Shown: in pieces, positions 1-64,000 of the stretch | How positions within the stretch are numbered: the stretch's first letter is position 1 | Layout of the letters: every line of letters begins with the position of its first letter | Assembly (NCBI RefSeq): GCF_014395785.1 | Contig: NZ_CP060713.1 | Span: 3,314,501 to 3,378,500, forward strand | Length of the DNA: 64,000 bases | Source of the DNA: Nocardioides mesophilus | GTDB taxonomy: Bacteria > Actinomycetota > Actinomycetes > Propionibacteriales > Nocardioidaceae | Direction of reading: 5' to 3' | Notes under the pieces: model-generated | Databases searched by the model: none | What the model saw: the letters and a program-made list of their open reading frames with translations, nothing else | What the model was told of the DNA's origin: nothing | Position numbers and translations under genes: made by a program

Positions 1-539
1 TGCAGCTGCTCCACGCTGACCTCGGAGAGGCCGATGTGGCGGATCTTGCCCTCGTCCTGCAGCTGCTTGAGCTCACCGACCTGGTCCTCGAGCGGGACGT
101 CGGGGTCGATGCGGTGCAGCTGGAAGAGGTCGATCCGCTCCAGGCCGAGCCGGCGCAGGCTGAGCTCGCACTGCTGGCGGAGGTACGCCGGCCGGCCGAC
201 CGGCGTCCAGATGCCCGGGCCCTGGCGGGTGAGTCCGGCCTTCGTGGCGATCACCACGTCGTCGGCGTACGGGTGCAGCGCCTCGCGCAGCAGCTGCTCC
301 GCGACCTCGGGACCGTAGGAGTCGGCGGTGTCGAAGAACGTGATGCCGAGCTCGACCGAGCGTCGCAGCACGCGGATCGCCTGGTCGCGGTCGCGCGGCT
401 CGCCCCAGACGCCGTCACCGGTCAGCTGCATCGTGCCGTAGCCGAGCCGGACCACCGGCAGGTCGCCGCCGATCGAGTAGCCGCCGGACGCGCCGGCGAG
501 AGAGTCGGTGGCGGGAGTGCTGCTGGTGGTGACGGTCAT
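1..539 (-). CDS. Aldo/keto reductase, C-terminus beyond left edge
   Basis: NADPH-dependent oxidoreductase of the aldo/keto reductase superfamily; substrate unknown. The ATG is the complement of 537-539 and reading continues open to base 1, so only about 179 residues are present and the C-terminal half lies outside the window. Visible family features are the motif FDTADSYG (catalytic Asp and Tyr), ATKAG (catalytic Lys) and FQLHRID (catalytic His), so the tetrad is complete. The last residues in the window match the strand that reads 'IRHIGLSEV' in this family. It is divergent from the thioredoxin-like gene at 651 and the two share a ~110-base promoter region. Family assignment is firm; the physiological role is not known. 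Confidence 0.93.
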
Positions 540-638
540 GGAGCTCCTCGGAATCGGTACAGGGGGGGACTTAGCCACCCTAGTCCGGCGCTGGAGCCGC
601 TCAAGTCGGCCCCGTGTCGGCGCCGACCGTGCGTCGGT

Positions 639-650
639 CAGAATGGCCTC
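639..650 (+). promoter_or_regulatory. -10 element for probable leaderless transcript of the thioredoxin-like gene
   Basis: CAGAAT at 639-644 is separated by six bases (GGCCTC) from the ATG at 651, and no Shine-Dalgarno sequence is present. In actinobacteria this spacing places the transcription start on the start codon. No clear -35 hexamer was identified. Confidence 0.45.
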
Positions 651-1607
651 ATGAGCACGACACCGTTCTCGCGTCCCGGCGCCGTCGACCTGTCCGCCCT
701 CAAGCGTCCGGCGGGCGGTGCCCCCGGAGCGGGACCGCGGCCGGGCAGTGCTGCGTCTCCCGCCCCGGGCAGCGCGGGACCCGCCGGCTCCTACGCCGTC
801 GAGGTCGCCGAGGAGAACTTCCAGCAGGTGCTCGAGGCGTCGATGAACGCGCTGGTGCTGATGGTCTTCTACTCGCGCACCCAGATGCCGGCCAGCGCCC
901 AGCTCGCCGACGACCTGACCACCCTGGCCGACGAGTTCGAGGGCAAGTACCTCCTGGGCCGGGTCGACGTCGACGCGGTCCCGCAGATCGCGCAGGCCGT
1001 CCAGATCCCGACCGTGCCGTACGTCGTCGCGGTGGTCCAGGGCCGTCCGATGCCGCTGTTCCAGGAGGTCGCGCCGATCGACGACCTGCGTGCCGCGCTG
1101 ACCCAGGTGATGCAGCAGCTCGCCACCCAGGGGGTCGCCGGTCGGCACCAGCCGCTCACCCAGGCGATGGCCGAGGAGGAGGGCGAGGAGCTGCTCGACC
1201 CGCGCTACGCCCCCGCCCAGGACGCGCTGGCCGCCGGGGACCTCGACGGCGCGGTCGCGGAGTACCAGAAGCTCGTCGACGCGAACCCCGCCGACGTCGA
1301 GGCCGCGGGCGGTCTGGCGATGGCCAAGGTGCTCCAGCGCACCCAGGGCGCGGACCTGGCGCAGGCCCGGCAGGCCGCGGCCGACCAGCCCGAGGACGTG
1401 GACGCCCAGACCCTGGTGGCCGACCTGGACCTGGCCGGCGGCCACGTCGACGACGCGTTCGCCCGGCTGGTGGACCTGGTCCGGCGTACCTCCGGCGACG
1501 ACCGGGACCGGGCGCGCACCCACCTGCTCGGCCTGTTCGCGGCGGTCGGCAACGACGACCCGCGGGTGCTCAAGGGTCGTCGCGACCTCGCCTCCGCGCT
1601 GTTCTGA
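651..1607 (+). CDS. Thioredoxin-domain/TPR protein (YbbN/CnoX-like), no cysteines
   Basis: Predicted cytoplasmic co-chaperone-like protein of 318 residues: a low-complexity Ala/Pro/Gly N-terminus (about 1-45), a thioredoxin fold (about 48-165) with the cis-proline signature IPTVPYV, then a TPR-like helical region (about 185-318). The usual Cys-x-x-Cys position reads SRTQMPAS and the whole protein contains no cysteine, so it cannot be a thiol oxidoreductase. YbbN/CnoX proteins in other bacteria protect proteins by chaperone activity and some lack one or both cysteines; I infer a holdase-type role. The ATG at 651 follows a -10-like CAGAAT by six bases, suggesting leaderless translation. The frame is open upstream to 36, but that part is antisense to the aldo/keto reductase and is not included. 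Confidence 0.9.
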
Positions 1608-1745
1608 CCGGCCCGCCCCGCGCACTGCTGGTCTCCCGCCGCAGAGCTCGCGGTGGCCCGCTTGCGTGAGGCCTGCGGGTCGCGGAGGCTGGTGCGGACC
1701 GTGACCAAGCGCGGCTACCTGCTGGCGACGAAGGAGAGCGCGTGA
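1608..1745 (+). pseudogene. 3' remnant of a uroporphyrinogen-III synthase/winged-helix (hemD-like) gene
   Basis: Immediately after the thioredoxin-like stop codon, the same frame encodes [13 protein letters not shown] and then [15 protein letters not shown] before a TGA at 1743-1745. This matches the end of an OmpR-type winged-helix domain (the 'VxTVxKRGYRLA' wing). In actinobacteria such a domain forms the C-terminus of hybrid uroporphyrinogen-III synthases, which commonly precede cbiX-type genes. Only about 30-35 codons with family resemblance remain; there is no start codon, catalytic domain or helix-turn-helix upstream. The TGA overlaps the GTG of the chelatase by GTGA, the footprint of former translational coupling. 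I infer a deletion fused this tail to the end of the preceding gene. Confidence 0.6.
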
Positions 1746-2485
1746 AGGACCCCGCCCTGGTGGCCTGCTCGCACGGCACCGCCGACACCGACGGCACCGC
1801 CGCCGTCTCCGGCCTGGTGACCGCGGTCGCGGCCGCGGTCGAGGTACCCGTCAGCGAGGCGTACGTCGACGTGCACGGGCCGTACGTCGCCGACGTGGTC
1901 ACCGGGCACCGCGGGGACGTCGTGGTCGTCCCGCTGCTGCTCGCCGCGGGCTTCCACGTGCACGTGGACATCGCCGAGGCCGTCGCGGCGTGGCCGCAGG
2001 CGCGGGTCAGCGACGCGCTGGGTCCCGACCCGCGGCTCACCTCGCTGCTGGTGGACCGGCTCGCCGCGGTGGGCGCCGGACCGGACGACCTGGTGCTGCT
2101 CGCCGCCGCCGGCTCCTCCGACGACCGCGCGGCCTCCTCGGTGCGGGCCGCCGCCCGCGAGCTCGCCGCCGCCCGGGGTGGTCGGGTGCGCATCGCCTAC
2201 GGCGCCTCCCGGGTGCCGCGGGTGACCGAGGCGGTCGCCCGGCTGCGGGAGCGGGAGCCGGACCGCCGGGTCGTGCTGGCCTCCTACCTGCTGGCCGCCG
2301 GCTTCTTCCAGCGCCGGCTGCACCAGGCCGGCGCCGACCTGGTCACCGCCCCGCTGCTCGAGACCGGCCTTCCGCCCGACCCCCGCCTGGTCGACCTGGT
2401 GGTCGAGCGCTACCGGCAGGCCCGGGACCCGGCCGCGCCCGCCGGACCCGGGGCCGGCCGGCGCAGCGTCGGCCCGGCGGCCTGA
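1742..2485 (+). CDS. Sirohydrochlorin/cobaltochelatase (CbiX/SirB family)
   Basis: Inserts Fe2+ (siroheme) or Co2+ (B12 route) into sirohydrochlorin in the cytoplasm. The 247-residue product is typical of single-chain CbiX-like proteins with two ferrochelatase-like lobes. The N-terminal motif ACSHGT carries the first metal-binding His and [12 protein letters not shown] the second. The GTG start at 1742 overlaps the stop of the hemD-like remnant, and a purine-rich AAGGAGAG lies just upstream, so the gene still has a ribosome site although its usual upstream partner has been lost. It ends four bases from the convergent GNAT-Nudix gene. Whether iron or cobalt is the substrate cannot be decided from sequence; a cobalamin riboswitch operon elsewhere in the window shows that B12 matters to this organism. 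Confidence 0.88.
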
Positions 2486-2488
2486 GGG

Positions 2489-3529
2489 TCAGCGGCCGGA
2501 CTCGGTGTAGGGCCGGGTCCCGCCCGGGTCCGCGGAGAGGTTGCGCAACGCCGCCTCGACCCGGCGGGCGGTGAAGTCGGTGGCCCGGTCGCGGACCTCC
2601 TCGACGGTGCAGAACCGGGCCGAGCGGATCTCCCGCTCCTGCTTGACCACGTCGTGCAGGACGTCGGGAGCGTGCACGCCGCCGTCGAAGACCAGGCACA
2701 GCGCGTCCTCCCAGCCTCCCCACGGCGGCAGCCAGTCGGTCAGCACGAGAGGACCGATCGGCAGCTTCAGGCCGAGCTCCTCCTCCACCTCCCGGACCGC
2801 GGCGAGCTGCGGGGACTCGCCGACCTCGACCACGCCGCCGGGCAGGTCCCAGTCCCGCTTGTAGGTCAGCTCGCACAGCAGCACCCGGTCCTCGGGGTCG
2901 CGCAGCAGCATCTGGGCGATCGCGCGCTTGCGCGGGAGGAACGAGTTCAGCAGGGTCCGGAAACCGGTCGGGTCGCTCAGCGGCGGGTCCGAGGCCAGCC
3001 GCGCCAGGACGACGTACTCCGTCGTCTCGGGGCGGTCCCCGGTGCCCGGGGCGACCCGCTTCACGCCCTCGCGGTGCATCCCCGCGCGGGTCGCCACCCG
3101 CAGCGAGCGCTCGTTGCCGGGCTCGACCTCGGCCTCGACCCGCTGCATGTCGAGCTCGTCGAGGGCGTAGCCGATCAGCAGCCGGACCGCGCGGGTGGCG
3201 AAGCCCTGACCACGGTGCCCGGAGTAGAGCACCCAGGAGAGCCGGGCGGTCCGGTTGCCCCGGTCCTGGACCTCCACGCTGCCCACCAGGCGGCCGTCGT
3301 GCTCGACCACGAAGCTGACCCGGCTGCGGCCCTCGGCGTACCAGCGGCGCCAGTCCTCGACGGCGGCCCGGTGCTGCTCGTAGGACGGCTGCACCACCGG
3401 AAAGCCGAACCAGTGCGCGATCTCCTCGTCGTGCCCGGCGATCGCCTCGGCGATGTCGTCGTCCCGCCACGGTCGCAGGACGACGACACCGTCGCTCAGC
3501 GTCGGCTGCGGGGGGAGGGAGTCGGGCAC
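2489..3529 (-). CDS. GNAT acetyltransferase-Nudix hydrolase fusion
   Basis: Two-domain cytoplasmic enzyme of 346 residues. Residues about 14-178 form a RimJ/RimL-like GNAT domain with the acetyl-CoA loop GHRGQGFATRA (104-114). Residues about 198-330 form a Nudix domain whose box at 231-254 has all signature positions (GG..E.GES, then REVEEELGL). The family logic is acetylation of an amine plus hydrolysis of a nucleoside diphosphate derivative; the real substrates are unknown and nothing in the neighbourhood identifies them. The upstream region (3530-3560) is very short and the glgB gene ends at 3561 in the same direction, so it may be read as the last gene of the glucan operon. The GNAT-Nudix combination recurs in actinobacteria. 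Confidence 0.9.
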   Translation of the reverse strand: MPDSLPPQPTLSDGVVVLRPWRDDDIAEAIAGHDEEIAHWFGFPVVQPSYEQHRAAVEDWRRWYAEGRSRVSFVVEHDGRLVGSVEVQDRGNRTARLSWVLYSGHRGQGFATRAVRLLIGYALDELDMQRVEAEVEPGNERSLRVATRAGMHREGVKRVAPGTGDRPETTEYVVLARLASDPPLSDPTGFRTLLNSFLPRKRAIAQMLLRDPEDRVLLCELTYKRDWDLPGGVVEVGESPQLAAVREVEEELGLKLPIGPLVLTDWLPPWGGWEDALCLVFDGGVHAPDVLHDVVKQEREIRSARFCTVEEVRDRATDFTARRVEAALRNLSADPGGTRPYTESGR

Positions 3530-3560
3530 CCGATCACCCTAGCCAGCCGCCGGAAGCGGT

Positions 3561-5756
3561 TCAGTCGCGCCGGCTGAGCCAGAGCGTGCCCAGCGGGGGC
3601 AGCGTCACGGTCGCCGACGCCGGCATCCCGTGCCACTGCTTCGCCTCGGCGCGCACCTCGCCCAGGTTGCCCACGCCGGAGCCGGCGTAGAGGTCGGCGT
3701 CGGTGTTGAGCGCCTCCACCCAGGTGCCCGCGGCCGGCAGGCCCAGCGTGTAGTCGTGGTGCGGGACCGCGGAGAAGTTCGCCACGCACACCATCTCCGA
3801 GCCGTCGGAGCCGCGCCGGACGAAGCTGAACACGTTGTTGCTCGAGTCGTTGGCGTCGATCCACTCGAAGCCGGCGCCCTCGGTGTCCAGCGTGAACAGG
3901 GCCGGGGAGTCGCGGTAGATCCGGTTCAGGTCGCGCACCAGGCTCTGCACGCCGCGGTGCTCGCTGTGGTCGAGCAGCCACCAGTCGAGCTCGCGGCCCT
4001 CGGCCCACTCCGACTCCTGGCCGAACTCGGCGCCCATGAACAGCAGCTGCTTGCCCGGGTGCGCCCACATGTAGGCCAGGTACGTACGCAGGTTCGCCAG
4101 CTGCTGCCAGCGGTCGCCGGGCATCTTGCGCAGCAGCGAACCCTTGCCGTGCACGACCTCGTCGTGGCTGATCGGCAGGATGTAGTTCTCGGAGTAGGCG
4201 TAGACCATCGAGAAGGTCATCTGCCCGTGGTGGTACTGCCGGTGCACCGGGTCGTTCTCGACGTAGCCGAGGCTGTCGTGCATCCAGCCCATGTTCCACT
4301 TGAACCCGAAGCCGAGGCCGCCGAGGTGGGTCGGCCGGGTGACGCCGGGCCAGGAGGTGGACTCCTCGGCGATGGTCACCGCACCGGGGACCCGCTTGTA
4401 GACGGTGGCGTTCATCTCCTGGAGGAACTCCACCGCCTCGAGGTTCTCGCGGCCGCCGTGGATGTTGGGCGACCACTGGCCCTCGTCGCGCGAGTAGTCG
4501 AGGTAGAGCATCGAGGCCACGCCGTCGACGCGCAGGCCGTCGGCGTGGAACTCCTCCAGCCAGAACAGCGCGTTGGCGTAGAGGAAGTTGCGCACCTCCT
4601 TGCGGCCGAAGTTGAAGATGTGGGAGCCCCACTCCTTGTGCCAGCCGCGCTGGGGGTTCGGGTCCTCGTAGAGCGGGGTCCCGTCGAAGCGGGCCAGCGC
4701 CCACTCGTCGGTGGCGAAGTGGCCCGGCACCCAGTCCAGGATGACGCCGATCCCGGCCTGGTGGAGCCGGTCGATGAGCAGCCGCAGCCCGTCCGGGTCG
4801 CCGAAGCGGGAGTCGGCGGCGAAGTACGACGTGACGTGGTAGCCCCACGAGCCGCCGAAGGGGTGCTGCATGACCGGCATCAGCTCGACGTGGGTGAACC
4901 CCATGTCGGCGAGGTAGTCGACCAGGTTGTCGGCGAGCTCGGCGTAGGAGTACATGCCGCCGCCGTGGTGCTTCTTCCACGACGCCAGGTGCATCTCGTA
5001 GATCGCCATCGGCTGGGCGTGGGCGTCGCTGCGCTCGGCGCGCGAGGTCATCCACGCCTCGTCGTTCCAGGCGTAGCCGGGCTCGTGGACGATCGAGGAG
5101 GTCAGCGGCGGCACCTCGGCCGCGAAGGCCATCGGGTCGGCCTTCTCGCGCCACACGTCGTCGGCGCCCAGGATCAGGAACTTGTAGCGCGTGCCGGAGC
5201 CGACGTCGGGGACGAACAGCTCCCAGACCCCGGAGACGCCCATCTGGCGCATCGGGTGCTCGCGGCCGTCCCAGTGGTTGAAGTCGCCCTTCACCCGGAC
5301 GCCCTTGGCGTGCGGCGCCCACACGGCGAACGAGGTGCCGGTGACGTCGCCGGTGGGGGACTGGTAGTGGCGCACGTGCGCGCCGAGGACGTCCCACAGC
5401 TGCTCGTGGCGGCCCTCGTTGATCAGGTGCAGATCCATCTCGCCGAGCGTCGGGAGGTAGCGGTAGGCGTCGTCGACGAGCGTGGGCTCCGCGCCGGCGT
5501 AGCTGACCGCCAGCCGGTAGTCCGGGGGCTCCGGCACGTCGAGCACGCCGACCCAGATGCCTTCGTGCTCGTGGGTCAGGTCGACCCGCTTGCCGTCGTG
5601 CACCACCACCACGGACTCCGCGAGCGGGCGGAAGACCCGCACCGTCGTGGTGCCGCCGTGCGGATGGGCACCGAGCACTGCGTGCGGGTCGCCGTGCCGG
5701 CCGGACACGACCTGGTCCAGGATGCTGCGGTCGAGCGGGCGGATGGTGCTCGTCAC
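3561..5756 (-). CDS. glgB: 1,4-alpha-glucan branching enzyme
   Basis: GH13 enzyme that makes alpha-1,6 branches in glycogen-like glucan; last step of the GlgE pathway. The 731-residue protein has an N-terminal CBM48-type module (the [12 protein letters not shown] start and the [18 protein letters not shown] strand) and a catalytic barrel with [18 protein letters not shown], the nucleophile region [18 protein letters not shown], the acid [10 protein letters not shown] and [13 protein letters not shown]. The start codon is GTG at 5756, and the mak stop overlaps it by four bases (GTGA), so translation is probably coupled. It closes the glgE-treS-mak-glgB operon. Length and motifs are those of normal bacterial GlgB. 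Confidence 0.97.
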
Positions 5757-7216
5757 GAGTTCTCCTCGGGTACGTCGTCGGCGCCGGTCCGGCCGGCTCG
5801 GTCATGAGGTGCGGGGGCGGTCAGCCGCTTGATCGCGCCGAGCGGGATGCCGATCCAGTCGGGCCGGTTGCGGGCCTCGTAGATCGTCTCGTAGACCGCC
5901 TTGTCCGCCTGGTAGGCGTCGAGGAGCACCTGCTGGTCGGGCAGCACGGTGCCGTCCGGGGTGCGGGTGCTGAACTCGGTGTAACCGGCCAGGAACTCGT
6001 CCTGGTTGCGGCTGGCCCACTCCCGGGCCCGGTAGGCGATCTGGCTGTTCTCGTTGAGCTCGGGCTCCACGTCGGCCTCCACCGCGTGGGCGGCGTAGTC
6101 GAACGAGCGGAGCATGCCGGCCACGTCGCGCCAGGGGGAGTCCGGGGCGATCCGGTCGGCCAGCGGCTTCGCTGGCTCGCCCTCGAAGTCCACGATCTTC
6201 CAGCCCAGGGCGGTGCGCAGCGTCTGACCGAGGTGGAAGTCGCCGTGCACGCGCTGCACCACGACCCGCGAGGTGACCTGCTCGACGGCGTCGAAGATGG
6301 TGCGCAGCGGGTCGGCGTACGGCGCCAGCTCCGGGACGGCGGCGACCGCGGCGTCGAGCCGGGACCGCATCGCGTCGGCGAGCGCGGAGAGCTCCGCGGG
6401 CCCCCACTGCTGGCTGGGGAACGCGGCGGCGAGCGCGTCGTGGACCTCGGCGGTGGCCACCCCGAGCCGCCGGGACTCCGCGCCGAAGTCGCCGCCCACC
6501 TCGTCGGCGCGCAGGTCGGCCTCGGCGTAGAGGTCGCGGACGCTGGCCAGGGCCAGGTCCCAGCCGTCGCTGGCGGTGCGCAGGAACTGCTGCAGCATCG
6601 CCAGCTGGACCGGCTCGCCACCGGTCTCCTCGGTGGGGTCGAGCTCGAGCCAGCCGTAGAGCGCCGCGACGTGCTCGCTGCCGGCCTCGGTGAGCGCGGC
6701 GTGGATCTCGATGTCCGGGTTGCGACCCGGGGTGACCTTGCGGAACACCTTCATCAGGCTGTCGTCGCCGAAGGCGAGCGAGGAGTTGCTCTGCTCGCCG
6801 GAGAACAGCGTCGAGTGCGTGTCCATGTCGAGCTCGTGGCCGGTCAACCGGTGGAAGGTCAGGCCGTCCTGGGAGTGGCCGACGTTGAACGCCTGCAGCC
6901 ACAGCCGCGTCACGGCCCGGTCGTGCATCGCGTCGTAGGCGTGCACCGGGCCGAGCTTCTCGTCGTCCCAGGAGCCGATCAACGCGTGCTCGAGGCGTTC
7001 CTGGGGCTCCGCGTAGTAGGCGACCGGCACCTGGTAGGTCTCGGCGCCGCCCTCGTCGTAGTCGACGGTGACCAGCTCGATCCCGACGTACGGCGTGCCG
7101 TCCACGTCGGCGGTGCCGAGGGTGCCGACCCGCCGCACGTCGGAGACCTGGAACGCGAGTCCCTTGCCGCCGAACCAGCGTGCGGAGCCGATGAACTGCT
7201 CGAAGGCCTTGATCAA
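5753..7216 (-). CDS. mak: Maltokinase
   Basis: ATP-dependent kinase (Mak/Pep2) that makes maltose 1-phosphate, the GlgE substrate, from maltose supplied by TreS. The protein is 487 residues with the start [19 protein letters not shown] typical of Mak. The aminoglycoside-kinase-like catalytic core is VHGDFHLGQ (catalytic Asp) followed by KIVDFEGEP (metal-binding Asp). I place the start at the TTG complement of 7214-7216: it is preceded by GGAGGGG at good spacing and overlaps the treS stop (TTGA). Starting there gives a product of normal family length. Its stop overlaps the glgB GTG, so all four genes are translationally linked. Confidence 0.95.
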
Positions 7217-8991
7217 GAGGTGCTCCCCTCCTGGAGGGTGGGGTCGTTCGGCAGCGGTGGCACCGCGCCGATCGAGCGCTCGCTGGCCGGTGCCGGGAGC
7301 CGGAACCAGTAGAAGCCGTAGGCGCCGAGGGTGAGCAGGTAGGGCAGCTCGCCGATCTCGGGGAACCGGACGCCGCCGAGCAGCTCGATCGGCGCCACCC
7401 CCTCGAAGCGGCGCAGGTCCAGCTCCACCGGCTGCGGGAAGCGGGACAGGTTGTGCACGCAGAGCACCCGGTCGACGGTGCCGTCCGGGGCTTCGTACTC
7501 GCGCACGTAGGTGAGCACGCTCGGGTTCGAGCCGCCCAGGTCGCTGAAGCTGCCCAGCCCGAACGCCGCGTGCTTGCGGCGGGCGTGGATCATGCGCCGC
7601 GTCCAGTGCAGCAGCGACGAGGCGTTCTCCAGCTCGGTCTCGACATTGACGCGTTGGTACCCGAAGACGGGGTCCTGAATCACCGGCAGGGCGAGCCGCC
7701 CGGGGGTGGCCACCGAGAAGCCCGCGTTGCGGTCGGCCGTCCACTGCATGGGGGTGCGCACGCCGTCGCGGTCGCCGAGCCAGATGTTGTCGCCCATCCC
7801 GATCTCGTCGCCGTAGTAGAGCACCGGCGAGCCCGGCAGCGAGAGCAGCAGCGCGGTGAACAGCTCCATCTGGTTGATGTCGTTGTCCAGCAGCGGCGCC
7901 AGCCGGCGGCGGATGCCGATGTTGGCCTTCATGCGGGGGTCCTTGGCGTACTCGCCCCACATGTAGTCGCGGTCCTCGTCGGCCACCATCTCGAGGGTCA
8001 GCTCGTCGTGGTTGCGCAGGAAGATGCCCCACTGGCAGTTGTCGGGGATGGCCGGGGTCTGCTCGAGGATCTCCGAGATCGGGAAGCGCGACTCGCGGCG
8101 GACCGCCATGAAGATGCGGGGCATGACGGGGAAGTGGAAGCACATGTGGCACTCGTCCCCGCCCTTCTCGAAGTCGCCGAAGTAGTCGACGACGTCCGAG
8201 GGCCACTGGTTCGCCTCGGCCAGCAGGACCCGGTCGGGGTAGTGCTCGTCGACGTAGGTGCGGACGTCCTTGAGGAAGTCGTGGGTCTCCTTGAGGTTCT
8301 CGCCGTTGGTGCCGGGGCGCTCGTAGAGGTAGGGGACCGCGTCGAGCCGGAAGCCGTCGATGCCCATGTCGAGCCAGAACGACAGCGCCTCGAACATGGC
8401 CTGGTGGACCTTCGGGTTGTCGAAGTTCAGGTCTGGCTGGTGGCTGTAGAAGCGGTGCCAGAAGTACTGCTGACGCACCGGGTCCCAGGTCCAGTTGGAG
8501 GGCTCGGTGTCGACGAAGATGATCCGGGCGTCGTCGTAGAGCTCGTCGGTGTCGGACCACACGTAGAAGTCACCGTAGGGCCCCTCCGGGTCCGAGCGGC
8601 TCGCCTGGAACCAGGGGTGCTGGTCCGAGGTGTGGTTCATGACGAAGTCGATGATCACCCGGATGCCCCGGGCGTGGGACTCGTCGAGGAAGTGGTGGAA
8701 GTCGTCCACCGTGCCGACCTCGGGGAGGATGTCGACGTAGTCGGCGACGTCGTAGCCGCCGTCGCGCAGCGGCGACGTGAAGAACGGCGGGACCCACAGG
8801 CAGTCGACGCCGAGCCACTCCAGGTAGTCGAGCTTCTCGGTCAGGCCCTTGAAGTCGCCGACGCCGTCGCCGTTGCTGTCCTTGAAGGAGCGCACCAGGA
8901 CTTCGTAGAAGACCGCGGTCTTGAACCAGTCCGGCTGGTGGTCGGGGAGGCCCTCGGCGGTCGGGGGCATCTCGTGCTGTTCGGCGCTCAT
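7213..8991 (-). CDS. treS: Trehalose synthase (maltose alpha-D-glucosyltransferase)
   Basis: GH13 isomerase interconverting trehalose and maltose; with Mak it feeds maltose 1-phosphate to GlgE. The 592-residue protein begins near [20 protein letters not shown], continues with [21 protein letters not shown], the nucleophile region [17 protein letters not shown], the acid LLAEANQWP and LRNHDEL. The C-terminal beta domain ends [19 protein letters not shown]. The ATG (complement of 8989-8991) shares one base with the glgE stop, so the genes form one operon. It is not fused to Mak as in some species; the adjacent genes would give a TreS-Mak pair. Confidence 0.97.
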
Positions 8992-11000
8992 CAGGGGATG
9001 GCCCTCCGGACGGTGAGGATGTGAGCGGGTTCGTAGTAGGGATCGAGACGGACGTAGTTGCGCTGGCCCCAGGTCCACGACTGGCCGGTGATCTCGTCGT
9101 GCACTGAGAACTGGTCGTGCCAGTCCATGCCCAGGGCGGGCATGTTGAGGTTGACGGTCGTCTCGCGGGTGCCGTGCGGGTCGACGTTCACGACCACGAT
9201 CACGATGTCCTCGAGGCTGCCGGGGTCGGCGCGGTTGCCGTCCACGGCGGGCGCGGACTTGCTGTAGACGACGACCGCGTCGTCGTCGCTGCTGTGCACC
9301 GTGAGGTTGCGCAGCAGCTGCAGGCTTCGGTGCTCGCGGCGGATCTCGTTGAGCCGGGTGAGGTACGGCGCCAGCGTCCGGCCCTCCGTCTCCGCGGCCT
9401 TCCAGTCCCGGATCCGGATCTGGTACTTCTCGGAGTCGAGGTACTCCTCGCTGCCGGGCTTCACCGCGACGTGCTCGTAGAGCTCGAAGCCGGCGTAGAC
9501 CCCCCAGCTGGGGGAGCCGGTCGCGGCCAGAGCGGCCCTGATCTTGAACGCCGCCGGGCCGCCGTACTGCAGGAAGCCGTGCAGGATGTCGGGGGTGTTC
9601 ACGAAGAAGTTCGGCCGCAGCACCGCGCTGCTCTCGTGTGACAGCTCGTTGAAGTAGTCCTCGATCTCCCACTTGGCGGTGCGCCAGGTGAAGTACGTGT
9701 AGGACTGGTGGAACCCGACGGTGCCCAGCGCCCGCATCATCGGCGGCTTGGTGAAGGCCTCGGAGAGGAAGACGACGTCCGGGTCGCTCTTGCGGATCTC
9801 CCCGAGCAGCCACTCCCAGAACTGCACCGGCTTGGTGTGCGGGTTGTCGACGCGGAAGATCCGCACGCCGTGGCTCATCCAGAGCCGGACTATGCGGAGC
9901 ACCTCGTTGGCGATGCCCTGTGGGTCGTTGTCGAAGTTGACCGGGTAGATGTCCTGGTACTTCTTCGGCGGGTTCTCGGCGTAGGCGATGGTGCCGTCGG
10001 CCCGGGTCGTGAACCACTCGGGGTGCGAGGTGACCCAGGGGTGGTCGGGCGCGGCCTGCAACGCCAGGTCGAGCGCCACCTCGAGGCCGAGCTCACGGGC
10101 CCGCGCCACGAAGGCGTCGAAGTCCTCGAAGGTGCCCAGGTCGGGGTGGATCGCGTCGTGGCCGCCGTCCTTGGAACCGATCGCCCAGGGCGACCCGACG
10201 TCGTCCGGGCCCGGGTCCAGGGTGTTGTTCGGCCCTTTGCGGTTGACCTCGCCGATCGGGTGGACGGGTGGGAGGTAGATCACGTCGAAGCCCATCGCGG
10301 CCACCGCGTCGAGGCGCTCGGACGCGGTCGCGAAGGTGCCGGAGACGGTCTTGCCGGTGGTGGCGTCGACGTAGGCGCCCTCGGAGCGGGGGAAGAACTC
10401 GTACCAGCTGCCGGTCAGGGCGAGGGCGCGGTCGGCGAAGAACGGGTAGGGCCCGGCGGTGGTCACCAGGTCACGCAGCGGGTAGGCGGCGAGCACCTCG
10501 TCGACGTCGGAGGAGACCGCGGCGGCGTAGCGCACCGGGTCGGGACGCCGGGTGTCGCGGATGCCCTTGAGCGCCTCGTTGAGCGTCGAGCGCCCCTTCG
10601 CCCGCCGGGGGAGCTCCGCGACGGCGCGCTCGAGCAGCAGCGCGCCCTCGGTGAACATCAGCTCGACGTCGATCCCGGCCGGGATCTTGATCTCGGCGTT
10701 GTGCCGCCAGGTCGCGACCGGGTCGCTCCACGACTCGATCTCGAAGGTCCACGGCCCGACCGCGTCGGGGACCACGTCCGCCTCCCAGCGACCGACCTCC
10801 TCGGGTCGCGGGTGCATCCGCACCGGCGGCCGGCGCTTGCCCCGGGGGTCGATGAGCACCACGTCCGCGTTGAGCGCGTCGTGGCCCTCGCGGAAGACCA
10901 GCGCGCTGACGGTGAAGGGCTCGCCCAGAGCGGCCTTGGCGGCGTACCGACCTCCTTCGATGACAGGGGTGACGTCCATGACGGGGATTCGTCCGACCAT
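8991..11000 (-). CDS. glgE: Maltose-1-phosphate maltosyltransferase
   Basis: GH13_3 enzyme that extends alpha-1,4-glucan using maltose 1-phosphate. The 669-residue protein starts [20 protein letters not shown] at the ATG complement of 10998-11000. It has an N-terminal beta domain (about 1-100), a helical region, and a catalytic domain with [17 protein letters not shown], the nucleophile segment [19 protein letters not shown] and the acid segment [12 protein letters not shown], which are diagnostic for GlgE. It is first of four minus-strand genes glgE-treS-mak-glgB with 1-4-base overlaps. A terminator-like hairpin at 11156-11190 separates it from the protease upstream, so its own promoter should lie in 11001-11155. 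The frame is open further upstream but without homology. Confidence 0.97.
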
Positions 11001-11155
11001 GGGGTCAACGTACCGCCTCGGGCGGGTCAGGAAACCTGCGCATCTCACCGATCCGGTGTGCTCCCCGCGACGTGCCGACCGCGGGAGTGACGGTGGCCTC
11101 GCGCGTTCCCCCGAAGCCGCGCAAGCATGCCCGGACCCGCCCCCGGACGTGCCTC

Positions 11156-11190
11156 GGAGGCCGTCCTCCCGCAGGGGGTGGACGGCCTCC
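11156..11190 (-). terminator. Hairpin between the M36 protease and glgE
   Basis: Perfect 11-bp inverted repeat GGAGGCCGTCC (11156-11166) and GGACGGCCTCC (11180-11190) with a 13-base loop. It lies just downstream of the minus-strand protease stop at 11201 and before the glgE promoter region. No U tract follows, as is usual in high-GC actinobacteria. Confidence 0.6.
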
Positions 11191-11200
11191 GCAGCATGGA

Positions 11201-14200
11201 TCAGTCGAACAGCTCCAGCTCGGCGGCACGCACCGACAGGTCGGCGTCGGAGGCAGCCTTGCAGTCGGTGGCGTTGAACGGGTCGCTGTCGAGCTCCCCG
11301 GCGTAGCCGGCGAAGCCGGTGCACTGGTTCTCGAGCGCGACGAACCGCACGTGGGAGGCGCGTACGTCGGGCAGCGGGAACGTGCGCAGCGCCAGCTTCG
11401 GCGCCACCGGCCGCGGCCGCACCGCCGGGAAGGCCGACGCCGGGCTCACGTAGACCCGCTTCCAGACCGCGCTCGGACCCGTGCAGTCGGTGCCCGGTGC
11501 CTGCACGCAGGTCTCGATCGCGAACCGGCGCAACGCCGTGAACCGCGATCCCGAGTCCGGGTCGTCCTGCGGGTCGGTGCCCGCCTCGGCGGCCGGCCGC
11601 AGCATCGCGCTCACCCGGGCCGAGCGCAGCGTGTGCTTGCCGCCGGCCAGGTCGATGACGACGTAGGGGTTCGCGGCGTCGACGCTCTGCTCGGCGTTCA
11701 CGCCCGCCCAGCTCGTCGCCTCGGTGTCGTCGATGAGGTAGCCGGCGTTGAGGCTGCCGGCACTCGAGCCGACCACCCGGGCCCCGTTGCTGCCCGAGGC
11801 GACGTTGCTCTCCAGCCTCAGTGTCTTGGTCAGCCGCTGGCCGGCCTTGACCGTGAGGGTGAACCGCTTGAGCCCGGTGCCCTGCCCGGCGAACAGCACG
11901 TCGTAGCGGCCCGGAGCCATCTTCAGCGACTCGTCGAGCGGCGTGCCCCGCAGGGTGTCGGCCGACGGCGTCGCCCTGGCCTCCCAGCGACCGAGGTAGA
12001 TCCGGCCGCGAGCGGTCCGGCCGGCCTCGTCGACCAGGACCGGAGCGAAGCGCACCGTGGCCGACTTGGTCCCGGGGGCCCGGTAGCCGGGCACCGGCTG
12101 GCCGTCATCGGCGCCGGCGGTGCGGGCGTCGCTGCCCATCCCGCGGCGCGCGAACGCCTGCCACAGCACCAACTGGTCGACCCCGGCGAAGCGCATCTGG
12201 TCCGCGGCGAGCATGGCGTCGCGGGCATCCAGCATGCTGGTGGCGCCCTGCTGGAGCAGGAAGGCGTCGAACATCAGCTGCACCCAGCGGCGGTTGCCCG
12301 GGCACTTGCTGGCCTCCAGCGGGGCCTTGGTGGCGGTCCCGTCGGCGCAGCGCCGCTGCAGCCGGTCGTTGCCGGAGGGGTAGGCCCGGTCCCACTTGCG
12401 CACCAGGGCCTGCCGGACGTCCCACTGGGTGCCGTTCCAGATCTCGCCGTCGGCGTGCACCTCGACCCCGGTGCTGTCGAAGCCGTAGTCGCCGTAGGTC
12501 AGCGGGTTGGCGTTGATCGGGTAGTCCCGGATGCCCTCGGTCCTGTTCCCGGTGGCGTAGGGGCCGACCGCCCACGGGTTCGCGCCGTTGGAGTACTGGT
12601 GGCTGAAGAGGTACTCCCCGGCGACCAGGTCACCCCAGGACTCGCCCATGGCTCCGCCCTGCTCGGAGGTGATCCCCTCGTCGGGTCCGCCGATCATGCG
12701 GTTGCTGATCGCGTGGGTGTACTCGTGGCCGACGATGCTCATGTCGTAGCTGCCGTCGGTGCACGGCGCGTAGAACGCCCCGGCGATCGGCTGGAACAGG
12801 TACTGGTTGGTGATGCCGGGGACGCCGTCCTGCAGCGCGATCTGGTTCGCGTTGTCCCGGCCGAGGAAGCTGGGCTGGCCCCGGTGACACCGCCGGCCTG
12901 GGCGTTGCCGACCTCCGGGTCGTTCTCCCGGGTCGGGTCCGGGTTCGCGCCCAGGTTGTTCTGCTGCAGGTTGTAGTTCTGCTCGGTGAAGCCGAGGAAG
13001 TAGGAGTAGTCGTGCATCCGGTTGTGGGAGGCGAACAGCTGTGTCACGGAGGCATCGATGTCGTTGCCTCCCGGGACCAGGTTGGCCGGGTTGCACCTGC
13101 TGTTCTGCCAGGCGTCCGTGAACGCCGGGGTGTACTCCCGGGTCGGTGACACCGGCGCCTGGAACAGGCCTCCCGGCGTGAGCGGGCTGGCCCAGGCCTC
13201 GTGGGTGTTCGCCGCGTTGCCGATCGTGGTGAAGGTGGGGGTCTGGGAGTCGAAGCTGTAGTCCCAGGGTGCCTTCGCGGCCAGGTTCACGAGGTCGAGG
13301 TCGCAGCCCGGCACCCGGGCCCCGTCGACCTGGTCCTCCCAGCAGCCGACCTTGCGGTTGCCGGGGACCGTGTCGGTGGAGAAGTCCAGCGAGGGGTTCG
13401 CGGTGAAGAACGCCCACTTCGGCGGGTACGGCACCTGAGCCTGCGGACCCGTGGAGTCCGAGGTGGTCACCACGGCGGTGTAGGTGCCGGGGGCCGTGAA
13501 CGGGACGGTGGGGCTCTCGTAGGGACACACCTGGGTGGCGTAGACGCCCTTCGGCAGGGTGCCGCCCGGGGCGTAGGTGAGCGTCTCGGGGCTGGTCCCG
13601 AGGTCCGCGGAGGAGAGCGGCTCGCCGTTCGCTCCGAACAGCTTGATGGTGATGTCGTTGGCCGGGTTCACGGTGGAGGCGACCACCGCGATCTGCCGGG
13701 TGTTGGCGTCGGTGAGCTCGAACTCGTGTCGCGGCCCGCACTGCGTCGCCGTGATCTCCCCGTTGAAGGGTTGTACGTCGCTGGAGTGCTCCACCTGGTT
13801 CTCGCGGTGCAGGACCGCGCCGGTGACGGCGTCCACCATCACCGTGTAGGCCTTGGCCGAGCCGCCCTGCACGTCGACCACGTTGGTCTCGAAGACCGGT
13901 CGCACCGTGCCGTCGGCGAGGGCGAGCGCCCGCAGCCGGGCCAGCTGCTCCTGCGCCAGGCCGGTGACCCGCATCCGGGTCCAGTCCCCGCGCGTGACCG
14001 GGTCGACCGACCTGGTGATGTCGGAGAGGCTCAGCCTCTCGCCGACGTTGGTGGCCGCGGTGAGCCAGGCTTGCTCGGCGTTCAGCACCGGCGCGGCAGG
14101 CGTGCCGGTGGTCCGGGTCAGGGACGAGGAGACGTAGACGATCCGGCCGTCGGCCACGCCGACGGTGACCATGCTGGCCAGCGCCGGGGACAGCTGTCCG

Positions 14201-14721
14201 AACCGCTGGCGCAGCAGCACCGCCCGGGCGCGGGAGCCGGCGAGCTTCTGGTTGTTCACCAGCTCCAGGCCCTCCACCTGGCTCGAGCTCAGCCCGAGCA
14301 GCGAGCGGTGGGTCCGCACCCAGTCGCGGGCGGCCGTGACCGCGTCGGCGCCGCCGGTGGAGCCGAGGCTCCCGGAGGGGGAGAAGATCGAGGACGGCGT
14401 GCCGAAGGCGTTCCAGCGCACGGTCGCGCCGAGGGCCGCTGCCGCGCGGCGCTGGGTGAGTGTCGGCGCCGCCGTACCGCGGGTGTCGAGGTCGCCGAGG
14501 CCGGCGGGGGAGTCGCCCCACCCGCGCGAGGCCGCGGCGGCGGGGCCGGTGCGGTCGGCGCCGAAGCTGCTCAGCGGCAGCTGGGCCACGCTGACGGCGA
14601 GCGCGGTGGCGAGCAGTCCGGCGGCACCGCGGCGCCGGGCGGAGGTGCCGGACCGGCGCCGGGTGCGGGTGCGCGGCGGGGTCTGCGGGAGGGGTGGCGG
14701 AGCGGCGGGCGCAGGGGACAA
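11201..14721 (-). pseudogene. Secreted M36 (fungalysin) metalloprotease, single-base frameshift
   Basis: Large extracellular zinc protease. I place the start at the TTG complement of 14719-14721, which has GGAGG six bases upstream; an in-frame TTG at 14775 is possible. The N-terminus has an Arg-rich region and the signal sequence RGAAGLLATALAVSVAQ. Propeptide (FTP-like) and catalytic parts follow, with zinc motif HEYTH at 12713-12727 and the third ligand in GAMGESWGD. A discoidin-like C-terminal domain ends in RAAELELFD. The frame breaks at the run 12879-12882: adding one base turns the minus-strand text into VTGGQPSFLGRDNANQ, the normal M36 sequence, and gives 1173 residues (3521+1 bases). 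As written the catalytic domain would not be translated. The gene may be intact in the cell. Confidence 0.88.
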
Positions 14722-14833
14722 GAGGTGCCTCCGGGTGAGGGTTCCGGTGCTCGGGATCGTGGAGCACCCCTTCAACGGCCGCAGGTGGTCCGGGTTACGC
14801 GGTTGGTCACGTTTCGGTCATCTGTCTGAACCA

Positions 14834-14870
14834 TTGGATCGTTCAAGTCGAAATCCGCTACGGTGCTCGG
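14834..14870 (+). promoter_or_regulatory. glgP promoter, leaderless start
   Basis: TTGGAT (14834-14839) and TACGGT (14859-14864) are spaced by 19 bases, and the GTG of glgP follows the -10 by six bases. No Shine-Dalgarno sequence is seen, so the mRNA probably begins at the start codon. The divergent protease gene must use the other side of this short gap. Confidence 0.5.
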
Positions 14871-17467
14871 GTGAGAGCAATCCGACGATTCACCGTCCGT
14901 CCTGTCCTGCCCGAAGCGCTGGTGCCGCTGGGCGAGCTGGCCGGGAACCTTCGCTGGTCCTGGCACCCCGAGACCCAGGACGTCTTCGCCTCGGTCGACC
15001 CCGAGCAGTGGGAGCGCGTCGGTCACGACCCGGTCAAGCTGCTCGGCGCGGTCAAGTCCTCCCGGCTGCAGGAGCTCGCCGGTGACGAGGGCTTCCTCGA
15101 GCGGCTGCGGCACGCCCGCGCCGACCTCGAGCAGTACCTCACCGGCGACCGCTGGTACCAGAGCGCCGCCGGGCCCGACGCCCCCCGCGCCATCGCCTAC
15201 TTCTCCCCGGAGTTCGGCATCACCGCCGTCCTCCCGCAGTACTCCGGCGGCCTCGGCATCCTCGCCGGCGACCACCTCAAGACCGCCAGCGACCAGGGCG
15301 TCCCGATCATCGGCGTGGGCCTGCTCTACCGGCACGGCTACTTCCGCCAGTTCCTCTCCCGTGACGGCTGGCAGCAGGAGACCTACCCCGTCCTCGACCC
15401 CGACGGCCTGCCGATCTCGCTGCTGCGCGACGAGGCCGGCAACGTCGCGAAGGTCGAGATCGGCCTGCCCGGCGACGCCTCGCTGACCGCTCGGATCTGG
15501 GTGGCCCAGGTCGGCCGCGTGCCGCTGCTGCTGCTCGACTCCGACGTGGAGGAGAACAGCCCCGAGATCCAGCAGGTCACCGACCGGCTCTACGGCGGCA
15601 ACACCGAGCACCGGCTCCGTCAGGAGCTCCTGCTCGGCATCGGCGGCGTGCGCGCCATCCGCGCCTTCAACCGGCTCACCGGCACCCCGCGCCCGAGGTC
15701 TTCCACACCAACGAGGGCCACGCCGGCTTCCTCGGTCTCGAGCGGATCCGCGAGCTCACCGAGGACATGGGCACGCAGAACCTCGACTTCGGCGCCGCCC
15801 TGGAGGTCTCCCGCGCCGGGACGGTCTTCACCACGCACACCCCGGTGCCGGCCGGCATCGACCGGTTCCCCCGCGACCTGATCGCGCAGTACTTCGGCGG
15901 CGAGAACGCCCAGCCGGGCGTCCCCGTCGACAAGATCCTCGCCCTCGGGACCGAGGACTACCCCGGCGGCGACCCGTCGGTCTTCAACATGGCCGTGATG
16001 GGCTTCCGGCTCTCCCAGCGCGCCAACGGCGTCTCCCAGCTGCACGGTGAGGTCAGCCGCGACATGTTCGGCGGCCTGTGGCCGCAGTTCGACCGCACCG
16101 AGCGGCCGATCATCTCGATCACCAACGGCGTGCACGCCCCGACCTGGGTGGCCCGCGAGATCTTCGACCTGGTCCGTGCGCAGGGCATCAAGCCCGGTCC
16201 CGACCCCGACGCCGACTCCCCGGAGCAGGTCTTCGAGGTCGCCGACCGGGTGTCCGGCAAGGAGATCTGGGCGACCAAGCGGATCCTGCGCGAGCACCTC
16301 GTCGCCGACGCCCGCAAGCGGCTGGCGAAGTCCTGGCGCAAGCGCGGCGCGGCGCCGGCCGAGCTGACCTGGATCGACTCCGCGCTCGACCCGGACGTGC
16401 TGACGATCGGGTTCGCGCGCCGTGTCCCGTCGTACAAGCGGCTCACGCTGATGCTGCGCGACCCCGACCGGCTCAAGCGCATCCTGCTGAACCCCGAGCG
16501 TCCGGTGCAGCTGGTCATCGCCGGCAAGGCGCACCCGGCCGACGAGGGCGGCAAGAAGCTGATCCAGGAGATCGTCCGGTTCGCCGACGACCCCGAGGTC
16601 CGGCACCGCATCGTGTTCCTGCCCAACTACGACATCGCGATGGCGCAGCCGCTCTACCCCGGCTGCGACGTGTGGCTGAACAACCCGCTGCGTCCCTACG
16701 AGGCGTGCGGCACCTCGGGCATGAAGGCCGCGCTCAACGGCGGTCTGAACCTCTCCATCCTCGACGGCTGGTGGGACGAGTGGTACGACGGCAACAACGG
16801 CTGGGCGATCCCGTCGGCCGACGGCATCGACGACCCGGACCGCCGTGACGACATCGAGGCCACCGCGCTCTACGACCTGATCGAGAACGAGGTCGCGCCG
16901 CGCTTCTACGACCACGACGACGAGGGCACGCCGTACCGCTGGATCGAGATGGTGCGGCACACGCTGAAGTCGCTCGGCCCCAAGGTCCTCGCCGACCGGA
17001 TGGTGCGCGACTACGTCTACAAGCTCTACACCCCGGCCGCCACCAGCTCGCGGACCCTCAACGGCGACTACGCCGGCGCGCAGGAGCTCGCCGAGTGGAA
17101 GCAGCGCGTGCGGGGGGCGTGGGCCGGCGTGAGCATCGACCACGTCGAGTCCGAGGGCGTCACCGACGCCCCGGAGATGGGGCAGACCCTCGAGCTCAAG
17201 GTCTTCGCCTCGCTCGGCTCCCTGGAGCCCGACGACGTGGAGGTCCAGGTCGTGCACGGGCGCACCGGCAGCGACGACGAGCTCGTCGACGTCACGTCGG
17301 AGTCGCTCACGCTCACCGAGAGCTACGAGGCCGGCCGGCACCGCTTCGAGGGCAGCGTCCCGCTGACCTCCTCGGGCACCTTCGGCTACACGGTGCGGAT
17401 CCTGCCGCGCAACGAGCACCTCGCCGGGCCGGCGGAGCTCGGCTGCGTGACCTACCCCTCCGCCTGA
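14871..17467 (+). pseudogene. glgP: Alpha-glucan phosphorylase, single-base frameshift
   Basis: Phosphorolysis of alpha-1,4-glucan to glucose 1-phosphate. The N-terminus LAGNLRWSWHPETQDVF is the DUF3417-type start of the short-form phosphorylases, followed by YFSPEFGI and GGLGILAGDHLK. The C-terminal half has VFTTHTPVPAGID, YKRLTLMLRDP and the PLP/phosphate region CGTSGMKAALNGGLN. Translation from the GTG at 14871 leaves frame near 15690: the text GGCACCCCGCGCCCGAG encodes PRPR. Adding one C to the CCCC run gives APEVFHTNEGHAGF, the conserved sequence, and a full protein of 865 residues. As written there are two overlapping frames (to 15881 and from 15767). It is one of four such breaks in the window, so consensus error is likely. 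Confidence 0.9.
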
Positions 17468-17489
17468 CACACCGGAGACCGATCGGCTG

Positions 17490-17530
17490 ACCGGCCGTCC
17501 CCGCCCACGACCGTGGCGGGGGCGGCCGGT
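17490..17530. terminator. Hairpin terminator between convergent glgP and glgX
   Basis: ACCGGCCG (17490-17497) pairs with CGGCCGGT (17523-17530), and the stem continues inward through CCCCGCC/GGCGGGG with one bulge, giving a long GC hairpin between two convergent genes. It can serve both strands. Confidence 0.65.
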
Positions 17531-17537
17531 TCCGTCG

Positions 17538-17573
17538 TCGCGGAACCTCGCGGAACCTCGCGGAACGTCGCGG
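17538..17573. repeat. Tandem decamer TCGCGGAACC, about 3.5 copies
   Basis: Copies at 17538-17547, 17548-17557 and 17558-17567 (last base differs), then a partial TCGCGG. The tract abuts the glgX stop codon and sits beside the glgP/glgX terminator. Confidence 0.85.
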
Positions 17574-17574
17574 G

Positions 17575-19734
<2,160 letters not shown>

Positions 19735-19746
19735 GCCGCCATTCTG
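19735..19746 (-). promoter_or_regulatory. -10 element for leaderless glgX
   Basis: On the minus strand CAGAAT (complement of 19741-19746) is followed by six bases and the glgX ATG. The arrangement is identical to that before the thioredoxin-like gene. Confidence 0.45.
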
Positions 19747-19825
19747 GCCGATGTCGCACCAACTAGGGTGCACGGACCAACAGATGTACCGCAGTCTGGC
19801 CGAACGGATGAGGAAGAGGTGCCGC

Positions 19826-20605
19826 ATGGGTGAGTTCGTGAGGCTCGAGGTCGAGGACGGTGTCGGAACGATCCGCATCGATCGCCCGAAGATGAACGCC
19901 CTCGACGTGCAGGTGCAGGAGGAGATCCGGGCCGCCGCCCTCGAGGCGGCGGAGCGGGCCGACGTCCGCGCGGTCGTGGTGTACGGCGGCGAGCGGGTCT
20001 TCGCTGCCGGCGCGGACATCAAGGAGATGGCGGCGATGTCCTACACGGACATGGTCGAGCGCTCCGGCGGGCTGCAGTCGGCGCTCTCCGCGGTCGCCGC
20101 GATCCCGAAGCCGGTCGTGGCGGCGGTCACCGGCTACGCCCTCGGTGGGGGCTGCGAGCTCGCCCTGTGCGCCGACATCCGGATCGCCGCCGACGACGCC
20201 ACCCTGGGTCAGCCGGAGATCCTGCTCGGGATCATCCCCGGCGCCGGCGGCACCCAGCGGCTCACCCGGCTGGTCGGGCCCTCGAAGGCCAAGGACCTGA
20301 TCTTCACCGGCCGCTTCGTCAAGGCCGACGAGGCGCTGGCGATCGGTCTGGTGGACCGGCTGGTCCCCGCCGACCAGGTGTACGCCGAGGCCCTGGCCTG
20401 GGCGCGCCAGTTCACCGGTGCAGCGGCCTACGCGCTGCGCGCGGCGAAGGAGTCGATCGACAAGGGCCTCGAGGTCGACCTCGCCACCGGCCTGGAGATC
20501 GAGCGGATCCAGTTCGCGGCGCTCTTCGCCACCGAGGACCGCAGCATCGGCATGACCTCGTTCCTGGAGAACGGCCCGGGCAAGGCGGAGTTCCGGGGCC
20601 GCTGA
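19826..20605 (+). CDS. Enoyl-CoA hydratase/isomerase (crotonase) family
   Basis: Hydrates trans-2-enoyl-CoA in fatty-acid or related acyl-CoA oxidation. The 259-residue protein has the two oxyanion-hole segments FAAGADIKEM and GYALGGGCELALCAD, and the acidic catalytic segment QPEILLGIIPGAGGTQRL. The second catalytic Glu of classical crotonase appears as Asp in KAKDLIFTG. The ATG at 19826 is preceded by AGGAAGAGG; an earlier in-frame ATG at 19808 is upstream of that site and less likely. It is divergent from glgX and nearly abuts the convergent response regulator. Because members of this family vary in substrate, the exact acyl-CoA is unknown; etfBA downstream would accept electrons from acyl-CoA dehydrogenases in the same pathway. 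Confidence 0.92.
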   Translation: MGEFVRLEVEDGVGTIRIDRPKMNALDVQVQEEIRAAALEAAERADVRAVVVYGGERVFAAGADIKEMAAMSYTDMVERSGGLQSALSAVAAIPKPVVAAVTGYALGGGCELALCADIRIAADDATLGQPEILLGIIPGAGGTQRLTRLVGPSKAKDLIFTGRFVKADEALAIGLVDRLVPADQVYAEALAWARQFTGAAAYALRAAKESIDKGLEVDLATGLEIERIQFAALFATEDRSIGMTSFLENGPGKAEFRGR

Positions 20606-20609
20606 CGGG

Positions 20610-21272
20610 TCAGGCCTCGCCGGGACGGACGTGGCCGGTCTCGTAGGCCGCGACCACGGCCTGCACCCGGTCCCGCACCCCCAGCTTGGCGAGCACGCTG
20701 GAGACGTGGGTCTTCACCGTCGTCTCGCCGAGGTAGAGCTCCGCGGCGATCTCGGCGTTGGACAGCCCGCGTCCGATGAGGGCGAGGACGTCGCGCTCGC
20801 GCGCGGTCAGCGTCTGGAGCACCTCGGTGCGCCGGGTCCGCAGCGGCGGCGAGGACGCGAACCGCTCGATCACCCGCACCGTCACCGCGGGGTCGAGCAG
20901 GCCGCCGCCGGCCGCGACCGTGCGCACGCCCTCGACCAGGCGCTCCGGCGGCGCGACCTTGAGCAGGAAGCCGCTCACCCCGGAGCGCAGGGCGGCTTCG
21001 ACGTAGTCGTCCTCGTCGAACGTGGTCAGGATGACGACCCGGGTGCCGGGGACGGCCTCCAGCACCCGACGGGAGCCCTCGATGCCGTCGACGTGGGGCA
21101 TCCGCACGTCCATCAGCACCACGTCGGGCGCGGTGTCCCGGACCACGTCCACCGCGGAGGCGCCGTCGGACGCCTCGCCCACGACCTCGATGTCGGGTTC
21201 GGCGCAGAGCACCATCCGGAGTCCGACGCGGACCATCGCCTCGTCGTCGACCAGCACCACCCGGATGCTCAT
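20610..21272 (-). CDS. NarL/LuxR-type response regulator
   Basis: DNA-binding response regulator of 220 residues. The receiver domain (1-120) has acidic residues D9-D10, phospho-acceptor D55 in VVLMDVRMP and K105 in GFLLK. The LuxR-type helix-turn-helix occupies about 155-210 (LTARERDVLALIGRGLSNAEI). The ATG overlaps the stop of the histidine kinase gene by four bases, so the two are a translationally coupled two-component pair. Its target genes are unknown; the divergently transcribed membrane gene at 22642 is the closest candidate. Confidence 0.95.
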   Translation of the reverse strand: MSIRVVLVDDEAMVRVGLRMVLCAEPDIEVVGEASDGASAVDVVRDTAPDVVLMDVRMPHVDGIEGSRRVLEAVPGTRVVILTTFDEDDYVEAALRSGVSGFLLKVAPPERLVEGVRTVAAGGGLLDPAVTVRVIERFASSPPLRTRRTEVLQTLTARERDVLALIGRGLSNAEIAAELYLGETTVKTHVSSVLAKLGVRDRVQAVVAAYETGHVRPGEA

Positions 21273-22441
21273 GACCAGCTCCTGTTCGTCGGCAGCACCG
21301 CGTGCACCTCGAAGCCCTGCTCGGTCTGCCGGGTCCGCAGGGTGCCGCCGAAGACCTGCGCCCGCTCCCGCATGCCGACCAGCCCGTGCCCCCCGCCGCC
21401 GAGCGGGAGCCGGCGCCGCTCGCCGTTCGTGGCCGGCGCGCCCTCGTCGCGCACCCGGATCCCCACCGCGTCGTGGCCGTAGTCGAGGACCACGTGCGCC
21501 CGGCTGCCGGGCGCGTGCCGGAGCACGTTGGTGAGCGCCTCCTGCAGGATCCGGTAGGCGGACGCGTCCAGCGCCCGGGGCAGCTCCCGCGGCTCGCCGG
21601 TCACCTCGAGGTCCACGTCGAGCCCGGCTGCGCGGACGTCCTGCACCACCTCCGAGGCCCGGGCCAGCGACGGCACGGCGGCCGCCGGCTGGTCGTCTCC
21701 GGGCTCGCGCAGGATGCCGACCAGGGACCGCAGCTCCTCGACGGTCTGCCGGCCGAGCCGCTCGAGGCCGAGCAGCACGTCGTACTCCTGCGGGCGGTCG
21801 GCCAGCACCGGTGCGAGCTGTCGGCGCAGCCCGCCGGTCTGCAGCGTCATCACGCTCACCGAGTGCGCGACCGCGTCGTGCACCTCCCGGGCGATCCGGG
21901 TGCGCTCCTCGACGGCGGCGGCGTGCGCGGCCTGCTCCCGCTGCGCCTCGAGCAGCGAAGTCACCTCCATCAGCTCGGCGCTGCGCTCCCGCTCGCGCCG
22001 CACCAGCCGGCCGGCCCACCGCGCCGGGTAGAACACCGCGGGGAAGAACACCGAGTCCCAGGCCAGTCCGTGCACCACGACGTCGGTCGTCACGAACACC
22101 GCGACCGCGACCGTGACCGCCACCAGCGACCTCCGTGCCGGGGCGGCGTAGCCGACGTACCCCATCGCGAGCATCGCCGCGATCAGCCCGGTGCCTCCGG
22201 GGCCCGGCGCGCCCAGGATCAGTGACAGTGGGTAGAAGCAGACGACGAGCACGGCCCCCACGCAGGGGAACCGGGCCTGCACGACGAAGGCGGCCAGCAG
22301 CCAGAAGGCGACGAGCGCCAGGACCGCGAAGTGCGGCCGGTACGCCGCGTCCGTGCTGCCCTCGACCAGCCCGAGCAGGCACATCAACGGGCCCGCGGCC
22401 AGGGGGAACAGGCGCGGGTCGCGCCAGCGGGGACCGACCAT
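21269..22441 (-). CDS. Two-component sensor histidine kinase (HisKA_3 type)
   Basis: Membrane sensor of 390 residues from the ATG complement of 22439-22441 (an upstream in-frame start is possible). About five hydrophobic segments between residues 10 and 140 form a compact membrane domain with no large extracellular loop. The phospho-acceptor H188 lies in RIAREVHDAVAHSVSVM, the HisKA_3 signature, after a coiled-coil-like stretch (145-180). The ATPase domain includes ILQEALTNVLRHA (N box) and a late GGGGHGLVGMRERA. This architecture is typical of actinobacterial kinases paired with NarL regulators, often responsive to envelope stress. The signal is unknown. Confidence 0.94.
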   Translation of the reverse strand: MVGPRWRDPRLFPLAAGPLMCLLGLVEGSTDAAYRPHFAVLALVAFWLLAAFVVQARFPCVGAVLVVCFYPLSLILGAPGPGGTGLIAAMLAMGYVGYAAPARRSLVAVTVAVAVFVTTDVVVHGLAWDSVFFPAVFYPARWAGRLVRRERERSAELMEVTSLLEAQREQAAHAAAVEERTRIAREVHDAVAHSVSVMTLQTGGLRRQLAPVLADRPQEYDVLLGLERLGRQTVEELRSLVGILREPGDDQPAAAVPSLARASEVVQDVRAAGLDVDLEVTGEPRELPRALDASAYRILQEALTNVLRHAPGSRAHVVLDYGHDAVGIRVRDEGAPATNGERRRLPLGGGGHGLVGMRERAQVFGGTLRTRQTEQGFEVHAVLPTNRSWS

Positions 22442-22641
22442 GCTGGACAAGGTAGTGGCGACCGCGCCACCGCGTGATCCTTCCGGGGAAGGACCGGCTG
22501 CCGTCCGCAGCTCCTCCTGGCGGAGGAGACGAGACGGTCCTCCGGGACCGATGCCCGACGAGCCGCCGCCCCGGGAGAGTCCTCGGCATCGACTCCGAAC
22601 CACCGGCCGCAGACGGCGGCCCCCGAACCGAAGGACTCACC

Positions 22642-23346
22642 ATGACCCTCGACACTCCTAGCTCCACCGGCCTCCGGGTCCACGCCACCGCGGGGGACCG
22701 GACCGCCGGGACGCCCTGGATGACCTACGCGGCCGGCGCCGTGCTGGTGCTCGGTCCGCTGCTCTGGGCGGCCGGGATGTGGACCTCGCCGCCGGCATCC
22801 GGCACCAGTGACCTCGACTACGTGAGGTCGCTCGGACGGGACCTCACGATGACGCAGGTGTCCGCGCTCCTCCTGCACTACGGCAACCTGCTGATCGGCC
22901 TCGGCCTGCTGGCCGCGCCGTCGCTGGTGCGCGGGCCGCGGGGCCGCGGCCTCACCGTCGTCGGGTCGCTGCTCGCGGCGCTCGGCTTCACCAACGTCTC
23001 GGGAACGCTGCTCAGCGACTGGTGGAACGCCTCGGCGGTGACCCACCTGCCCGCGGCGACGGCGGCCGAGGTCTTCGCGGGGTTCAAGGACTCCTCGCTG
23101 CTCTGGCCCTGGGACGGCACCGAGATGCTCTCGCTGCTCGGCCCGGTGCTGCTGCTGGCCGGCCTGGCCCGGGCCGGGGTCCTCGGCTGGTGGACCATCG
23201 CGGTGCTGGTCGCCGGCGTCCTCGGCATGATGTTCATCCCGTGGGACCTGCCGCACCTGAGCGCGGTGGCGATCCTGGTGGCCTTCACACCGTTCGTCAT
23301 GATCGGGCTGCGGCTGCTGCGCCGGGGCTGGCTGTCCCGGTCCTGA
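22642..23346 (+). CDS. Multi-pass membrane protein, function unknown
   Basis: Predicted inner-membrane protein of 234 residues with about six hydrophobic segments (for example AAGAVLVLGPLLWAAGMW, LLIGLGLLAAPSLV, MLSLLGPVLLLAGLA and AVAILVAFTPFVMIGL). I do not recognise a catalytic motif or named family. The ATG at 22642 follows GAAGGA at normal spacing. It is divergent from the kinase/regulator pair across 200 bases and is therefore a candidate target of that system, as is common for small membrane genes beside NarL-type systems. A strong hairpin follows at 23367-23401. Confidence 0.8.
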   Translation: MTLDTPSSTGLRVHATAGDRTAGTPWMTYAAGAVLVLGPLLWAAGMWTSPPASGTSDLDYVRSLGRDLTMTQVSALLLHYGNLLIGLGLLAAPSLVRGPRGRGLTVVGSLLAALGFTNVSGTLLSDWWNASAVTHLPAATAAEVFAGFKDSSLLWPWDGTEMLSLLGPVLLLAGLARAGVLGWWTIAVLVAGVLGMMFIPWDLPHLSAVAILVAFTPFVMIGLRLLRRGWLSRS

Positions 23347-23366
23347 TCCGCCGCCACCGCACCCGC

Positions 23367-23401
23367 ACGGGGACCTCCTGGCTCGACAGGGAGGTCCCCG
23401 T
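23367..23401 (+). terminator. Terminator hairpin after the membrane protein gene
   Basis: Perfect 12-bp inverted repeat ACGGGGACCTCC (23367-23378) and GGAGGTCCCCGT (23390-23401) with an 11-base loop, located 20 bases after the stop codon. Confidence 0.75.
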
Positions 23402-23500
23402 CGTGCGTGCGTCGCTCCCGGCCCGCTCCCCGCAGCCGCCTGGTCGGCCGCCGGGGGCGGGTCGGCTAATGTGCTGACAACCTCGGACAAGGAGCAGCGA

Positions 23501-23914
23501 GTGACCGACACGAAGAAGCCCGCCGGCGAGACTGTGGCCCCGGCTTCGTCAGACCCGTCAGGCTCCGAGGCGAGACGCCGCCGGGGCTCGGAGGCCAGGG
23601 CGAAGGTCAAGGCCACCACGTCCACCGCCAGGACCAAGCTGGCCTCGTTGGTGTGGCTGGTGGCCGTGGTGTGCGCGCTGTTCCTGGCCGTCGGCGCGCT
23701 CCTGGTGGCGCTGAAGGCCAACCAGGACAACAGCATCGTGAAGTTCGTGCTCGACGGGGCCGATGCCCTCGACGGGCCGTTCAGCCGGGACAACGGCATC
23801 TTCACCTTCGACGGCAAGGACGCGGCCACCAAGAGCGCGCTGGTCAACTGGGGTCTGGCCGCGGTGGCCTACCTGGTGATCGGCAAGATCCTGGACCGGG
23901 TCATCCGCCCGTGA
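23501..23914 (+). CDS. Small two-helix membrane protein, function unknown
   Basis: 137-residue protein from the GTG at 23501, which has AAGGAG at eight bases; a -10-like TAATGT lies at about 23467. The N-terminal 45 residues are Ser/Ala/Arg/Lys-rich and probably cytoplasmic. One membrane helix (LVWLVAVVCALFLAVGALLV) is followed by a loop with the acidic segment DALDGPFSRDNGIFTFDGKD and a second helix (LAAVAYLVIGKIL). The family is not one I can name; similar proteins are common in Nocardioides-like genomes by my recollection. It precedes etfB by about 150 bases and is probably a separate transcript. Confidence 0.75.
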   Translation: MTDTKKPAGETVAPASSDPSGSEARRRRGSEARAKVKATTSTARTKLASLVWLVAVVCALFLAVGALLVALKANQDNSIVKFVLDGADALDGPFSRDNGIFTFDGKDAATKSALVNWGLAAVAYLVIGKILDRVIRP

Positions 23915-24066
23915 GCCGTCGCCCGACACGGCTCGCCAGTCCCGTCCGGTCCGCTGCGCCGTGTGACTCAATCCACCGATGACCAGGTTTCACCGCTGGC
24001 TACCAGCGGGTAACCTCGGGTCAAACCGACTGCACAGGAGGGGCCCTAAACCGGGTCGACAACGTT

Positions 24067-24852
24067 ATGAACATTGTCGTGTGTGTGAAGTACGTACCTG
24101 ATGCCACTGCCGACCGGCACTTCGAGGCCGACAACACCGTCGACCGCGTCGGCGTCGACGGGCTGCTGTCCGAGCTGGACGAGTACGCCGTCGAGCAGTC
24201 GCTGCAGATCAAGGACAAGCTCGGCGACGACAGCACGGTGACCGTGCTGACCGTCGGGCCCGAGCAGGCCACCGACGCCGTGCGCAAGGCGCTGCAGATG
24301 GGCGCGGACAAGGGCGTGCACGTCGTGGACGACGCCGTCGCCGGCTCGGACTACCTCGCGACGTCGCTGGTTCTGGCCGAGGCGATCAAGAAGATCGACC
24401 ACGACCTCGTGGTGTGCGGCATGGCCTCCACCGACGGCGCGGGCGGCGTGGTGCCGGCGATGCTGGCCGAGCGCCTCGGAGTCCCGGGCGTGCTGCTCGG
24501 CTCGGAGATCACCGTCGAGGGCGACACCGTCCGGATCCGCCGCGACGGCGACGTCGCGACCGAGACCGTCGAGGGCACGCTCCCGCTGGTGCTGAGCGTC
24601 ACCGACCAGTCCGGCGAGGCCCGCTACCCCTCCTTCAAGGGGATCATGGCGGCGAAGAAGAAGCCGGTCGAGACCTGGTCGCTCTCCGACCTCGGGGTCG
24701 AGGCGGAGAAGGTCGGCCTGTCGGCGGCTCTCACCGTCGTCGAGGACACCTCGGCACGCCCGCCGCGCACCGCCGGCGAGATCGTCACCGACGAGGACGG
24801 CAGCGGCGCCAAGGCGCTCGTCGACTTCCTCGCCTCGAAGAAGTTCATCTGA
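24067..24852 (+). CDS. etfB: Electron transfer flavoprotein subunit beta
   Basis: Beta subunit of the ETF heterodimer, which takes electrons from acyl-CoA dehydrogenases and passes them to the quinone pool; binds AMP. The 261-residue protein starts MNIVVCVKYVPDATADRHF and contains the family segments NPEDEYAVEQ-like LDEYAVEQSLQIKD and CGMASTDGAGGVVPAMLAE. The start matches the family, but the nearest AGGAGG (about 24036) is some 25 bases upstream, unusually far. It is followed 18 bases later by etfA. It is the first of the etfBA operon and lies near an enoyl-CoA hydratase. Confidence 0.96.
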   Translation: MNIVVCVKYVPDATADRHFEADNTVDRVGVDGLLSELDEYAVEQSLQIKDKLGDDSTVTVLTVGPEQATDAVRKALQMGADKGVHVVDDAVAGSDYLATSLVLAEAIKKIDHDLVVCGMASTDGAGGVVPAMLAERLGVPGVLLGSEITVEGDTVRIRRDGDVATETVEGTLPLVLSVTDQSGEARYPSFKGIMAAKKKPVETWSLSDLGVEAEKVGLSAALTVVEDTSARPPRTAGEIVTDEDGSGAKALVDFLASKKFI

Positions 24853-24870
24853 GAAGGGGTTGGTTGACTC

Positions 24871-25824
24871 ATGAGTGAGGTACTGGTTCTCGTCGACCAC
24901 GTCGACGGCAAGGTGAGCAAGCCGACCACGGAGCTGCTGACGATCGCGCGCCGGCTCGGTGAGCCGTCCGCGGTCCTGATCGCGCCGGCCGACGCCGCGG
25001 CCGCGGCGACCGAGACGCTGAAGAAGTACGGCGCCGAGAAGGTGTACGTCGTCGACGACGCCGAGGTGAAGGGCTACCTCTCGGCGCCCAAGGCCGAGGT
25101 GCTGGCCCAGCTGGTGGAGCAGAGCTCCCCGGCCGCGGTGCTGATCGTCTCCGGCGGCGAGGGCAAGGAGATCGGCGCCCGGCTGGCGGTCAAGACCGGC
25201 TCGGGCCTGATCACCGACGCCGTCGACGTCGCGGAGGACGGGGTTACCACGCAGTCGGTCTTCGCCGGCAACTACACGGTGCGGGCCAAGGTCACCTCCG
25301 GCATCCCGATCATCACGGTGAAGCCGAACTCGGCGACCCCGGAGGAGACCGAGGGCGCTGCGGTCCAGGAGACCGTCACGCCGAGCATCTCCGAGACCGC
25401 GAAGGCCGCCCGGATCACCGCCACCGAGCCGCGCAAGGCCTCCGGCCGTCCCGAGCTGACCGAGGCCGCGATCGTGGTCTCCGGTGGCCGGGGCACCGGC
25501 GGCAACTTCGAGCCGGTGGAGGGCTTCGCCGACGCGCTCGGCGCCGCGGTCGGTGCCTCGCGCGCCGCCGTCGACTCCGGGTGGTACCCGCACTCCTTCC
25601 AGGTCGGGCAGACCGGCAAGACGGTCTCCCCGCAGCTCTACGTCGCGAACGGGATCTCCGGTGCCATCCAGCACCGGGCCGGCATGCAGACCTCGAAGAC
25701 GATCGTCGCGGTCAACAAGGACGAGGAGGCGCCGATCTTCGAGCTCGTCGACTTCGGCGTCGTCGGCGACCTGCACGCGGTGCTTCCGGCCGCGACCGAG
25801 CAGGTCTCCGCGCGCAAGGGCTGA
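24871..25824 (+). CDS. etfA: Electron transfer flavoprotein subunit alpha
   Basis: FAD-binding alpha subunit of ETF. The 317-residue protein has an N-terminal domain (about 1-185) and a C-terminal FAD domain with [44 protein letters not shown] and a late [19 protein letters not shown], all standard. The ATG at 24871 follows GAAGGGG at a slightly long distance. Its stop is followed by a dispersed palindromic element whose hairpin can act as terminator. It is cotranscribed with etfB. Confidence 0.97.
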
Positions 25825-25844
25825 CCACGCCCCTCCCGCCCGCC

Positions 25845-25921
25845 GATTACCACGGTATGCAGGAAGTCTGATGCTCCCCATGGCCCGCAGGCCATGGGGA
25901 GCATCAGTCTTCCGTGGGAAG
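25845..25921 (+). repeat. Dispersed palindromic element, copy 1
   Basis: About 77-bp element 3' of etfA. The core is a perfect hairpin: TGATGCTCCCCATGGC (25869-25884) and GCCATGGGGAGCATCA (25891-25906), extendable to 17 bp with a four-base loop. Outer arms CCACGG (25850-25855) and CCGTGG (25912-25917) are also complementary. A second copy in inverted orientation is at 36160-36236; by hand count about 64 of 77 positions agree. Confidence 0.85.
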
Positions 25922-25955
25922 GGCGCCGGTACGTCGGTCGCGGCCGACCGGCGCC

Positions 25956-26041
25956 GGCCGCGACCGACCGGCGAGCGGTACGCCGACCGCGCAACCGCCG
26001 AGCAAGTACGCCGGCCGCAACCGACCGGCGAGCGGTACGCC
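25956..26041. repeat. Degenerate tandem repeat, unit about 29 bp, three copies
   Basis: Units at 25956-25984, 25985-26012 and 26013-26041. The first and third are nearly identical (GACCGGCGAGCGGTACGCC shared core); the middle is degenerate and one base shorter. A partial copy follows to about 26060. It fills the gap between convergent etfA and the ABC-F gene and has no supported coding function. Confidence 0.75.
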
Positions 26042-26074
26042 GGCCGGCTGCCGACCGCCGACCGGCCCCGCGAC

Positions 26075-27676
26075 TCACAGCCCGATGCTCAGGCCCTCCC
26101 ACCGGCCGCGCAGCCAGCGGTCGTGGCTGGCGACGACGACCGTGCCGGGCGAGCGGCCCAGCGACTCCTCGAGCTCGTCGGCCAGCGTCAGCGAGATGTG
26201 GTTGGTCGGCTCGTCGAGGAGCAGCAGGTCCGGCTGCCGCGCCACGAGCACCGCGAGCGCGAGCCGCCGCTGCTGGCCGACGCTGAGCACGCCGACCGGC
26301 CGGGACAGCTCTCGCGGGTGCAGCAGGCCCAGCTCGCCGAGCGGCACCGGCGACCCGGTCAGCGCCGCGTAGACCTGGTGCGGGGTGCGCTCCGGCCGGG
26401 CGAACGTGACGTCCTGCGGCAGGTAGCCGGTCGTCCGCGACGACACCACGGCGGTGCCGGAGGTCGGCTCGAGCACCCCGGCGAGGACCTTGAGCAGCGT
26501 GGACTTCCCGGAGCCGTTGGCGCCGGTGACCAGCAGGTGCTCCCCGGCCGCCACATCGAGCAGCGGCACCGCGAGGCGGTCCGCCACCGCGAGCCCGCGC
26601 ACCTGCACCACCCGGCCGGATCCGCCCGTGCGTGCGAGCACCCGGTCGAAGGAGAGCTCGCGCGGCGGCTTGGGCACCGGCCGGCTCTCCAGCTCCTCGA
26701 TCCGCCGCTCGGCGTCGCGCACCCGGCGGCTCACGGTCCGGGCCACCTTCTCGCCCTTGCTGTGGTAGATGAACTTGTCGTTGTCGCGCGGCGGCCGGTT
26801 GTGGGCGACCTGCCGGGCAGTGCCCCGGGTCGCCGCGCGCAGCCGGTCCAGCTCCTCCTGCTGCTCGACGAAGGCGGCCTCCCAGCGACGTCGTGCCTCC
26901 CGCTTGCCGGCCAGGTGGGCGGCGTACCCGCCGGAGAACCGGTTGCCGCCGAGACCGTCGGTGCCGAAGTGGCTGGGGTCGAGGTCGACCACCTGCGTGC
27001 AGACCGCCTCGAGCAGGGCCCGGTCGTGGCTGGCCAGGACGACCACGCCGGGCAGGTCGCGCAGGAACTCCTCGAGCAGCGCCACCCCGGCGTCGTCGAG
27101 GTGGTTGGTCGGTTCGTCGAGCACCACGCACCCGGGCCGGGCCGCGACGAGGGCGGCCAGCGCGAGACGTGAGCGCTGGCCGCCGGAGAGGACGGCGACC
27201 GGGGTGCCGGGATGGACCGCACCGAGCCCGAGCCGTGCCGCGGCCATCTCCGCGCGCCGGTCGGCGTCCCAGGCCTTGTGCTGCACCGCCCAGTCGAGGA
27301 GCGCGACGTACTCCTCGGCGGCCTCCGGTCCGGTGAGCTGCCCGGCCAGCTCCTCGAGCCGCCGTACCCCCGCGTGCAGCGGGCGCAGCGCCGCATCGAG
27401 GACCTCGCGGGCGGCGGCGCCGGCCGGGAACTCCGGCTCCTGGGGGAGGTAGGCGAGCTCCGCGGGGCGTACGACGCTGCCCGCGTCGGGGGCGTCCACC
27501 CCGGCGAGCAGGCGCATCAGCGTCGACTTGCCGACGCCGTTCTCGCCGACCACCCCGAGCGGGGAGCCGGGGGAGGCGACGACGTCGACGCCGTCGAGGA
27601 CGACCCGGTCGCCGTACGCCTTGGCCAGGTCGCGACCGACGAGCGGGGAGAGACGGGTGAGGGAGCGTGCAGGCAT
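26075..27676 (-). CDS. ABC-F family ATPase
   Basis: Soluble duplicated ABC ATPase (533 residues) without membrane segments, the hallmark of ABC-F proteins that act on the ribosome. Domain 1 has Walker [10 protein letters not shown] and signature LSGGQRSR; domain 2 has GANGSGKST and LSVGQQRR, with [12 protein letters not shown] and [11 protein letters not shown] as Walker B regions. The inter-domain linker has a charged helical stretch ([20 protein letters not shown]), as in translation factors and antibiotic-resistance ABC-F. I cannot say whether it confers resistance or regulates translation. The ATG is the complement of 27674-27676; a GTG nine bases upstream is also in frame. It is divergent from the EEP gene across 216 bases containing an AT-rich patch (27766-27802). 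Confidence 0.93.
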
Positions 27677-27880
27677 GGGGACCACCGATCCACGGGACGT
27701 GGGACGCTCGCCGGGCGGGCCGCGGACGCGAGCGGGGACGGGGTCAGCTCTTCATGTCGCGACGATTTTGCACGAAGACGGTCGCCGCGGCATCCGAATA
27801 TTCCGCCACTCCGGCCGCGGCGCCTCGACGCGGTCGGCGACACGCGGCGCGGGCCGCCGCTCCGGGGGGGTGCCGGTCAC

Positions 27881-27892
27881 TAGCGTGGGGCG
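27881..27892 (+). promoter_or_regulatory. -10 element setting the start of the EEP gene
   Basis: TAGCGT (27881-27886) plus six bases leads directly to the GTG at 27893, favouring leaderless initiation there over the ATG three bases later. Confidence 0.45.
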
Positions 27893-28882
27893 GTGATGCT
27901 GCGCCGGCTCCTGCTCCTGATCCTGCTCGTCGTGCTCCTGGTGCCCGCGGGGATGCTGACCGCCGCCCGGCTGGTGCACCCGGCGGCCGGGGCGTGGGTG
28001 CGGCTGGTCTCGTTCACGCCGTACGCCGTGGTGCTGTACGCCGCGGCCGTGGTGGTCCTGCTGGTGGCCGTGCTGGTCGTCCGCGGAGCCGCCCGGGGTC
28101 TCGCGGTGCTGCTGCTGGTCGGCAGCGTGGCCGGTCTGGCCCTGCACGCCTGGTGGCTGCTGCCGTCGTTCGTCAACGGCACCGCTCGCGCCCAGGCGGC
28201 GCCGGGGGAGCGGTTGCGGGTGATGTCGGCCAACCTGGAGAAGGGGCAGGCGTCCGCGGTCCGGGTCGTCGAGCTGGCGCTGGCGAACCGGGTCGACGTG
28301 CTCGTGCTGCAGGAGGTGGACGCCGCCGAGCTGGCCCGGCTGCAGGCCGCCGGCATCGACGAGCGGTTCCCCGCCTCGGCGGGGCAGCCGGAGAGCGGGG
28401 TGGCCGGCACGATGGTGTTCGCGCGCAAGCCGCTCGAGGACGTCTCCCGGCTGGACACCCGGCTCGGCTGCTGGACGATGACCTACGACGGCGACGTCCG
28501 GCTGGTGGCGGTGCACTCGTGGCCGCCGATCGGCGACGCCAGGATGTGGCGCGCCGACCAGCGCGTGATCCGCGCCGCCGCGGTCGACGCCGCCCGCCTG
28601 GGCGACGCGGTCGTCGTCGGCGACTTCAACACCACCCCCGACCACGAGCCGCTCCTCGAGCTCGCGGGCCGCGGCTTCGACGACGCCGCGACCGAGGCCG
28701 GCTCCGGGTGGCAGCCGACCTGGCCGGCCGCCGACGGGCCGGCCCTGCTCGGCCTGCGGCCGCCGTCGCTGCTCGCCATCGACCACGTGCTGGTCGACGA
28801 CGCGTTCGCGGTCGCCCGCACCGAGACCGCCTCGGTCTCCGGCACCGACCACCGGGCGCTGCTGGCGATACTGGCCAGATGA
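27893..28882 (+). CDS. Membrane-anchored endonuclease/exonuclease/phosphatase family protein
   Basis: 329 residues: three N-terminal hydrophobic segments (LLLLILLVVLLVPAGML, VVLYAAAVVVLLVAVLV and LAVLLLVGSVAGLALHAWWLL), then an EEP domain probably outside the membrane. EEP motifs are MSANLEKGQA, LVLQEVDAAEL (metal-binding Glu), VVGDFNTTPDHEP (catalytic Asp/Asn), AIDHVLV and GTDHRALLA (catalytic His). Family members hydrolyse phosphodiester or phosphomonoester bonds in DNA, lipids or sugars; this membrane-linked type is not assigned a substrate. The start is GTG 27893 (or ATG 27896). Its stop overlaps the next gene's ATG by four bases. Confidence 0.88.
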   Translation: MMLRRLLLLILLVVLLVPAGMLTAARLVHPAAGAWVRLVSFTPYAVVLYAAAVVVLLVAVLVVRGAARGLAVLLLVGSVAGLALHAWWLLPSFVNGTARAQAAPGERLRVMSANLEKGQASAVRVVELALANRVDVLVLQEVDAAELARLQAAGIDERFPASAGQPESGVAGTMVFARKPLEDVSRLDTRLGCWTMTYDGDVRLVAVHSWPPIGDARMWRADQRVIRAAAVDAARLGDAVVVGDFNTTPDHEPLLELAGRGFDDAATEAGSGWQPTWPAADGPALLGLRPPSLLAIDHVLVDDAFAVARTETASVSGTDHRALLAILAR

Positions 28883-29547
28883 GCGAGAACGTCTGGGAGC
28901 CGACCGAGGAGGACCGGGCGTTCCTCGACGTCTACGGTCCCTGGGACCCGCTCGCCCCGGCCGAGCTGCAACGGCTGATGGCCGGCTTCGAACCGCCCTG
29001 GTGGGTGGTCGGCGGCCACGCGATCGAGGCGTTCACCGGCGTCCGCCGCGTCCACGAGGACATCGACCTGGTGGTCTTCGCCGACGACGTGCAGGCGCTG
29101 CGGGCCCAACTCGGCGGCACGTTCCACCTGTGGGGCATGAACGACGGCACCATGCGGGTGATCGACGAACGGCACCCGGACCCGGTGCACCCGCTGTGCC
29201 AGATCTGGATGCGCGTCGACGCCTCCTCCCCGTGGCGCGTGGACTGCATCCTGAACCCGAGCGCGGAGGGGCGCTGGCAGTCCCGGCACGACGACTCGTT
29301 CGTCGCCGACCTCGACGAGGTCACCTGGGTGGCGGCGGACGGCATCCGCTACCTCGACCCGGCGATCACCCTGCTCTTCAAGGCGCGCCAGCAGCGGCCC
29401 AAGGACGCGATCGACCTCGCGAACACCTGGCCGCTGCTGCCCCCGGAACGGCGGGCCTGGCTCCGCGACGCGGTCGCGCACCGCTACCCCGACCACCCCT
29501 GGACCGAGCGGCTGCGCAGCGAGCCGGGGGTCGGCACGGGCGGATGA
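28879..29547 (+). CDS. Nucleotidyltransferase-fold protein (AadB/LinB-like)
   Basis: 222-residue cytoplasmic protein with a minimal nucleotidyltransferase signature: WWVVGGHAIEAFTG, then HEDIDLVVF, supplying the GG and DxD metal-binding residues. The C-terminal half has DPAITLLFKARQQRPKDAIDLAN, a pattern seen in aminoglycoside/lincosamide nucleotidyltransferase-like and related families. Roles in the superfamily range from drug inactivation to toxin/antitoxin function; no partner toxin or antitoxin is adjacent. The ATG overlaps the EEP stop (ATGA), so the two are probably co-translated. The function is uncertain. Confidence 0.75.
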   Translation: MSENVWEPTEEDRAFLDVYGPWDPLAPAELQRLMAGFEPPWWVVGGHAIEAFTGVRRVHEDIDLVVFADDVQALRAQLGGTFHLWGMNDGTMRVIDERHPDPVHPLCQIWMRVDASSPWRVDCILNPSAEGRWQSRHDDSFVADLDEVTWVAADGIRYLDPAITLLFKARQQRPKDAIDLANTWPLLPPERRAWLRDAVAHRYPDHPWTERLRSEPGVGTGG

Positions 29548-29585
29548 GAGCCGGTGCCCGCGCACGCCGTACGCTGGGGAATGCG

Positions 29586-30833
29586 ATGAACGACCTCACC
29601 CGCGCCGCGGCCGCCGAGCCGGCCACCGTCTACCTCGACCACGCGGCCTCCACGCCGATGGTCGAGGCGGCCGTCGCCGCGATGACCACCCAGCTGACCC
29701 GCACCGGGAACGCCTCCTCCCTGCATGCCGCCGGCCGCGCCGCCCGCCGGGTCGTGGAGGAGGGCCGCGAGCGGATCGCCGCCGCGATCGGCGCCCGTCC
29801 CTCCGAGGTCGTGTTCACCTCCGGGGGGACCGAGTCGGACAACCTCGCGGTCAAGGGCCTCTACTGGGCGCGACGGGACGCGGACGGTCGCCGTACCCGC
29901 GTGCTCTCCACCGCCGTCGAGCACCACGCCGTGCTCGACACGCTGGTGTGGCTCGAGGAGCACGAGGGCGCCGAGGTCGAGCTGCTCCCGGTCGACGGGC
30001 TCGGCCGCCTCGACCTCGACGCGTTCCGGGCCGCCGTCGAGCGCGACCCGGAGTCGGTCGCGCTGGCGTCGGTGATGTGGGCCAACAACGAGGTCGGCAC
30101 CGTGCAGCCGGTCGCCGAGGTCGTGCGGATCGCCCATGAGCACGGCATCCCGGTCCACACCGACGCGGTGCAGGCGGTCGGGCAGGTGCCCGTCGACTTC
30201 GCCGGCACCGACGTCGACCTGCTCACGCTCACCGCGCACAAGGTCGGCGGGCCGTACGGCGTCGGGGCGCTCGTCGTGCGCCGCGAGCTCGACCTCGCGC
30301 CGCTGATGCACGGCGGCGGCCAGGAGCGCGACGTCCGCTCCGGCACCCTGGACACCCCCGCCATCCTCGGCTTCGCCACCGCCGTCGAGCTGGCCGTCGC
30401 GCAGCAGCCCGAGCGCTTCGACCGGCTGTGCGCGCTGCGCAACGACCTGGTCGCCCGGGTCATCGAGCAGGTGCCCGACGCGGTGCTGAACGGCGACCCG
30501 GTCTGCGCCCCGGACCACCGGCTCCCCGGCAACGCCCACCTGACCTTTCCCGGCTGCGAGGGGGACTCGCTGCTGATGCTGCTCGACGCCCGCGGCATCG
30601 CCTGCTCGACCGGCTCCGCGTGCTCGGCCGGGGTGCCGCAGCCCTCGCACGTGCTGCTCGCGATGGGACGGACCGTGGAGCAGGCCCGGTCCTCGCTGCG
30701 ATTCTCGCTCGGGCACACCAGCACCCCCGCCGACGTGGACGCGCTGGTCGAGGCGATCGGTCCGGTGGTCGAGCGCGCCCGCGCCGCCGGCGCGGTGGCC
30801 GGTGTCGGTGCGGCCCGCGCCGCGGCGGGCTGA
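29586..30833 (+). CDS. iscS: Cysteine desulfurase (tRNA-thiolation type)
   Basis: PLP enzyme that moves sulfur from cysteine to an active-site persulfide, here most likely for MnmA-dependent tRNA 2-thiouridine. The 415-residue protein starts near [10 protein letters not shown], has [12 protein letters not shown]-binding K219 in [11 protein letters not shown] and catalytic C346 in [10 protein letters not shown]. The ATG at 29586 is used because it begins the family match; an ATG at 29581 gives only two codons. TACGCT at 29570-29575 is a good -10, implying a very short leader. mnmA starts four bases after its stop. The same iscS-trmU pair occurs in mycobacteria. Confidence 0.93.
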
Positions 30834-30837
30834 GCCG

Positions 30838-31986
30838 ATGCGCGTTCTCGCCGCCATGTCCGGAGGGGTCGACTCCGCGGTCGCCGCCGCCCGTGCCGTC
30901 GAGGCCGGCCACGAGGTCACCGGCATCCACCTGGCGCTGTCCCGGAACCCGAAGTCCTACCGCACCGGCTCCCGCGGCTGCTGCACGATCGAGGACTCCG
31001 GCGACGCCCGGCGCGCCGCGGACGTGATCGGGATCCCGTTCTACGTCTGGGACCTCAGCGACCGGTTCCACGAGGACGTGGTCGAGGACTTCGTGGAGGA
31101 GTACGCCGCCGGCCGGACCCCCAACCCGTGCCTGCGCTGCAACGAGAAGATCAAGTTCGCCGCCGTCCTCGACCGCGGGCTGGCCCTGGGCTTCGACGCG
31201 GTGGCCACGGGGCACTACGCCCAGCTGGAGCGCGGGCCGGACGGGCTGATCGAGATGCACCGGGCCGTGGACATGGGCAAGGACCAGTCCTACGTGCTCG
31301 GCGTGCTGACCCAGGAGCAGCTGGCGCACTCGCTGTTCCCGCTCGGCGACTCGCGCAAGAGCGACGTCCGCCTGGAGGCCGCCGCGCGCGGGCTGTCGGT
31401 CGCGAGCAAGCCGGACAGCCACGACATCTGCTTCATCAGCGACGGCGACACCGGTGGCTGGCTGCGCGAGAAGCTGGGCGCCGGCCACGGCGACATCGTC
31501 GACCACGCGAGCGGCGAGGTGCTCGGCAGCCACGAGGGCGCGTTCGGCTTCACCATCGGGCAACGCAAGGGCCTGCGGATCGGCCGGCCCGCCGACGACG
31601 GTCGGCCGCGCTACGTGCTCGACATCGAGCCGGTCTCGGGCACCGTGACCGTCGGACCCCGCGCGGCGCTGCTGATCGACGGCCTGACCGGGATCCGGCC
31701 GCGCTGGTGCGGGACGGTGCCGGCGGCCCCGATGCACGGGACCGTGCAGCTGCGGGCGCACGGCGAGGAGCACCGGGCGGTGGTCCGGGTGAGCGGCGAC
31801 CAGGTCGAGGTGACGCTGCTGGAGCCCGCGGAGGGGATCGCGCCCGGGCAGGCGGCCGTGTTCTACGACGGCAGCCGGGTGGTCGGCTCGTGCACCATCA
31901 GCGCCACCCGCCGGTCGGGCCCGACCGCTCTCCAGACTGAGGCTGCCGGCGCTCCTGGGGCTGCGGACGGGGCGGGCTCCCGATGA
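30838..31986 (+). CDS. mnmA: tRNA-specific 2-thiouridylase
   Basis: Adenylates and thiolates U34 of tRNA for Lys, Glu and Gln. The 382-residue protein has PP-loop SGGVDS (8-13), catalytic C101 in [12 protein letters not shown] and C198 in [17 protein letters not shown] and the C-terminal beta domain with GQRKGLRIG. The ATG at 30838 closely follows the cysteine desulfurase, its sulfur donor. Its last codons overlap the MetE-like gene by four bases (ATGA). Annotation is secure. Confidence 0.97.
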
Positions 31987-32969
31987 CCCGGGCCACCGGG
32001 ATCGGCTCACTGCCCGGCACCGACTACGCCGAGGCCGTCCGGATGGTGCTCGGGCTGCTGCCCGACCTCGCCCACGTCCCGGAGCTGCCGGACCGCGGCG
32101 TCCAGGCCTCGATGACCGGACGGTCCCTCGGAGTCCTCGCCGACCTCGACGCGGACCTGCAGCCGGCCGGCTGGCGGCTGACCGGCAGCCAGGGCTCACC
32201 GGGGGCGGACCACCGGCGGGCCCGCTCGCTGCTGGCCCAGGACCTCGACGTGGTCGAGGAGCTCGCCCAGGACTACGACGGCACGTTCAAGGTGCAGGTC
32301 ACCGGGCCGTGGACACTCGCCGCGACGGTCGAGAAGCCGCGCGGCGACCGGTTGCTCGCCGACCGCGGCGCCCGCCGCGAGCTGGCCCAGGCCCTCGCCG
32401 AGGGGTTGCGCACGCACGTGGCCGACCTCCGGCGCCGGCTCCCCAGGTCCGAGCTGTGGGTGCAGGTCGACGAGCCGGCGCTGCCGGCGGTGATGACCGG
32501 CCGGGTGCCCACCGCCTCCGGCTTCCACCGGCACCGCTCGGTGGACGCCCCCGAGGCCTCCCCGGCCCTGGAATGGGTCTTCGAGGCGATCTCCTCGGCC
32601 GGTGCGGTGCCGATCGTGCACTGCTGCGACGCGGACGTCCCGGTCGGGCTGCTGGTGGGAGCCGGCGCTGCGGGTGTCTCGGTGGACCTCGGCGTGCTGG
32701 CGCCGGCGGCGTACGACCCGCTCGCCGAGCTGCTCGAGGCCGGCGGCCCGGTGCTGCTGGGGGTCGTGCCGTCGACCGCACCCGAGGGGACGGTGTCGGC
32801 CGAACGGCTCACCGACCAGGTGATGCGCTTCCTCGACATGCTGGGCCTCGACCCGGACGCCGTGGGGGAGTCCCTGGTGGTCACGCCCACGTGCGGCCTG
32901 GCGGGCGCCTCGGTGGACTGGGCGCGCCAGGCGCTCCGGCTCAGCGCCGAGGTCGCGGGCAACCTCTGA
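31983..32969 (+). CDS. MetE-like (UROD/MetE superfamily) protein
   Basis: 328 residues, under half the length of cobalamin-independent methionine synthase. It corresponds to the C-terminal catalytic barrel of Met[12 protein letters not shown] at the start, [21 protein letters not shown], the zinc-ligand motif H213-x-C215 and C304 in TPTCGLAG. The zinc site therefore appears present, although the Glu ligand of MetE aligns with an Asp region (GVSVDLGVL). Mycobacteria have an equivalent gene between trmU and ligA. The true methyl donor and acceptor are not established; annotation as methionine synthase is tentative. It is translationally coupled to mnmA. Confidence 0.85.
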
Positions 32970-33162
32970 GCCCGACGCCGTCCTTCGCAGCCGCATGGCT
33001 CTTGACGGTCGCGCATCGGGTCACGATCCCCGGATCCGGGTTCGGGGTGCTGTCGTGCGCGCCGCTTCCTCGGCGCCGCCGGCCGGCGTCCGCGACTGCT
33101 CATCCCCTGGCGACGACACCGCGCCCATGGCACGCTCACCCCACGCGAAGAAGGGGACGGAC

Positions 33163-34086
33163 ATGGGGGTAGATCTCTCGGGCCGGGTGGCCCTGGTGGC
33201 GGGGGCGACCCGAGGGGCAGGGCGTGCCGTGGCGGTGGAGCTGGCGCGGGCGGGCGCCTTCGTCTACGCCACCGGACGGTCCAGTCGAGTGGCGGGGCCC
33301 TCGGACATGGACCGCCCGGAGACGATCGAGGAGACCGGGGACCTCATCGCGTCCGCCGGAGGCCAGGGCATTGCCCTGCGGGTCGACCACCTGGACGTCG
33401 GGGCCGTGCGCGGCCTCGTCGACCGGATCCGTTCCGAGCAAGGCAGGCTCGACGTACTGGTGAACGACATCTTCGGCGGGGACCGGTACGCCCAGTGGGA
33501 GACACCCCTGTGGGAGCACGATCTCGAGGGCGGGCTGCGGATGTTGCGCATGGGGGTCGAGACGCACATCATCACCGCGGCGGTGGCCCTGCCCCTCATC
33601 CTGGACACGGGAGAGGGGCTGGTCGTGGAGATGACCGACGGGACCAGTGAGGCGAACTCCGGCGACCGGCCCGGGGTCGGGTTCTACTACGACTACGTGA
33701 AGGCCGGGGTGGACCGGCTCGTGCGCAACTTCGCCCGCGAGCTCAGGGACACCGAGGTCGCTGCAGTGGGGGTGACGCCCGGCTGGCTGCGGTCGGAGCG
33801 GATGTTGGAGGGCTTCGGCGTCACCGAGGACACGTGGCGGGAGTTCTGCCGCAAAGAGCCGAGCTTCGGTATCTCCGAGTCCCCGACCTACGTGGCCCGG
33901 GGGGTGACTGCGCTGGCCGCCGACCACGGTCGCCGGCAGCTCGCCGGACAGGTCGTGACGTCCCGGCAGCTCGCGGACTTGTACGACGTCACCGACGTCG
34001 ACGGCTCCCGGCCGGACTGCTGGGGACTCATCGCCGACCACGGCTGGTCCGAGGAGGACCCCGAGGTCATCGAGAGGTACCGCTAG
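33163..34086 (+). CDS. SDR-family oxidoreductase
   Basis: NAD(P)-dependent short-chain dehydrogenase of 307 residues. The cofactor loop is VALVAGATRGAGRAVA, and the catalytic Tyr and Lys are in FYYDYVKAGVDR. The usual NNAG is replaced by NDIFGG, as in a small SDR subgroup. A C-terminal extension (about 255-307) is longer than in classical SDRs. The ATG at 33163 has AAGGGG seven bases upstream; ATG 33127 is in frame but lacks a ribosome site. It begins a block of genes that interrupts the mnmA-ligA neighbourhood. The substrate is unknown. Confidence 0.88.
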   Translation: MGVDLSGRVALVAGATRGAGRAVAVELARAGAFVYATGRSSRVAGPSDMDRPETIEETGDLIASAGGQGIALRVDHLDVGAVRGLVDRIRSEQGRLDVLVNDIFGGDRYAQWETPLWEHDLEGGLRMLRMGVETHIITAAVALPLILDTGEGLVVEMTDGTSEANSGDRPGVGFYYDYVKAGVDRLVRNFARELRDTEVAAVGVTPGWLRSERMLEGFGVTEDTWREFCRKEPSFGISESPTYVARGVTALAADHGRRQLAGQVVTSRQLADLYDVTDVDGSRPDCWGLIADHGWSEEDPEVIERYR

Positions 34087-34127
34087 CTCGCCCGGATCCA
34101 CCGCTGGTCGCCCCGGCGACGCGGACG

Positions 34128-34685
34128 TCATGCCTGCGTCCCTCGGTCCCGTCGCGTCAGCAGGTAGCAGACCGACGGCAACGCGGCACGCCCTTCGACG
34201 GGATGGTCGTAGAGCGCGAGCGGCCGCATCCCGAGGCGCTCCATCACGGCGCGCGAGCGGGTGTTGCCGACCACGGTGAAAGAGACCACCTCCTCACGCC
34301 CGAGATCCTCGAAGGCATGACGCAGGCACTCCCGTGCCGCTTCGGTGGCGTAACCGCGTCCCCAGGCGGAGCGGCGCAGCCGCCATCCCACCTCGACCAC
34401 CGGCTGCTCCCGCCCATCCATCCAGCCGGCGTGGAACCGCGGCACGGCGAGTCCGGTGAAGCCGATGAACCCCTCCTCGGCCTCGAGCGCCCACCAGCCG
34501 AAGCCATGCCGGTCGAAGTGCCGCTCGATCCGATCCACCCACGCGTCCGACTCGGCGCGGGTGAGCGGCGCGGGAAAGTGCTCCATGACCTCGGGGTCGG
34601 CGTTGAGCGCGGCGAACGGCGCGCGGTCCTTTTCGCCCCAGCCCCGCAGGACCAAGCGCTCGGTGCGCAGTACGGGCACAGCCAC
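34128..34685 (-). CDS. GNAT-family N-acetyltransferase
   Basis: 185-residue RimJ/RimL-type acetyltransferase starting VLRTERLVLRGWGEKDRAPF. The acetyl-CoA site is SAWGRGYATEAARE. The start is a GTG (complement of 34683-34685), and a second GTG two codons later is possible. It lies convergently to the SDR gene and downstream of the ArsR-like gene on the same strand, 168 bases away. The target amine is unknown. Confidence 0.9.
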   Translation of the reverse strand: MAVPVLRTERLVLRGWGEKDRAPFAALNADPEVMEHFPAPLTRAESDAWVDRIERHFDRHGFGWWALEAEEGFIGFTGLAVPRFHAGWMDGREQPVVEVGWRLRRSAWGRGYATEAARECLRHAFEDLGREEVVSFTVVGNTRSRAVMERLGMRPLALYDHPVEGRAALPSVCYLLTRRDRGTQA

Positions 34686-34853
34686 CCTGGCACTCTATGC
34701 GTCCGGCAACGGTCTCGGGGCCGAGCCGAGGGGCACGACGCCCGGAGGCTGCGCACCGCAGGGGAAGTCATCGCGGCCGGTGTCAGGCTCCGGCCGGCGT
34801 TCGGCGAGCAGGTCGAGGCAGGCGTTGGTGGGGTCCGGTCCGACGCGGCCTGG

Positions 34854-35423
34854 TCAGCCTCGGCTCTCCGGCAGGGCGGGATGGTCGGTGGGGTAGATGC
34901 CGACGGCGAAGCCGTAGACGGTCTCCCCGGATCTGGGGAGCTGGTCGAACTCGCTGACGAGGGCCGCGATGCGCTCCCAGAACTCGCCGGCCCGGTCCTC
35001 CGAGAGGCGGGCATGCCGGATGAAGCCCCACAGCCGTCGGTCCTGGTAGGCGGTTGCCGACTCCCGGGCCGCGACCTCGAAGTCGTTGAAGTCTCCTGGC
35101 AGCGCCGGCTCGTCGGCGCTCTGCTCGACGGCGACGTAGAACATGCGGGCGGTGCGACCGTAGAAGCGCTCCTCGATCGCGCGGACCCGGCGTGTGCGTA
35201 CGACGCACACCAGACCCGCCGCGGTCAGCACCTTGACGTGGTGAGCGATCGTGCTCTTCGGCCGACCCACCGCGGTGGCCAGCTCGGTCACGGTGGCGGC
35301 CCGTTCGTGGAGCAGGCTCAGGATCGTGGTGCGCAGGGGGTTGCTGATCGCGCGGACCTGCGCGGGCGTCGTCAGCGCGATCCGGTCCGCGAGCTCGTAG
35401 TCAGGAGGGGTCTTGCTGGTCAT
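34854..35423 (-). CDS. ArsR-like winged-helix transcriptional regulator
   Basis: 189 residues. The N-terminal winged helix (about 20-90) reads ISNPLRTTILSLLHERAATV, ELATAVGRPKSTIAHHVKVL and AAGLVCVVRTRRVRAIEERF, typical of ArsR/HTH_20 repressors. No metal-binding Cys cluster is visible. The C-terminal half is an uncharacterised helical/ligand region. The ATG is the complement of 35421-35423. It is divergent from the dienelactone hydrolase gene, and the gap holds a palindrome (35452-35467); I infer control of that gene and itself. Confidence 0.85.
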   Translation of the reverse strand: MTSKTPPDYELADRIALTTPAQVRAISNPLRTTILSLLHERAATVTELATAVGRPKSTIAHHVKVLTAAGLVCVVRTRRVRAIEERFYGRTARMFYVAVEQSADEPALPGDFNDFEVAARESATAYQDRRLWGFIRHARLSEDRAGEFWERIAALVSEFDQLPRSGETVYGFAVGIYPTDHPALPESRG

Positions 35424-35451
35424 GGCGCGAACAGACTACTCTCACAGAACG

Positions 35452-35467
35452 TTCCAAACTATTGGTT
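35452..35467. promoter_or_regulatory. Candidate operator between ArsR-like and hydrolase genes
   Basis: TTCCAAACTATTGGTT: CCAA and TTGG around a four-base centre, with 5 of 6 positions symmetric per side. It lies in the 68-base divergent gap and is locally AT-rich, suited to overlap both promoters. Confidence 0.4.
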
Positions 35468-35491
35468 CAATCGTTGAGGGGATGAGTGTCG

Positions 35492-36103
35492 ATGGCCGAG
35501 GTTGTTCTCTACCACCACGTCCAGGGGCTCACCGCGGGAGTGGTGGCCTTCGCTGACGAGCTGCGACGGGCGGGGCACACCGTGCACACGCCGGACCTGT
35601 TCGAGGGTCACACGTTCGCCACGATCGAGGACGGCATGGCGTTCGCCCGTGCGGCGGGCTTCGAGGCCGTTCTCGAACGCGGCGTGGCCGCAGCCGAAGC
35701 CCTGCCGACCCACGGCGTGGTCTACGCCGGCTTCTCGATGGGGGTGATGCCTGCCCAGAAGCTGGCCCAGACCCGTGCGGGCACCCGGGGCGCGCTGCTC
35801 TTCCATGCGTGCATGCCTGTCGCTGAGTTCGGCGAGCGGTGGCCCGACGACGTCCCGGTCCAGGTGCACGGCATGGACGCCGACCCGTTCTTCACCGAGG
35901 AGGGCGGCGATCTGGACGCGGCCCGGGAGCTCGTCGCTTCGACCGACGTGGCGGAGCTGTTTCTCTACCCGGGCAAGGAGCACCTGTTCACCGACTCCTC
36001 GCTGCCGTCGTACGACCCGGCGGCGACCGCCCTGCTCGTCGAGCGGGCGCTCCGGTTCCTCGACGACATCGCAGCCACCCCGAGCGAGGCGCAGCCCGGC
36101 TGA
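35492..36103 (+). CDS. Dienelactone hydrolase family protein
   Basis: Alpha/beta hydrolase of 203 residues beginning AEVVLYHHVQGLTAGVVAFAD. The nucleophile elbow normally GFCxGG reads GFSMGV, so the nucleophile would be Ser rather than Cys. Asp lies in GMDADPFF, and the His region is GKEHLFTD. I chose ATG 35492 from the family start; GTG 35486 is in frame and closer to GAGGGG. It is divergent from an ArsR-like regulator that probably controls it. The substrate is unknown. Confidence 0.87.
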   Translation: MAEVVLYHHVQGLTAGVVAFADELRRAGHTVHTPDLFEGHTFATIEDGMAFARAAGFEAVLERGVAAAEALPTHGVVYAGFSMGVMPAQKLAQTRAGTRGALLFHACMPVAEFGERWPDDVPVQVHGMDADPFFTEEGGDLDAARELVASTDVAELFLYPGKEHLFTDSSLPSYDPAATALLVERALRFLDDIAATPSEAQPG

Positions 36104-36159
36104 TGCGCCACGGAGCGCGTCGGGGCATCCGGAGCGGCGGGCGCGCCGCCGTACCACTG

Positions 36160-36236
36160 CTTCCCTCGGAACATTGATGCTCCCCACGGGCCGTGGCCCA
36201 TGGGGAGCATCAAACATCCGACATCCCGTGGTAATC
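36160..36236 (-). repeat. Dispersed palindromic element, copy 2 (inverted)
   Basis: Same element as at 25845-25921 but on the opposite strand. Its 38-base core at 36175-36212 (arms TGATGCTCCCCA and TGGGGAGCATCA) has one mismatch near the centre. The outer arm GATTACCACGG is at 36226-36236 on the minus strand. It sits between the convergent hydrolase and MFS genes. Confidence 0.85.
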
Positions 36237-36270
36237 CGCGCCCGGGGACGCGCCCGGGGAGCGCCGGGGG

Positions 36271-37877
36271 TCAGGCGGCCAGGTGCACCGGGTCGGCGCC
36301 GTCGGAGGCCAGCTCCTCGTGCTTGACGTTGAGGAACAGCACCGCGATCAGGGTGCCCAGCCAGATCATGCCGGCGCCGGTGAGGAACGCGTGGGTGGCA
36401 CCCTCGGTGAACGCGACCTGCTCCACGAGCCCGCGGACCCGGTCCATCTCGGCGGCCGACGGAGCGGGACCGTTGCCCGACCCGGCCGCCTGGAGCGCGG
36501 CTCCGAGCGACTGCGCCTTCTCGGTCGAGAAGTGCACCGCGACCGTGGACAGCGTCGCCAGGCCGAGAGCGCCGCCGATCTGCTGCATGGTGTTCAGCAC
36601 GCCCGAGCCGATGCCCGAGTCGCGGTCGCCGACACCGTGCACGGCGGTGAGGGTGAGCGGAACGAACGTCAGCCCCATGCCCAGCGACATCATCACGATG
36701 AACGGCAGCAGGTCGGTGAGGTAGTCGGCGTGCACGCCCAGGTTGCCGGGCGCCTCGGTGTAAGGCAGCCGGGAGAAGCCGAACAGCGCCGAGCCGGCGA
36801 GCGCGGTGCCGATCCCGGCCAGCCAGCGCGGGTCGACCCGGCTGATCAGCTTGGAGGAGATCGTCGCGGCCAGCACGATGCCGAAGCTGAACGGCAGGAA
36901 CGCGAAGCCGGTCTTCAGCGGGCTGTAGCCCAGCACGTTCTGCACGAACAGGCTGAGGAAGTAGAACATCGCGAACATCGCGGCCGGCACCAGCATCATC
37001 ACCACGAAGCTGGTGGCCCGGGTGCGGTTGGCGAGGATCCGGAACGGCATCAGCGGGTGCTCGACGACCCGCTCGATCAGCACGAAGCCGATCAGCAGCG
37101 CCACGCCGGCGGCCAGCGAGACGATCGTCCAGACGTCCTGCCAGCCGTGCTGCGGCTGGCCGGCGCGGGTGAGGCCGTAGACGATGCCGATCAGGCCGAG
37201 GGTGCCGGACAGGGCGCCCGGCAGGTCCAGCTCGCCGGGGTGCTTCTCGCTCTCGGCGAGGACCCGGGGGCGGCCAGCGCGGCCGCGATGCCGATCGGCA
37301 CGTTGATCAGGAAGGTGAGCCGCCACCCGGAGACGTCGGCGCCGAGCATCGAGAAGTTCAGGCCGGTCAGCCAGCCGCCGAGGATGAGCCCCACCGCGGC
37401 ACCGGCGCCGGACATCGCGGCGTAGACGGCGAACGCGCGGTTGCGCGCCGGGCCGGCCGGGAAGGTCGTGGTGATCAGCGCCAGCGCGGTGGGGGAGGCG
37501 ATCGCCGCGCCGAGGCCCTGCAGGGCCCGGGCCCCGAGCAGCAGCCCCTCGTTGCTCGCGAGGCCGCCGAGCAGCGAGGCGACCGCGAACACCGTGACGC
37601 CGAGCATGAACACCCGGCGACGGCCGTAGAGGTCACCGAGCCGGCCACCGAGCAGCAGGAAGCCGCCGAAGACCAGGGCGTAGCCGGTGACGATCCAGGC
37701 CAGGTTGGCGTTGGAGATCCCCAGGTCCTCCTGGATGTAGGGCAGCGCGATGTTGGCGATGGTGCTGTCGAGCACCACCATCAGCTGCGCCACCGAGATC
37801 AGCACCAGCGCCCACCCGAGATGGCGGTGGCCGTGGCCGGTCTCCTGTGCGGAGACCGGGGTGGTTCCTGTGGTCAT
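36271..37877 (-). pseudogene. MFS drug efflux transporter (DHA2/EmrB-QacA type), single-base frameshift
   Basis: Predicted 14-helix proton-driven exporter. The N-terminal part has ISVAQLMVVLDSTIANIALP and motif A GGRLGDLYGRRRVF; the C-terminal part begins RVLAESEKHPGELDLPG and has several further helices. The frame is lost at the G run 37266-37270 (CCCCC on the coding strand): adding one base joins NVPIGIAAALAAP to RVLAESEKHP and gives 535 residues (1607+1 bases). The ATG (complement of 37875-37877) overlaps the TetR stop by four bases, so the pair is an operon. As written, only the first ~200 residues would be made. Confidence 0.88.
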
Positions 37878-38494
37878 GACGTTCCTTCGGGGTGAGCGGA
37901 GTACGGCCGGCCGGTGGCGGCCGGGAGGATGATCTGGTCGACGACGGTCTCGATGACGGTCGGATCGACCGGGAAGCCGAGCAGGAAGACCCGGTGCAGC
38001 AGGATCCCGGCGAGCGCCGCGGAGATCAGCTCCACGTCGATGCCGGGCAGCAGCTCGCCGCGCGCCTGGGCGCGGGCGTAGATGTGACGATTGATCTCGA
38101 GCTTGGGGGCGAGGAACCGGCTCCGGAACTCCTGCGCGAACTCGGGATCGGTGTGCAGCGCGGTCATCACCGAGGCCAGTACGATCGCGTTGTCCTTGTC
38201 GGCGAGCCCTCCGGCCCCGCAGTACGTCGTCAGCAGGTCGCCCCGCAGGCTGCCGGTGTCGACGTCGGCGAGGTCGTGGGCGCGCTTGGAGCGCAGCAGC
38301 GCGTCCACCACCAGTGACGACTTGGAGGACCAGCGGCGGTACAACGTGGCCTTGCCGGCGTGGGCCCGGGCGGCCACGGCGTCCATGGTGAGCCGGTCGA
38401 AGCCGGCCTCGATGAGCAGGTCCAGGGTGGCGTCGAGGATCTCGGCCTCGCGGGCGCCCTCGACCCGGGGACGTACGCCGTCCAGGGGAACCAT
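37874..38494 (-). CDS. TetR-family repressor
   Basis: 206-residue regulator. The N-terminal helix-turn-helix reads EILDATLDLLIEAGFDRLTM, DAVAARAHAGKATLYRRWSS, a canonical TetR domain. The C-terminal domain fits the TetR_C_16/AcrR-like group with LLHRVFLLGFPVD. The ATG (complement of 38492-38494) has GAGGAGG upstream. A perfect 27-bp palindrome 24 bases above the start is the probable operator, giving autoregulation of tetR and the MFS exporter. Confidence 0.94.
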   Translation of the reverse strand: MVPLDGVRPRVEGAREAEILDATLDLLIEAGFDRLTMDAVAARAHAGKATLYRRWSSKSSLVVDALLRSKRAHDLADVDTGSLRGDLLTTYCGAGGLADKDNAIVLASVMTALHTDPEFAQEFRSRFLAPKLEINRHIYARAQARGELLPGIDVELISAALAGILLHRVFLLGFPVDPTVIETVVDQIILPAATGRPYSAHPEGTS

Positions 38495-38517
38495 GCCGCC
38501 ACCTCCTCGCAGGTCGG

Positions 38518-38544
38518 GATGGAACGAAACGGTTTCGTTCCATC
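38518..38544. promoter_or_regulatory. TetR operator, perfect 27-bp palindrome
   Basis: Arms GATGGAACGAAAC (38518-38530) and GTTTCGTTCCATC (38532-38544) around one central G at 38531; all 13 pairs are perfect. It is 24 bases upstream of the tetR ATG. Confidence 0.85.
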
Positions 38545-38598
38545 GAGACGATACGGGAGGCGAACCGCGCGGTGCCACCGGATATTCCGGTCCCGGGC

Positions 38599-38682
38599 GA
38601 TCGGTTCCCGCCGACCGGTTCCCGCCGATCGGTCCGCGCCGATCGGTCCGCGCCGACCGGCTCGGCCCGATCGGCTGCGGCC
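38599..38682. repeat. Six tandem 14-bp units (GAYCGG core)
   Basis: Units start at 38599, 38613, 38627, 38641, 38655 and 38669, each exactly 14 bases. Consensus is GAYCGG followed by eight G/C-rich bases ending CC; units 3 and 4 are identical. An adjacent palindrome ACCGGATATTCCGGT is at 38577-38591. The tract fills the gap between the anti-sigma stop and the tetR control region. Confidence 0.9.
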
Positions 38683-38690
38683 GCGCGGGT

Positions 38691-39431
38691 TCAGAGGGTG
38701 GTGCGGGACCAGACCGGTCCGGTGCCCGCGCCGGAGACCATGACCACCTCGGCGACCCGCGAGGCCGGGGCGCGCACCACCCAGGTCCCGGTGCGGCCGC
38801 GCACCGTCCAGTAGCCGGCCTCGACGGTGCGGCCGTCCCGCAGCCGCAGCCGGCAGGTGTAGCTCATGCCCGGCTGCGCCCCGCGCACCGAGACGACCAG
38901 CACGGGGCCGCGGGCGTCGACCCCGGAGACCACCGTCCCGACGGCGGTGCCCGCGGAGGTGCGCAGCGTCCCGGCGTGCGCCGAGAGGGTGACCGCCGGC
39001 GGCTGCGGTCCGGACAGGCTCTGCGCCCCCACCAGCCCGATGGCCAGGCCCGCCGCCAACCCTGCTGCGGCCGCCACCCAGCGGCGGCGCACCGGGCTCT
39101 GCCCGCGTCGGGGGCCCCGTCGCACCGCGTGCCGCACCCCCGGTTCGGAGCCGGCCGGCGCCGCCGTCACCACCGCCGGCTCGGGGCGCCCGGTGCGGCG
39201 CTGGTCGGCGAGGGCGCCGAGCACCCGGGCCTCGAACCCCGGCGGCGGGTCGACCGCCGGCGCGGCGGCGAAGGTCTCCTCCACGGTGGCCGCGAGCGCG
39301 TCGTACTCGCCGCGGCAGCGGGGGCAGTCCGACAGGTGCCGGACCATCGCGTCCCGCTCCCCGGGGCCGAGCTCATCCAGCGCCAGCGCGACCAGGGCGT
39401 CGGTCGGGTGGGACCGCGGAAGCTCAGCCAT
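38691..39431 (-). CDS. Anti-sigma factor (zinc-binding, membrane)
   Basis: 246 residues. The N-terminal anti-sigma domain carries the zinc motif H-x3-C-x2-C as HLSDCPRC. After a linker there is one membrane helix (WVAAAAGLAAGLAIGLVGA), then an extracytoplasmic RskA-like domain (about 150-246) with TLSAHAGTLRTSAG and GMSYTCRLRLRDG. It holds the partner sigma factor at the membrane until release. Its ATG overlaps the sigma gene end by eight bases, so they are co-translated. The inducing signal is unknown. Confidence 0.92.
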   Translation of the reverse strand: MAELPRSHPTDALVALALDELGPGERDAMVRHLSDCPRCRGEYDALAATVEETFAAAPAVDPPPGFEARVLGALADQRRTGRPEPAVVTAAPAGSEPGVRHAVRRGPRRGQSPVRRRWVAAAAGLAAGLAIGLVGAQSLSGPQPPAVTLSAHAGTLRTSAGTAVGTVVSGVDARGPVLVVSVRGAQPGMSYTCRLRLRDGRTVEAGYWTVRGRTGTWVVRAPASRVAEVVMVSGAGTGPVWSRTTL

Positions 39432-40008
39432 GGTGGACCCCCTCCTCCGGCGCCAGCGCGGCGCGCAGCCTCTTCAGCCCGGTCCGGATCCGCGTCTTCG
39501 CGGTGCCGAGCGGGATCTCCTCCCGGGCGCTGACCTCGGCGGCGGTGCAGCCGCCGATCACCGCGAGCACCACCGCACGGGCCTGCTCCGGTGGCAGGGT
39601 CCGCAGCCGCGCGGTCACCCGGGCCGACTCCAGCCGGTTCACCAGGGCCTCCTCCGAGCTTTCGCCGAGGGTGCCGACCAGCAATGCCTCGAGCACCTCG
39701 TCGTCCACCGCCACCGGCCGTCGCGAACGCACCGCGTCGACGGCGAGGTTGTGGGTGATGGAGAGCAGCCAGGTGAGCACCGAGCCCTTGCGGATGTCGT
39801 ACGCCGCGGCGGCCCGCCAGGCGCGCAGGAACGTCTCCTGGCTGACGTCCTCGGCCAGGCCGCGCTCCCGGGTGATCGCGATGGCCAGCCCGTAGACCTG
39901 CGCCTGGAAGCGCCGGACGAAGGCCACCTCGGCGGCCTCGACGCCACTGGCCAGCCCGGCCAGCAGGGCGGCGTCGTCGGCCCGTGCGGCGAGGGACGGA
40001 GCGCTCAT
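39424..40008 (-). CDS. ECF RNA polymerase sigma factor
   Basis: 194-residue sigma-70 family protein of the ECF group (SigK-like by its RskA-type partner). Region 2 is FVRRFQAQVYGLAIAIT and AEDVSQETFLRAWRAAAAYD; region 4 is LRTLPPEQARAVVLAVIGG, CTAAEVSAREEIPLGTAKTR. The ATG is the complement of 40006-40008. It overlaps its anti-sigma factor and is divergent from a lipoprotein gene that may be a target. A 22-bp inverted repeat lies in the shared gap. Confidence 0.94.
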   Translation of the reverse strand: MSAPSLAARADDAALLAGLASGVEAAEVAFVRRFQAQVYGLAIAITRERGLAEDVSQETFLRAWRAAAAYDIRKGSVLTWLLSITHNLAVDAVRSRRPVAVDDEVLEALLVGTLGESSEEALVNRLESARVTARLRTLPPEQARAVVLAVIGGCTAAEVSAREEIPLGTAKTRIRTGLKRLRAALAPEEGVHHG

Positions 40009-40037
40009 GTCGGGGTGTACGTCGGCGCGCCCGGAAC

Positions 40038-40059
40038 GGATTGCGCCGGAGCGCAATCC
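40038..40059. promoter_or_regulatory. 22-bp inverted repeat between sigma factor and lipoprotein
   Basis: GGATTGCGC (40038-40046), loop CGGA, GCGCAATCC (40051-40059): perfect nine-base arms. It starts 30 bases above the sigma start codon and could be a regulator site or a leader hairpin. Confidence 0.5.
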
Positions 40060-40154
40060 CTTGCCGGCGCGGGGCCGTACCACCCGCGCCGGAAGGTCCG
40101 GCCGGGTGCGGCGCCGCGAGGTGCGCATCCCGTCCCACCCCCCTCGGAGGAACC

Positions 40155-40685
40155 ATGAGACCGACCAGGATCGCCGCTGTCGGCGGGCTGCTGCTCGCGG
40201 GCACCCAGCTGCTGGCGGCCTGCGGCGGCGGCTACGGCGCGGGCAGCGGCCCGTCGAGCTCGTCCACCACCCAGTCTGGCACCGGGGCCGCGACCCGGAC
40301 GAGTGCCGCGAAGGTCGGGGCCGCCGACAGCAGCTTCGGCAGCATCGTGGTCGACGGCCGCGGGATGACCCTCTACACCTACAGCCCCGACGTGCGCGGC
40401 AAGAAGAGCAACTGCGAGGCGGGCTGCCTGGCGTTGTGGCCCGCGCTGACGGGGACGCCGACCGCCGGGACCGGGGTCGAGAAGAAGCTGCTCGGCACGA
40501 TCCGGCGCAGCGACGGCACACCCCAGGCCACCTACGACGGCTGGCCGCTCTACCGCTTCGCGCAGGACTCCGCCCCCGGTGACGTGAAGGGCCAGGGGCT
40601 GGACGGCATCTGGTACGTCGTCCGCCCGGACGGCTCCAAGGTCACCCAGACCAGCGGCGGGGGCGGCGGCGGGTACGGCTACTGA
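40155..40685 (+). CDS. Secreted lipoprotein with paired 'YxYxxD' domains
   Basis: 176-residue lipoprotein: signal MRPTRIAAVGGLLLAGTQ with lipobox LLAAC (C23), a Gly/Ser/Thr linker, then a domain of the COG4315 type. Two repeats read GMTLYTYSPDVRGK and GWPLYRFAQDSAPGD, matching the family 'Y-x-[FYW]-x-x-D' signature, with NCEAGCLALWPAL between. The function of the family is unknown. The ATG at 40155 follows GGAGGAA. It is divergent from the ECF sigma gene, the likely regulator. Confidence 0.9.
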   Translation: MRPTRIAAVGGLLLAGTQLLAACGGGYGAGSGPSSSSTTQSGTGAATRTSAAKVGAADSSFGSIVVDGRGMTLYTYSPDVRGKKSNCEAGCLALWPALTGTPTAGTGVEKKLLGTIRRSDGTPQATYDGWPLYRFAQDSAPGDVKGQGLDGIWYVVRPDGSKVTQTSGGGGGGYGY

Positions 40686-40706
40686 GCCGCGGGTCGCCGG
40701 TTCGCG

Positions 40707-43626
<2,920 letters not shown>

Positions 43627-45057
43627 CTACCGGCTGCGCTGCGTCGGGACCGTGGGCGGCTGCCAGCCGGTCGGCGGGACGTTGTGGTTGGAGCGGAACA
43701 GGTTGTCCGGGTCCCACTCGTCCTTCAGCGCGACCAGCCGGCGCAGCTTCTCCTCGCCGAAGCCGGCCCGGAGGTCCGCGGCGCCGGTGCCGGGCTCGAA
43801 GTTGAGGTAGGTCCCGCCGGTGGCCGCGGGTTCCACCGCCGCGCTGAAACGACGTACCCACGCCATCTCCCGCTCGGTCTCCTCGGGAGTCGCCCAGCAG
43901 GCGATCGGGTGCGCCATGTACGGCGCGCTCCGGTTGCCGGCGGCCGTGGCCTCCTCGGGGACCCGGCTGACGGCACCGGCGTTGCGGAAGATCACGCCCT
44001 GCGTCATCGGCGAGCCGATGCTCCGACCGACCTCGAGGTAGTCGTCGAGGACCTGGTCCGGCAGGCTCGCCAGGTGCTGCCCGCGGTGGTAGTTCAACCA
44101 GCCGCGCGGGGCGAACCCGTCGATCATCGCCTGGAAGGCGGTGTAGGGCATCGGCTGGACCAGGTCCACGCCGCCGGCGAGCAGCTCGCGCAGCGGGCGT
44201 ACGGCGTCCTCGCCCTCCGCGGGGTCACCGACCCAGGCGGCGACCACCGCCAGCACCGGGGTGCCGACGAGCTCGGGCGGCACGAACGGCTCCGGCGGCG
44301 CGAGCACCGCCACCAACGCGGTGACCAGGCGCTCGTCGGCCTGCTCGACGATCTCGCGGTAGCCGCGGACCACCTCGTTCGCGTGCTCGTCGTTGGGCAC
44401 GACGATCATCCCGGCCGTCAGTGCCGCCGGGATCCTGTGCAGGCGCAGCTCGTAGGCGGTCACCACGCCGAAGTTCGCTCCGGCACCGCGCAGCGCCCAC
44501 ATCAGGTCCGGGTGCTCGTCGTCGCTGACGTGCAGGAACCGGCCGTCGGCGGTGACCAGGTCGGCGGCGACCAGGTTGTCGCAGGTGAGCCCGAACACCG
44601 GGGAGAGCCAGCCGTAGCCGCCGCCGAGGGTGAACCCGCCCACTCCGGTGGTGGTGACCCGCCCGCCCGGGGTGGCCATGCCGAACAGCTCGGCCTCCCG
44701 GTCGTACTCGCCCCAGAGCATGCCGCCCTGGGCGACCGCCGTGCCCCGGTCGGGGTCGACGTGCATCCCCTTCAGTGCGGCGAGGTCGATGAGGACACCG
44801 CCGTCGACGACCGCGGTGCCGGCGACGCCGTGGCCGCCGCAGCGCACCGAGACCGGCAGTCCCGAGGCGCGGGCGTAGGCCACCGCGTCGATGACGTCGG
44901 CGGCGCCGTGTGGTCGGACCACCAGGGCAGGCCGGTGGTCGATGCTGCCGTTGTAGATCGCCCGAGCGGCGTCGTAGGTGGGGTCCCCGGGGCGGATCGT
45001 CTCGCCGTGGAACGAGGCGCTGAGCTCGGGGCCCGGACTGGCCAGTGTGGAAGTCAT
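43627..45057 (-). CDS. FAD-linked oxidoreductase (BBE-like)
   Basis: 476-residue flavoenzyme of the FAD_binding_4/BBE type. The covalent FAD His is probably in VSVRCGGHGVAG; WALRGAGANFGVVTAYEL and the C-terminal BBE segment TYLNFEPGTG follow. The ATG (complement of 45055-45057) is preceded by GGGAG. Members oxidise sugars or natural-product alcohols, but the substrate is unknown. A second, distinct homologue lies at 62559-64000. It ends exactly where ligA ends, on the other strand. Confidence 0.92.
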   Translation of the reverse strand: MTSTLASPGPELSASFHGETIRPGDPTYDAARAIYNGSIDHRPALVVRPHGAADVIDAVAYARASGLPVSVRCGGHGVAGTAVVDGGVLIDLAALKGMHVDPDRGTAVAQGGMLWGEYDREAELFGMATPGGRVTTTGVGGFTLGGGYGWLSPVFGLTCDNLVAADLVTADGRFLHVSDDEHPDLMWALRGAGANFGVVTAYELRLHRIPAALTAGMIVVPNDEHANEVVRGYREIVEQADERLVTALVAVLAPPEPFVPPELVGTPVLAVVAAWVGDPAEGEDAVRPLRELLAGGVDLVQPMPYTAFQAMIDGFAPRGWLNYHRGQHLASLPDQVLDDYLEVGRSIGSPMTQGVIFRNAGAVSRVPEEATAAGNRSAPYMAHPIACWATPEETEREMAWVRRFSAAVEPAATGGTYLNFEPGTGAADLRAGFGEEKLRRLVALKDEWDPDNLFRSNHNVPPTGWQPPTVPTQRSR

Positions 45058-45183
45058 GGGTCTCCCTGCGGATAGGGCCTGAGTTCCCCCGCACCCACCG
45101 ACTCAACGCCGCACCGGCAGAGGGGTCAATGACACCGACGGGTGGTTGCCGAGCCGGAGCGGTGCCGCCCGGCGGGGTCCGGC

Positions 45184-46077
45184 TCAGGCGAGGGCGAGGA
45201 GGTCCTGCTCGCTCAGCCGGAGCGCCGCGGTCGCCACGTTCTCGCGCAGGTGAGCAGGGTCACCCGTGCCCGGGATCGCCAGCACGTGGGCGCCCCGGTG
45301 CAGCGTCCAGGCGAGACGGACCTGGTGCGGCGACACCCCGTGGGCCGCTGCCACGGTCTGGACCGCCCGGCTGTGCTCGGTGGTCGCTCCGGCCTCCCGC
45401 CGGGTCCCGGCGAGCGCGAAGAAAGGCACGAAGGCGATGCCCCGCTGGGCGCACACCTCGAGCACGTCGTCGTCGCGCCGCAGGTCCACGGCATAGGCGT
45501 TCTGGACGCACACCACCGGTGCGATGGCCTGGGCCTCGTCGATGTGGTCGACCCGCACGTTCGACAGGCCGAGGTGCCGGATCAGGCCCGCGTCGCGCAT
45601 CTCGGCGAGCGCGCCGAACCGATCGGCGATCGAGTCCTCGCCGGGTTTCCGGAGGATCCGCAGGTTGACCACGTCGAGGCAGTCCCGGCCGAGCCGGCGG
45701 AGGTTCTCCTCGACCTGCCGGCGCAGCTGCGTGGCCGTCGTGGCCATGAAGAAGCGGCCCGCGGAGTCGAAGCCTGGCCCGACCTTCGTGCTGATGACGA
45801 CGTCGTCCGAACCGGCCGGGAGGGCCTCACGGATCAGCTCGGTCGCGTGCCTCGTCGGACCGCTGCCGACGGCGAGGATCCCGCCGGGGGAAAAGTAGAA
45901 CGCCGCCGTGTCGATGTGGTCGACGCCGAGCTCCACGGCCTGCCGGATCACCCGGATCGCCCGCTCACGGTCCTGGCCGGCCGTGACGCGCATGGACCCG
46001 AAGCCCATCCGGTTCACGGCCCGGTGGCCGAGCATCCAGGTGCCGGCCGCGCCGGCATCGAGCTGAGAGGGGTGCAT
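45184..46077 (-). CDS. Aldo/keto reductase with atypical active site
   Basis: 297-residue AKR-like protein starting MHPSQLDAGAAGTWMLG. The Asp/Tyr region is HIDTAAFYFSPGG and the Lys region VISTKVGPG. Where most AKRs have the active-site His (LxHxP), this reads DVVNLRILRK, as in a bacterial AKR subgroup; Asn or a different residue may serve. The ATG is the complement of 46075-46077, and WYL regulator codons end 12 bases upstream in the same direction. Possibly regulated by it. The substrate is unknown. Confidence 0.88.
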   Translation of the reverse strand: MHPSQLDAGAAGTWMLGHRAVNRMGFGSMRVTAGQDRERAIRVIRQAVELGVDHIDTAAFYFSPGGILAVGSGPTRHATELIREALPAGSDDVVISTKVGPGFDSAGRFFMATTATQLRRQVEENLRRLGRDCLDVVNLRILRKPGEDSIADRFGALAEMRDAGLIRHLGLSNVRVDHIDEAQAIAPVVCVQNAYAVDLRRDDDVLEVCAQRGIAFVPFFALAGTRREAGATTEHSRAVQTVAAAHGVSPHQVRLAWTLHRGAHVLAIPGTGDPAHLRENVATAALRLSEQDLLALA

Positions 46078-46088
46078 CGCCGTGCACC

Positions 46089-47060
46089 CTAGCGGCGGTC
46101 CGACGGGACGGCGTTCGCGGCGCGGGTGAGGGTGTCGGCGAGCCGACGCACGACCTCCTGCAGCTCCGGCGGGTCGAGCACCGTGAAGGGCGCACCGACC
46201 TGGGCGAGGTAGACGCACAGGTGCTCGAGGTGGTCGGCGCCCGTGGTGAGCACGCAGGCGTCCGCGCCGTCCGGTTCGACGGTGCCCGCGGTGGCCGGGA
46301 CCCGGTCGGACACCACGGCGGCGGGGGCCTCGAACCGCACCCGCGCCACGTGCCGGTAGGGCGACCGGGTGATCGAGTGGGCGACGTACGCGCGGGCGTC
46401 GGGAGCCTCCCGGGGCCGGAAGCCCCAGGTGGTGGCTCGCACCGCGCTCATCCGGTCCAGCCGGAAGGACCGCCAGTCCTCCCGGTCGAGGTCCCACGCG
46501 AGCAGGTACCACCGGCGGCCCGTCGCCACCATCTGATACGGCTCGAGTCGGCGCTGCGACTCCTCGCCGCCGTGGGCGAGGTAGGTGAGCTCGACGCGCC
46601 GGTGGTCGCGGCTGGCCCGCGCCAGGGTGAGCAGCACCTCCGGGTCCACCGCGGTGGTGCTGGACTCCAGGGTGACGGTGGCCTCCTGCAGCGCGGCCAC
46701 CTGGGCCCGGAGCCGGCCGGGCAGCACCTGGTCGAGCTTGGTCATCGTCCGCAGCGCCGCCTCGCCGACCCCGGCCACCGTGCCGCCGGCCGCCAGCCGC
46801 AGGCAGACCGCGACCGCCACCGCCTCCTCGGCGTCGAGCAGCAGCGGCGGCAGCGCCCGGCCGGCGCCGAGCCGGTAGCCGCCGCCGACCCCCTTGCTGG
46901 CCTGGACCGGGTAGCCGAGGTCGCGGAGCCGGTCCACGTCGCGGCGCACGCTGCGCACGGTGACGCCGAGGTGCTCGGCGAGCTCCGGTCCGGTCCACAC
47001 CGGCCGGGACTGCAGCAGCCCGAGGAGCTGGAGCACCCGCCCGGTCGTGGTCTGCGCCAT
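46089..47060 (-). CDS. HTH-WYL transcriptional regulator (YafY type)
   Basis: 323 residues: N-terminal HTH_11 (GRVLQLLGLLQSRPVWTGPE then LAEHLGVTVRSVRRDVDRLR) and a WYL domain with YLLAWDLDREDWRSFRLDRM, whose pocket senses a ligand or nucleic acid. It is divergent from two DinB genes. A perfect palindrome at 47083-47099 lies 22 bases from its ATG (complement of 47058-47060), so it probably regulates itself and the DinB genes. Confidence 0.93.
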   Translation of the reverse strand: MAQTTTGRVLQLLGLLQSRPVWTGPELAEHLGVTVRSVRRDVDRLRDLGYPVQASKGVGGGYRLGAGRALPPLLLDAEEAVAVAVCLRLAAGGTVAGVGEAALRTMTKLDQVLPGRLRAQVAALQEATVTLESSTTAVDPEVLLTLARASRDHRRVELTYLAHGGEESQRRLEPYQMVATGRRWYLLAWDLDREDWRSFRLDRMSAVRATTWGFRPREAPDARAYVAHSITRSPYRHVARVRFEAPAAVVSDRVPATAGTVEPDGADACVLTTGADHLEHLCVYLAQVGAPFTVLDPPELQEVVRRLADTLTRAANAVPSDRR

Positions 47061-47082
47061 GCCCGCAGTGTCCCAGACGCAG

Positions 47083-47099
47083 AGGACAGGAACTGTCCT
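47083..47099. promoter_or_regulatory. WYL regulator operator
   Basis: AGGACAG, GAA, CTGTCCT: perfect seven-base arms with a three-base centre, in the 62-base divergent gap. Confidence 0.65.
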
Positions 47100-47122
47100 G
47101 TTGTGCTGGAAGCATCGTGGCC

Positions 47123-47692
47123 ATGACGACCCACACCCGCGCCGGGCTCAACGCGCAGCTGGTCGAGCAGCTCGACTTCCACTGGCAGCACCAGCTGCGG
47201 CCCCGCCTCGCCGGCCTGAACGACGAGGAGTACCTCTGGGAGCCGGTGCCCGGCGCCTGGAGCGTGCGCCCGCGCGGTGCCGGAACCGCCGGGCTGCAGG
47301 TCGGCACCGGCGCGCACGCCATCGACTTCACCCACCCGGCGCCGGTCCCCGCCCCGGTCACCACGATCGCCTGGAGGTTGGCCCACCTCGTCGTCGGCGT
47401 GCTCGGAGCCCGGGTCGCCGCACACTTCGGCGGCCCGCCGTGCGACTACGAGCACTGGGAGTACGCCGGCACGGCGGCGGTCGCGCTCGGCCAGCTCGAC
47501 ACCGCCTACGCCGCCTGGACCGCCGGGGTCCGGGCCCTCGGCGAGGACGGGCTCGGGCGGCCCTGCGGTCCTGCCGAGGGACCGTGGGCGGAGCACCCGA
47601 TCAGCGAGCTCGTGCTGCACATCAACCGCGAGGTGATCCACCACGGCGCCGAGGTGGCGCTGCTGCGCGACCTCTACGCCCACCGCTTCTGA
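47123..47692 (+). CDS. DinB-family protein
   Basis: Four-helix DinB/YfiT-fold protein of 189 residues, probably metal-dependent and thiol- (mycothiol-) linked. Metal ligands are suggested by His in AWRLAHLVVG and in HINREVIHHGAEVALL. It starts at ATG 47123; GTG 47117 is in frame. A second DinB gene follows 27 bases later. Control by the divergent WYL regulator is inferred. The substrate is unknown. Confidence 0.85.
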   Translation: MTTHTRAGLNAQLVEQLDFHWQHQLRPRLAGLNDEEYLWEPVPGAWSVRPRGAGTAGLQVGTGAHAIDFTHPAPVPAPVTTIAWRLAHLVVGVLGARVAAHFGGPPCDYEHWEYAGTAAVALGQLDTAYAAWTAGVRALGEDGLGRPCGPAEGPWAEHPISELVLHINREVIHHGAEVALLRDLYAHRF

Positions 47693-47719
47693 GCATCCCC
47701 ACCCGAGAGGACTCCTGCC

Positions 47720-48322
47720 ATGCCGGCACTCGCCCCGCCCTTCACCACCGAGCGCGACGGACTCGTGAGCTACGTCGCCCAGCAGCTCGACGCCTTCCGG
47801 GCGGTCTCCTTCGGGCTGACCGACGAGCAGGCCCGGGCCACCCCGACCCCCAGCACGCTGTCGGTCGGCGCCTTGATCAAGCACGTCACCCGCAGCAGCC
47901 GGGGCTGGGTGGAGCGGATCGAGCACGCCCCGGAGCCGCCGCCGGCCGACGGGCGGCCGGCCGCGGAACGGATGGCGGAGTACGCCGACGACTTCGTGAT
48001 GCGCGAGGACGAGACGCTCGACGACGTCCTCGCCCGCTTCGACCGGCAGGCCGGGCTGACCCTGCGGGCGCTGCACGAGGCGGACCCGGACACGCCGGTG
48101 CCGGTCCCGCACGACGCCCCCTGGTTCCCCCGCGACGTCGAGCACTGGTCGGTCCGCTGGGTGGCGCTGCACCTGGTCGAGGAGCTGGCCCGGCACGCCG
48201 GCCACGCCGACATCATCCGCGAGGCCGTCGACGGCGCGACGATGTACGAGCTGGTCGCCGGTCGCGAGGGCTGGCCGGAGACCGACTGGCTCAAGCCGTG
48301 GCGGCCGCCGACCCCGGTGTGA
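47720..48322 (+). CDS. DinB-family protein (DUF664 type)
   Basis: 200-residue DinB-fold protein. His ligands lie in GALIKHVTRSSRGWVERIEH and HLVEELARHAGHADIIRE, the standard three-His arrangement of this family. It starts ATG 47720 after GAGAGGA. It belongs to the same operon as the preceding DinB gene. It and its neighbour share the fold but little sequence. Many actinobacteria keep such enzymes for mycothiol-linked detoxification, which is not demonstrable here. Confidence 0.88.
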   Translation: MPALAPPFTTERDGLVSYVAQQLDAFRAVSFGLTDEQARATPTPSTLSVGALIKHVTRSSRGWVERIEHAPEPPPADGRPAAERMAEYADDFVMREDETLDDVLARFDRQAGLTLRALHEADPDTPVPVPHDAPWFPRDVEHWSVRWVALHLVEELARHAGHADIIREAVDGATMYELVAGREGWPETDWLKPWRPPTPV

Positions 48323-48411
48323 GCGACCGTGCTGTGACGGACCCGGGACGCAGCCCCGGTGACTGCGGCCCACGCGGCGACCCGCGACCCGGCCGGGCTC
48401 CCGCGGCACCC

Positions 48412-48417
48412 TAGGAT
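48412..48417 (+). promoter_or_regulatory. -10 element for gatCAB
   Basis: TAGGAT at 48412-48417, 33 bases before the gatC ATG, with GGGAG (48439-48443) as ribosome site. No clear -35 was found. Confidence 0.4.
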
Positions 48418-48450
48418 GGGTGGTTCCGACACCGTCCTGGGAGCAGCCGC

Positions 48451-48750
48451 ATGCCTGAGATCACCCGTGCGGAGGTGGCACACCTCGCCGACCTCGCGCG
48501 GATCGAACTGTCCGACGCCGAGCTGGACCACCTCGCGCCCCAACTGGCGGTGATCCTCGACTCCGTCGCAGCGATCAGCGACGTGGCCGCCGAGGACGTC
48601 CCGCCGACCTCCCACGCGCTGCCGCTCACCAACGTGTTCCGCGCCGACGTGGTGGTCCCCGGGCTGACCGCCGAGCAGGCGCTCGCCGGTGCGCCCGAGG
48701 TCGAGGGTCAGCGCTTCAGCGTGCCCCGGATCCTGGGCGAGGAGGCCTGA
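48451..48750 (+). CDS. gatC: Asp-tRNA(Asn)/Glu-tRNA(Gln) amidotransferase subunit C
   Basis: Small stabilising subunit (99 residues) of the GatCAB complex. The start [18 protein letters not shown] and a C-terminal VPRILGEEA are typical. It starts at ATG 48451 after GGGAG. Its TGA shares one base with the gatA ATG. Confidence 0.96.
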
Positions 48751-50273
48751 TGAGCGACCTGATCCGCCGCACCGCGGCCGAGCTGGCCGACGCGCTCGCA
48801 GCGGGGGAGACCTCCTCGGTCGAGCTGACCCAGGCCCACCTGGACCGGATCGCCGAGGTGGACGGCGCCGTCCACGCGTTCCTGCACGTCGACGCCGAGG
48901 GCGCGCTCGCGCAGGCCCGCGCCGCTGACGATCGCCGCGCCTCCGGCGCGACCGCCTCCGCCCTGGACGGGGTGCCGATCGCGGTCAAGGACGTGCTCAC
49001 CACCCAGGGCCTCCCGACCACCTGCGGGTCTCGGATCCTCGAGGGCTGGGTGCCGCCGTACGACGCCACCGTGGTCGCCCGGCTCCGCGCGGCCGGCCTG
49101 CCGATCCTCGGCAAGACCAACATGGACGAGTTCGCGATGGGCTCCTCCACCGAGCACTCCGCCTACGGGCCCACCCACAACCCGTGGGACCTGGACCGGA
49201 TCCCCGGCGGCTCCGGCGGCGGGTCGGCCGCCGCGGTCGCCGCCTTCGAGGCCCCGCTCGCGATCGGCACCGACACCGGCGGCTCCATCCGGCAGCCCGG
49301 AGCGGTCACCGGGACGGTCGGCGTCAAGCCGACGTACGGCGGGGTGTCCCGCTACGGCCTCGTGGCGCTGGCGAACTCCCTGGACCAGGCGGGCCCGGTC
49401 ACCCGGACCGTGCTGGACGCGGCGCTGCTGCACGAGCTGATCGGCGGCCACGACCCGCGCGACTCGACCTCCATCGACCAGCCGGTCCCGGCACTGGTCG
49501 AGGCCGCGCGCCAGGGGGCTGGCGGCGACATGTCCGGCGTCCGGATCGGCGTCGTCAAGGAGCTGACCGGCGAGGGCTACCAGTCCGGCGTCCAGGCACG
49601 CTTCGACGAGGCGGTCCAGCTGCTCGTCGAGGCCGGCGCCGAGGTCGTCGAGGTCTCCTGCCCGAGCTTCGTGCACGCGCTGGCGGCGTACTACCTGATT
49701 CTGCCGGCCGAGGCCTCCTCGAACCTCGCGAAGTTCGACGCGATGCGCTACGGGCTGCGGGTGCTGCCCGAGGGGATCGACGACCCGAGCGCCGAGGAGG
49801 TGATGCGGGCGACCCGCCACGCCGGCTTCGGCGACGAGGTGAAGCGCCGGATCATCCTCGGCACCTATGCGCTCTCCAGCGGCTACTACGACGCCTACTA
49901 CGGCCAGGCCCAGAAGGTGCGCACCCTGATCAGCCGCGACTTCGCCGCCGCGTTCGAGCAGGCCGACGTGCTGGTCTCGCCGACCGCGCCGACCACGGCG
50001 TTCAAGCTCGGCGAGAAGCTCGACGACCCGCTGGCGATGTACCTCAACGACCTGGCCACGATCCCGGCCAACCTCGCCGGCGTGCCCGGCATCTCGGTGC
50101 CCAGCGGGCTCGCCGCCGAGGACGGCCTGCCGACCGGGCTGCAGATCCTGGCGCCGGCGATGGCCGACGACCGGGTCTACCGGGTCGGCGCCGCCGCGGA
50201 GGCGCTGCTGACCGACCGCTGGGGCGGGCCGCTGCTCGGCCAGGCCCCGGACCTGACGGGAGTGACGGCATGA
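48750..50273 (+). CDS. gatA: Asp-tRNA(Asn)/Glu-tRNA(Gln) amidotransferase subunit A
   Basis: Amidase subunit (507 residues) that releases ammonia from glutamine for tRNA amidation. The catalytic triad is visible: K80 ([10 protein letters not shown]), S155 (GGSGGGS) and S179 ([11 protein letters not shown]). It overlaps gatC by one base and gatB by four (ATGA). Same gene order as in many actinobacteria. Confidence 0.97.
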
Positions 50274-51790
50274 GCACGACGACCAGCCCCGAGGTGCTCT
50301 CCTTCGAGGAGGCGCTCGAGCGTTTCGACCCGGCCCTGGGCCTGGAGGTCCACGTCGAGCTGAACACCGCCACCAAGATGTTCTGCGGCTGCCCGACCGA
50401 GTTCGGCGCGGAGCCGAACACCCAGGTCTGCCCGGTCTGCCTCGGCCTGCCCGGGGCGATGCCGGTGGTCAACGAGAAGGCCGTCGAGTCCGCGATCCGG
50501 ATCGGCCTGGCGCTGAACTGCCGGATCGCGCCGTGGTGCCGGTTCGCGCGGAAGAACTACTTCTACCCCGACATGCCGAAGAACTTCCAGACCTCGCAGT
50601 ACGACGAGCCGATCGCCTTCGACGGCTGGACCGAGGTGGAGATCGACGACGGCCAGGGCGGCCTCGAGCGGCACCGCATCGAGATCGAGCGCGCGCACAT
50701 GGAGGAGGACACCGGCAAGTCGCTGCACGTCGGTGGCGCCACCGGCCGCATCCACGGCGCCGACCACTCGCTCGTGGACTACAACCGCGCCGGGATCCCG
50801 CTGATCGAGATCGTCACCAAGCCGATCATGGGCACCCGCGAGAAGGCGCCGCTGGTGGCCAAGGCGTACGTCGCGCACCTGCGCGAGCTGCTGCTCGGCC
50901 TCGGGGTCTCCGACGTGCGGATGGAGCAGGGCTCGCTGCGCTGCGACGTGAACCTGTCGCTGAGCCCCGCCGGCGCCGGCACCCTCGGCACCCGCACCGA
51001 GACCAAGAACGTCAACTCGCTGCGCTCGGTGGAGCGCGCGGTGCGCTACGAGATCGGCCGGCAGGCGGCGATCCTGTCCGCCGGCGGATCGATCGTGCAG
51101 GAGACCCGGCACTGGCACGAGGACACCGGGGTGACCACCTCGGGCCGGGAGAAGTCCGACGCCGAGGACTACCGCTACTTCCCGGAGCCCGACCTGGTGC
51201 CGGTGGCACCGGCGGCGGAGTGGGTGGAGGAGCTCCGCGGCGCGCTCCCCGAGCCGCCGCGCGTGCACCGGGCCCGGCTGCAGGAGGCCTGGGGCTTCTC
51301 CGACCTGGAGATGCGCGACACCGTCGGTGCCGGAGCCCTGCTGCTGGTGGAGCAGACCGTGGCCGCCGGGGCCTCCCCGCAGAGCGCCCGGAAGTGGTGG
51401 CTCTCCGACATGGCCCGGCGTGCCAACGAGCAGGGCGTCGAGCTCGACGCGCTCGGCGTCACCCCGGCCGACGTCGCGCGGGTGCAGGCTCTGGTGGACG
51501 AGGGTCGGATCAACGACAAGCTGGCGCGGCAGGTCTTCGACGGCGTCCTCGCCGGCGAGGGCACCCCCGACGAGGTCGTGACCGCTCGTGGCCTCGAGGT
51601 GGTCTCCGACGACGGGGCGCTCTCGGCGGCGGTGGACACCGCGATCGCGGCGCACCCCGAGGTCGCCGACAAGATCCGGGACGGCAAGGTCGCCGCGGCC
51701 GGGGCGCTGATCGGCGCGGTGATGAAGGAGATGCGCGGCCAGGCCGACGCCGGCCGGGTCCGTGAGCTGATCCTGGAGAAGCTCGGCTGA
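50270..51790 (+). CDS. gatB: Asp-tRNA(Asn)/Glu-tRNA(Gln) amidotransferase subunit B
   Basis: tRNA-binding kinase/amidotransferase subunit (506 residues). Motifs are [33 protein letters not shown] with Cys residues, [29 protein letters not shown] and a C-terminal tail ending [17 protein letters not shown] (YqeY-like). The ATG is at 50270, overlapping gatA. A cobalamin riboswitch begins about 20 bases after its stop. Confidence 0.97.
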
Positions 51791-51810
51791 CAGGGCCGTG
51801 TCGTGTTAGC

Positions 51811-51937
51811 CTCGGCGCGGCCCGGTTGGGCCACCCAACTCACGCCCACAGGTGGGGGAAGCCGGTCCGAATCCGGCGCTGACCCGCAACCGTAGGTCGC
51901 CTGCTCCCCGGAGCAGGCGACAAGCCGGAACACCCGC
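51811..51937 (+). ncRNA. Cobalamin (B12) riboswitch
   Basis: Adenosyl/hydroxocobalamin-sensing leader. The conserved core reads GGGGGAAGCCGGT, GAATCCGGC and GCTGACCCGCAACCGT (51855-51893), the canonical B12 box. Hairpins precede it: GTTGGG/CCCAAC (51825-51839) and CCCAC/GTGGG (51845-51855). A 12-bp stem (51896-51907/51910-51921) follows, then the closing AAGCCGGAACACC box (51922-51934). It lies 86 bases upstream of the toroid-protein gene and would repress the operon when corrinoid is plentiful. The 5' edge is approximate. Confidence 0.93.
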
Positions 51938-52016
51938 TGTGACGCGTCCTTACACACACGCTGTCGTGGAAAGCAGCGGGTGGCGTCCCTGCCTCCCGTC
52001 TGCGTGCAGCGGGAAA
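51931..52016 (+). promoter_or_regulatory. Predicted riboswitch expression platform
   Basis: CACCCGCTG (51931-51939, overlapping the 3' edge of the aptamer) is perfectly complementary to CAGCGGGTG (51974-51982). A second CAGCGGG (52007-52013) precedes the ribosome site GGGAAAGG and can pair with CCCG at 51995-51998. The alternatives suggest switching at translation rather than a terminator. Confidence 0.45.
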
Positions 52017-52022
52017 GGCACC

Positions 52023-53789
52023 ATGAACGTCCTGCCCTCATCCCCCCGGGAAACCGGCCACCCGATCGCGCGCACCGGTCGGGCACGTCGCCGGGCGGCG
52101 GTGGCCCTCTCGAGTGCCACCCTCACCGGCCTCGCGCTGGCCGGCCCCGCGCCGGCAGCCCTGGCCGCGCCGGCGGCTGCGGTCTCCGCACCGGCCGCCA
52201 CCTCTGCCGGCTCGGCCGCGAGCCTGGTCCCCGACGGCGCCGACCCCCGTCCCGTGCTGGTCGGGGCCGACTGGCTGACCGGTCAGCTCGACGCGAGCGG
52301 CCTGCTCCACAACGACCAGTACGACTTCGCCGACTACGGGCTCACCGCCGACGCCGGCTTCGCGCTCGACGCGGCCGGCGGGCACCAGGGCGCGGTCACT
52401 GCGATCACCGACGCGCTCGCGGCGCACGTGGACTCCTACACGACCGGCGTCGACTTCGACGCTCCTGACGACGTGTACGCCGGCGCGGTCGCGAAGGTAC
52501 TGTCCCTGGCCACCAGCCAGGACCGCGACCCCCGCACGTTCGGCGGGGAGGACCTCGTCAGCCGCATGGAGTCGGTCGTGCTGACCGGGGGTCGGCTGAA
52601 CGGGCGGATCAAGGACGTCAGCGCCTACGGCGACTACAGCAACACCATCGGGCAGGCCTTCGCCGCCCGTGGGCTCACCGCCGCGGGCTCGCCCCTGGCC
52701 GACGACGCGACCGGCTTCCTGCTCCAGCAGCAGTGCCTCGCCGGCTACTTCCGGCTCACCTTCGCCGCGGAGACCGCGGCCGAGCAGAGCTGCAACGCCG
52801 GGGTCCGGGCCGACGACCCCGCGGGGCAGGCCGACCCCGACGCCACGTCGCTGGCCACGCTGCAGCTGATCCGGATCGCCGCGTTGCCGGGGCTCGACCC
52901 GGCGCTCGCCACCCGGGTCGACGACGCGATCGGGGCGGCGACGACGTGGTTGCGCAGCCGCCAGCAGCGCAACGGTGCGCTCGGTGGCGGCACCGCCACC
53001 GAGGCTGCGAACACCAACAGCACCGGTCTGGCCGGCTGGGTCTTCGGCGAGGCGGGGGAGACCTCCGCGGCTCGCCGGGCCGCCGCGTGGGTGCGCGCCC
53101 GGCAGGCCGACGAGCCGCGCCGGTGCCCCTCCGGGCTCACCGCCGAGACCGGGGCCATCGGCTACGACGACGCCTCCGTCGCGGCGGGTCGCACCGGTGC
53201 GATCCCGGTGGAGAGCCGCGACCAGTGGCGCCGGGCGAGCACCCAGGCGCTCCCCGCGCTGCGCTGGGCACCTGCCGCCGCGGCCCCGGCCCTGCGGGGC
53301 CCGCGGGACTACGTCCGGGCCGGCCGCGACGCCCGGCTGGTCGCGACCGGGACAGCCCCCGGCTCGCGGGTCTGCTTCGTCCGCGGCGCGAAGGCGACGG
53401 CACGCACGGCCGGAAGCGCCGGCCGGGCCGCGGCCGACCTCCGGATGCCCTGGGGCACCCGGGAGACCACCGTGTCGCTGCGCACCGGCGCCGGCACGAT
53501 CGCCTCGACCACCGTATCGGTCCTGGGCCGCGCCCGGTTCTCCGTCGAGCTCGCCCAGCGGTCCGTGCCGCGTCGCGGGATCCAGACCGTGACCGCGACG
53601 GGTCTCGCGCCCGGGGAGTCCGTGGTGGTCCGCTACCGCGGCGAGCAGGTCCGGCGCACCGAGGCCGACCGACGCGGCCGGCTGACCACCCGGTTCCGGG
53701 TCGGCAGCCGTCTCGGCGAGGTGACGGTCCGGGTGCTCGGCGAGTTCCCCCACCGCGACGGCGCGGCCACGTTCACCGTGCGCCGATGA
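52023..53789 (+). CDS. Secreted alpha/alpha-toroid protein (prenyltransferase/squalene-oxidase repeat; intrinsic-factor alpha-domain-like)
   Basis: 588 residues. A signal peptide (Arg-rich, then LSSATLTGLALAGPAPAALA, about 24-48) is followed by an alpha/alpha-barrel region (about 78-418) built from helix-pair repeats. Repeat segments are YGLTADAGFALDAAG, YGDYSNTIGQAFAARGL, DATSLATLQLIRIAAL, TNSTGLAGWVFGEAG and GYDDASVAAG. A C-terminal Ig-like region (about 425-588) follows. This fold is shared by terpene cyclases and by the N-terminal domain of intrinsic factor/transcobalamin; no terpene-cyclase acid motif is evident. The ATG at 52023 lies behind a cobalamin riboswitch. The next gene overlaps by ATGA. 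I infer corrinoid capture outside the cell. Confidence 0.85.
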   Translation: MNVLPSSPRETGHPIARTGRARRRAAVALSSATLTGLALAGPAPAALAAPAAAVSAPAATSAGSAASLVPDGADPRPVLVGADWLTGQLDASGLLHNDQYDFADYGLTADAGFALDAAGGHQGAVTAITDALAAHVDSYTTGVDFDAPDDVYAGAVAKVLSLATSQDRDPRTFGGEDLVSRMESVVLTGGRLNGRIKDVSAYGDYSNTIGQAFAARGLTAAGSPLADDATGFLLQQQCLAGYFRLTFAAETAAEQSCNAGVRADDPAGQADPDATSLATLQLIRIAALPGLDPALATRVDDAIGAATTWLRSRQQRNGALGGGTATEAANTNSTGLAGWVFGEAGETSAARRAAAWVRARQADEPRRCPSGLTAETGAIGYDDASVAAGRTGAIPVESRDQWRRASTQALPALRWAPAAAAPALRGPRDYVRAGRDARLVATGTAPGSRVCFVRGAKATARTAGSAGRAAADLRMPWGTRETTVSLRTGAGTIASTTVSVLGRARFSVELAQRSVPRRGIQTVTATGLAPGESVVVRYRGEQVRRTEADRRGRLTTRFRVGSRLGEVTVRVLGEFPHRDGAATFTVRR

Positions 53790-54793
53790 GCAGCGTCCGC
53801 AGGTTCGCCGGGGCCGCAGTCACGCTCGGCGCCGTGGCGGCGACCCTGCTGGCCGCGCCGGTGGTCGCTCCCGCGAGCGCCGCCGGCGGCTTCTGCAGCG
53901 GCGGCGGGGTGAACGTGGTGGTCGACTTCAAGGAGCTCGGCGGCGGCGTCCAGAAGGGCTGCGACCCGAACGGCGCCGGCCGCACCGCGGACCAGGTCGC
54001 TCCGGCCGCCGGCTTCACGCTCAGCTATGTGAGGAGCCAGCCGGGCTTCGTCTGCCAGGTCTCCGGGGAGCCGACGGCCGACCCCTGCGCGAAGACGCCA
54101 CCTTCGAACGCCTACTGGGGCTTGTGGTGGTCCGACGGCACCTCGGCCACGTGGACCTACTCCAGCCAGGGCGCCGGGTCGTTGAAGGTCCCCTCCGGCG
54201 GGTCGATCGCCTTCTCCTGGAACGGCGACACCGGGTCCAACCCGCCGGGCGCCGCACCGGCGCAGGCCACGGCCGGCACCCCGACGCCGACGAAGTCCCC
54301 GACCAGCGCGCCCACCGCGTCGGCCGGCGGGGGCGGGACCGGGGGCGCCGGCGGGACCGGTGGCAGCGGCGGGACCGCCACGGGCGGGACCGGCTCGGCC
54401 GGGACCGGTACGGCGCCCGCTCCCACCGGCCCGACCGCCGCCGTCTCGACCAGGGCGGCGCCCGCGGCGGGCACGAGCAAGGGCGGGAGTCCCGCGTCGG
54501 CTGCGTCCGACGGGGCCGGCACGACGAAACGCGCCCACCCGGGCCGGTCCGGGAGGTCGGGACGCCACGCGGCGGGGAGGACCGCCACAGCGGCGGCCTC
54601 GCCGGGCGTCGCCCCGACCGGCCCGGTCACCTCGCCCGCGGCTGCCGCCGAGACGCCGCAGACCGCGCCCGCGGCCGCGACGGTCGAGGAGGGCCGGCTC
54701 CCGCTGTGGGCGCCGCTGGGGCTGCTCGGGGCCGTCCTCGCCGGAACGGCCACCGCGCTCGTCGTACGCAGACGGGGACGCCCTCCGCTGTGA
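53786..54793 (+). CDS. Membrane-anchored DUF4430-like (transcobalamin beta-domain-like) protein
   Basis: 335 residues. A signal peptide (1-33) leads to a small domain at 37-148: GVNVVVDFKELGGGVQKGCD, AAGFTLSYVRS and AYWGLWWSDGTSATWTYSSQG. Four Cys (C37, C59, C90, C101) could form two disulfides. The pattern resembles the DUF4430 / transcobalamin C-terminal domain. A ~150-residue Gly/Thr/Ala/Pro linker follows, then a membrane helix (about 306-326) and a basic tail RRRGRPP; no LPxTG is present. The protein would hold the domain away from the membrane. It overlaps the toroid gene by four bases and precedes ecfT by seven. Confidence 0.82.
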   Translation: MSSVRRFAGAAVTLGAVAATLLAAPVVAPASAAGGFCSGGGVNVVVDFKELGGGVQKGCDPNGAGRTADQVAPAAGFTLSYVRSQPGFVCQVSGEPTADPCAKTPPSNAYWGLWWSDGTSATWTYSSQGAGSLKVPSGGSIAFSWNGDTGSNPPGAAPAQATAGTPTPTKSPTSAPTASAGGGGTGGAGGTGGSGGTATGGTGSAGTGTAPAPTGPTAAVSTRAAPAAGTSKGGSPASAASDGAGTTKRAHPGRSGRSGRHAAGRTATAAASPGVAPTGPVTSPAAAAETPQTAPAAATVEEGRLPLWAPLGLLGAVLAGTATALVVRRRGRPPL

Positions 54794-54800
54794 GCCGACC

Positions 54801-55901
54801 ATGACCGGCGCCCGCGTCGCCCGTGACCTGCACCCACTCGCCTGGTGGGTGTGGGCCATCGGGCTGGGCACGGCGGCGTCGATGACGACGAACCCGTTGC
54901 TGCTGGTGCTCGTCATGGCCACAGCCGCGTTCGTCGTCGCGTTGCGCCACGGCGACCACCCCTGGGCGCGGTCGTTCCGGCTCTACCTCTGGCTGGGGCT
55001 GGGCATCGTGGTGATCCGGGTGGTGTTCCGGGTGCTGCTCGGCGGTTCCGAGGGCGGCACCGTGCTGGTCGCGCTGCCGGAGATCCCCCTGCCCGACTGG
55101 GCCGCGGGCATCCGGCTGCTCGGGCCGATCACCACCGAGGACATCCTCGCCGGGCTGTACGACGGGCTGCGGCTGGCCGGGATCGTGATCGCGGTGGGGG
55201 CCGCCAACGCGCTGGCCAACCCCAAGCGACTGCTGAAGTCGATGCCCGCCGCGCTCTACGAGATCGGCAGTGCGCTGGTGGTCGCGGTCACCGTGCTGCC
55301 CCAGCTCGCCGACAGCGTCCAGCGGGTCCGGGCGGCGCGCGCCCTGCGTGGTGAGCCGGCCAGCCGGTGGGGCGGTCTGCGCCGGCTGGTGGTGCCGGTG
55401 CTCGAGGACGCGCTCGAGCGGTCCATGCGGCTCGCCGCCGGCATGGACGCCCGCGGCTACGGCCGCTCCGGCTCGGCGACGGCCGGGCAGCGGCGCACCA
55501 CCGGCACGCTGATGGTGGTCGGGCTGCTGGGCATCTGCGTCGGGATCTACGCGGTGCTGGACCTGACCGCGCCGCGGCTGCTCGCCGCGCCGATGCTGGT
55601 GGCCGGCTGCCTCCTGGCCCTGGCCGGCTTCGTCTCGGCCGGCCGGCGGGTCGAGCGCAGCCGCTACCGGCCGGACCCGTGGCGGGTCGCCGAGACCGCG
55701 GTCGCGGTGTGCGGGCTGGTCACGGCGACCGTGTTCGTCTGGGTCGGCCGGTCCCACCCGTTGCTGATGCACCCGGGTCTCGACGAGGCCCCGGCGGTCA
55801 CCGTGACGCTGCTGGCAGGCATCCTGGTGGCCGGGATCCCGGCGTTCGCCAGCCCGCCGCCGCAGGACGCCGTACTCCCGCGGGAAGGAGCCCGTCGATG
55901 A
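54801..55901 (+). CDS. ecfT: ECF transporter T component (EcfT/CbiQ family)
   Basis: Membrane coupling protein of 366 residues with about seven hydrophobic segments. The two diagnostic coupling-helix motifs are present: ARALRGE (179-185) and MDARGYG (215-221). It joins the ATPase to the S component. The ATG at 54801 is the first Met after the preceding stop, seven bases downstream. The C-terminal ~130 residues add extra helices beyond standard EcfT. It overlaps the ATPase gene by four bases. Confidence 0.92.
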   Translation: MTGARVARDLHPLAWWVWAIGLGTAASMTTNPLLLVLVMATAAFVVALRHGDHPWARSFRLYLWLGLGIVVIRVVFRVLLGGSEGGTVLVALPEIPLPDWAAGIRLLGPITTEDILAGLYDGLRLAGIVIAVGAANALANPKRLLKSMPAALYEIGSALVVAVTVLPQLADSVQRVRAARALRGEPASRWGGLRRLVVPVLEDALERSMRLAAGMDARGYGRSGSATAGQRRTTGTLMVVGLLGICVGIYAVLDLTAPRLLAAPMLVAGCLLALAGFVSAGRRVERSRYRPDPWRVAETAVAVCGLVTATVFVWVGRSHPLLMHPGLDEAPAVTVTLLAGILVAGIPAFASPPPQDAVLPREGARR

Positions 55902-57478
55902 TCGAGCTGAGCGGTCTCAGCTTCGGCTACGACGACCAGCAGGTGCTGCGCGACGTCGACCTGGTCCTGGAGGACGGCGAGTTCGTCGTGGTCGCCGGGC
56001 GCACCGGCGTCGGCAAGTCCACGCTGCTGGGCACCTTCAACGGGCTGGTGCCGCAGTTCACCGGCGGCACCCTCACCGGCGACGTCCTCGTCGACGGCCG
56101 CAGCGTCGTCGAGCTGCCGCCCCGCGAGCGCGCGCACCTGGTCGGGTACGTCGGCCAGGACCCGGCCGCCGGGTTCGTGACCGACACGGTGGAGGAGGAG
56201 CTGGCCTACGGCATGGAGCAGCTCGGCCTCGACGCGGCCACCATGCGCCGCCGGGTCGAGGAGACCCTGGACCTGCTCGGGCTGGCCGAGCTGCGCGACC
56301 GCGACCTGGCCACGCTCTCCGGCGGCCAGCAGCAGCGGGTCGCGATCGGCTCGGTGCTGCCCATGCACCCCCGGCTGCTCGTGCTCGACGAGCCGACCTC
56401 GGCGCTGGACTCCACGGCCGCCGAGGAGGTGCTCGCCACGCTCACCCGGCTGGCCCACGACGTCGGGATCACCGTGCTGATCGCCGAGCACCGGCTGGAG
56501 CGGGTCGTGCCGTTCGCGGACCGGCTCTGCCTGATCGAGCACCGGGGGCTGCGGGTCGGTCCGCCGGCGGAGGTGCTGCGGGAGGCTCCCGTCGTGCCGC
56601 CGATCGTGGCGCTCGGCCGGCTGGCCGGCTGGGACCCGCTGCCGCTCTCGGTGCGCGAGGCCCGCCGCCGGGCCCGGGGCTGGACCTCCACGATGGCGCC
56701 CCCGCAGGTGAGCGTCGGGTCCGCGGCCCGACCCGTCCTGGAGGTCCGCGGGGTGAGCGTCTCCCACGGCCGCCGGCCCGCGGTCCGCGACGTCGACCTG
56801 AGCGTCGCCGCGGGCGAGATCCTCGCGGTGATGGGGCGCAACGGCTCCGGCAAGTCGACGCTGCTCTGGACGATCCAGGGCAGCAAGGCACGCGACCGCG
56901 GGTCGGTCCGCGTGGCCGGCTCGGATCCGGCGAAGCTGGCTCCCGGCAGCCGCCGTACCCTCAGCGGACTGGTGCCGCAGACCGCCGCCGACCTGCTCTA
57001 CCTCGAGACGGTCGCCGAGGAGTGCGCCGCCGCCGACCACGAGTCCGACCGGCCCGCCGGGAGCTGCCGGACGCTGCTGGAGCGGCTGGTGCCCGGCGTC
57101 CCCGACGACCGGCACCCCCGCGACCTCTCCGAGGGGCAGCGGCTGGCGCTGGTGCTGGCGATCGTGCTCACCGCGGAGCCGCCGCTGGTGCTGCTCGACG
57201 AGCCGACCCGGGGCCTGGACTACCCCGGCAAGGAGGCCCTGGCGCGGATCCTCGCGGCGCTCGCCGCCGAGGGCCGGGCGGTGCTGGTGGCGACCCACGA
57301 CGTGGAGTTCGTGGCCGAGGTGGCCGACCGGGTCGTGGTGCTCGCCGAGGGGGAGGTGGTCTCCTCCGGGCCCACCGCCGCGGTGGTCGCGGAGACCCCG
57401 GCGTTCGCGCCCCAGGTGTCGAAGATCCTCGGGCCGGAGTGGCTCACCGTCGCCCAGGTCAGCGGAGCGCTGCGATGA
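55898..57478 (+). CDS. ecfA: Fused ECF ATPase (EcfA-EcfA')
   Basis: 526 residues with two ABC domains in one chain. Domain 1: Walker A GRTGVGKST (34-42), signature LSGGQ (140-144), Walker B LVLDEP (161-166). Domain 2: Walker A GRNGSGKST (313-321), altered signature LSEGQ (410-414), Walker B LLDEP (432-436). This replaces the usual EcfA1/EcfA2 heterodimer. A linker with basic residues lies about 255-275. ATG 55898; four-base overlaps on both sides link it to ecfT and the S component. Confidence 0.95.
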   Translation: MIELSGLSFGYDDQQVLRDVDLVLEDGEFVVVAGRTGVGKSTLLGTFNGLVPQFTGGTLTGDVLVDGRSVVELPPRERAHLVGYVGQDPAAGFVTDTVEEELAYGMEQLGLDAATMRRRVEETLDLLGLAELRDRDLATLSGGQQQRVAIGSVLPMHPRLLVLDEPTSALDSTAAEEVLATLTRLAHDVGITVLIAEHRLERVVPFADRLCLIEHRGLRVGPPAEVLREAPVVPPIVALGRLAGWDPLPLSVREARRRARGWTSTMAPPQVSVGSAARPVLEVRGVSVSHGRRPAVRDVDLSVAAGEILAVMGRNGSGKSTLLWTIQGSKARDRGSVRVAGSDPAKLAPGSRRTLSGLVPQTAADLLYLETVAEECAAADHESDRPAGSCRTLLERLVPGVPDDRHPRDLSEGQRLALVLAIVLTAEPPLVLLDEPTRGLDYPGKEALARILAALAAEGRAVLVATHDVEFVAEVADRVVVLAEGEVVSSGPTAAVVAETPAFAPQVSKILGPEWLTVAQVSGALR

Positions 57479-58389
57479 GGCGCGGCCACCAGGGCGGGGT
57501 CGTGCCGCTGCTGCCGCGGTCCGGGCTGGTCCTCGGCGTCGCGACGCTGGCCGGCCTGATGATGTTCCTGTGGCCGCTGCTGGTCCGGGTGCCGACCACC
57601 GGTGCCCAGGTGCAGCCGCCGTTCCTGTTCCTCGCGCTGCTGCCGGTGGTGATCGTGGTGGTGCTCGCCGAGCTGTCCGAGGGCGGCATGGACTCCCGGG
57701 CGCTGGCGGTGCTGGGGGTGCTCAGCGCGGTCAACGCGGTGCTGCGCGGGGTGAGCGCGGGGGTCGCCGGCCTGGAGCTGGTGTTCTTCCTGCTGATCCT
57801 GGCCGGCCGCGTCTTCGGCCCCGGGTTCGGCTTCGTGCTCGGCTGCACGTCGCTGTTCGCCTCCGCGCTGCTGACCGGGGGAGTGGGGCCGTGGCTGCCG
57901 TACCAGATGCTCACCGCGGCCTGGGTGGGTCTGGGCGCCGGGCTGCTGCCGGGCCGCCGCTCGGGGCGCCTGCGTGGCCGCGCCGAGATCGCCCTGCTGG
58001 TGGCGTACGGCGTCGTCGCCGCCTACGGCTTCGGCCTCTTGATGAACATGTCGAGCTGGCCCTACGCGATGGGGATCGCGCTGCCGGGCCACGAGGGCGG
58101 CCTGTCGTTCGTGCCGGGCGACCCGCTCACGGAGAACCTGCACCGGTTCTTGATCTACACCCTGCTCACCTCGACCGGGGGCTGGGACACCGGGAGGGCG
58201 ATCACCAACTCGGTGGCGCTGCTGCTGCTCGGGCCGGCGGTGCTGGCGACGCTGCGCCGGGCCCGGCGCCGGGTCCGGGTGGTGCGTGTGTCCACCGGAG
58301 CTGGTCCGGACCGGCCCCGTCCGTCGACGGGTGCGGGGGACACCGAGGGCGTACTGTCGGGACAGCGAAGCCGTTCCGGCTTCCGATGA
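57475..58389 (+). CDS. ECF transporter S component, probable cobalamin specificity
   Basis: Substrate-binding membrane protein of 304 residues with about six to seven hydrophobic segments (VLGVATLAGLMMFLWPLLV, FLFLALLPVVIVVVLAELS, LVFFLLILAGRVFGPGFGFV, GVGPWLPYQMLTAAWVGLGA). It resembles ECF S components of the CbrT-like group; I cannot prove the specificity. Position in a cobalamin-riboswitch operon beside EcfT and EcfA makes cobalamin or a precursor the likely cargo. The C-terminal ~40 residues are polar and Arg-rich. It closes the operon. Confidence 0.88.
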   Translation: MRRGHQGGVVPLLPRSGLVLGVATLAGLMMFLWPLLVRVPTTGAQVQPPFLFLALLPVVIVVVLAELSEGGMDSRALAVLGVLSAVNAVLRGVSAGVAGLELVFFLLILAGRVFGPGFGFVLGCTSLFASALLTGGVGPWLPYQMLTAAWVGLGAGLLPGRRSGRLRGRAEIALLVAYGVVAAYGFGLLMNMSSWPYAMGIALPGHEGGLSFVPGDPLTENLHRFLIYTLLTSTGGWDTGRAITNSVALLLLGPAVLATLRRARRRVRVVRVSTGAGPDRPRPSTGAGDTEGVLSGQRSRSGFR

Positions 58390-58398
58390 GGAGCGACC

Positions 58399-58530
58399 AT
58401 GGCCGACAAGTCCCCCCGGCAACACCTGTCCAAGAAGGCAGGCAAGTCCCTCAAGGAGAAGCGTGCCGACAAGCACGCGAAGACCGAGGCGTCCAAGACC
58501 GAGTTCCTGCCGCCTGGCAAGAAGCACTGA
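58399..58530 (+). CDS. Small lysine-rich protein, 43 residues
   Basis: Tiny ORF starting MADKSPRQHLSKKAGKSLKE and ending FLPPGKKH. Nearly a third of residues are Lys or Arg. ATG 58399 has GAGGAGCG just upstream at ideal spacing, and no longer ORF competes in frame. Short basic proteins of this type are widespread in actinobacterial genomes without assigned function; binding of nucleic acid is only a guess. It lies nine bases after the S-component gene and could be read from the same transcript. Confidence 0.75.
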   Translation: MADKSPRQHLSKKAGKSLKEKRADKHAKTEASKTEFLPPGKKH

Positions 58531-58533
58531 CCC

Positions 58534-59736
58534 TCACTCGACGGCGACCTCGAGGATCCGGTCGTCCTGCGGGGCCGGGTTCCCGCGGCCGTCGCGGTTC
58601 GACGTCGTGACCCACAGGTTGCCGTCGGGTGCGACCACCACCGTGCGCAGCCGTCCGTAGGCGCCGACGAACCAGTCGCGGGGCCTGCCCACGCCGGCGT
58701 CGGTGACGGGCACCTGCCACAGCCGCTGCCCGCGCAGCGAGGCCAGCCACAGCGACCCGGCGTGGAAGGCCAGCCCGGACGGTGACGCCTCGGAGGTGCG
58801 CCACTGCACGAACGGGTCCCGGTAGCCCTCCCGGTCGCCGCGGCCCTCCACCAGCGGCCAGCCGTAGTTGCGGCCCCGGTCGATCAGGTTCAGCTCGTCC
58901 CAGGTGTTGGCGCCGAACTCGCTGGCCCACAGCCGTCCGCGGTCGTCGAAGGCGAGCCCCTGCACGTTGCGGTGCCCCATCGTCCAGACCGGGGAGCCCT
59001 TGACCGGGTTGTCGGGGGCCGGTGCGCCGTCGGGAGTGAGGTGCAGGATCTTGCCGGCCAGGGAGTCGGGATCCTGGGCCAGGTCGGGCTCGCCGGTCTC
59101 GCCGGTGGAGACGAACAGCGTGCCGTCCTCGGCGAAGAGCAGGCGGCCCCCGTCGTGGATGAACCCGTTCGGGATACCGGTCAGGATCGGGTCGGGCGCC
59201 CCCAGCCGGCCGCCGGCGTACCGCATCCGGACCACCCGGTTGTCCGCCGCGGTCGAGACGTAGGCGTAGACCAGCCGGTCCTCGGCGAAGGCCGGGGAGG
59301 CCGCGAGGCCGAGCAGCCCGGCCTCGCCCTGCGGCGTGGCGATCGCGACCCGGCCCACCTCCCGCGGCCGGCCGCCGGGTGCCAGGGCCAGCACCCGGGT
59401 GGTGTCCCGCTCGCCCACCAGCGCGGTCCCGTCGGGCAGGAACGTGATGCCCCAGGGCGCCGCCAGCCCGCGGGCCACGGTGGCGACCACGCGGGGCCGG
59501 CCCACCTCCCGCGGCGACTGCCCCGGGGACCCGGCCGGCCCGGACGACCCCGTCGACTCCGGTGACCGTGCAGACCCCGGGGGTGATGCCGGGGCCGGCT
59601 CACCGGTCAGCGTCGTGGGCTGCGGGGTGGGGGGCTGCTCGCCGAGACCGGCGGGACTGCCGGCGTTGCCGGAGCAGGCGGCCGCGGGGACCAGGACCAG
59701 GACCAGGGCGGCCACGGAGCGTCTCACCCCGTCCAC
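58534..59736 (-). CDS. Lipoprotein PQQ-dependent sugar dehydrogenase (glucose/sorbosone dehydrogenase family)
   Basis: 400 residues: signal MDGVRRSVAALVLVLVPA with lipobox AAAC (C21), a Pro/Ser/Gly linker to about 85, then a six-bladed propeller with LAAPWGITFLPDGTALVGER, GGRLLFAEDGTLFVSTGE, and GHRNVQGLAFDDRGRLWASE. The family oxidises sugars outside the cell using PQQ or another cofactor. The start is GTG at 59736 or GTG nine bases downstream. It is convergent with the small basic gene. Substrate and cofactor are unproven. Confidence 0.9.
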   Translation of the reverse strand: MDGVRRSVAALVLVLVPAAACSGNAGSPAGLGEQPPTPQPTTLTGEPAPASPPGSARSPESTGSSGPAGSPGQSPREVGRPRVVATVARGLAAPWGITFLPDGTALVGERDTTRVLALAPGGRPREVGRVAIATPQGEAGLLGLAASPAFAEDRLVYAYVSTAADNRVVRMRYAGGRLGAPDPILTGIPNGFIHDGGRLLFAEDGTLFVSTGETGEPDLAQDPDSLAGKILHLTPDGAPAPDNPVKGSPVWTMGHRNVQGLAFDDRGRLWASEFGANTWDELNLIDRGRNYGWPLVEGRGDREGYRDPFVQWRTSEASPSGLAFHAGSLWLASLRGQRLWQVPVTDAGVGRPRDWFVGAYGRLRTVVVAPDGNLWVTTSNRDGRGNPAPQDDRILEVAVE

Positions 59737-59757
59737 CGTATCCGGTGGCCGTCGCGC

Positions 59758-60731
59758 TCAGCCCGGCTCGCGCTCGCTCACCGGTGCTCCGTCCGGGTGC
59801 GCCCGCGCGACCAGGGCGAGCAGCTCCTCGTGGACGCACTCCGGGTGCTCGAGCTGGAGGAAGTGCGAGCCCCTCAGCACGGCGTACGTCGCCTCCGGGA
59901 TCCGGGCCGCGGCCGTCCGCATGTCCTGCGCGGAGGAGAGCAGGTCGAAGTGACCGGCGACGAAGGCGGTCGGGACGGTGATCCCCCGAGCGGGACCCGG
60001 GGGTGCTGCGCGGCGATCCGGGCCAGGTGCATGTACCAGTCGACGGGGGTGGTGAGGAACTCGCGCACGGTCCGGCCGACCGGCTCGAGGTCCGGGGTGG
60101 GCAGCATGAAGCCGGTGTGGGTGAGCGCCTGCGCGGCCCGCCGACCGACCGGCAGCCGGGTGGTGACCGGGGTGAGCAGGCCGCCGGTGCGGTGCAGCAG
60201 CGAGGTCAGCCCGAGCGCCAGCGGCCGGCGCAGCAGCCGCGGCAGCATCAGCGGCGCCCCCATCGAGGCGAAGGTGCCGCCGGGCACCCCGGCCACTGCG
60301 AACAGGCCACGCACCCGGTGCGGGTGCAGCACCGCCAGCTCGAAGGCGGTGTTGACGCCGATGCTCCAGCCGGCGACCACGGCCGACTCCACTCCCGCGT
60401 GGTCGAGCACCGCGAGCGCGTCCTCGACGAAGGCGTCCATGCCGACCCGGGCCGAGTCCGCCGGACGCTCGGAGCCGCCGACTCCTCGGTGGTTCCACGA
60501 CAGCACCCGCACGCCGCAGTCGGCCCGCAGCAGCGCCGGCCACGCATAGGCACTGGTGCCCAGGCCGTTGCAGAGCAGCACGGTCGGACCGTCCACGTCG
60601 TTGGACCAGGCCCGCAGCCGCGTGCCGTCGTCGCTGACCACGTCGTGGAAGCTCAGCGCGAGGTCCGACGGCGCGTCGACCTCCTCGAGGTCGGGGACGG
60701 CGCGCAGGGCGCGCTCGGCGTTGCTGGCCAT
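59758..60731 (-). pseudogene. Alpha/beta hydrolase, single-base frameshift
   Basis: Hydrolase with nucleophile Ser in VVAGWSIGVNTAFE, oxyanion region LLCNGLGTSAYAW and NHRGVGGS. The C-terminal part in the other frame holds AFVAGHFDLLSS (acidic residue) and VLRGSHFLQLEHPE (catalytic His). The frame is lost at the five-C run 59983-59987: adding one base makes PLGGITVPTAFVAGHFD and a 324-residue protein (974+1 bases). The ATG is the complement of 60729-60731. As written the last two catalytic residues are not translated. Fourth such break in the window. Confidence 0.87.
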
Positions 60732-60778
60732 GGGCGAAGTGTGCCCGACCCGGGGTGCGTGGCGCTGCTGCCGGGCTG

Positions 60779-60967
60779 TCAGGCGGAGCGGTGGCGAGAG
60801 GCCCGGTGGTGCCGGCGGAGGAACTCCTCGACCTCGTCGAGCTCCCGTCGGCGCTGGGTGAGCGCCGTGCTGGCCACCATCGCGTTGCGGCGGGCGGTCT
60901 CCTGGCTGGCCACCGGCCAGCGGGACAGATCTCGGGCCAGTCCTCTGAGCTGCTGGTCGATCCGCAC
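60779..60967 (-). CDS. Small helical protein, 62 residues
   Basis: Starts at the GTG complement of 60965-60967, with AGGAGG five bases upstream, an excellent ribosome site. Product is charged and probably all helical (RIDQQLRGLARDLSRWP, then RRRELDEVEEFLRRHH). I do not recognise a family. It lies upstream of the alpha/beta hydrolase on the same strand (47-base gap) and may share its transcript. Confidence 0.7.
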   Translation of the reverse strand: MRIDQQLRGLARDLSRWPVASQETARRNAMVASTALTQRRRELDEVEEFLRRHHRASRHRSA

Positions 60968-61180
60968 GTCGCCTCCTGACGGTGGTTGCGGGCGCTGGGC
61001 GCCCTGCTGGTGCTGCTCGGTCTGGTGGTGCTGGTGGCTCTGGCGGACTGTCTGGGCCAGCTGCCTGTGCTGCCAGGTTCGGTCGCCGTGGCCGACACTA
61101 CGAGGCTGTGACGACAACGCCGTCTCCGTCGTGTGACGCCCAGGTGAACGCGCTCCGGCTCCCCGACTAGGGTCGATCAG

Positions 61181-62101
61181 GTGAGCACTCCTCTGGTCTG
61201 GCTGCCCTTCGACCCGTCCCTGCTCGGTGAGCCGCCGGCCGGCCTGCGCTACGAGGTGGTGGTGCCGGACGAGCTCGAGGTGCTTCCCGGGTCTGTCTCC
61301 GAGGTGGAGTTCTACGTACCGTCGTACGGCTTCTCCGAGGTCGACGTCAAGGCCATGGAGAAGATGACCTCGCTGCGTGTAGTCCAGACGCAGTCGGCCG
61401 GTGTGGACCACCTGCGCGAGCACGTCCCCGACGGGGTCCTGCTCTGCAACGGTCGCGGCATCCACGACGCCTCGACGGCCGAGCTGGCGATGACGCTGAT
61501 GCTCGCCTCGCTGCGCGGGATCCCCGGCTTCGTCCGCGCCCAGGACGCGCACGAGTGGATCCACGGCACCCGCCCGGCGCTCGCGGACCGGACCGTGCTC
61601 ATCGTCGGGTACGGCGCCGTGGGCGCCGCCCTCGAACGCCGGCTCGACGGCTTCGAGACGCAGGTCGTCCGGGTGGCCCGCTCGGAGCGCGAGGGCGTGC
61701 ACGCGATGGGCGACCTGCCCGACCTGCTGCCGCGGGCCGACGTGGTGGTGCTGATCGTGCCGCTGACCGACGAGACCCGTGGGTTGATGGACGCCGAGGC
61801 GCTGGCCCGGATGAAGGACGGTGCGCTGCTGGTCAACGTCGCCCGCGGCCCGGTCGTGGACACCGACGCCCTGGTCGCCGAGCTGCGCAGCGGCCGGCTG
61901 TGCGCGGCGCTCGACGTCACGGACCCGGAGCCGCTGCCGGCCGGGCACCCGCTGTGGGACTGCCCGAACTTGCTGGTCTCCCCGCACGTCGGGGGAGCGA
62001 CCTCGGCGATGGAGCCCCGTGCCTACCGGCTGGTCCGCGAGCAGCTCGAGCGCTACGCGACCGGGCAGCCGCTGGTCAACGTGATGAGCGGCGACTACTA
62101 G
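61181..62101 (+). CDS. D-2-hydroxyacid dehydrogenase
   Basis: NAD(P)-dependent dehydrogenase, 306 residues. The cofactor loop is LIVGYGAVGAALERRL, the catalytic Arg lies in NVARGPVVD, the Glu in DVTDPEPLP and the His in SPHVGGATSAM. The GTG at 61181 is preceded by TAGGGT (61168-61173) by seven bases, consistent with leaderless initiation. The HIT gene follows two bases later. The substrate (glycerate, lactate, phosphonate or other) is unknown. Confidence 0.93.
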   Translation: MSTPLVWLPFDPSLLGEPPAGLRYEVVVPDELEVLPGSVSEVEFYVPSYGFSEVDVKAMEKMTSLRVVQTQSAGVDHLREHVPDGVLLCNGRGIHDASTAELAMTLMLASLRGIPGFVRAQDAHEWIHGTRPALADRTVLIVGYGAVGAALERRLDGFETQVVRVARSEREGVHAMGDLPDLLPRADVVVLIVPLTDETRGLMDAEALARMKDGALLVNVARGPVVDTDALVAELRSGRLCAALDVTDPEPLPAGHPLWDCPNLLVSPHVGGATSAMEPRAYRLVREQLERYATGQPLVNVMSGDY

Positions 62102-62103
62102 CC

Positions 62104-62508
62104 GTGAGCTCCTGCATCTTCTGCCAGATCGTCGCCGGTGAGGCCGAGGCCTTCGTGATCGCGTCCTCACCCGACGCGGTCGCCTTCCTTGACATCGCCC
62201 CACTGTCCCGGGGCCACTCGCTGGTGGTGCCGACCCGGCACGTCAGCGACCTGCTGGAGGGCGGCGCCGAGGTGCTCGCGGAGGTGGCGCCGGTGGTCGA
62301 GGAGACCGCGAGGCTGCTGGTCGGCCGGCTCCGGGCCGACGGGATCAACCTGTTCCAGAGCAGCGGTACGGCGGCCGGCCAGGAGGTGCCGCACTTCCAC
62401 GTGCACCTGGTGCCGCGGTGGCGCGACGACGGGGTGCTGCGCAACCTGGTCGGTGAGCCCAGCGGGGCCGAAGACCTCGACGCGCTGCACGTCGAGCTCC
62501 TCGGTTGA
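62104..62508 (+). CDS. HIT-family protein
   Basis: 134-residue nucleotide hydrolase/transferase with CIFCQIVAGE at the N-terminus, DIAPLSRGHSLVVPTRH and the triad HFHVHLVPRW. The GTG at 62104 lies two bases after the dehydrogenase stop, so it is in the same operon. HIT proteins hydrolyse AMP-lysine or similar adducts. The precise substrate is unknown. Confidence 0.95.
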   Translation: MSSCIFCQIVAGEAEAFVIASSPDAVAFLDIAPLSRGHSLVVPTRHVSDLLEGGAEVLAEVAPVVEETARLLVGRLRADGINLFQSSGTAAGQEVPHFHVHLVPRWRDDGVLRNLVGEPSGAEDLDALHVELLG

Positions 62509-62509
62509 G

Positions 62510-62541
62510 CCGCGGGTGCCGGGAGGCCCCGGCACCCGCGG
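62510..62541. terminator. Bidirectional terminator hairpin
   Basis: Perfect 14-bp inverted repeat CCGCGGGTGCCGGG (62510-62523) and CCCGGCACCCGCGG (62528-62541), loop AGGC, between convergent HIT and oxidoreductase genes. Confidence 0.85.
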
Positions 62542-62558
62542 GTCGGTCGCCCCGTCGG

Positions 62559-64000
62559 TCAGACGGTGACCCGGCCGTTCTCGAACAGCCGGGGGACCCG
62601 GTGGTTCGCCACGAACACGCCGTCCGGGTCGACTGCCGACCGGATCCCGGCCAGCCGGCGCCACGCCTCGGCGCCGTAGGCGGTCCGCGGGTCGACCGGG
62701 TTCTCCGCGAAGTTCAGGTACTGCCGGCCGTTCGCCCACGGGGAGAGCGCGCCGGTCAGCCGGACGGCGTCCGCGTGCCCCTGCGCCGCCATCTCCGGGG
62801 TCAGCGCCATCGCTCCGGCGAAGCCCACGAACGCCGCGTCGAGGTGCGAGAGGGCCCCGCCGCCCTCGTGGGGACGGCCCAACGCCCCGCCGAGCTGGCG
62901 CAGCTCGCCCATCAGCAGCGAGGTGCCGGAGCCCGGTCCGATCTCGGTGAGGAAGGCGTCCACCGCGGCGTCCGGCAGGGAGCCGAGCATCGTGGTGTCG
63001 GAGACCACCGGCGTCGGACCCTCCGGGTCCATGTGCAGGCGCACCAGCGACCCGGCGGGGACCCGGTCGAAGGTGTCGATCTCGGGCCGCAGCGCCCGCA
63101 GGTCGCCGAGCAGCTCGCGGCCGTGCACGTCGGTGCCGAGCACGGCGCCGTCGATGACGACCACGGACCGTCCGCGCAGCGGCTCGGGGATGTCCGGCAG
63201 CGGCGGCAGGTGGAGCACCCGGAACGAGGTGGTGACCTCGTCGGGGGCTGCCGGCGCCCAGGAGGCCCAGCGGCGCAGCACCCGCTCGGCGTCGGCGACG
63301 TCCCAGATCAGCATGCCGGCGTACGCCGTGGCGATCCGGAACAGCGAGAACTCCAGCGCGGTGACGACGCCGAAGCTGCCGCCTCCGCCGCGCACCGCCC
63401 AGAACAGCTCGGGGTTCTCGGTGGCGTCGGCACGCACGGTGCTGCCGTCGGCGAGCACCATCTCGACGGCGGTCAGGCTGTTCGTGGCGAGACCGAGCTT
63501 GCGGGCGTACCAGCCGATGCCGCCGCCGAGGGAGTAGCCGGCGATGCCGACGTCGGGGGAGGAGCCGTGCAGGGCGGCCAGGCCGTGCTCGGCCGCGGCT
63601 TCGACCGCGGGAAGCCACACGGTGCCGGCTTCGACCCGGGCGACCCGGCGCTCGGTGTCGATGCTGACCCCGCTCATCTGCGAGGTCCGGAGCAGGACGA
63701 CGTCGGAGAGGTCCTGCGCGGCCAGCGGCCCGGCGTTGTGCCCGGTGCTCTGCGGAGCGACCCGGAGCCCGGCGGCGACGGCGGCGCGGACCACCTCGGC
63801 GACCTCACCGGCGCTGCGGGGCAGGGCGACAGCGGCCGGCTGCTGGTCGACGGCGGCGTTCCAGGCGCCGCGGGCAGCGTCGTAGCCGGGGTCGCCGGCC
63901 ACGTGCACCCGGCCGGCGCACAGGTGCCGCAGGGCGGAGGCGGCGATCGGGGCGGCCGCGTGCGCGGTGGCGGGACGGGCGGGGAAGGTCTGGCTGGTCA
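62559..64000 (-). CDS. FAD-linked oxidoreductase (BBE-like), reaches right edge
   Basis: Flavoenzyme with FAD_binding_4 region LRVAPQSTGHNAGPL (probable covalent-FAD His), GYSLGGGIGWYARKLG, FWAVRGGGGSFGVVTALEF and C-terminal BBE segment GRQYLNFAENP. The frame is open to base 64000 and the edge text reads TGACCAGC on the coding strand, so the start is probably an NTG whose first base is 64001. That gives about 480 residues; nearly all of the gene is present. An internal GTG at 63908 lies too far inside. A related but distinct paralogue is at 43627-45057. Confidence 0.9.
   Translation of the reverse strand, partial: TSQTFPARPATAHAAAPIAASALRHLCAGRVHVAGDPGYDAARGAWNAAVDQQPAAVALPRSAGEVAEVVRAAVAAGLRVAPQSTGHNAGPLAAQDLSDVVLLRTSQMSGVSIDTERRVARVEAGTVWLPAVEAAAEHGLAALHGSSPDVGIAGYSLGGGIGWYARKLGLATNSLTAVEMVLADGSTVRADATENPELFWAVRGGGGSFGVVTALEFSLFRIATAYAGMLIWDVADAERVLRRWASWAPAAPDEVTTSFRVLHLPPLPDIPEPLRGRSVVVIDGAVLGTDVHGRELLGDLRALRPEIDTFDRVPAGSLVRLHMDPEGPTPVVSDTTMLGSLPDAAVDAFLTEIGPGSGTSLLMGELRQLGGALGRPHEGGGALSHLDAAFVGFAGAMALTPEMAAQGHADAVRLTGALSPWANGRQYLNFAENPVDPRTAYGAEAWRRLAGIRSAVDPDGVFVANHRVPRLFENGRVTV

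Follow-up and report, generated by a model that had tools for sequence, protein, structure and literature searches.

One study of 13 genomes reports that intrinsic terminators can consist of hairpin clusters close to stop codons, most of them with no poly-U alongside (PMC8355165). Structured transcript ends lacking U residues have been mapped in Streptomyces clavuligerus, in a paper that uses the term "I-shaped terminator" (PMC8269248). Here we describe a tandem array of short, GC-rich units in Nocardioides mesophilus, located in a 64,000-nucleotide stretch of the chromosome that was analysed as a whole and is referred to below as the window. The best-supported reading, to which we give about even odds, is that this array is a U-poor hairpin cluster, a terminator-like or 3'-end-stabilizing element that closes a sigma/anti-sigma operon and has grown by local duplication. 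In open-licence literature searched with general terms, titles and abstract openings contained no description of the 14-bp array or of the 32-bp repeat family discussed below.

Structure and setting of the array

The array comprises six consecutive units of exactly 14 bp each (Table 1), in agreement with an earlier sequence-only reading of the window. The units are, in order, GATCGGTTCCCGCC, GACCGGTTCCCGCC, GATCGGTCCGCGCC, GATCGGTCCGCGCC, GACCGGCTCGGCCC, and GATCGGCTGCGGCC; the third and fourth do not differ, and all six start with GAYCGG, both as read before. The array had also been placed outside any gene, and this holds, with the anti-sigma ORF ending at 38691 and the TetR ATG at 38494. A TetR ORF extended to a GTG reaches 38578, still outside the array. 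The minus strand is the sense strand of both flanking genes, and the array begins 8 nt past the anti-sigma stop codon. When the frame is shifted by two bases, each unit consists of a near-palindromic core, CCGAYCGG, and 6 variable bases, with the core present as CCGATCGG (three times), CCGACCGG (twice), and GCGATCGG (once). The sequence-only reading was silent on this 8-bp near-palindrome and on the 8-nt distance from the stop codon. It did report a GATATT palindrome beside the array; ACCGGATATTCCGGT indeed adjoins, but GATATT itself has no palindromy. The symmetry is that of the imperfect palindrome ACCGGATATTCCGGT, with 6-bp arms ACCGGA/TCCGGT around TAT, which as minus-strand RNA forms a small hairpin of -7.2 kcal/mol.

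Table 1. Coordinates of the array, its neighbours, and examples of the dispersed 32-bp arrays (window positions unless a locus is named).
Feature	Position	Strand	Remark
14-bp array, six units (84 bp)	38599..38682	-	units, self-match, TRF, position
Six near-palindromic 8-bp cores, 14 bp apart, 6-bp variable spacers	38597..38674		
Inverted repeat ACCGGA-TAT-TCCGGT (ACCGGATATTCCGGT)	38577..38591		far end of array
TetR operator-like palindrome TGGAACGAAACGGTTTCGTTCCA	38520..38542		separate from array
TetR-family regulator gene, TetR_N + TetR_C_11	37874..38494	-	downstream neighbour
Anti-sigma factor gene, zf-HC2 domain	38691..39431	-	upstream neighbour; array behind its 3' end
ECF-type sigma factor gene, Sigma70_r2 + Sigma70_r4_2	39424..40008	-	overlaps anti-sigma start
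32-bp array examples, own genome (G000:C1)	L160:1652-1795, 2838-3047; L168:1713-1890, 2067-2244		

The tandem units exceed chance. Shifted by 14 bases without gaps, the array agrees with itself at 58 of 70 positions; in 100 dinucleotide-shuffled versions of the window, the best self-match over periods 7-40 was at most 46/70. A TRF scan of the window returned the array as two rows (38587-38660, period 14, score 85; 38588-38674, period 28, score 88), which are the top two scores, the next being 82. For background we used a 464-kb sample of the genome, made up of the window and twenty 20-kb stretches. It contained 122 TRF rows with a score of at least 50, 24 of them above 88, and stronger tandem repeats with other periods are common in it. 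Only 4 rows have at least 4 copies and a period not divisible by 3, and the array (85) ranks second among these, behind a 10-bp array (91). Short intergenic tandem arrays with periods of 10, 20, and 12 also occur in the window at 17538-17573, 25935-25973, and 36237-36270; by crude gene calls they lie between convergent genes, and two touch the 3' end of a gene.

On the downstream side, the TetR gene is followed by an MFS transporter gene, and this TetR/MFS unit is co-directional with the sigma and anti-sigma genes. The operator-like motif of Table 1 was found, whole or as a half, upstream of 17 of 19 TetR homologues. Over 300 nt upstream of each of these 19, no 14-bp array was seen, with best shift-14 self-matches of 18-26/56 versus 48/56 in the window. 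The closest named match of the sigma factor by E-value is from Aeromicrobium terrae at 64% identity, in a search that possibly left out the genome's own entry. The MFS gene (36271-37877, minus strand) is split over two frames that overlap at 37191-37326, its N-terminal half corresponding to MFS_1 positions 2-168 and its C-terminal half to 148-346; the split is either a frameshift of the genome or a sequencing error. Elsewhere in the window, at 51806-51955 on the plus strand, a cobalamin riboswitch scores 44.6 bits, above the Rfam gathering score of 31.5.

Core conservation and search for further copies in the genome

Differences from the consensus are concentrated in the spacers, with 11 of 36 sites affected versus 3 of 48 in the cores (Fisher p 0.006, an indicative value as the units are not independent). 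This lower core variation would be expected of a stem as much as of a binding site. Two T-to-C core changes read as A-to-G on the minus strand, where G-U pairing is kept, whereas on the plus strand they would give C-A. These G-U-preserving changes, two in number, may be taken as weak support for minus-strand pairing.

Better kept cores speak against neutral growth of the array, in which a GC-rich unit of 14 bp multiplied by replication slippage within a weakly constrained spacer and has no function of its own. This explanation is nevertheless a strong and close rival to the terminator-like reading, and we see in it a serious possibility, if short of an even one. Adjacent units share spacers (unit 1 with 2 and unit 3 with 4), the pattern expected after stepwise duplication. 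The window has further short arrays between genes, unrelated in sequence, and the 14-bp array occupies a single locus with no orthologue seen in the relatives examined. A "variable tandem repeat", one of the two readings that had been proposed for the array, is plausible as an origin, given units that look locally duplicated and lack an orthologous array in these relatives.

The other proposal, a protein-binding array, would have a dimeric regulator or a nucleoid protein sitting on each CCGAYCGG and controlling the tetR promoter or read-through from sigma/anti-sigma. A palindromic, better conserved core at fixed spacing is what such a protein might recognize, the array lies upstream of the tetR operator-like palindrome, and three units would make 42 bp, or about four helical turns. 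Several observations make this reading unlikely in our view. TetR has its separate operator-like site, adjacent cores 14 bp apart face different sides of the helix, and no other exact array exists in the genome. In the 464-kb sample, the core 8-mer CCGATCGG is, outside the array, only somewhat commoner between called genes (8 copies, 0.092/kb) than within them (19 copies, 0.050/kb).

The genome search was carried out on all 4.49 Mb and gave no sign of random recurrence, which had been named as evidence against the earlier note's proposals, for the exact two- or three-unit pattern. CCGAYCGG-N6-CCGAYCGG had 4 forward matches and 1 reverse match, all within the array, and the three-unit pattern without mismatch matched the array only (4 overlapping matches). 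With 1 mismatch, the three-unit pattern was found at one further place (C1:1361205), and with up to 3 mismatches there were 167 forward and 161 reverse matches versus 32 and 34 for the reversed control.

Search in related genomes and a two-unit hairpin in a congener

Among the relatives examined, none showed an orthologous array. Six other genomes of the genus (completeness 81-100%) contained isolated two-unit matches in two cases (G001 and G005) and none longer. We also took up 11 sigma/anti-sigma loci, two of which (L044 and L059) were dropped as no anti-sigma ORF was recognised. In the other nine (L042, L043, L045, and L053-L058), inspection by eye found nothing like it downstream of the anti-sigma gene, with a doubtful ORF end in the case of L054. 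Viral contigs searched with the anti-sigma protein held no relative.

The best DNA match to the array among 58 genomes including its own (79%, at G002:C1:2567588) was rejected as a homologue, being a 15-bp coding repeat. This repeat (L032:1448-3058, minus strand) encodes a VGPEPVD-like C-terminal tail on a predicted membrane protein that by eye resembles the MmpL/RND family. Of the many weaker matches to the array part in relatives, the five that were inspected by eye (L035, L036, L037, L038, and L040) showed no regular 14-bp array. Three microRNA models of Rfam that hit near the array were discarded, scoring far under their gathering scores.

The two-unit match in G001, CCGATCGG-N6-CCGATCGG at L010:1501-1522, directly follows the stop codon of an unconnected ORF (L010:1524-2918, minus strand) whose C-terminal sequence is LuxR-like by eye. 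It forms an uninterrupted 12-bp stem that includes the stop codon, with a 6-nt loop and an energy of -27.4 kcal/mol (z -3.5; 0 of 200 shuffles as good). A matching hairpin at a stop codon in a congener weighs against neutral slippage, and this single case is the best hint that a two-unit module works at gene ends.

Folding of the array and a proposed gene-end role

The 114-nt minus-strand RNA tail containing the array folds at -74.2 kcal/mol, compared with -61.9 +/- 3.8 for 200 dinucleotide shuffles, 1 of which was as good (z -3.2). The plus strand folds almost equally (-71.7, z -2.8), and the minus strand folded as DNA likewise gives z -2.8. The 120 nt behind the anti-sigma gene, at -75.0, belong to the strongest 11 of 138 gene ends, a set defined by crude gene calls in the 464-kb sample and at least 100 free nt. 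Predicted stable hairpins lie within 80 nt of the stop codon. A terminator scan of 38300-38900 found none, and no U-tract follows the hairpin, so the array is not filed as a classical L-shaped terminator.

To keep the repetition and break the palindrome, the 14 columns of the array were shuffled alike in all units. Such permuted arrays folded as well in 63 of 500 cases on the minus strand and 22 of 500 on the plus strand, and the structure therefore does not clearly stand out given the repetition and base content. A 50-nt segment of the array folds no better than chance (z -0.85). On both results, much of the fold strength comes from tandem repetition and base content. That permuted controls fold nearly as well is a further point for neutral slippage. 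Among intergenic tandem arrays in the 464-kb sample, no significant bias toward gene 3' ends was seen (6/9, p 0.23; 8/12, p 0.17), in a test where the crude TetR start put the 14-bp array itself in the 5' class. Taken together, the folding predictions lend modest structural support to the terminator-like reading.

Under this terminator-like reading, any transcription of the array would make it the 3' tail of the sigma/anti-sigma mRNA. Its near-palindromic cores, CCGAUCGG or CCGGUCGG in RNA, would allow the units to pair with one another, so that the tail could form either a single long GC-rich hairpin or a number of short ones. These would be followed at the far end by the small ACCGGA/TCCGGT hairpin. 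A U-poor cluster of this kind may stop or stabilise the transcript and keep expression of the sigma operon separate from that of the TetR/MFS unit, which reads in the same direction. That the array precedes this co-directional unit, with an operator-like palindrome of its own, was counted in favour of a role at the gene end. The array itself probably arose by local tandem duplication of the 14-bp unit. The array's position, its repetition, the palindromic core, the predicted folding and the lack of a further exact genomic copy are observations, and its transcription, any termination or 3'-end protection by it, and selection for it are inferences.

Dispersed repeat families elsewhere in the genome

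A dispersed tandem family with a period of 32 bp and the core GCCGA[G/C]TCGGCGCATCTGCAG was found outside the window through TRF on the background sample. With up to 3 mismatches allowed, the sequence GTCGGCGCATCTGCAGCGCC had 74 forward and 77 reverse matches, and its reversed version, the control, had 7 and 2. Exact copies of the 18-base core GAGTCGGCGCATCYGCAG are present in 3 genomes from two genera, out of 294 family genomes sampled from a larger group, with 58+32 copies in the N. mesophilus genome, 39+32 in the congener G006, and 39+38 in G113, which belongs to the other genus. The spacing is 32 bp, about 3 helical turns, and 52 bp in L141.

We saw 53 of these 32-bp arrays, in 23 stretches of the N. 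mesophilus genome and 7 of G006. After 14 were dropped for lying inside a called frame or having no gene behind them on the stretch, 30 of the remaining 39 lay behind a gene on the same strand and 9 did not, although either class may hold miscalls of the crude gene calling. The distance from the gene end was 4-46 nt for 23 of the 30. At two loci of G113 (L181 and L184), the core by eye comes closely after TGA. In several places, two 32-bp arrays face each other between convergent genes. A REP/RAYT origin of this family gained no support, as none of the 10 genomes searched, including 3 that carry the family, yielded a Y1 (RAYT-type) transposase. A 52-bp tandem repeat is present at L113:19407-19542, L104:316-445, and L104:3745-3872, sharing a CGGCTGTGC-like segment on either strand, and is possibly another dispersed family.

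The presence of the 32-bp family, and probably of a 52-bp one, raises the idea that the 14-bp array is the residue of a dispersed repeat family or a mobile element. We regard this as very improbable. A search of the window that allowed up to 3 mismatches found no copy of the 32-bp core, the exact array patterns are found at the array only, and the segment 38480-38720 had no match in a plasmid collection. A broader proposal is a design of the lineage in which tandem short GC palindromes, oriented with the sense strand behind stop codons, would serve as modular transcript-end or roadblock elements. In this scheme, the 32-bp family would represent the design in many copies, and the CCGAYCGG array of 14-bp units would be a locally born example confined to one locus. 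This is a speculative proposal to which we give little credence. The 32-bp family is more interesting than the 14-bp array and is worth separate study.

Comparison with known systems

Alone, the array adds another case to the local repeats at gene ends, and it chiefly illustrates how duplicating a short palindromic unit can give rise to a strong hairpin cluster. Contrasting it with the oriented 32-bp arrays behind stop codons could make the formation of transcript ends testable in very GC-rich actinobacteria. With intergenic bacterial VNTRs or minisatellites, the array shares head-to-tail units of fixed length and stepwise sequence divergence, but its unit holds a better conserved near-palindromic core. 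Iteron-type and other regulator-binding arrays are similar in being regular arrays of short palindromic sites; the array differs in being chromosomal and confined to a single locus, with a 14-bp spacing off the helical repeat and no known binder. From the hairpin-cluster or I-shaped terminators of GC-rich bacteria described in PMC8355165 and PMC8269248, it differs in that its hairpins come from a regular 14-bp tandem, that both strands fold about equally, and that termination is putative here. It resembles those same terminators in placing GC-rich hairpins no more than about 100 nt from a stop codon, in lacking a U-tract, and in belonging to a GC-rich genome.

Follow-up and report, generated by a model that had tools for sequence, protein, structure and literature searches.

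A riboswitch-linked toroid and a membrane-tethered beta-grasp protein in Nocardioides mesophilus: a probable split transcobalamin-like system for B12 capture

What does a small four-cysteine domain on a very long membrane stalk do directly in front of the genes of an ECF transporter, and with which partner does it work? The question is raised by a 64,000-nucleotide stretch of the genome of Nocardioides mesophilus (contig NZ_CP060713.1, positions 3,314,501 to 3,378,500; hereafter the window), and it concerns a poorly known subject, the extracellular capture of B12 by Gram-positive bacteria ahead of an ECF importer. We consider it probable that the domain is one half of a split transcobalamin-like B12 binder, and that this membrane-tethered beta half delivers B12 to the ECF importer.

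Operon and protein layout

The features on which the analysis is based are listed below by position in the window.

48451-51790, genes resembling gatC, gatA and gatB, upstream (sequence reading)
51806..51955, + strand, cobalamin riboswitch RF00174, before the operon (cmscan 44.6 bits, gathering 31.5)
52023..53789, + strand, secreted alpha/alpha-toroid protein, 588 aa, without lipobox or C-terminal anchor (sequence; family profile A2)
52254..53279, + strand, alpha/alpha-toroid domain (alignment A2)
53277..53786, + strand, C-terminal region of the toroid protein, probably Ig-like modules (weak PF16640 Big_3_5 match, E 0.057)
53786..54793, + strand, tethered transcobalamin-beta-like protein, 335 aa (ORF translation, alignment, locus survey)
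53786..53884, + strand, signal peptide, residues 1-33, cleavage position predicted (sequence; hydrophobic segment 7-34)
53885..54232, + strand, beta-grasp (transcobalamin beta/DUF4430-like) domain, residues 34-149, with C37, C59, C90 and C101 (AF2, Foldseek, alignment A1)
54233..54703, + strand, low-complexity stalk, residues 150-306 (composition)
54704..54766, + strand, C-terminal transmembrane helix, about residues 307-327 (hydropathy)
54767..54790, + strand, basic cytoplasmic tail RRRGRPPL, residues 328-335 (sequence)
54801..55901, + strand, ECF T component, CbiQ family (PF02361, E 5.4e-10)
55898..57478, + strand, fused double ATPase, CbiO-type A-A (PF00005, two stretches, E 2e-49)
57475..58389, + strand, ECF S component (PF12822, E 3.7e-10)

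The operon was established directly and consists of the cobalamin riboswitch, the secreted toroid, the beta protein as second gene and the T, A-A and S components, in this order. Gene starts overlap or nearly overlap their upstream neighbours, the ATG of the beta-protein frame overlapping the stop of the toroid gene, and T, A-A and S stand together as in an ECF-type vitamin transporter operon (PF02361, PF00005, PF12822). The riboswitch was likewise observed directly, and of 16 other loci searched, 10 have an RF00174 match at the gathering score. At a distance of 200-450 nt upstream of the first domain, the core box GCTG[AT]CCCGC was present in 50 of 73 loci, compared to 2 of 73 in a control interval. 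At one locus (L203) RF00174 is on the other strand, in front of a divergently oriented gene, and at another (L201) there are four separate cobalamin riboswitch matches in 18.5 kb, on both strands, around two toroid-beta pairs.

The beta protein contains exactly four cysteines (C37, C59, C90 and C101), all of which are kept in 76 of 76 aligned homologues (alignment A1; four rows are aberrant in appearance only, as a result of trimming or a one-column shift). Its hydrophobic window peaks at residues 309-327 and is followed by RRRGRPPL, and a sequence scan of the protein gave no L[PA]xTG sortase motif. These secretion and anchor features, which were directly established, recur among 100 beta-domain ORFs (80 related loci and the window): a C-terminal helix is predicted for 81, and 80 of the 81 also carry a basic tail. 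An LPxTG-type motif before a C-terminal helix, as in a sortase-anchored wall protein, occurs in 0 of 100, window included. Since relatives share this layout, it is no artefact of reading frames in GC-rich DNA. The four-cysteine domain, the C-terminal helix, the basic tail and the lack of a sortase motif were already claimed in the preliminary description of this DNA, and all are present. It had further described the stalk as about 150 residues rich in Gly, Thr and Pro. A long low-complexity stalk of about 157 residues is indeed there, but Ala is the commonest residue, followed by Gly, Thr and Pro (25% Ala, 21% Gly, 17% Thr and 13% Pro in residues 153-307, which are without an aromatic residue or Cys); Ser is also among its residues.

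Fold of the beta domain

Pfam and NCBIfam scans gave no match to the beta protein or the toroid of the window up to E 1. The cut-off of the DUF4430 profile (PF14478, 23.8 bits) was not reached, with no match in the window's protein at E<=1 and none in its own genome at E<=10, and only 5 of 76 beta relatives were matched by DUF4430, with a best E of 0.025. PDB searches with the single beta and toroid sequences returned low-complexity or chance matches only, and the same was true of the A1 beta profile against the PDB sequences.

An AF2 model of the domain, made from 76 sequences (pLDDT 89.2, pTM 0.83), was more informative. With Foldseek, its 14 top PDB matches were all transcobalamin or haptocorrin, the isolated human TC beta domain among them, and rank 15 was 3u7z, which is itself matched by the DUF4430 profile. 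The E-values for the beta domain alone are marginal (best 1.3e-3, none below 0.001; TM 0.5-0.6), so the argument rests on the consistency of the match list. By hhalign, the beta family profile was aligned with a DUF4430 profile, built from DUF4430 proteins of the same phylum, with a probability of 84% (E 7.5e-6, 94 columns), and the control against the unrelated toroid profile gave 0.1%. The order of strands and helix in the model (E9-14 E22-27 H35-41 E46-48 E56-59 E76-83 E107-114), compared by eye with the topology in PMC1796856, comprises a beta-grasp core with a beta-hairpin insert after the helix, as in the transcobalamin-like clade. Also in keeping with this clade, the window's beta protein is a secreted or surface protein encoded in an operon with CbiO/CbiQ-type genes. 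The fold relationship was established directly, and together with the profile comparison it supports placing the protein in the transcobalamin-like clade, taken in the wider sense, of the SLBB/DUF4430 superfamily. The DUF4430/transcobalamin-beta relationship first suggested for the domain is thus backed by the Foldseek list and hhalign.

Toroid partner and tether

The toroid family profile A2 matches squalene-hopene cyclases (E 9e-25), and PF01122 (Cobalamin_bind) is matched, weakly, by 10 of 57 toroid members, with a best E of 0.00087. The toroid had been thought to lack an anchor of its own, and for the window this stands: no hydrophobic segment was detected at the threshold used, and no C-terminal anchor. 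Several relatives' toroids, however, are anchored. Among 60 toroid-only proteins 49 are without a C-terminal helix, 7 have an LPxTG-like motif and a helix and 4 a helix only, and in toroid-beta fusions other anchors were seen, namely CWB2 repeats (L202, L204, L206) and SLH repeats (L216).

Transcobalamin has toroid and beta domain in one chain, whereas the window has them on separate, overlapping genes. Natural fusions were directly observed in relatives. In L084 and L048 a toroid, a beta domain, a 56-residue stalk and a helix follow one another in a single chain, which is the transcobalamin order; other fusions are beta-toroid-helix (L032, L033), toroid-Ig-beta without a helix (L031, L090) and beta-toroid-beta (L034). 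The full length of a model of the L084 fusion (pLDDT 93.1, pTM 0.82) could be aligned with transcobalamin and intrinsic factor (E 4e-8, rmsd ~19 A). In this model the mutual placement of the predicted domains differs from that in holo-transcobalamin, and because of the rmsd the full-length agreement was not counted as proof of the holo arrangement.

Among 150 genomes of the family, the beta domain was found in 108 by single-sequence search and in 120 by profile, 10 of the latter being weak and partial. The named relatives in the genome collection belong to Nocardioides, Marmoricola and Aeromicrobium. A strong beta match was present in 110 genomes, a strong toroid in 93 and the S component in 129 (one S-less genome in these counts was deduced to be G145). 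It was found that a strong toroid is always accompanied by beta (93 of 93, and no genome with toroid without beta), that beta occurs together with S in 107 of 110 genomes and that 17 of the 110 have no detectable toroid; the rows are related genomes, and Fisher p-values for them are not to be taken as probabilities. The three beta genomes without S (G014, G045, G122) are fragmented or incomplete assemblies. Phylum-wide, 67 of 396 genomes match, and the linkage, which was established directly, is conserved: ECF genes adjoin the beta gene in 19 of 20 phylum stretches. At one locus (L086:7876-8191, in G018) the beta gene is split into two frames by stops or a frameshift, with the surrounding operon present.

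Because natural fusions exist and the co-occurrence is one-sided (93/93), with no strong toroid lacking beta, we argue that the toroid and beta proteins work together. The same counts allow a second reading, which we regard as unlikely, in which the ECF transporter has the tethered beta domain as its sole B12 receptor and the toroid works apart from it, for example as a secreted carrier that is recaptured or shared, without a 1:1 complex. In its favour, S accompanies beta in more genomes (107/110) than the toroid does (93/110), no toroid was detected in 17 of the genomes with beta, and an isolated TC beta domain binds cobalamin (5np4; PMC5599065). Moreover, in G053, G077, G083, G089, G104, G110 and G113 the toroid gene is retained although it lies on another contig or at a great distance from the beta-ECF locus. 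A toroid with a separate task would nevertheless have to be reconciled with 0 of 93 strong toroids occurring without beta, with natural fusions in several domain orders and with the overlap of the two genes in the window.

The joint action of toroid and beta domain leaves the purpose of the tether to be considered. As beta is accompanied most constantly by the ECF transporter (107/110), and less so by the toroid, delivery to the importer is a likelier function of the tether than recruitment of the toroid, and with 17 of 110 beta genomes lacking a detectable toroid, joining to the toroid is not obligatory everywhere. The preliminary description had the tether bring the domain to the toroid, a view that these counts make less likely, and it had called the split into a free toroid and a tethered beta domain an unusual design, which in fact is the usual arrangement in the family. 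The beta protein adjoining the T gene is tethered in 52 of 58 cases with a toroid gene just upstream.

The suggested role of the stalk in lifting the domain above the membrane is general in the family, with a median stalk of about 130 residues where the toroid gene is directly upstream. By a polymer estimate, about 157 disordered residues would span roughly 10 nm on average and roughly 55 nm at full stretch, which fits a spacer that extends into the inner wall zone but not across the entire wall. Eight genomes, mostly of one genus, have two separate tethered beta proteins, one with a stalk of 110-140 and one with a stalk of 41-57 residues (L038, L060, L075-L080). In L068 and L073 a single chain carries tandem beta domains, which are joined by a linker of about 95-101 residues and stand on a proximal stalk of 44-50, and a second beta protein at L049:6251-6868 ends in three SLH repeats, not in a helix.

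In a tree of beta domains (121 columns; many forks unresolved) the short-stalk paralogues located after S group together as a distinct set, and in several genomes the fused beta domains cluster apart from the solo beta of that genome. The fused label changes 5 times on the best tree, one change being forced by strongly supported branches. That stalk length simply tracks the split or fused state was suggestive only (medians 130, 56 and 46; Mann-Whitney p 6e-5, on phylogenetically non-independent rows), and stalks of 38-55 residues were also found beside a separate toroid (L032, L033, L050, L060, L078). A strict coupling of Ig-like modules in the toroid with a long stalk was also considered, and it fails.

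A PMT-family mannosyltransferase is encoded in the source genome, so O-mannosylation of the Thr/Pro-rich stalk is possible. One might therefore take the beta protein, which is secreted, of low complexity and rich in Thr and Pro, for a structural or adhesive surface protein with a stalk that could be a glycosylated rod, linked to B12 by nothing more than a shared promoter. We give this idea hardly any credence in view of the domain fold, the operon order, the riboswitch box and the co-occurrence with the S component.

Proposed B12 capture and known systems

The source genome is one closed contig of 4.49 Mb. CbiC and CobN were not found in it, the lack of these corrin-ring marker genes being directly established, and five B12-binding domains are present. 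Judged from this gene content, the organism appears to use B12 and yet to be unable to make the corrin ring, which gives the system a bearing on B12 sharing in microbial communities. In the family, confinement of beta to B12 auxotrophs was rejected, as there was no association with CbiC (kept in 61 of 110 beta genomes versus 22 of 40).

We infer that B12 is the ligand of the toroid/beta pair. That the pair binds cobalt instead, or some other corrinoid or precursor such as cobinamide or an incomplete cobamide, seems quite improbable to us, since free cobalt would be unused for the corrin ring in a genome without CbiC and CobN, and since fold and architecture fit cobalamin binders. What speaks for such a ligand is that CbiQ/CbiO-type modules also move cobalt, that the riboswitch senses B12 status and not the transported substrate, and that the window's S component has no recognisable sequence kinship to a solved B12 S component, its sole named matches by sequence being weak ones to folate-type S components.

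For B12 as the ligand, the following course of events is proposed. The riboswitch would permit expression of the operon under B12 scarcity. The first gene would then give a secreted alpha/alpha toroid, the alpha half, and the second a beta-grasp domain held on the membrane by the disordered stalk of about 157 residues, the helix and the basic tail. B12 would bind the tethered beta domain, or come with the free toroid, and toroid and beta domain would close over it, B12 probably being the glue that joins the halves. This B12-dependent joining is proposed by analogy with human TC-alpha and TC-beta, which, when made separately, were joined only upon addition of cobalamin; intrinsic factor is reported to act alike (PMC5599065). 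The tether would hold the loaded complex near the ECF transporter, and the S component would presumably take over the B12.

The group of short-stalk paralogues, the separation of fused and solo beta in the tree and the two stalk classes suggest an extension of this scheme, which we put forward tentatively and with more doubt than belief. In Actinobacteria, B12 might be passed along a two-station relay, with an outer toroid-based unit that captures and at least one membrane-tethered beta domain that receives and hands over to ECF S. The outer unit might be a toroid alone or fused to beta, either free or wall-bound through LPxTG, CWB2 or SLH anchors, and the stalks would mostly be about 110-230 residues beside the T gene and 41-57 for the second paralogue. 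The window might then have the simplest form, a free toroid and one long-stalk beta closing on B12. If true, the window would be a natural counterpart of the split-transcobalamin experiment.

Secreted transcobalamin-like proteins in Gram-positive bacteria, with toroid fusions and surface anchors, were described by Burroughs et al. in 2007, who found their genes beside CbiO/CbiQ, a second paralogue being present in some cases, and suggested that they scavenge B12 (PMC1796856). The window's locus belongs to this kind, and its family shares with it the signal peptides, Gram-positive surface anchoring, toroid fusions, CbiO/CbiQ operons and occasional second paralogue. The 2007 proteins are toroid-SLBB fusions with a Gram-positive anchor motif, whereas here toroid and beta are mostly separate, beta is on a sortase-free helix and a long stalk, and the window's protein is missed by Pfam DUF4430. 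New compared to 2007 are the split as the usual state, the sortase-free stalk, the varied anchors of the outer unit and a divergence past the reach of Pfam.

The animal transcobalamin, intrinsic factor and haptocorrin are alike in having an alpha/alpha toroid and a C-terminal beta-grasp domain, in the beta fold and in the order seen in the relatives' fusions. They differ in that the window's halves are separate genes and its beta half is equipped with a long stalk, a membrane helix and four conserved cysteines; the sequences are about 20% identical, and the fused model places its two domains differently from holo-transcobalamin. The B12 importer ECF-CbrT (PMC5997447) is of the same transporter class with the same likely substrate; the S component of the window gives no clear sequence match to solved B12 S components, and in a term search of the ECF-CbrT paper, transcobalamin and intrinsic factor turned up in the reference list only. 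BtuG and BtuH of Bacteroides (PMC6143338, PMC8941943) are B12-binding surface lipoproteins that likewise catch B12 for a dedicated importer; they belong to an outer-membrane system of a different phylum and are likened here by function, not by fold.

Among the titles and abstracts listed from the open-access literature we found no experiments on a split system of this kind. How B12 is caught ahead of the ECF importer is a question to which this widespread split relative of human transcobalamin, with its riboswitch, gives a testable answer, and it offers the animal architecture in separable parts. It also allows names to be proposed for proteins that Pfam and NCBIfam leave blank.

In the genus mates G011, G033, G046, G055, G062 and G068 a strong beta match is absent and all that was found is an S component of divergent sequence (48-52% identity), and the window's S is up to 77% identical to genes from other genera; from these identities, the operon of the window may have been acquired or replaced. 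In L212, L213 and L214 (G373, G491 and G157) a single ORF of 1013-1196 residues combines T, A-A and S, and it adjoins a short beta ORF of 186-189 residues without stalk or helix.
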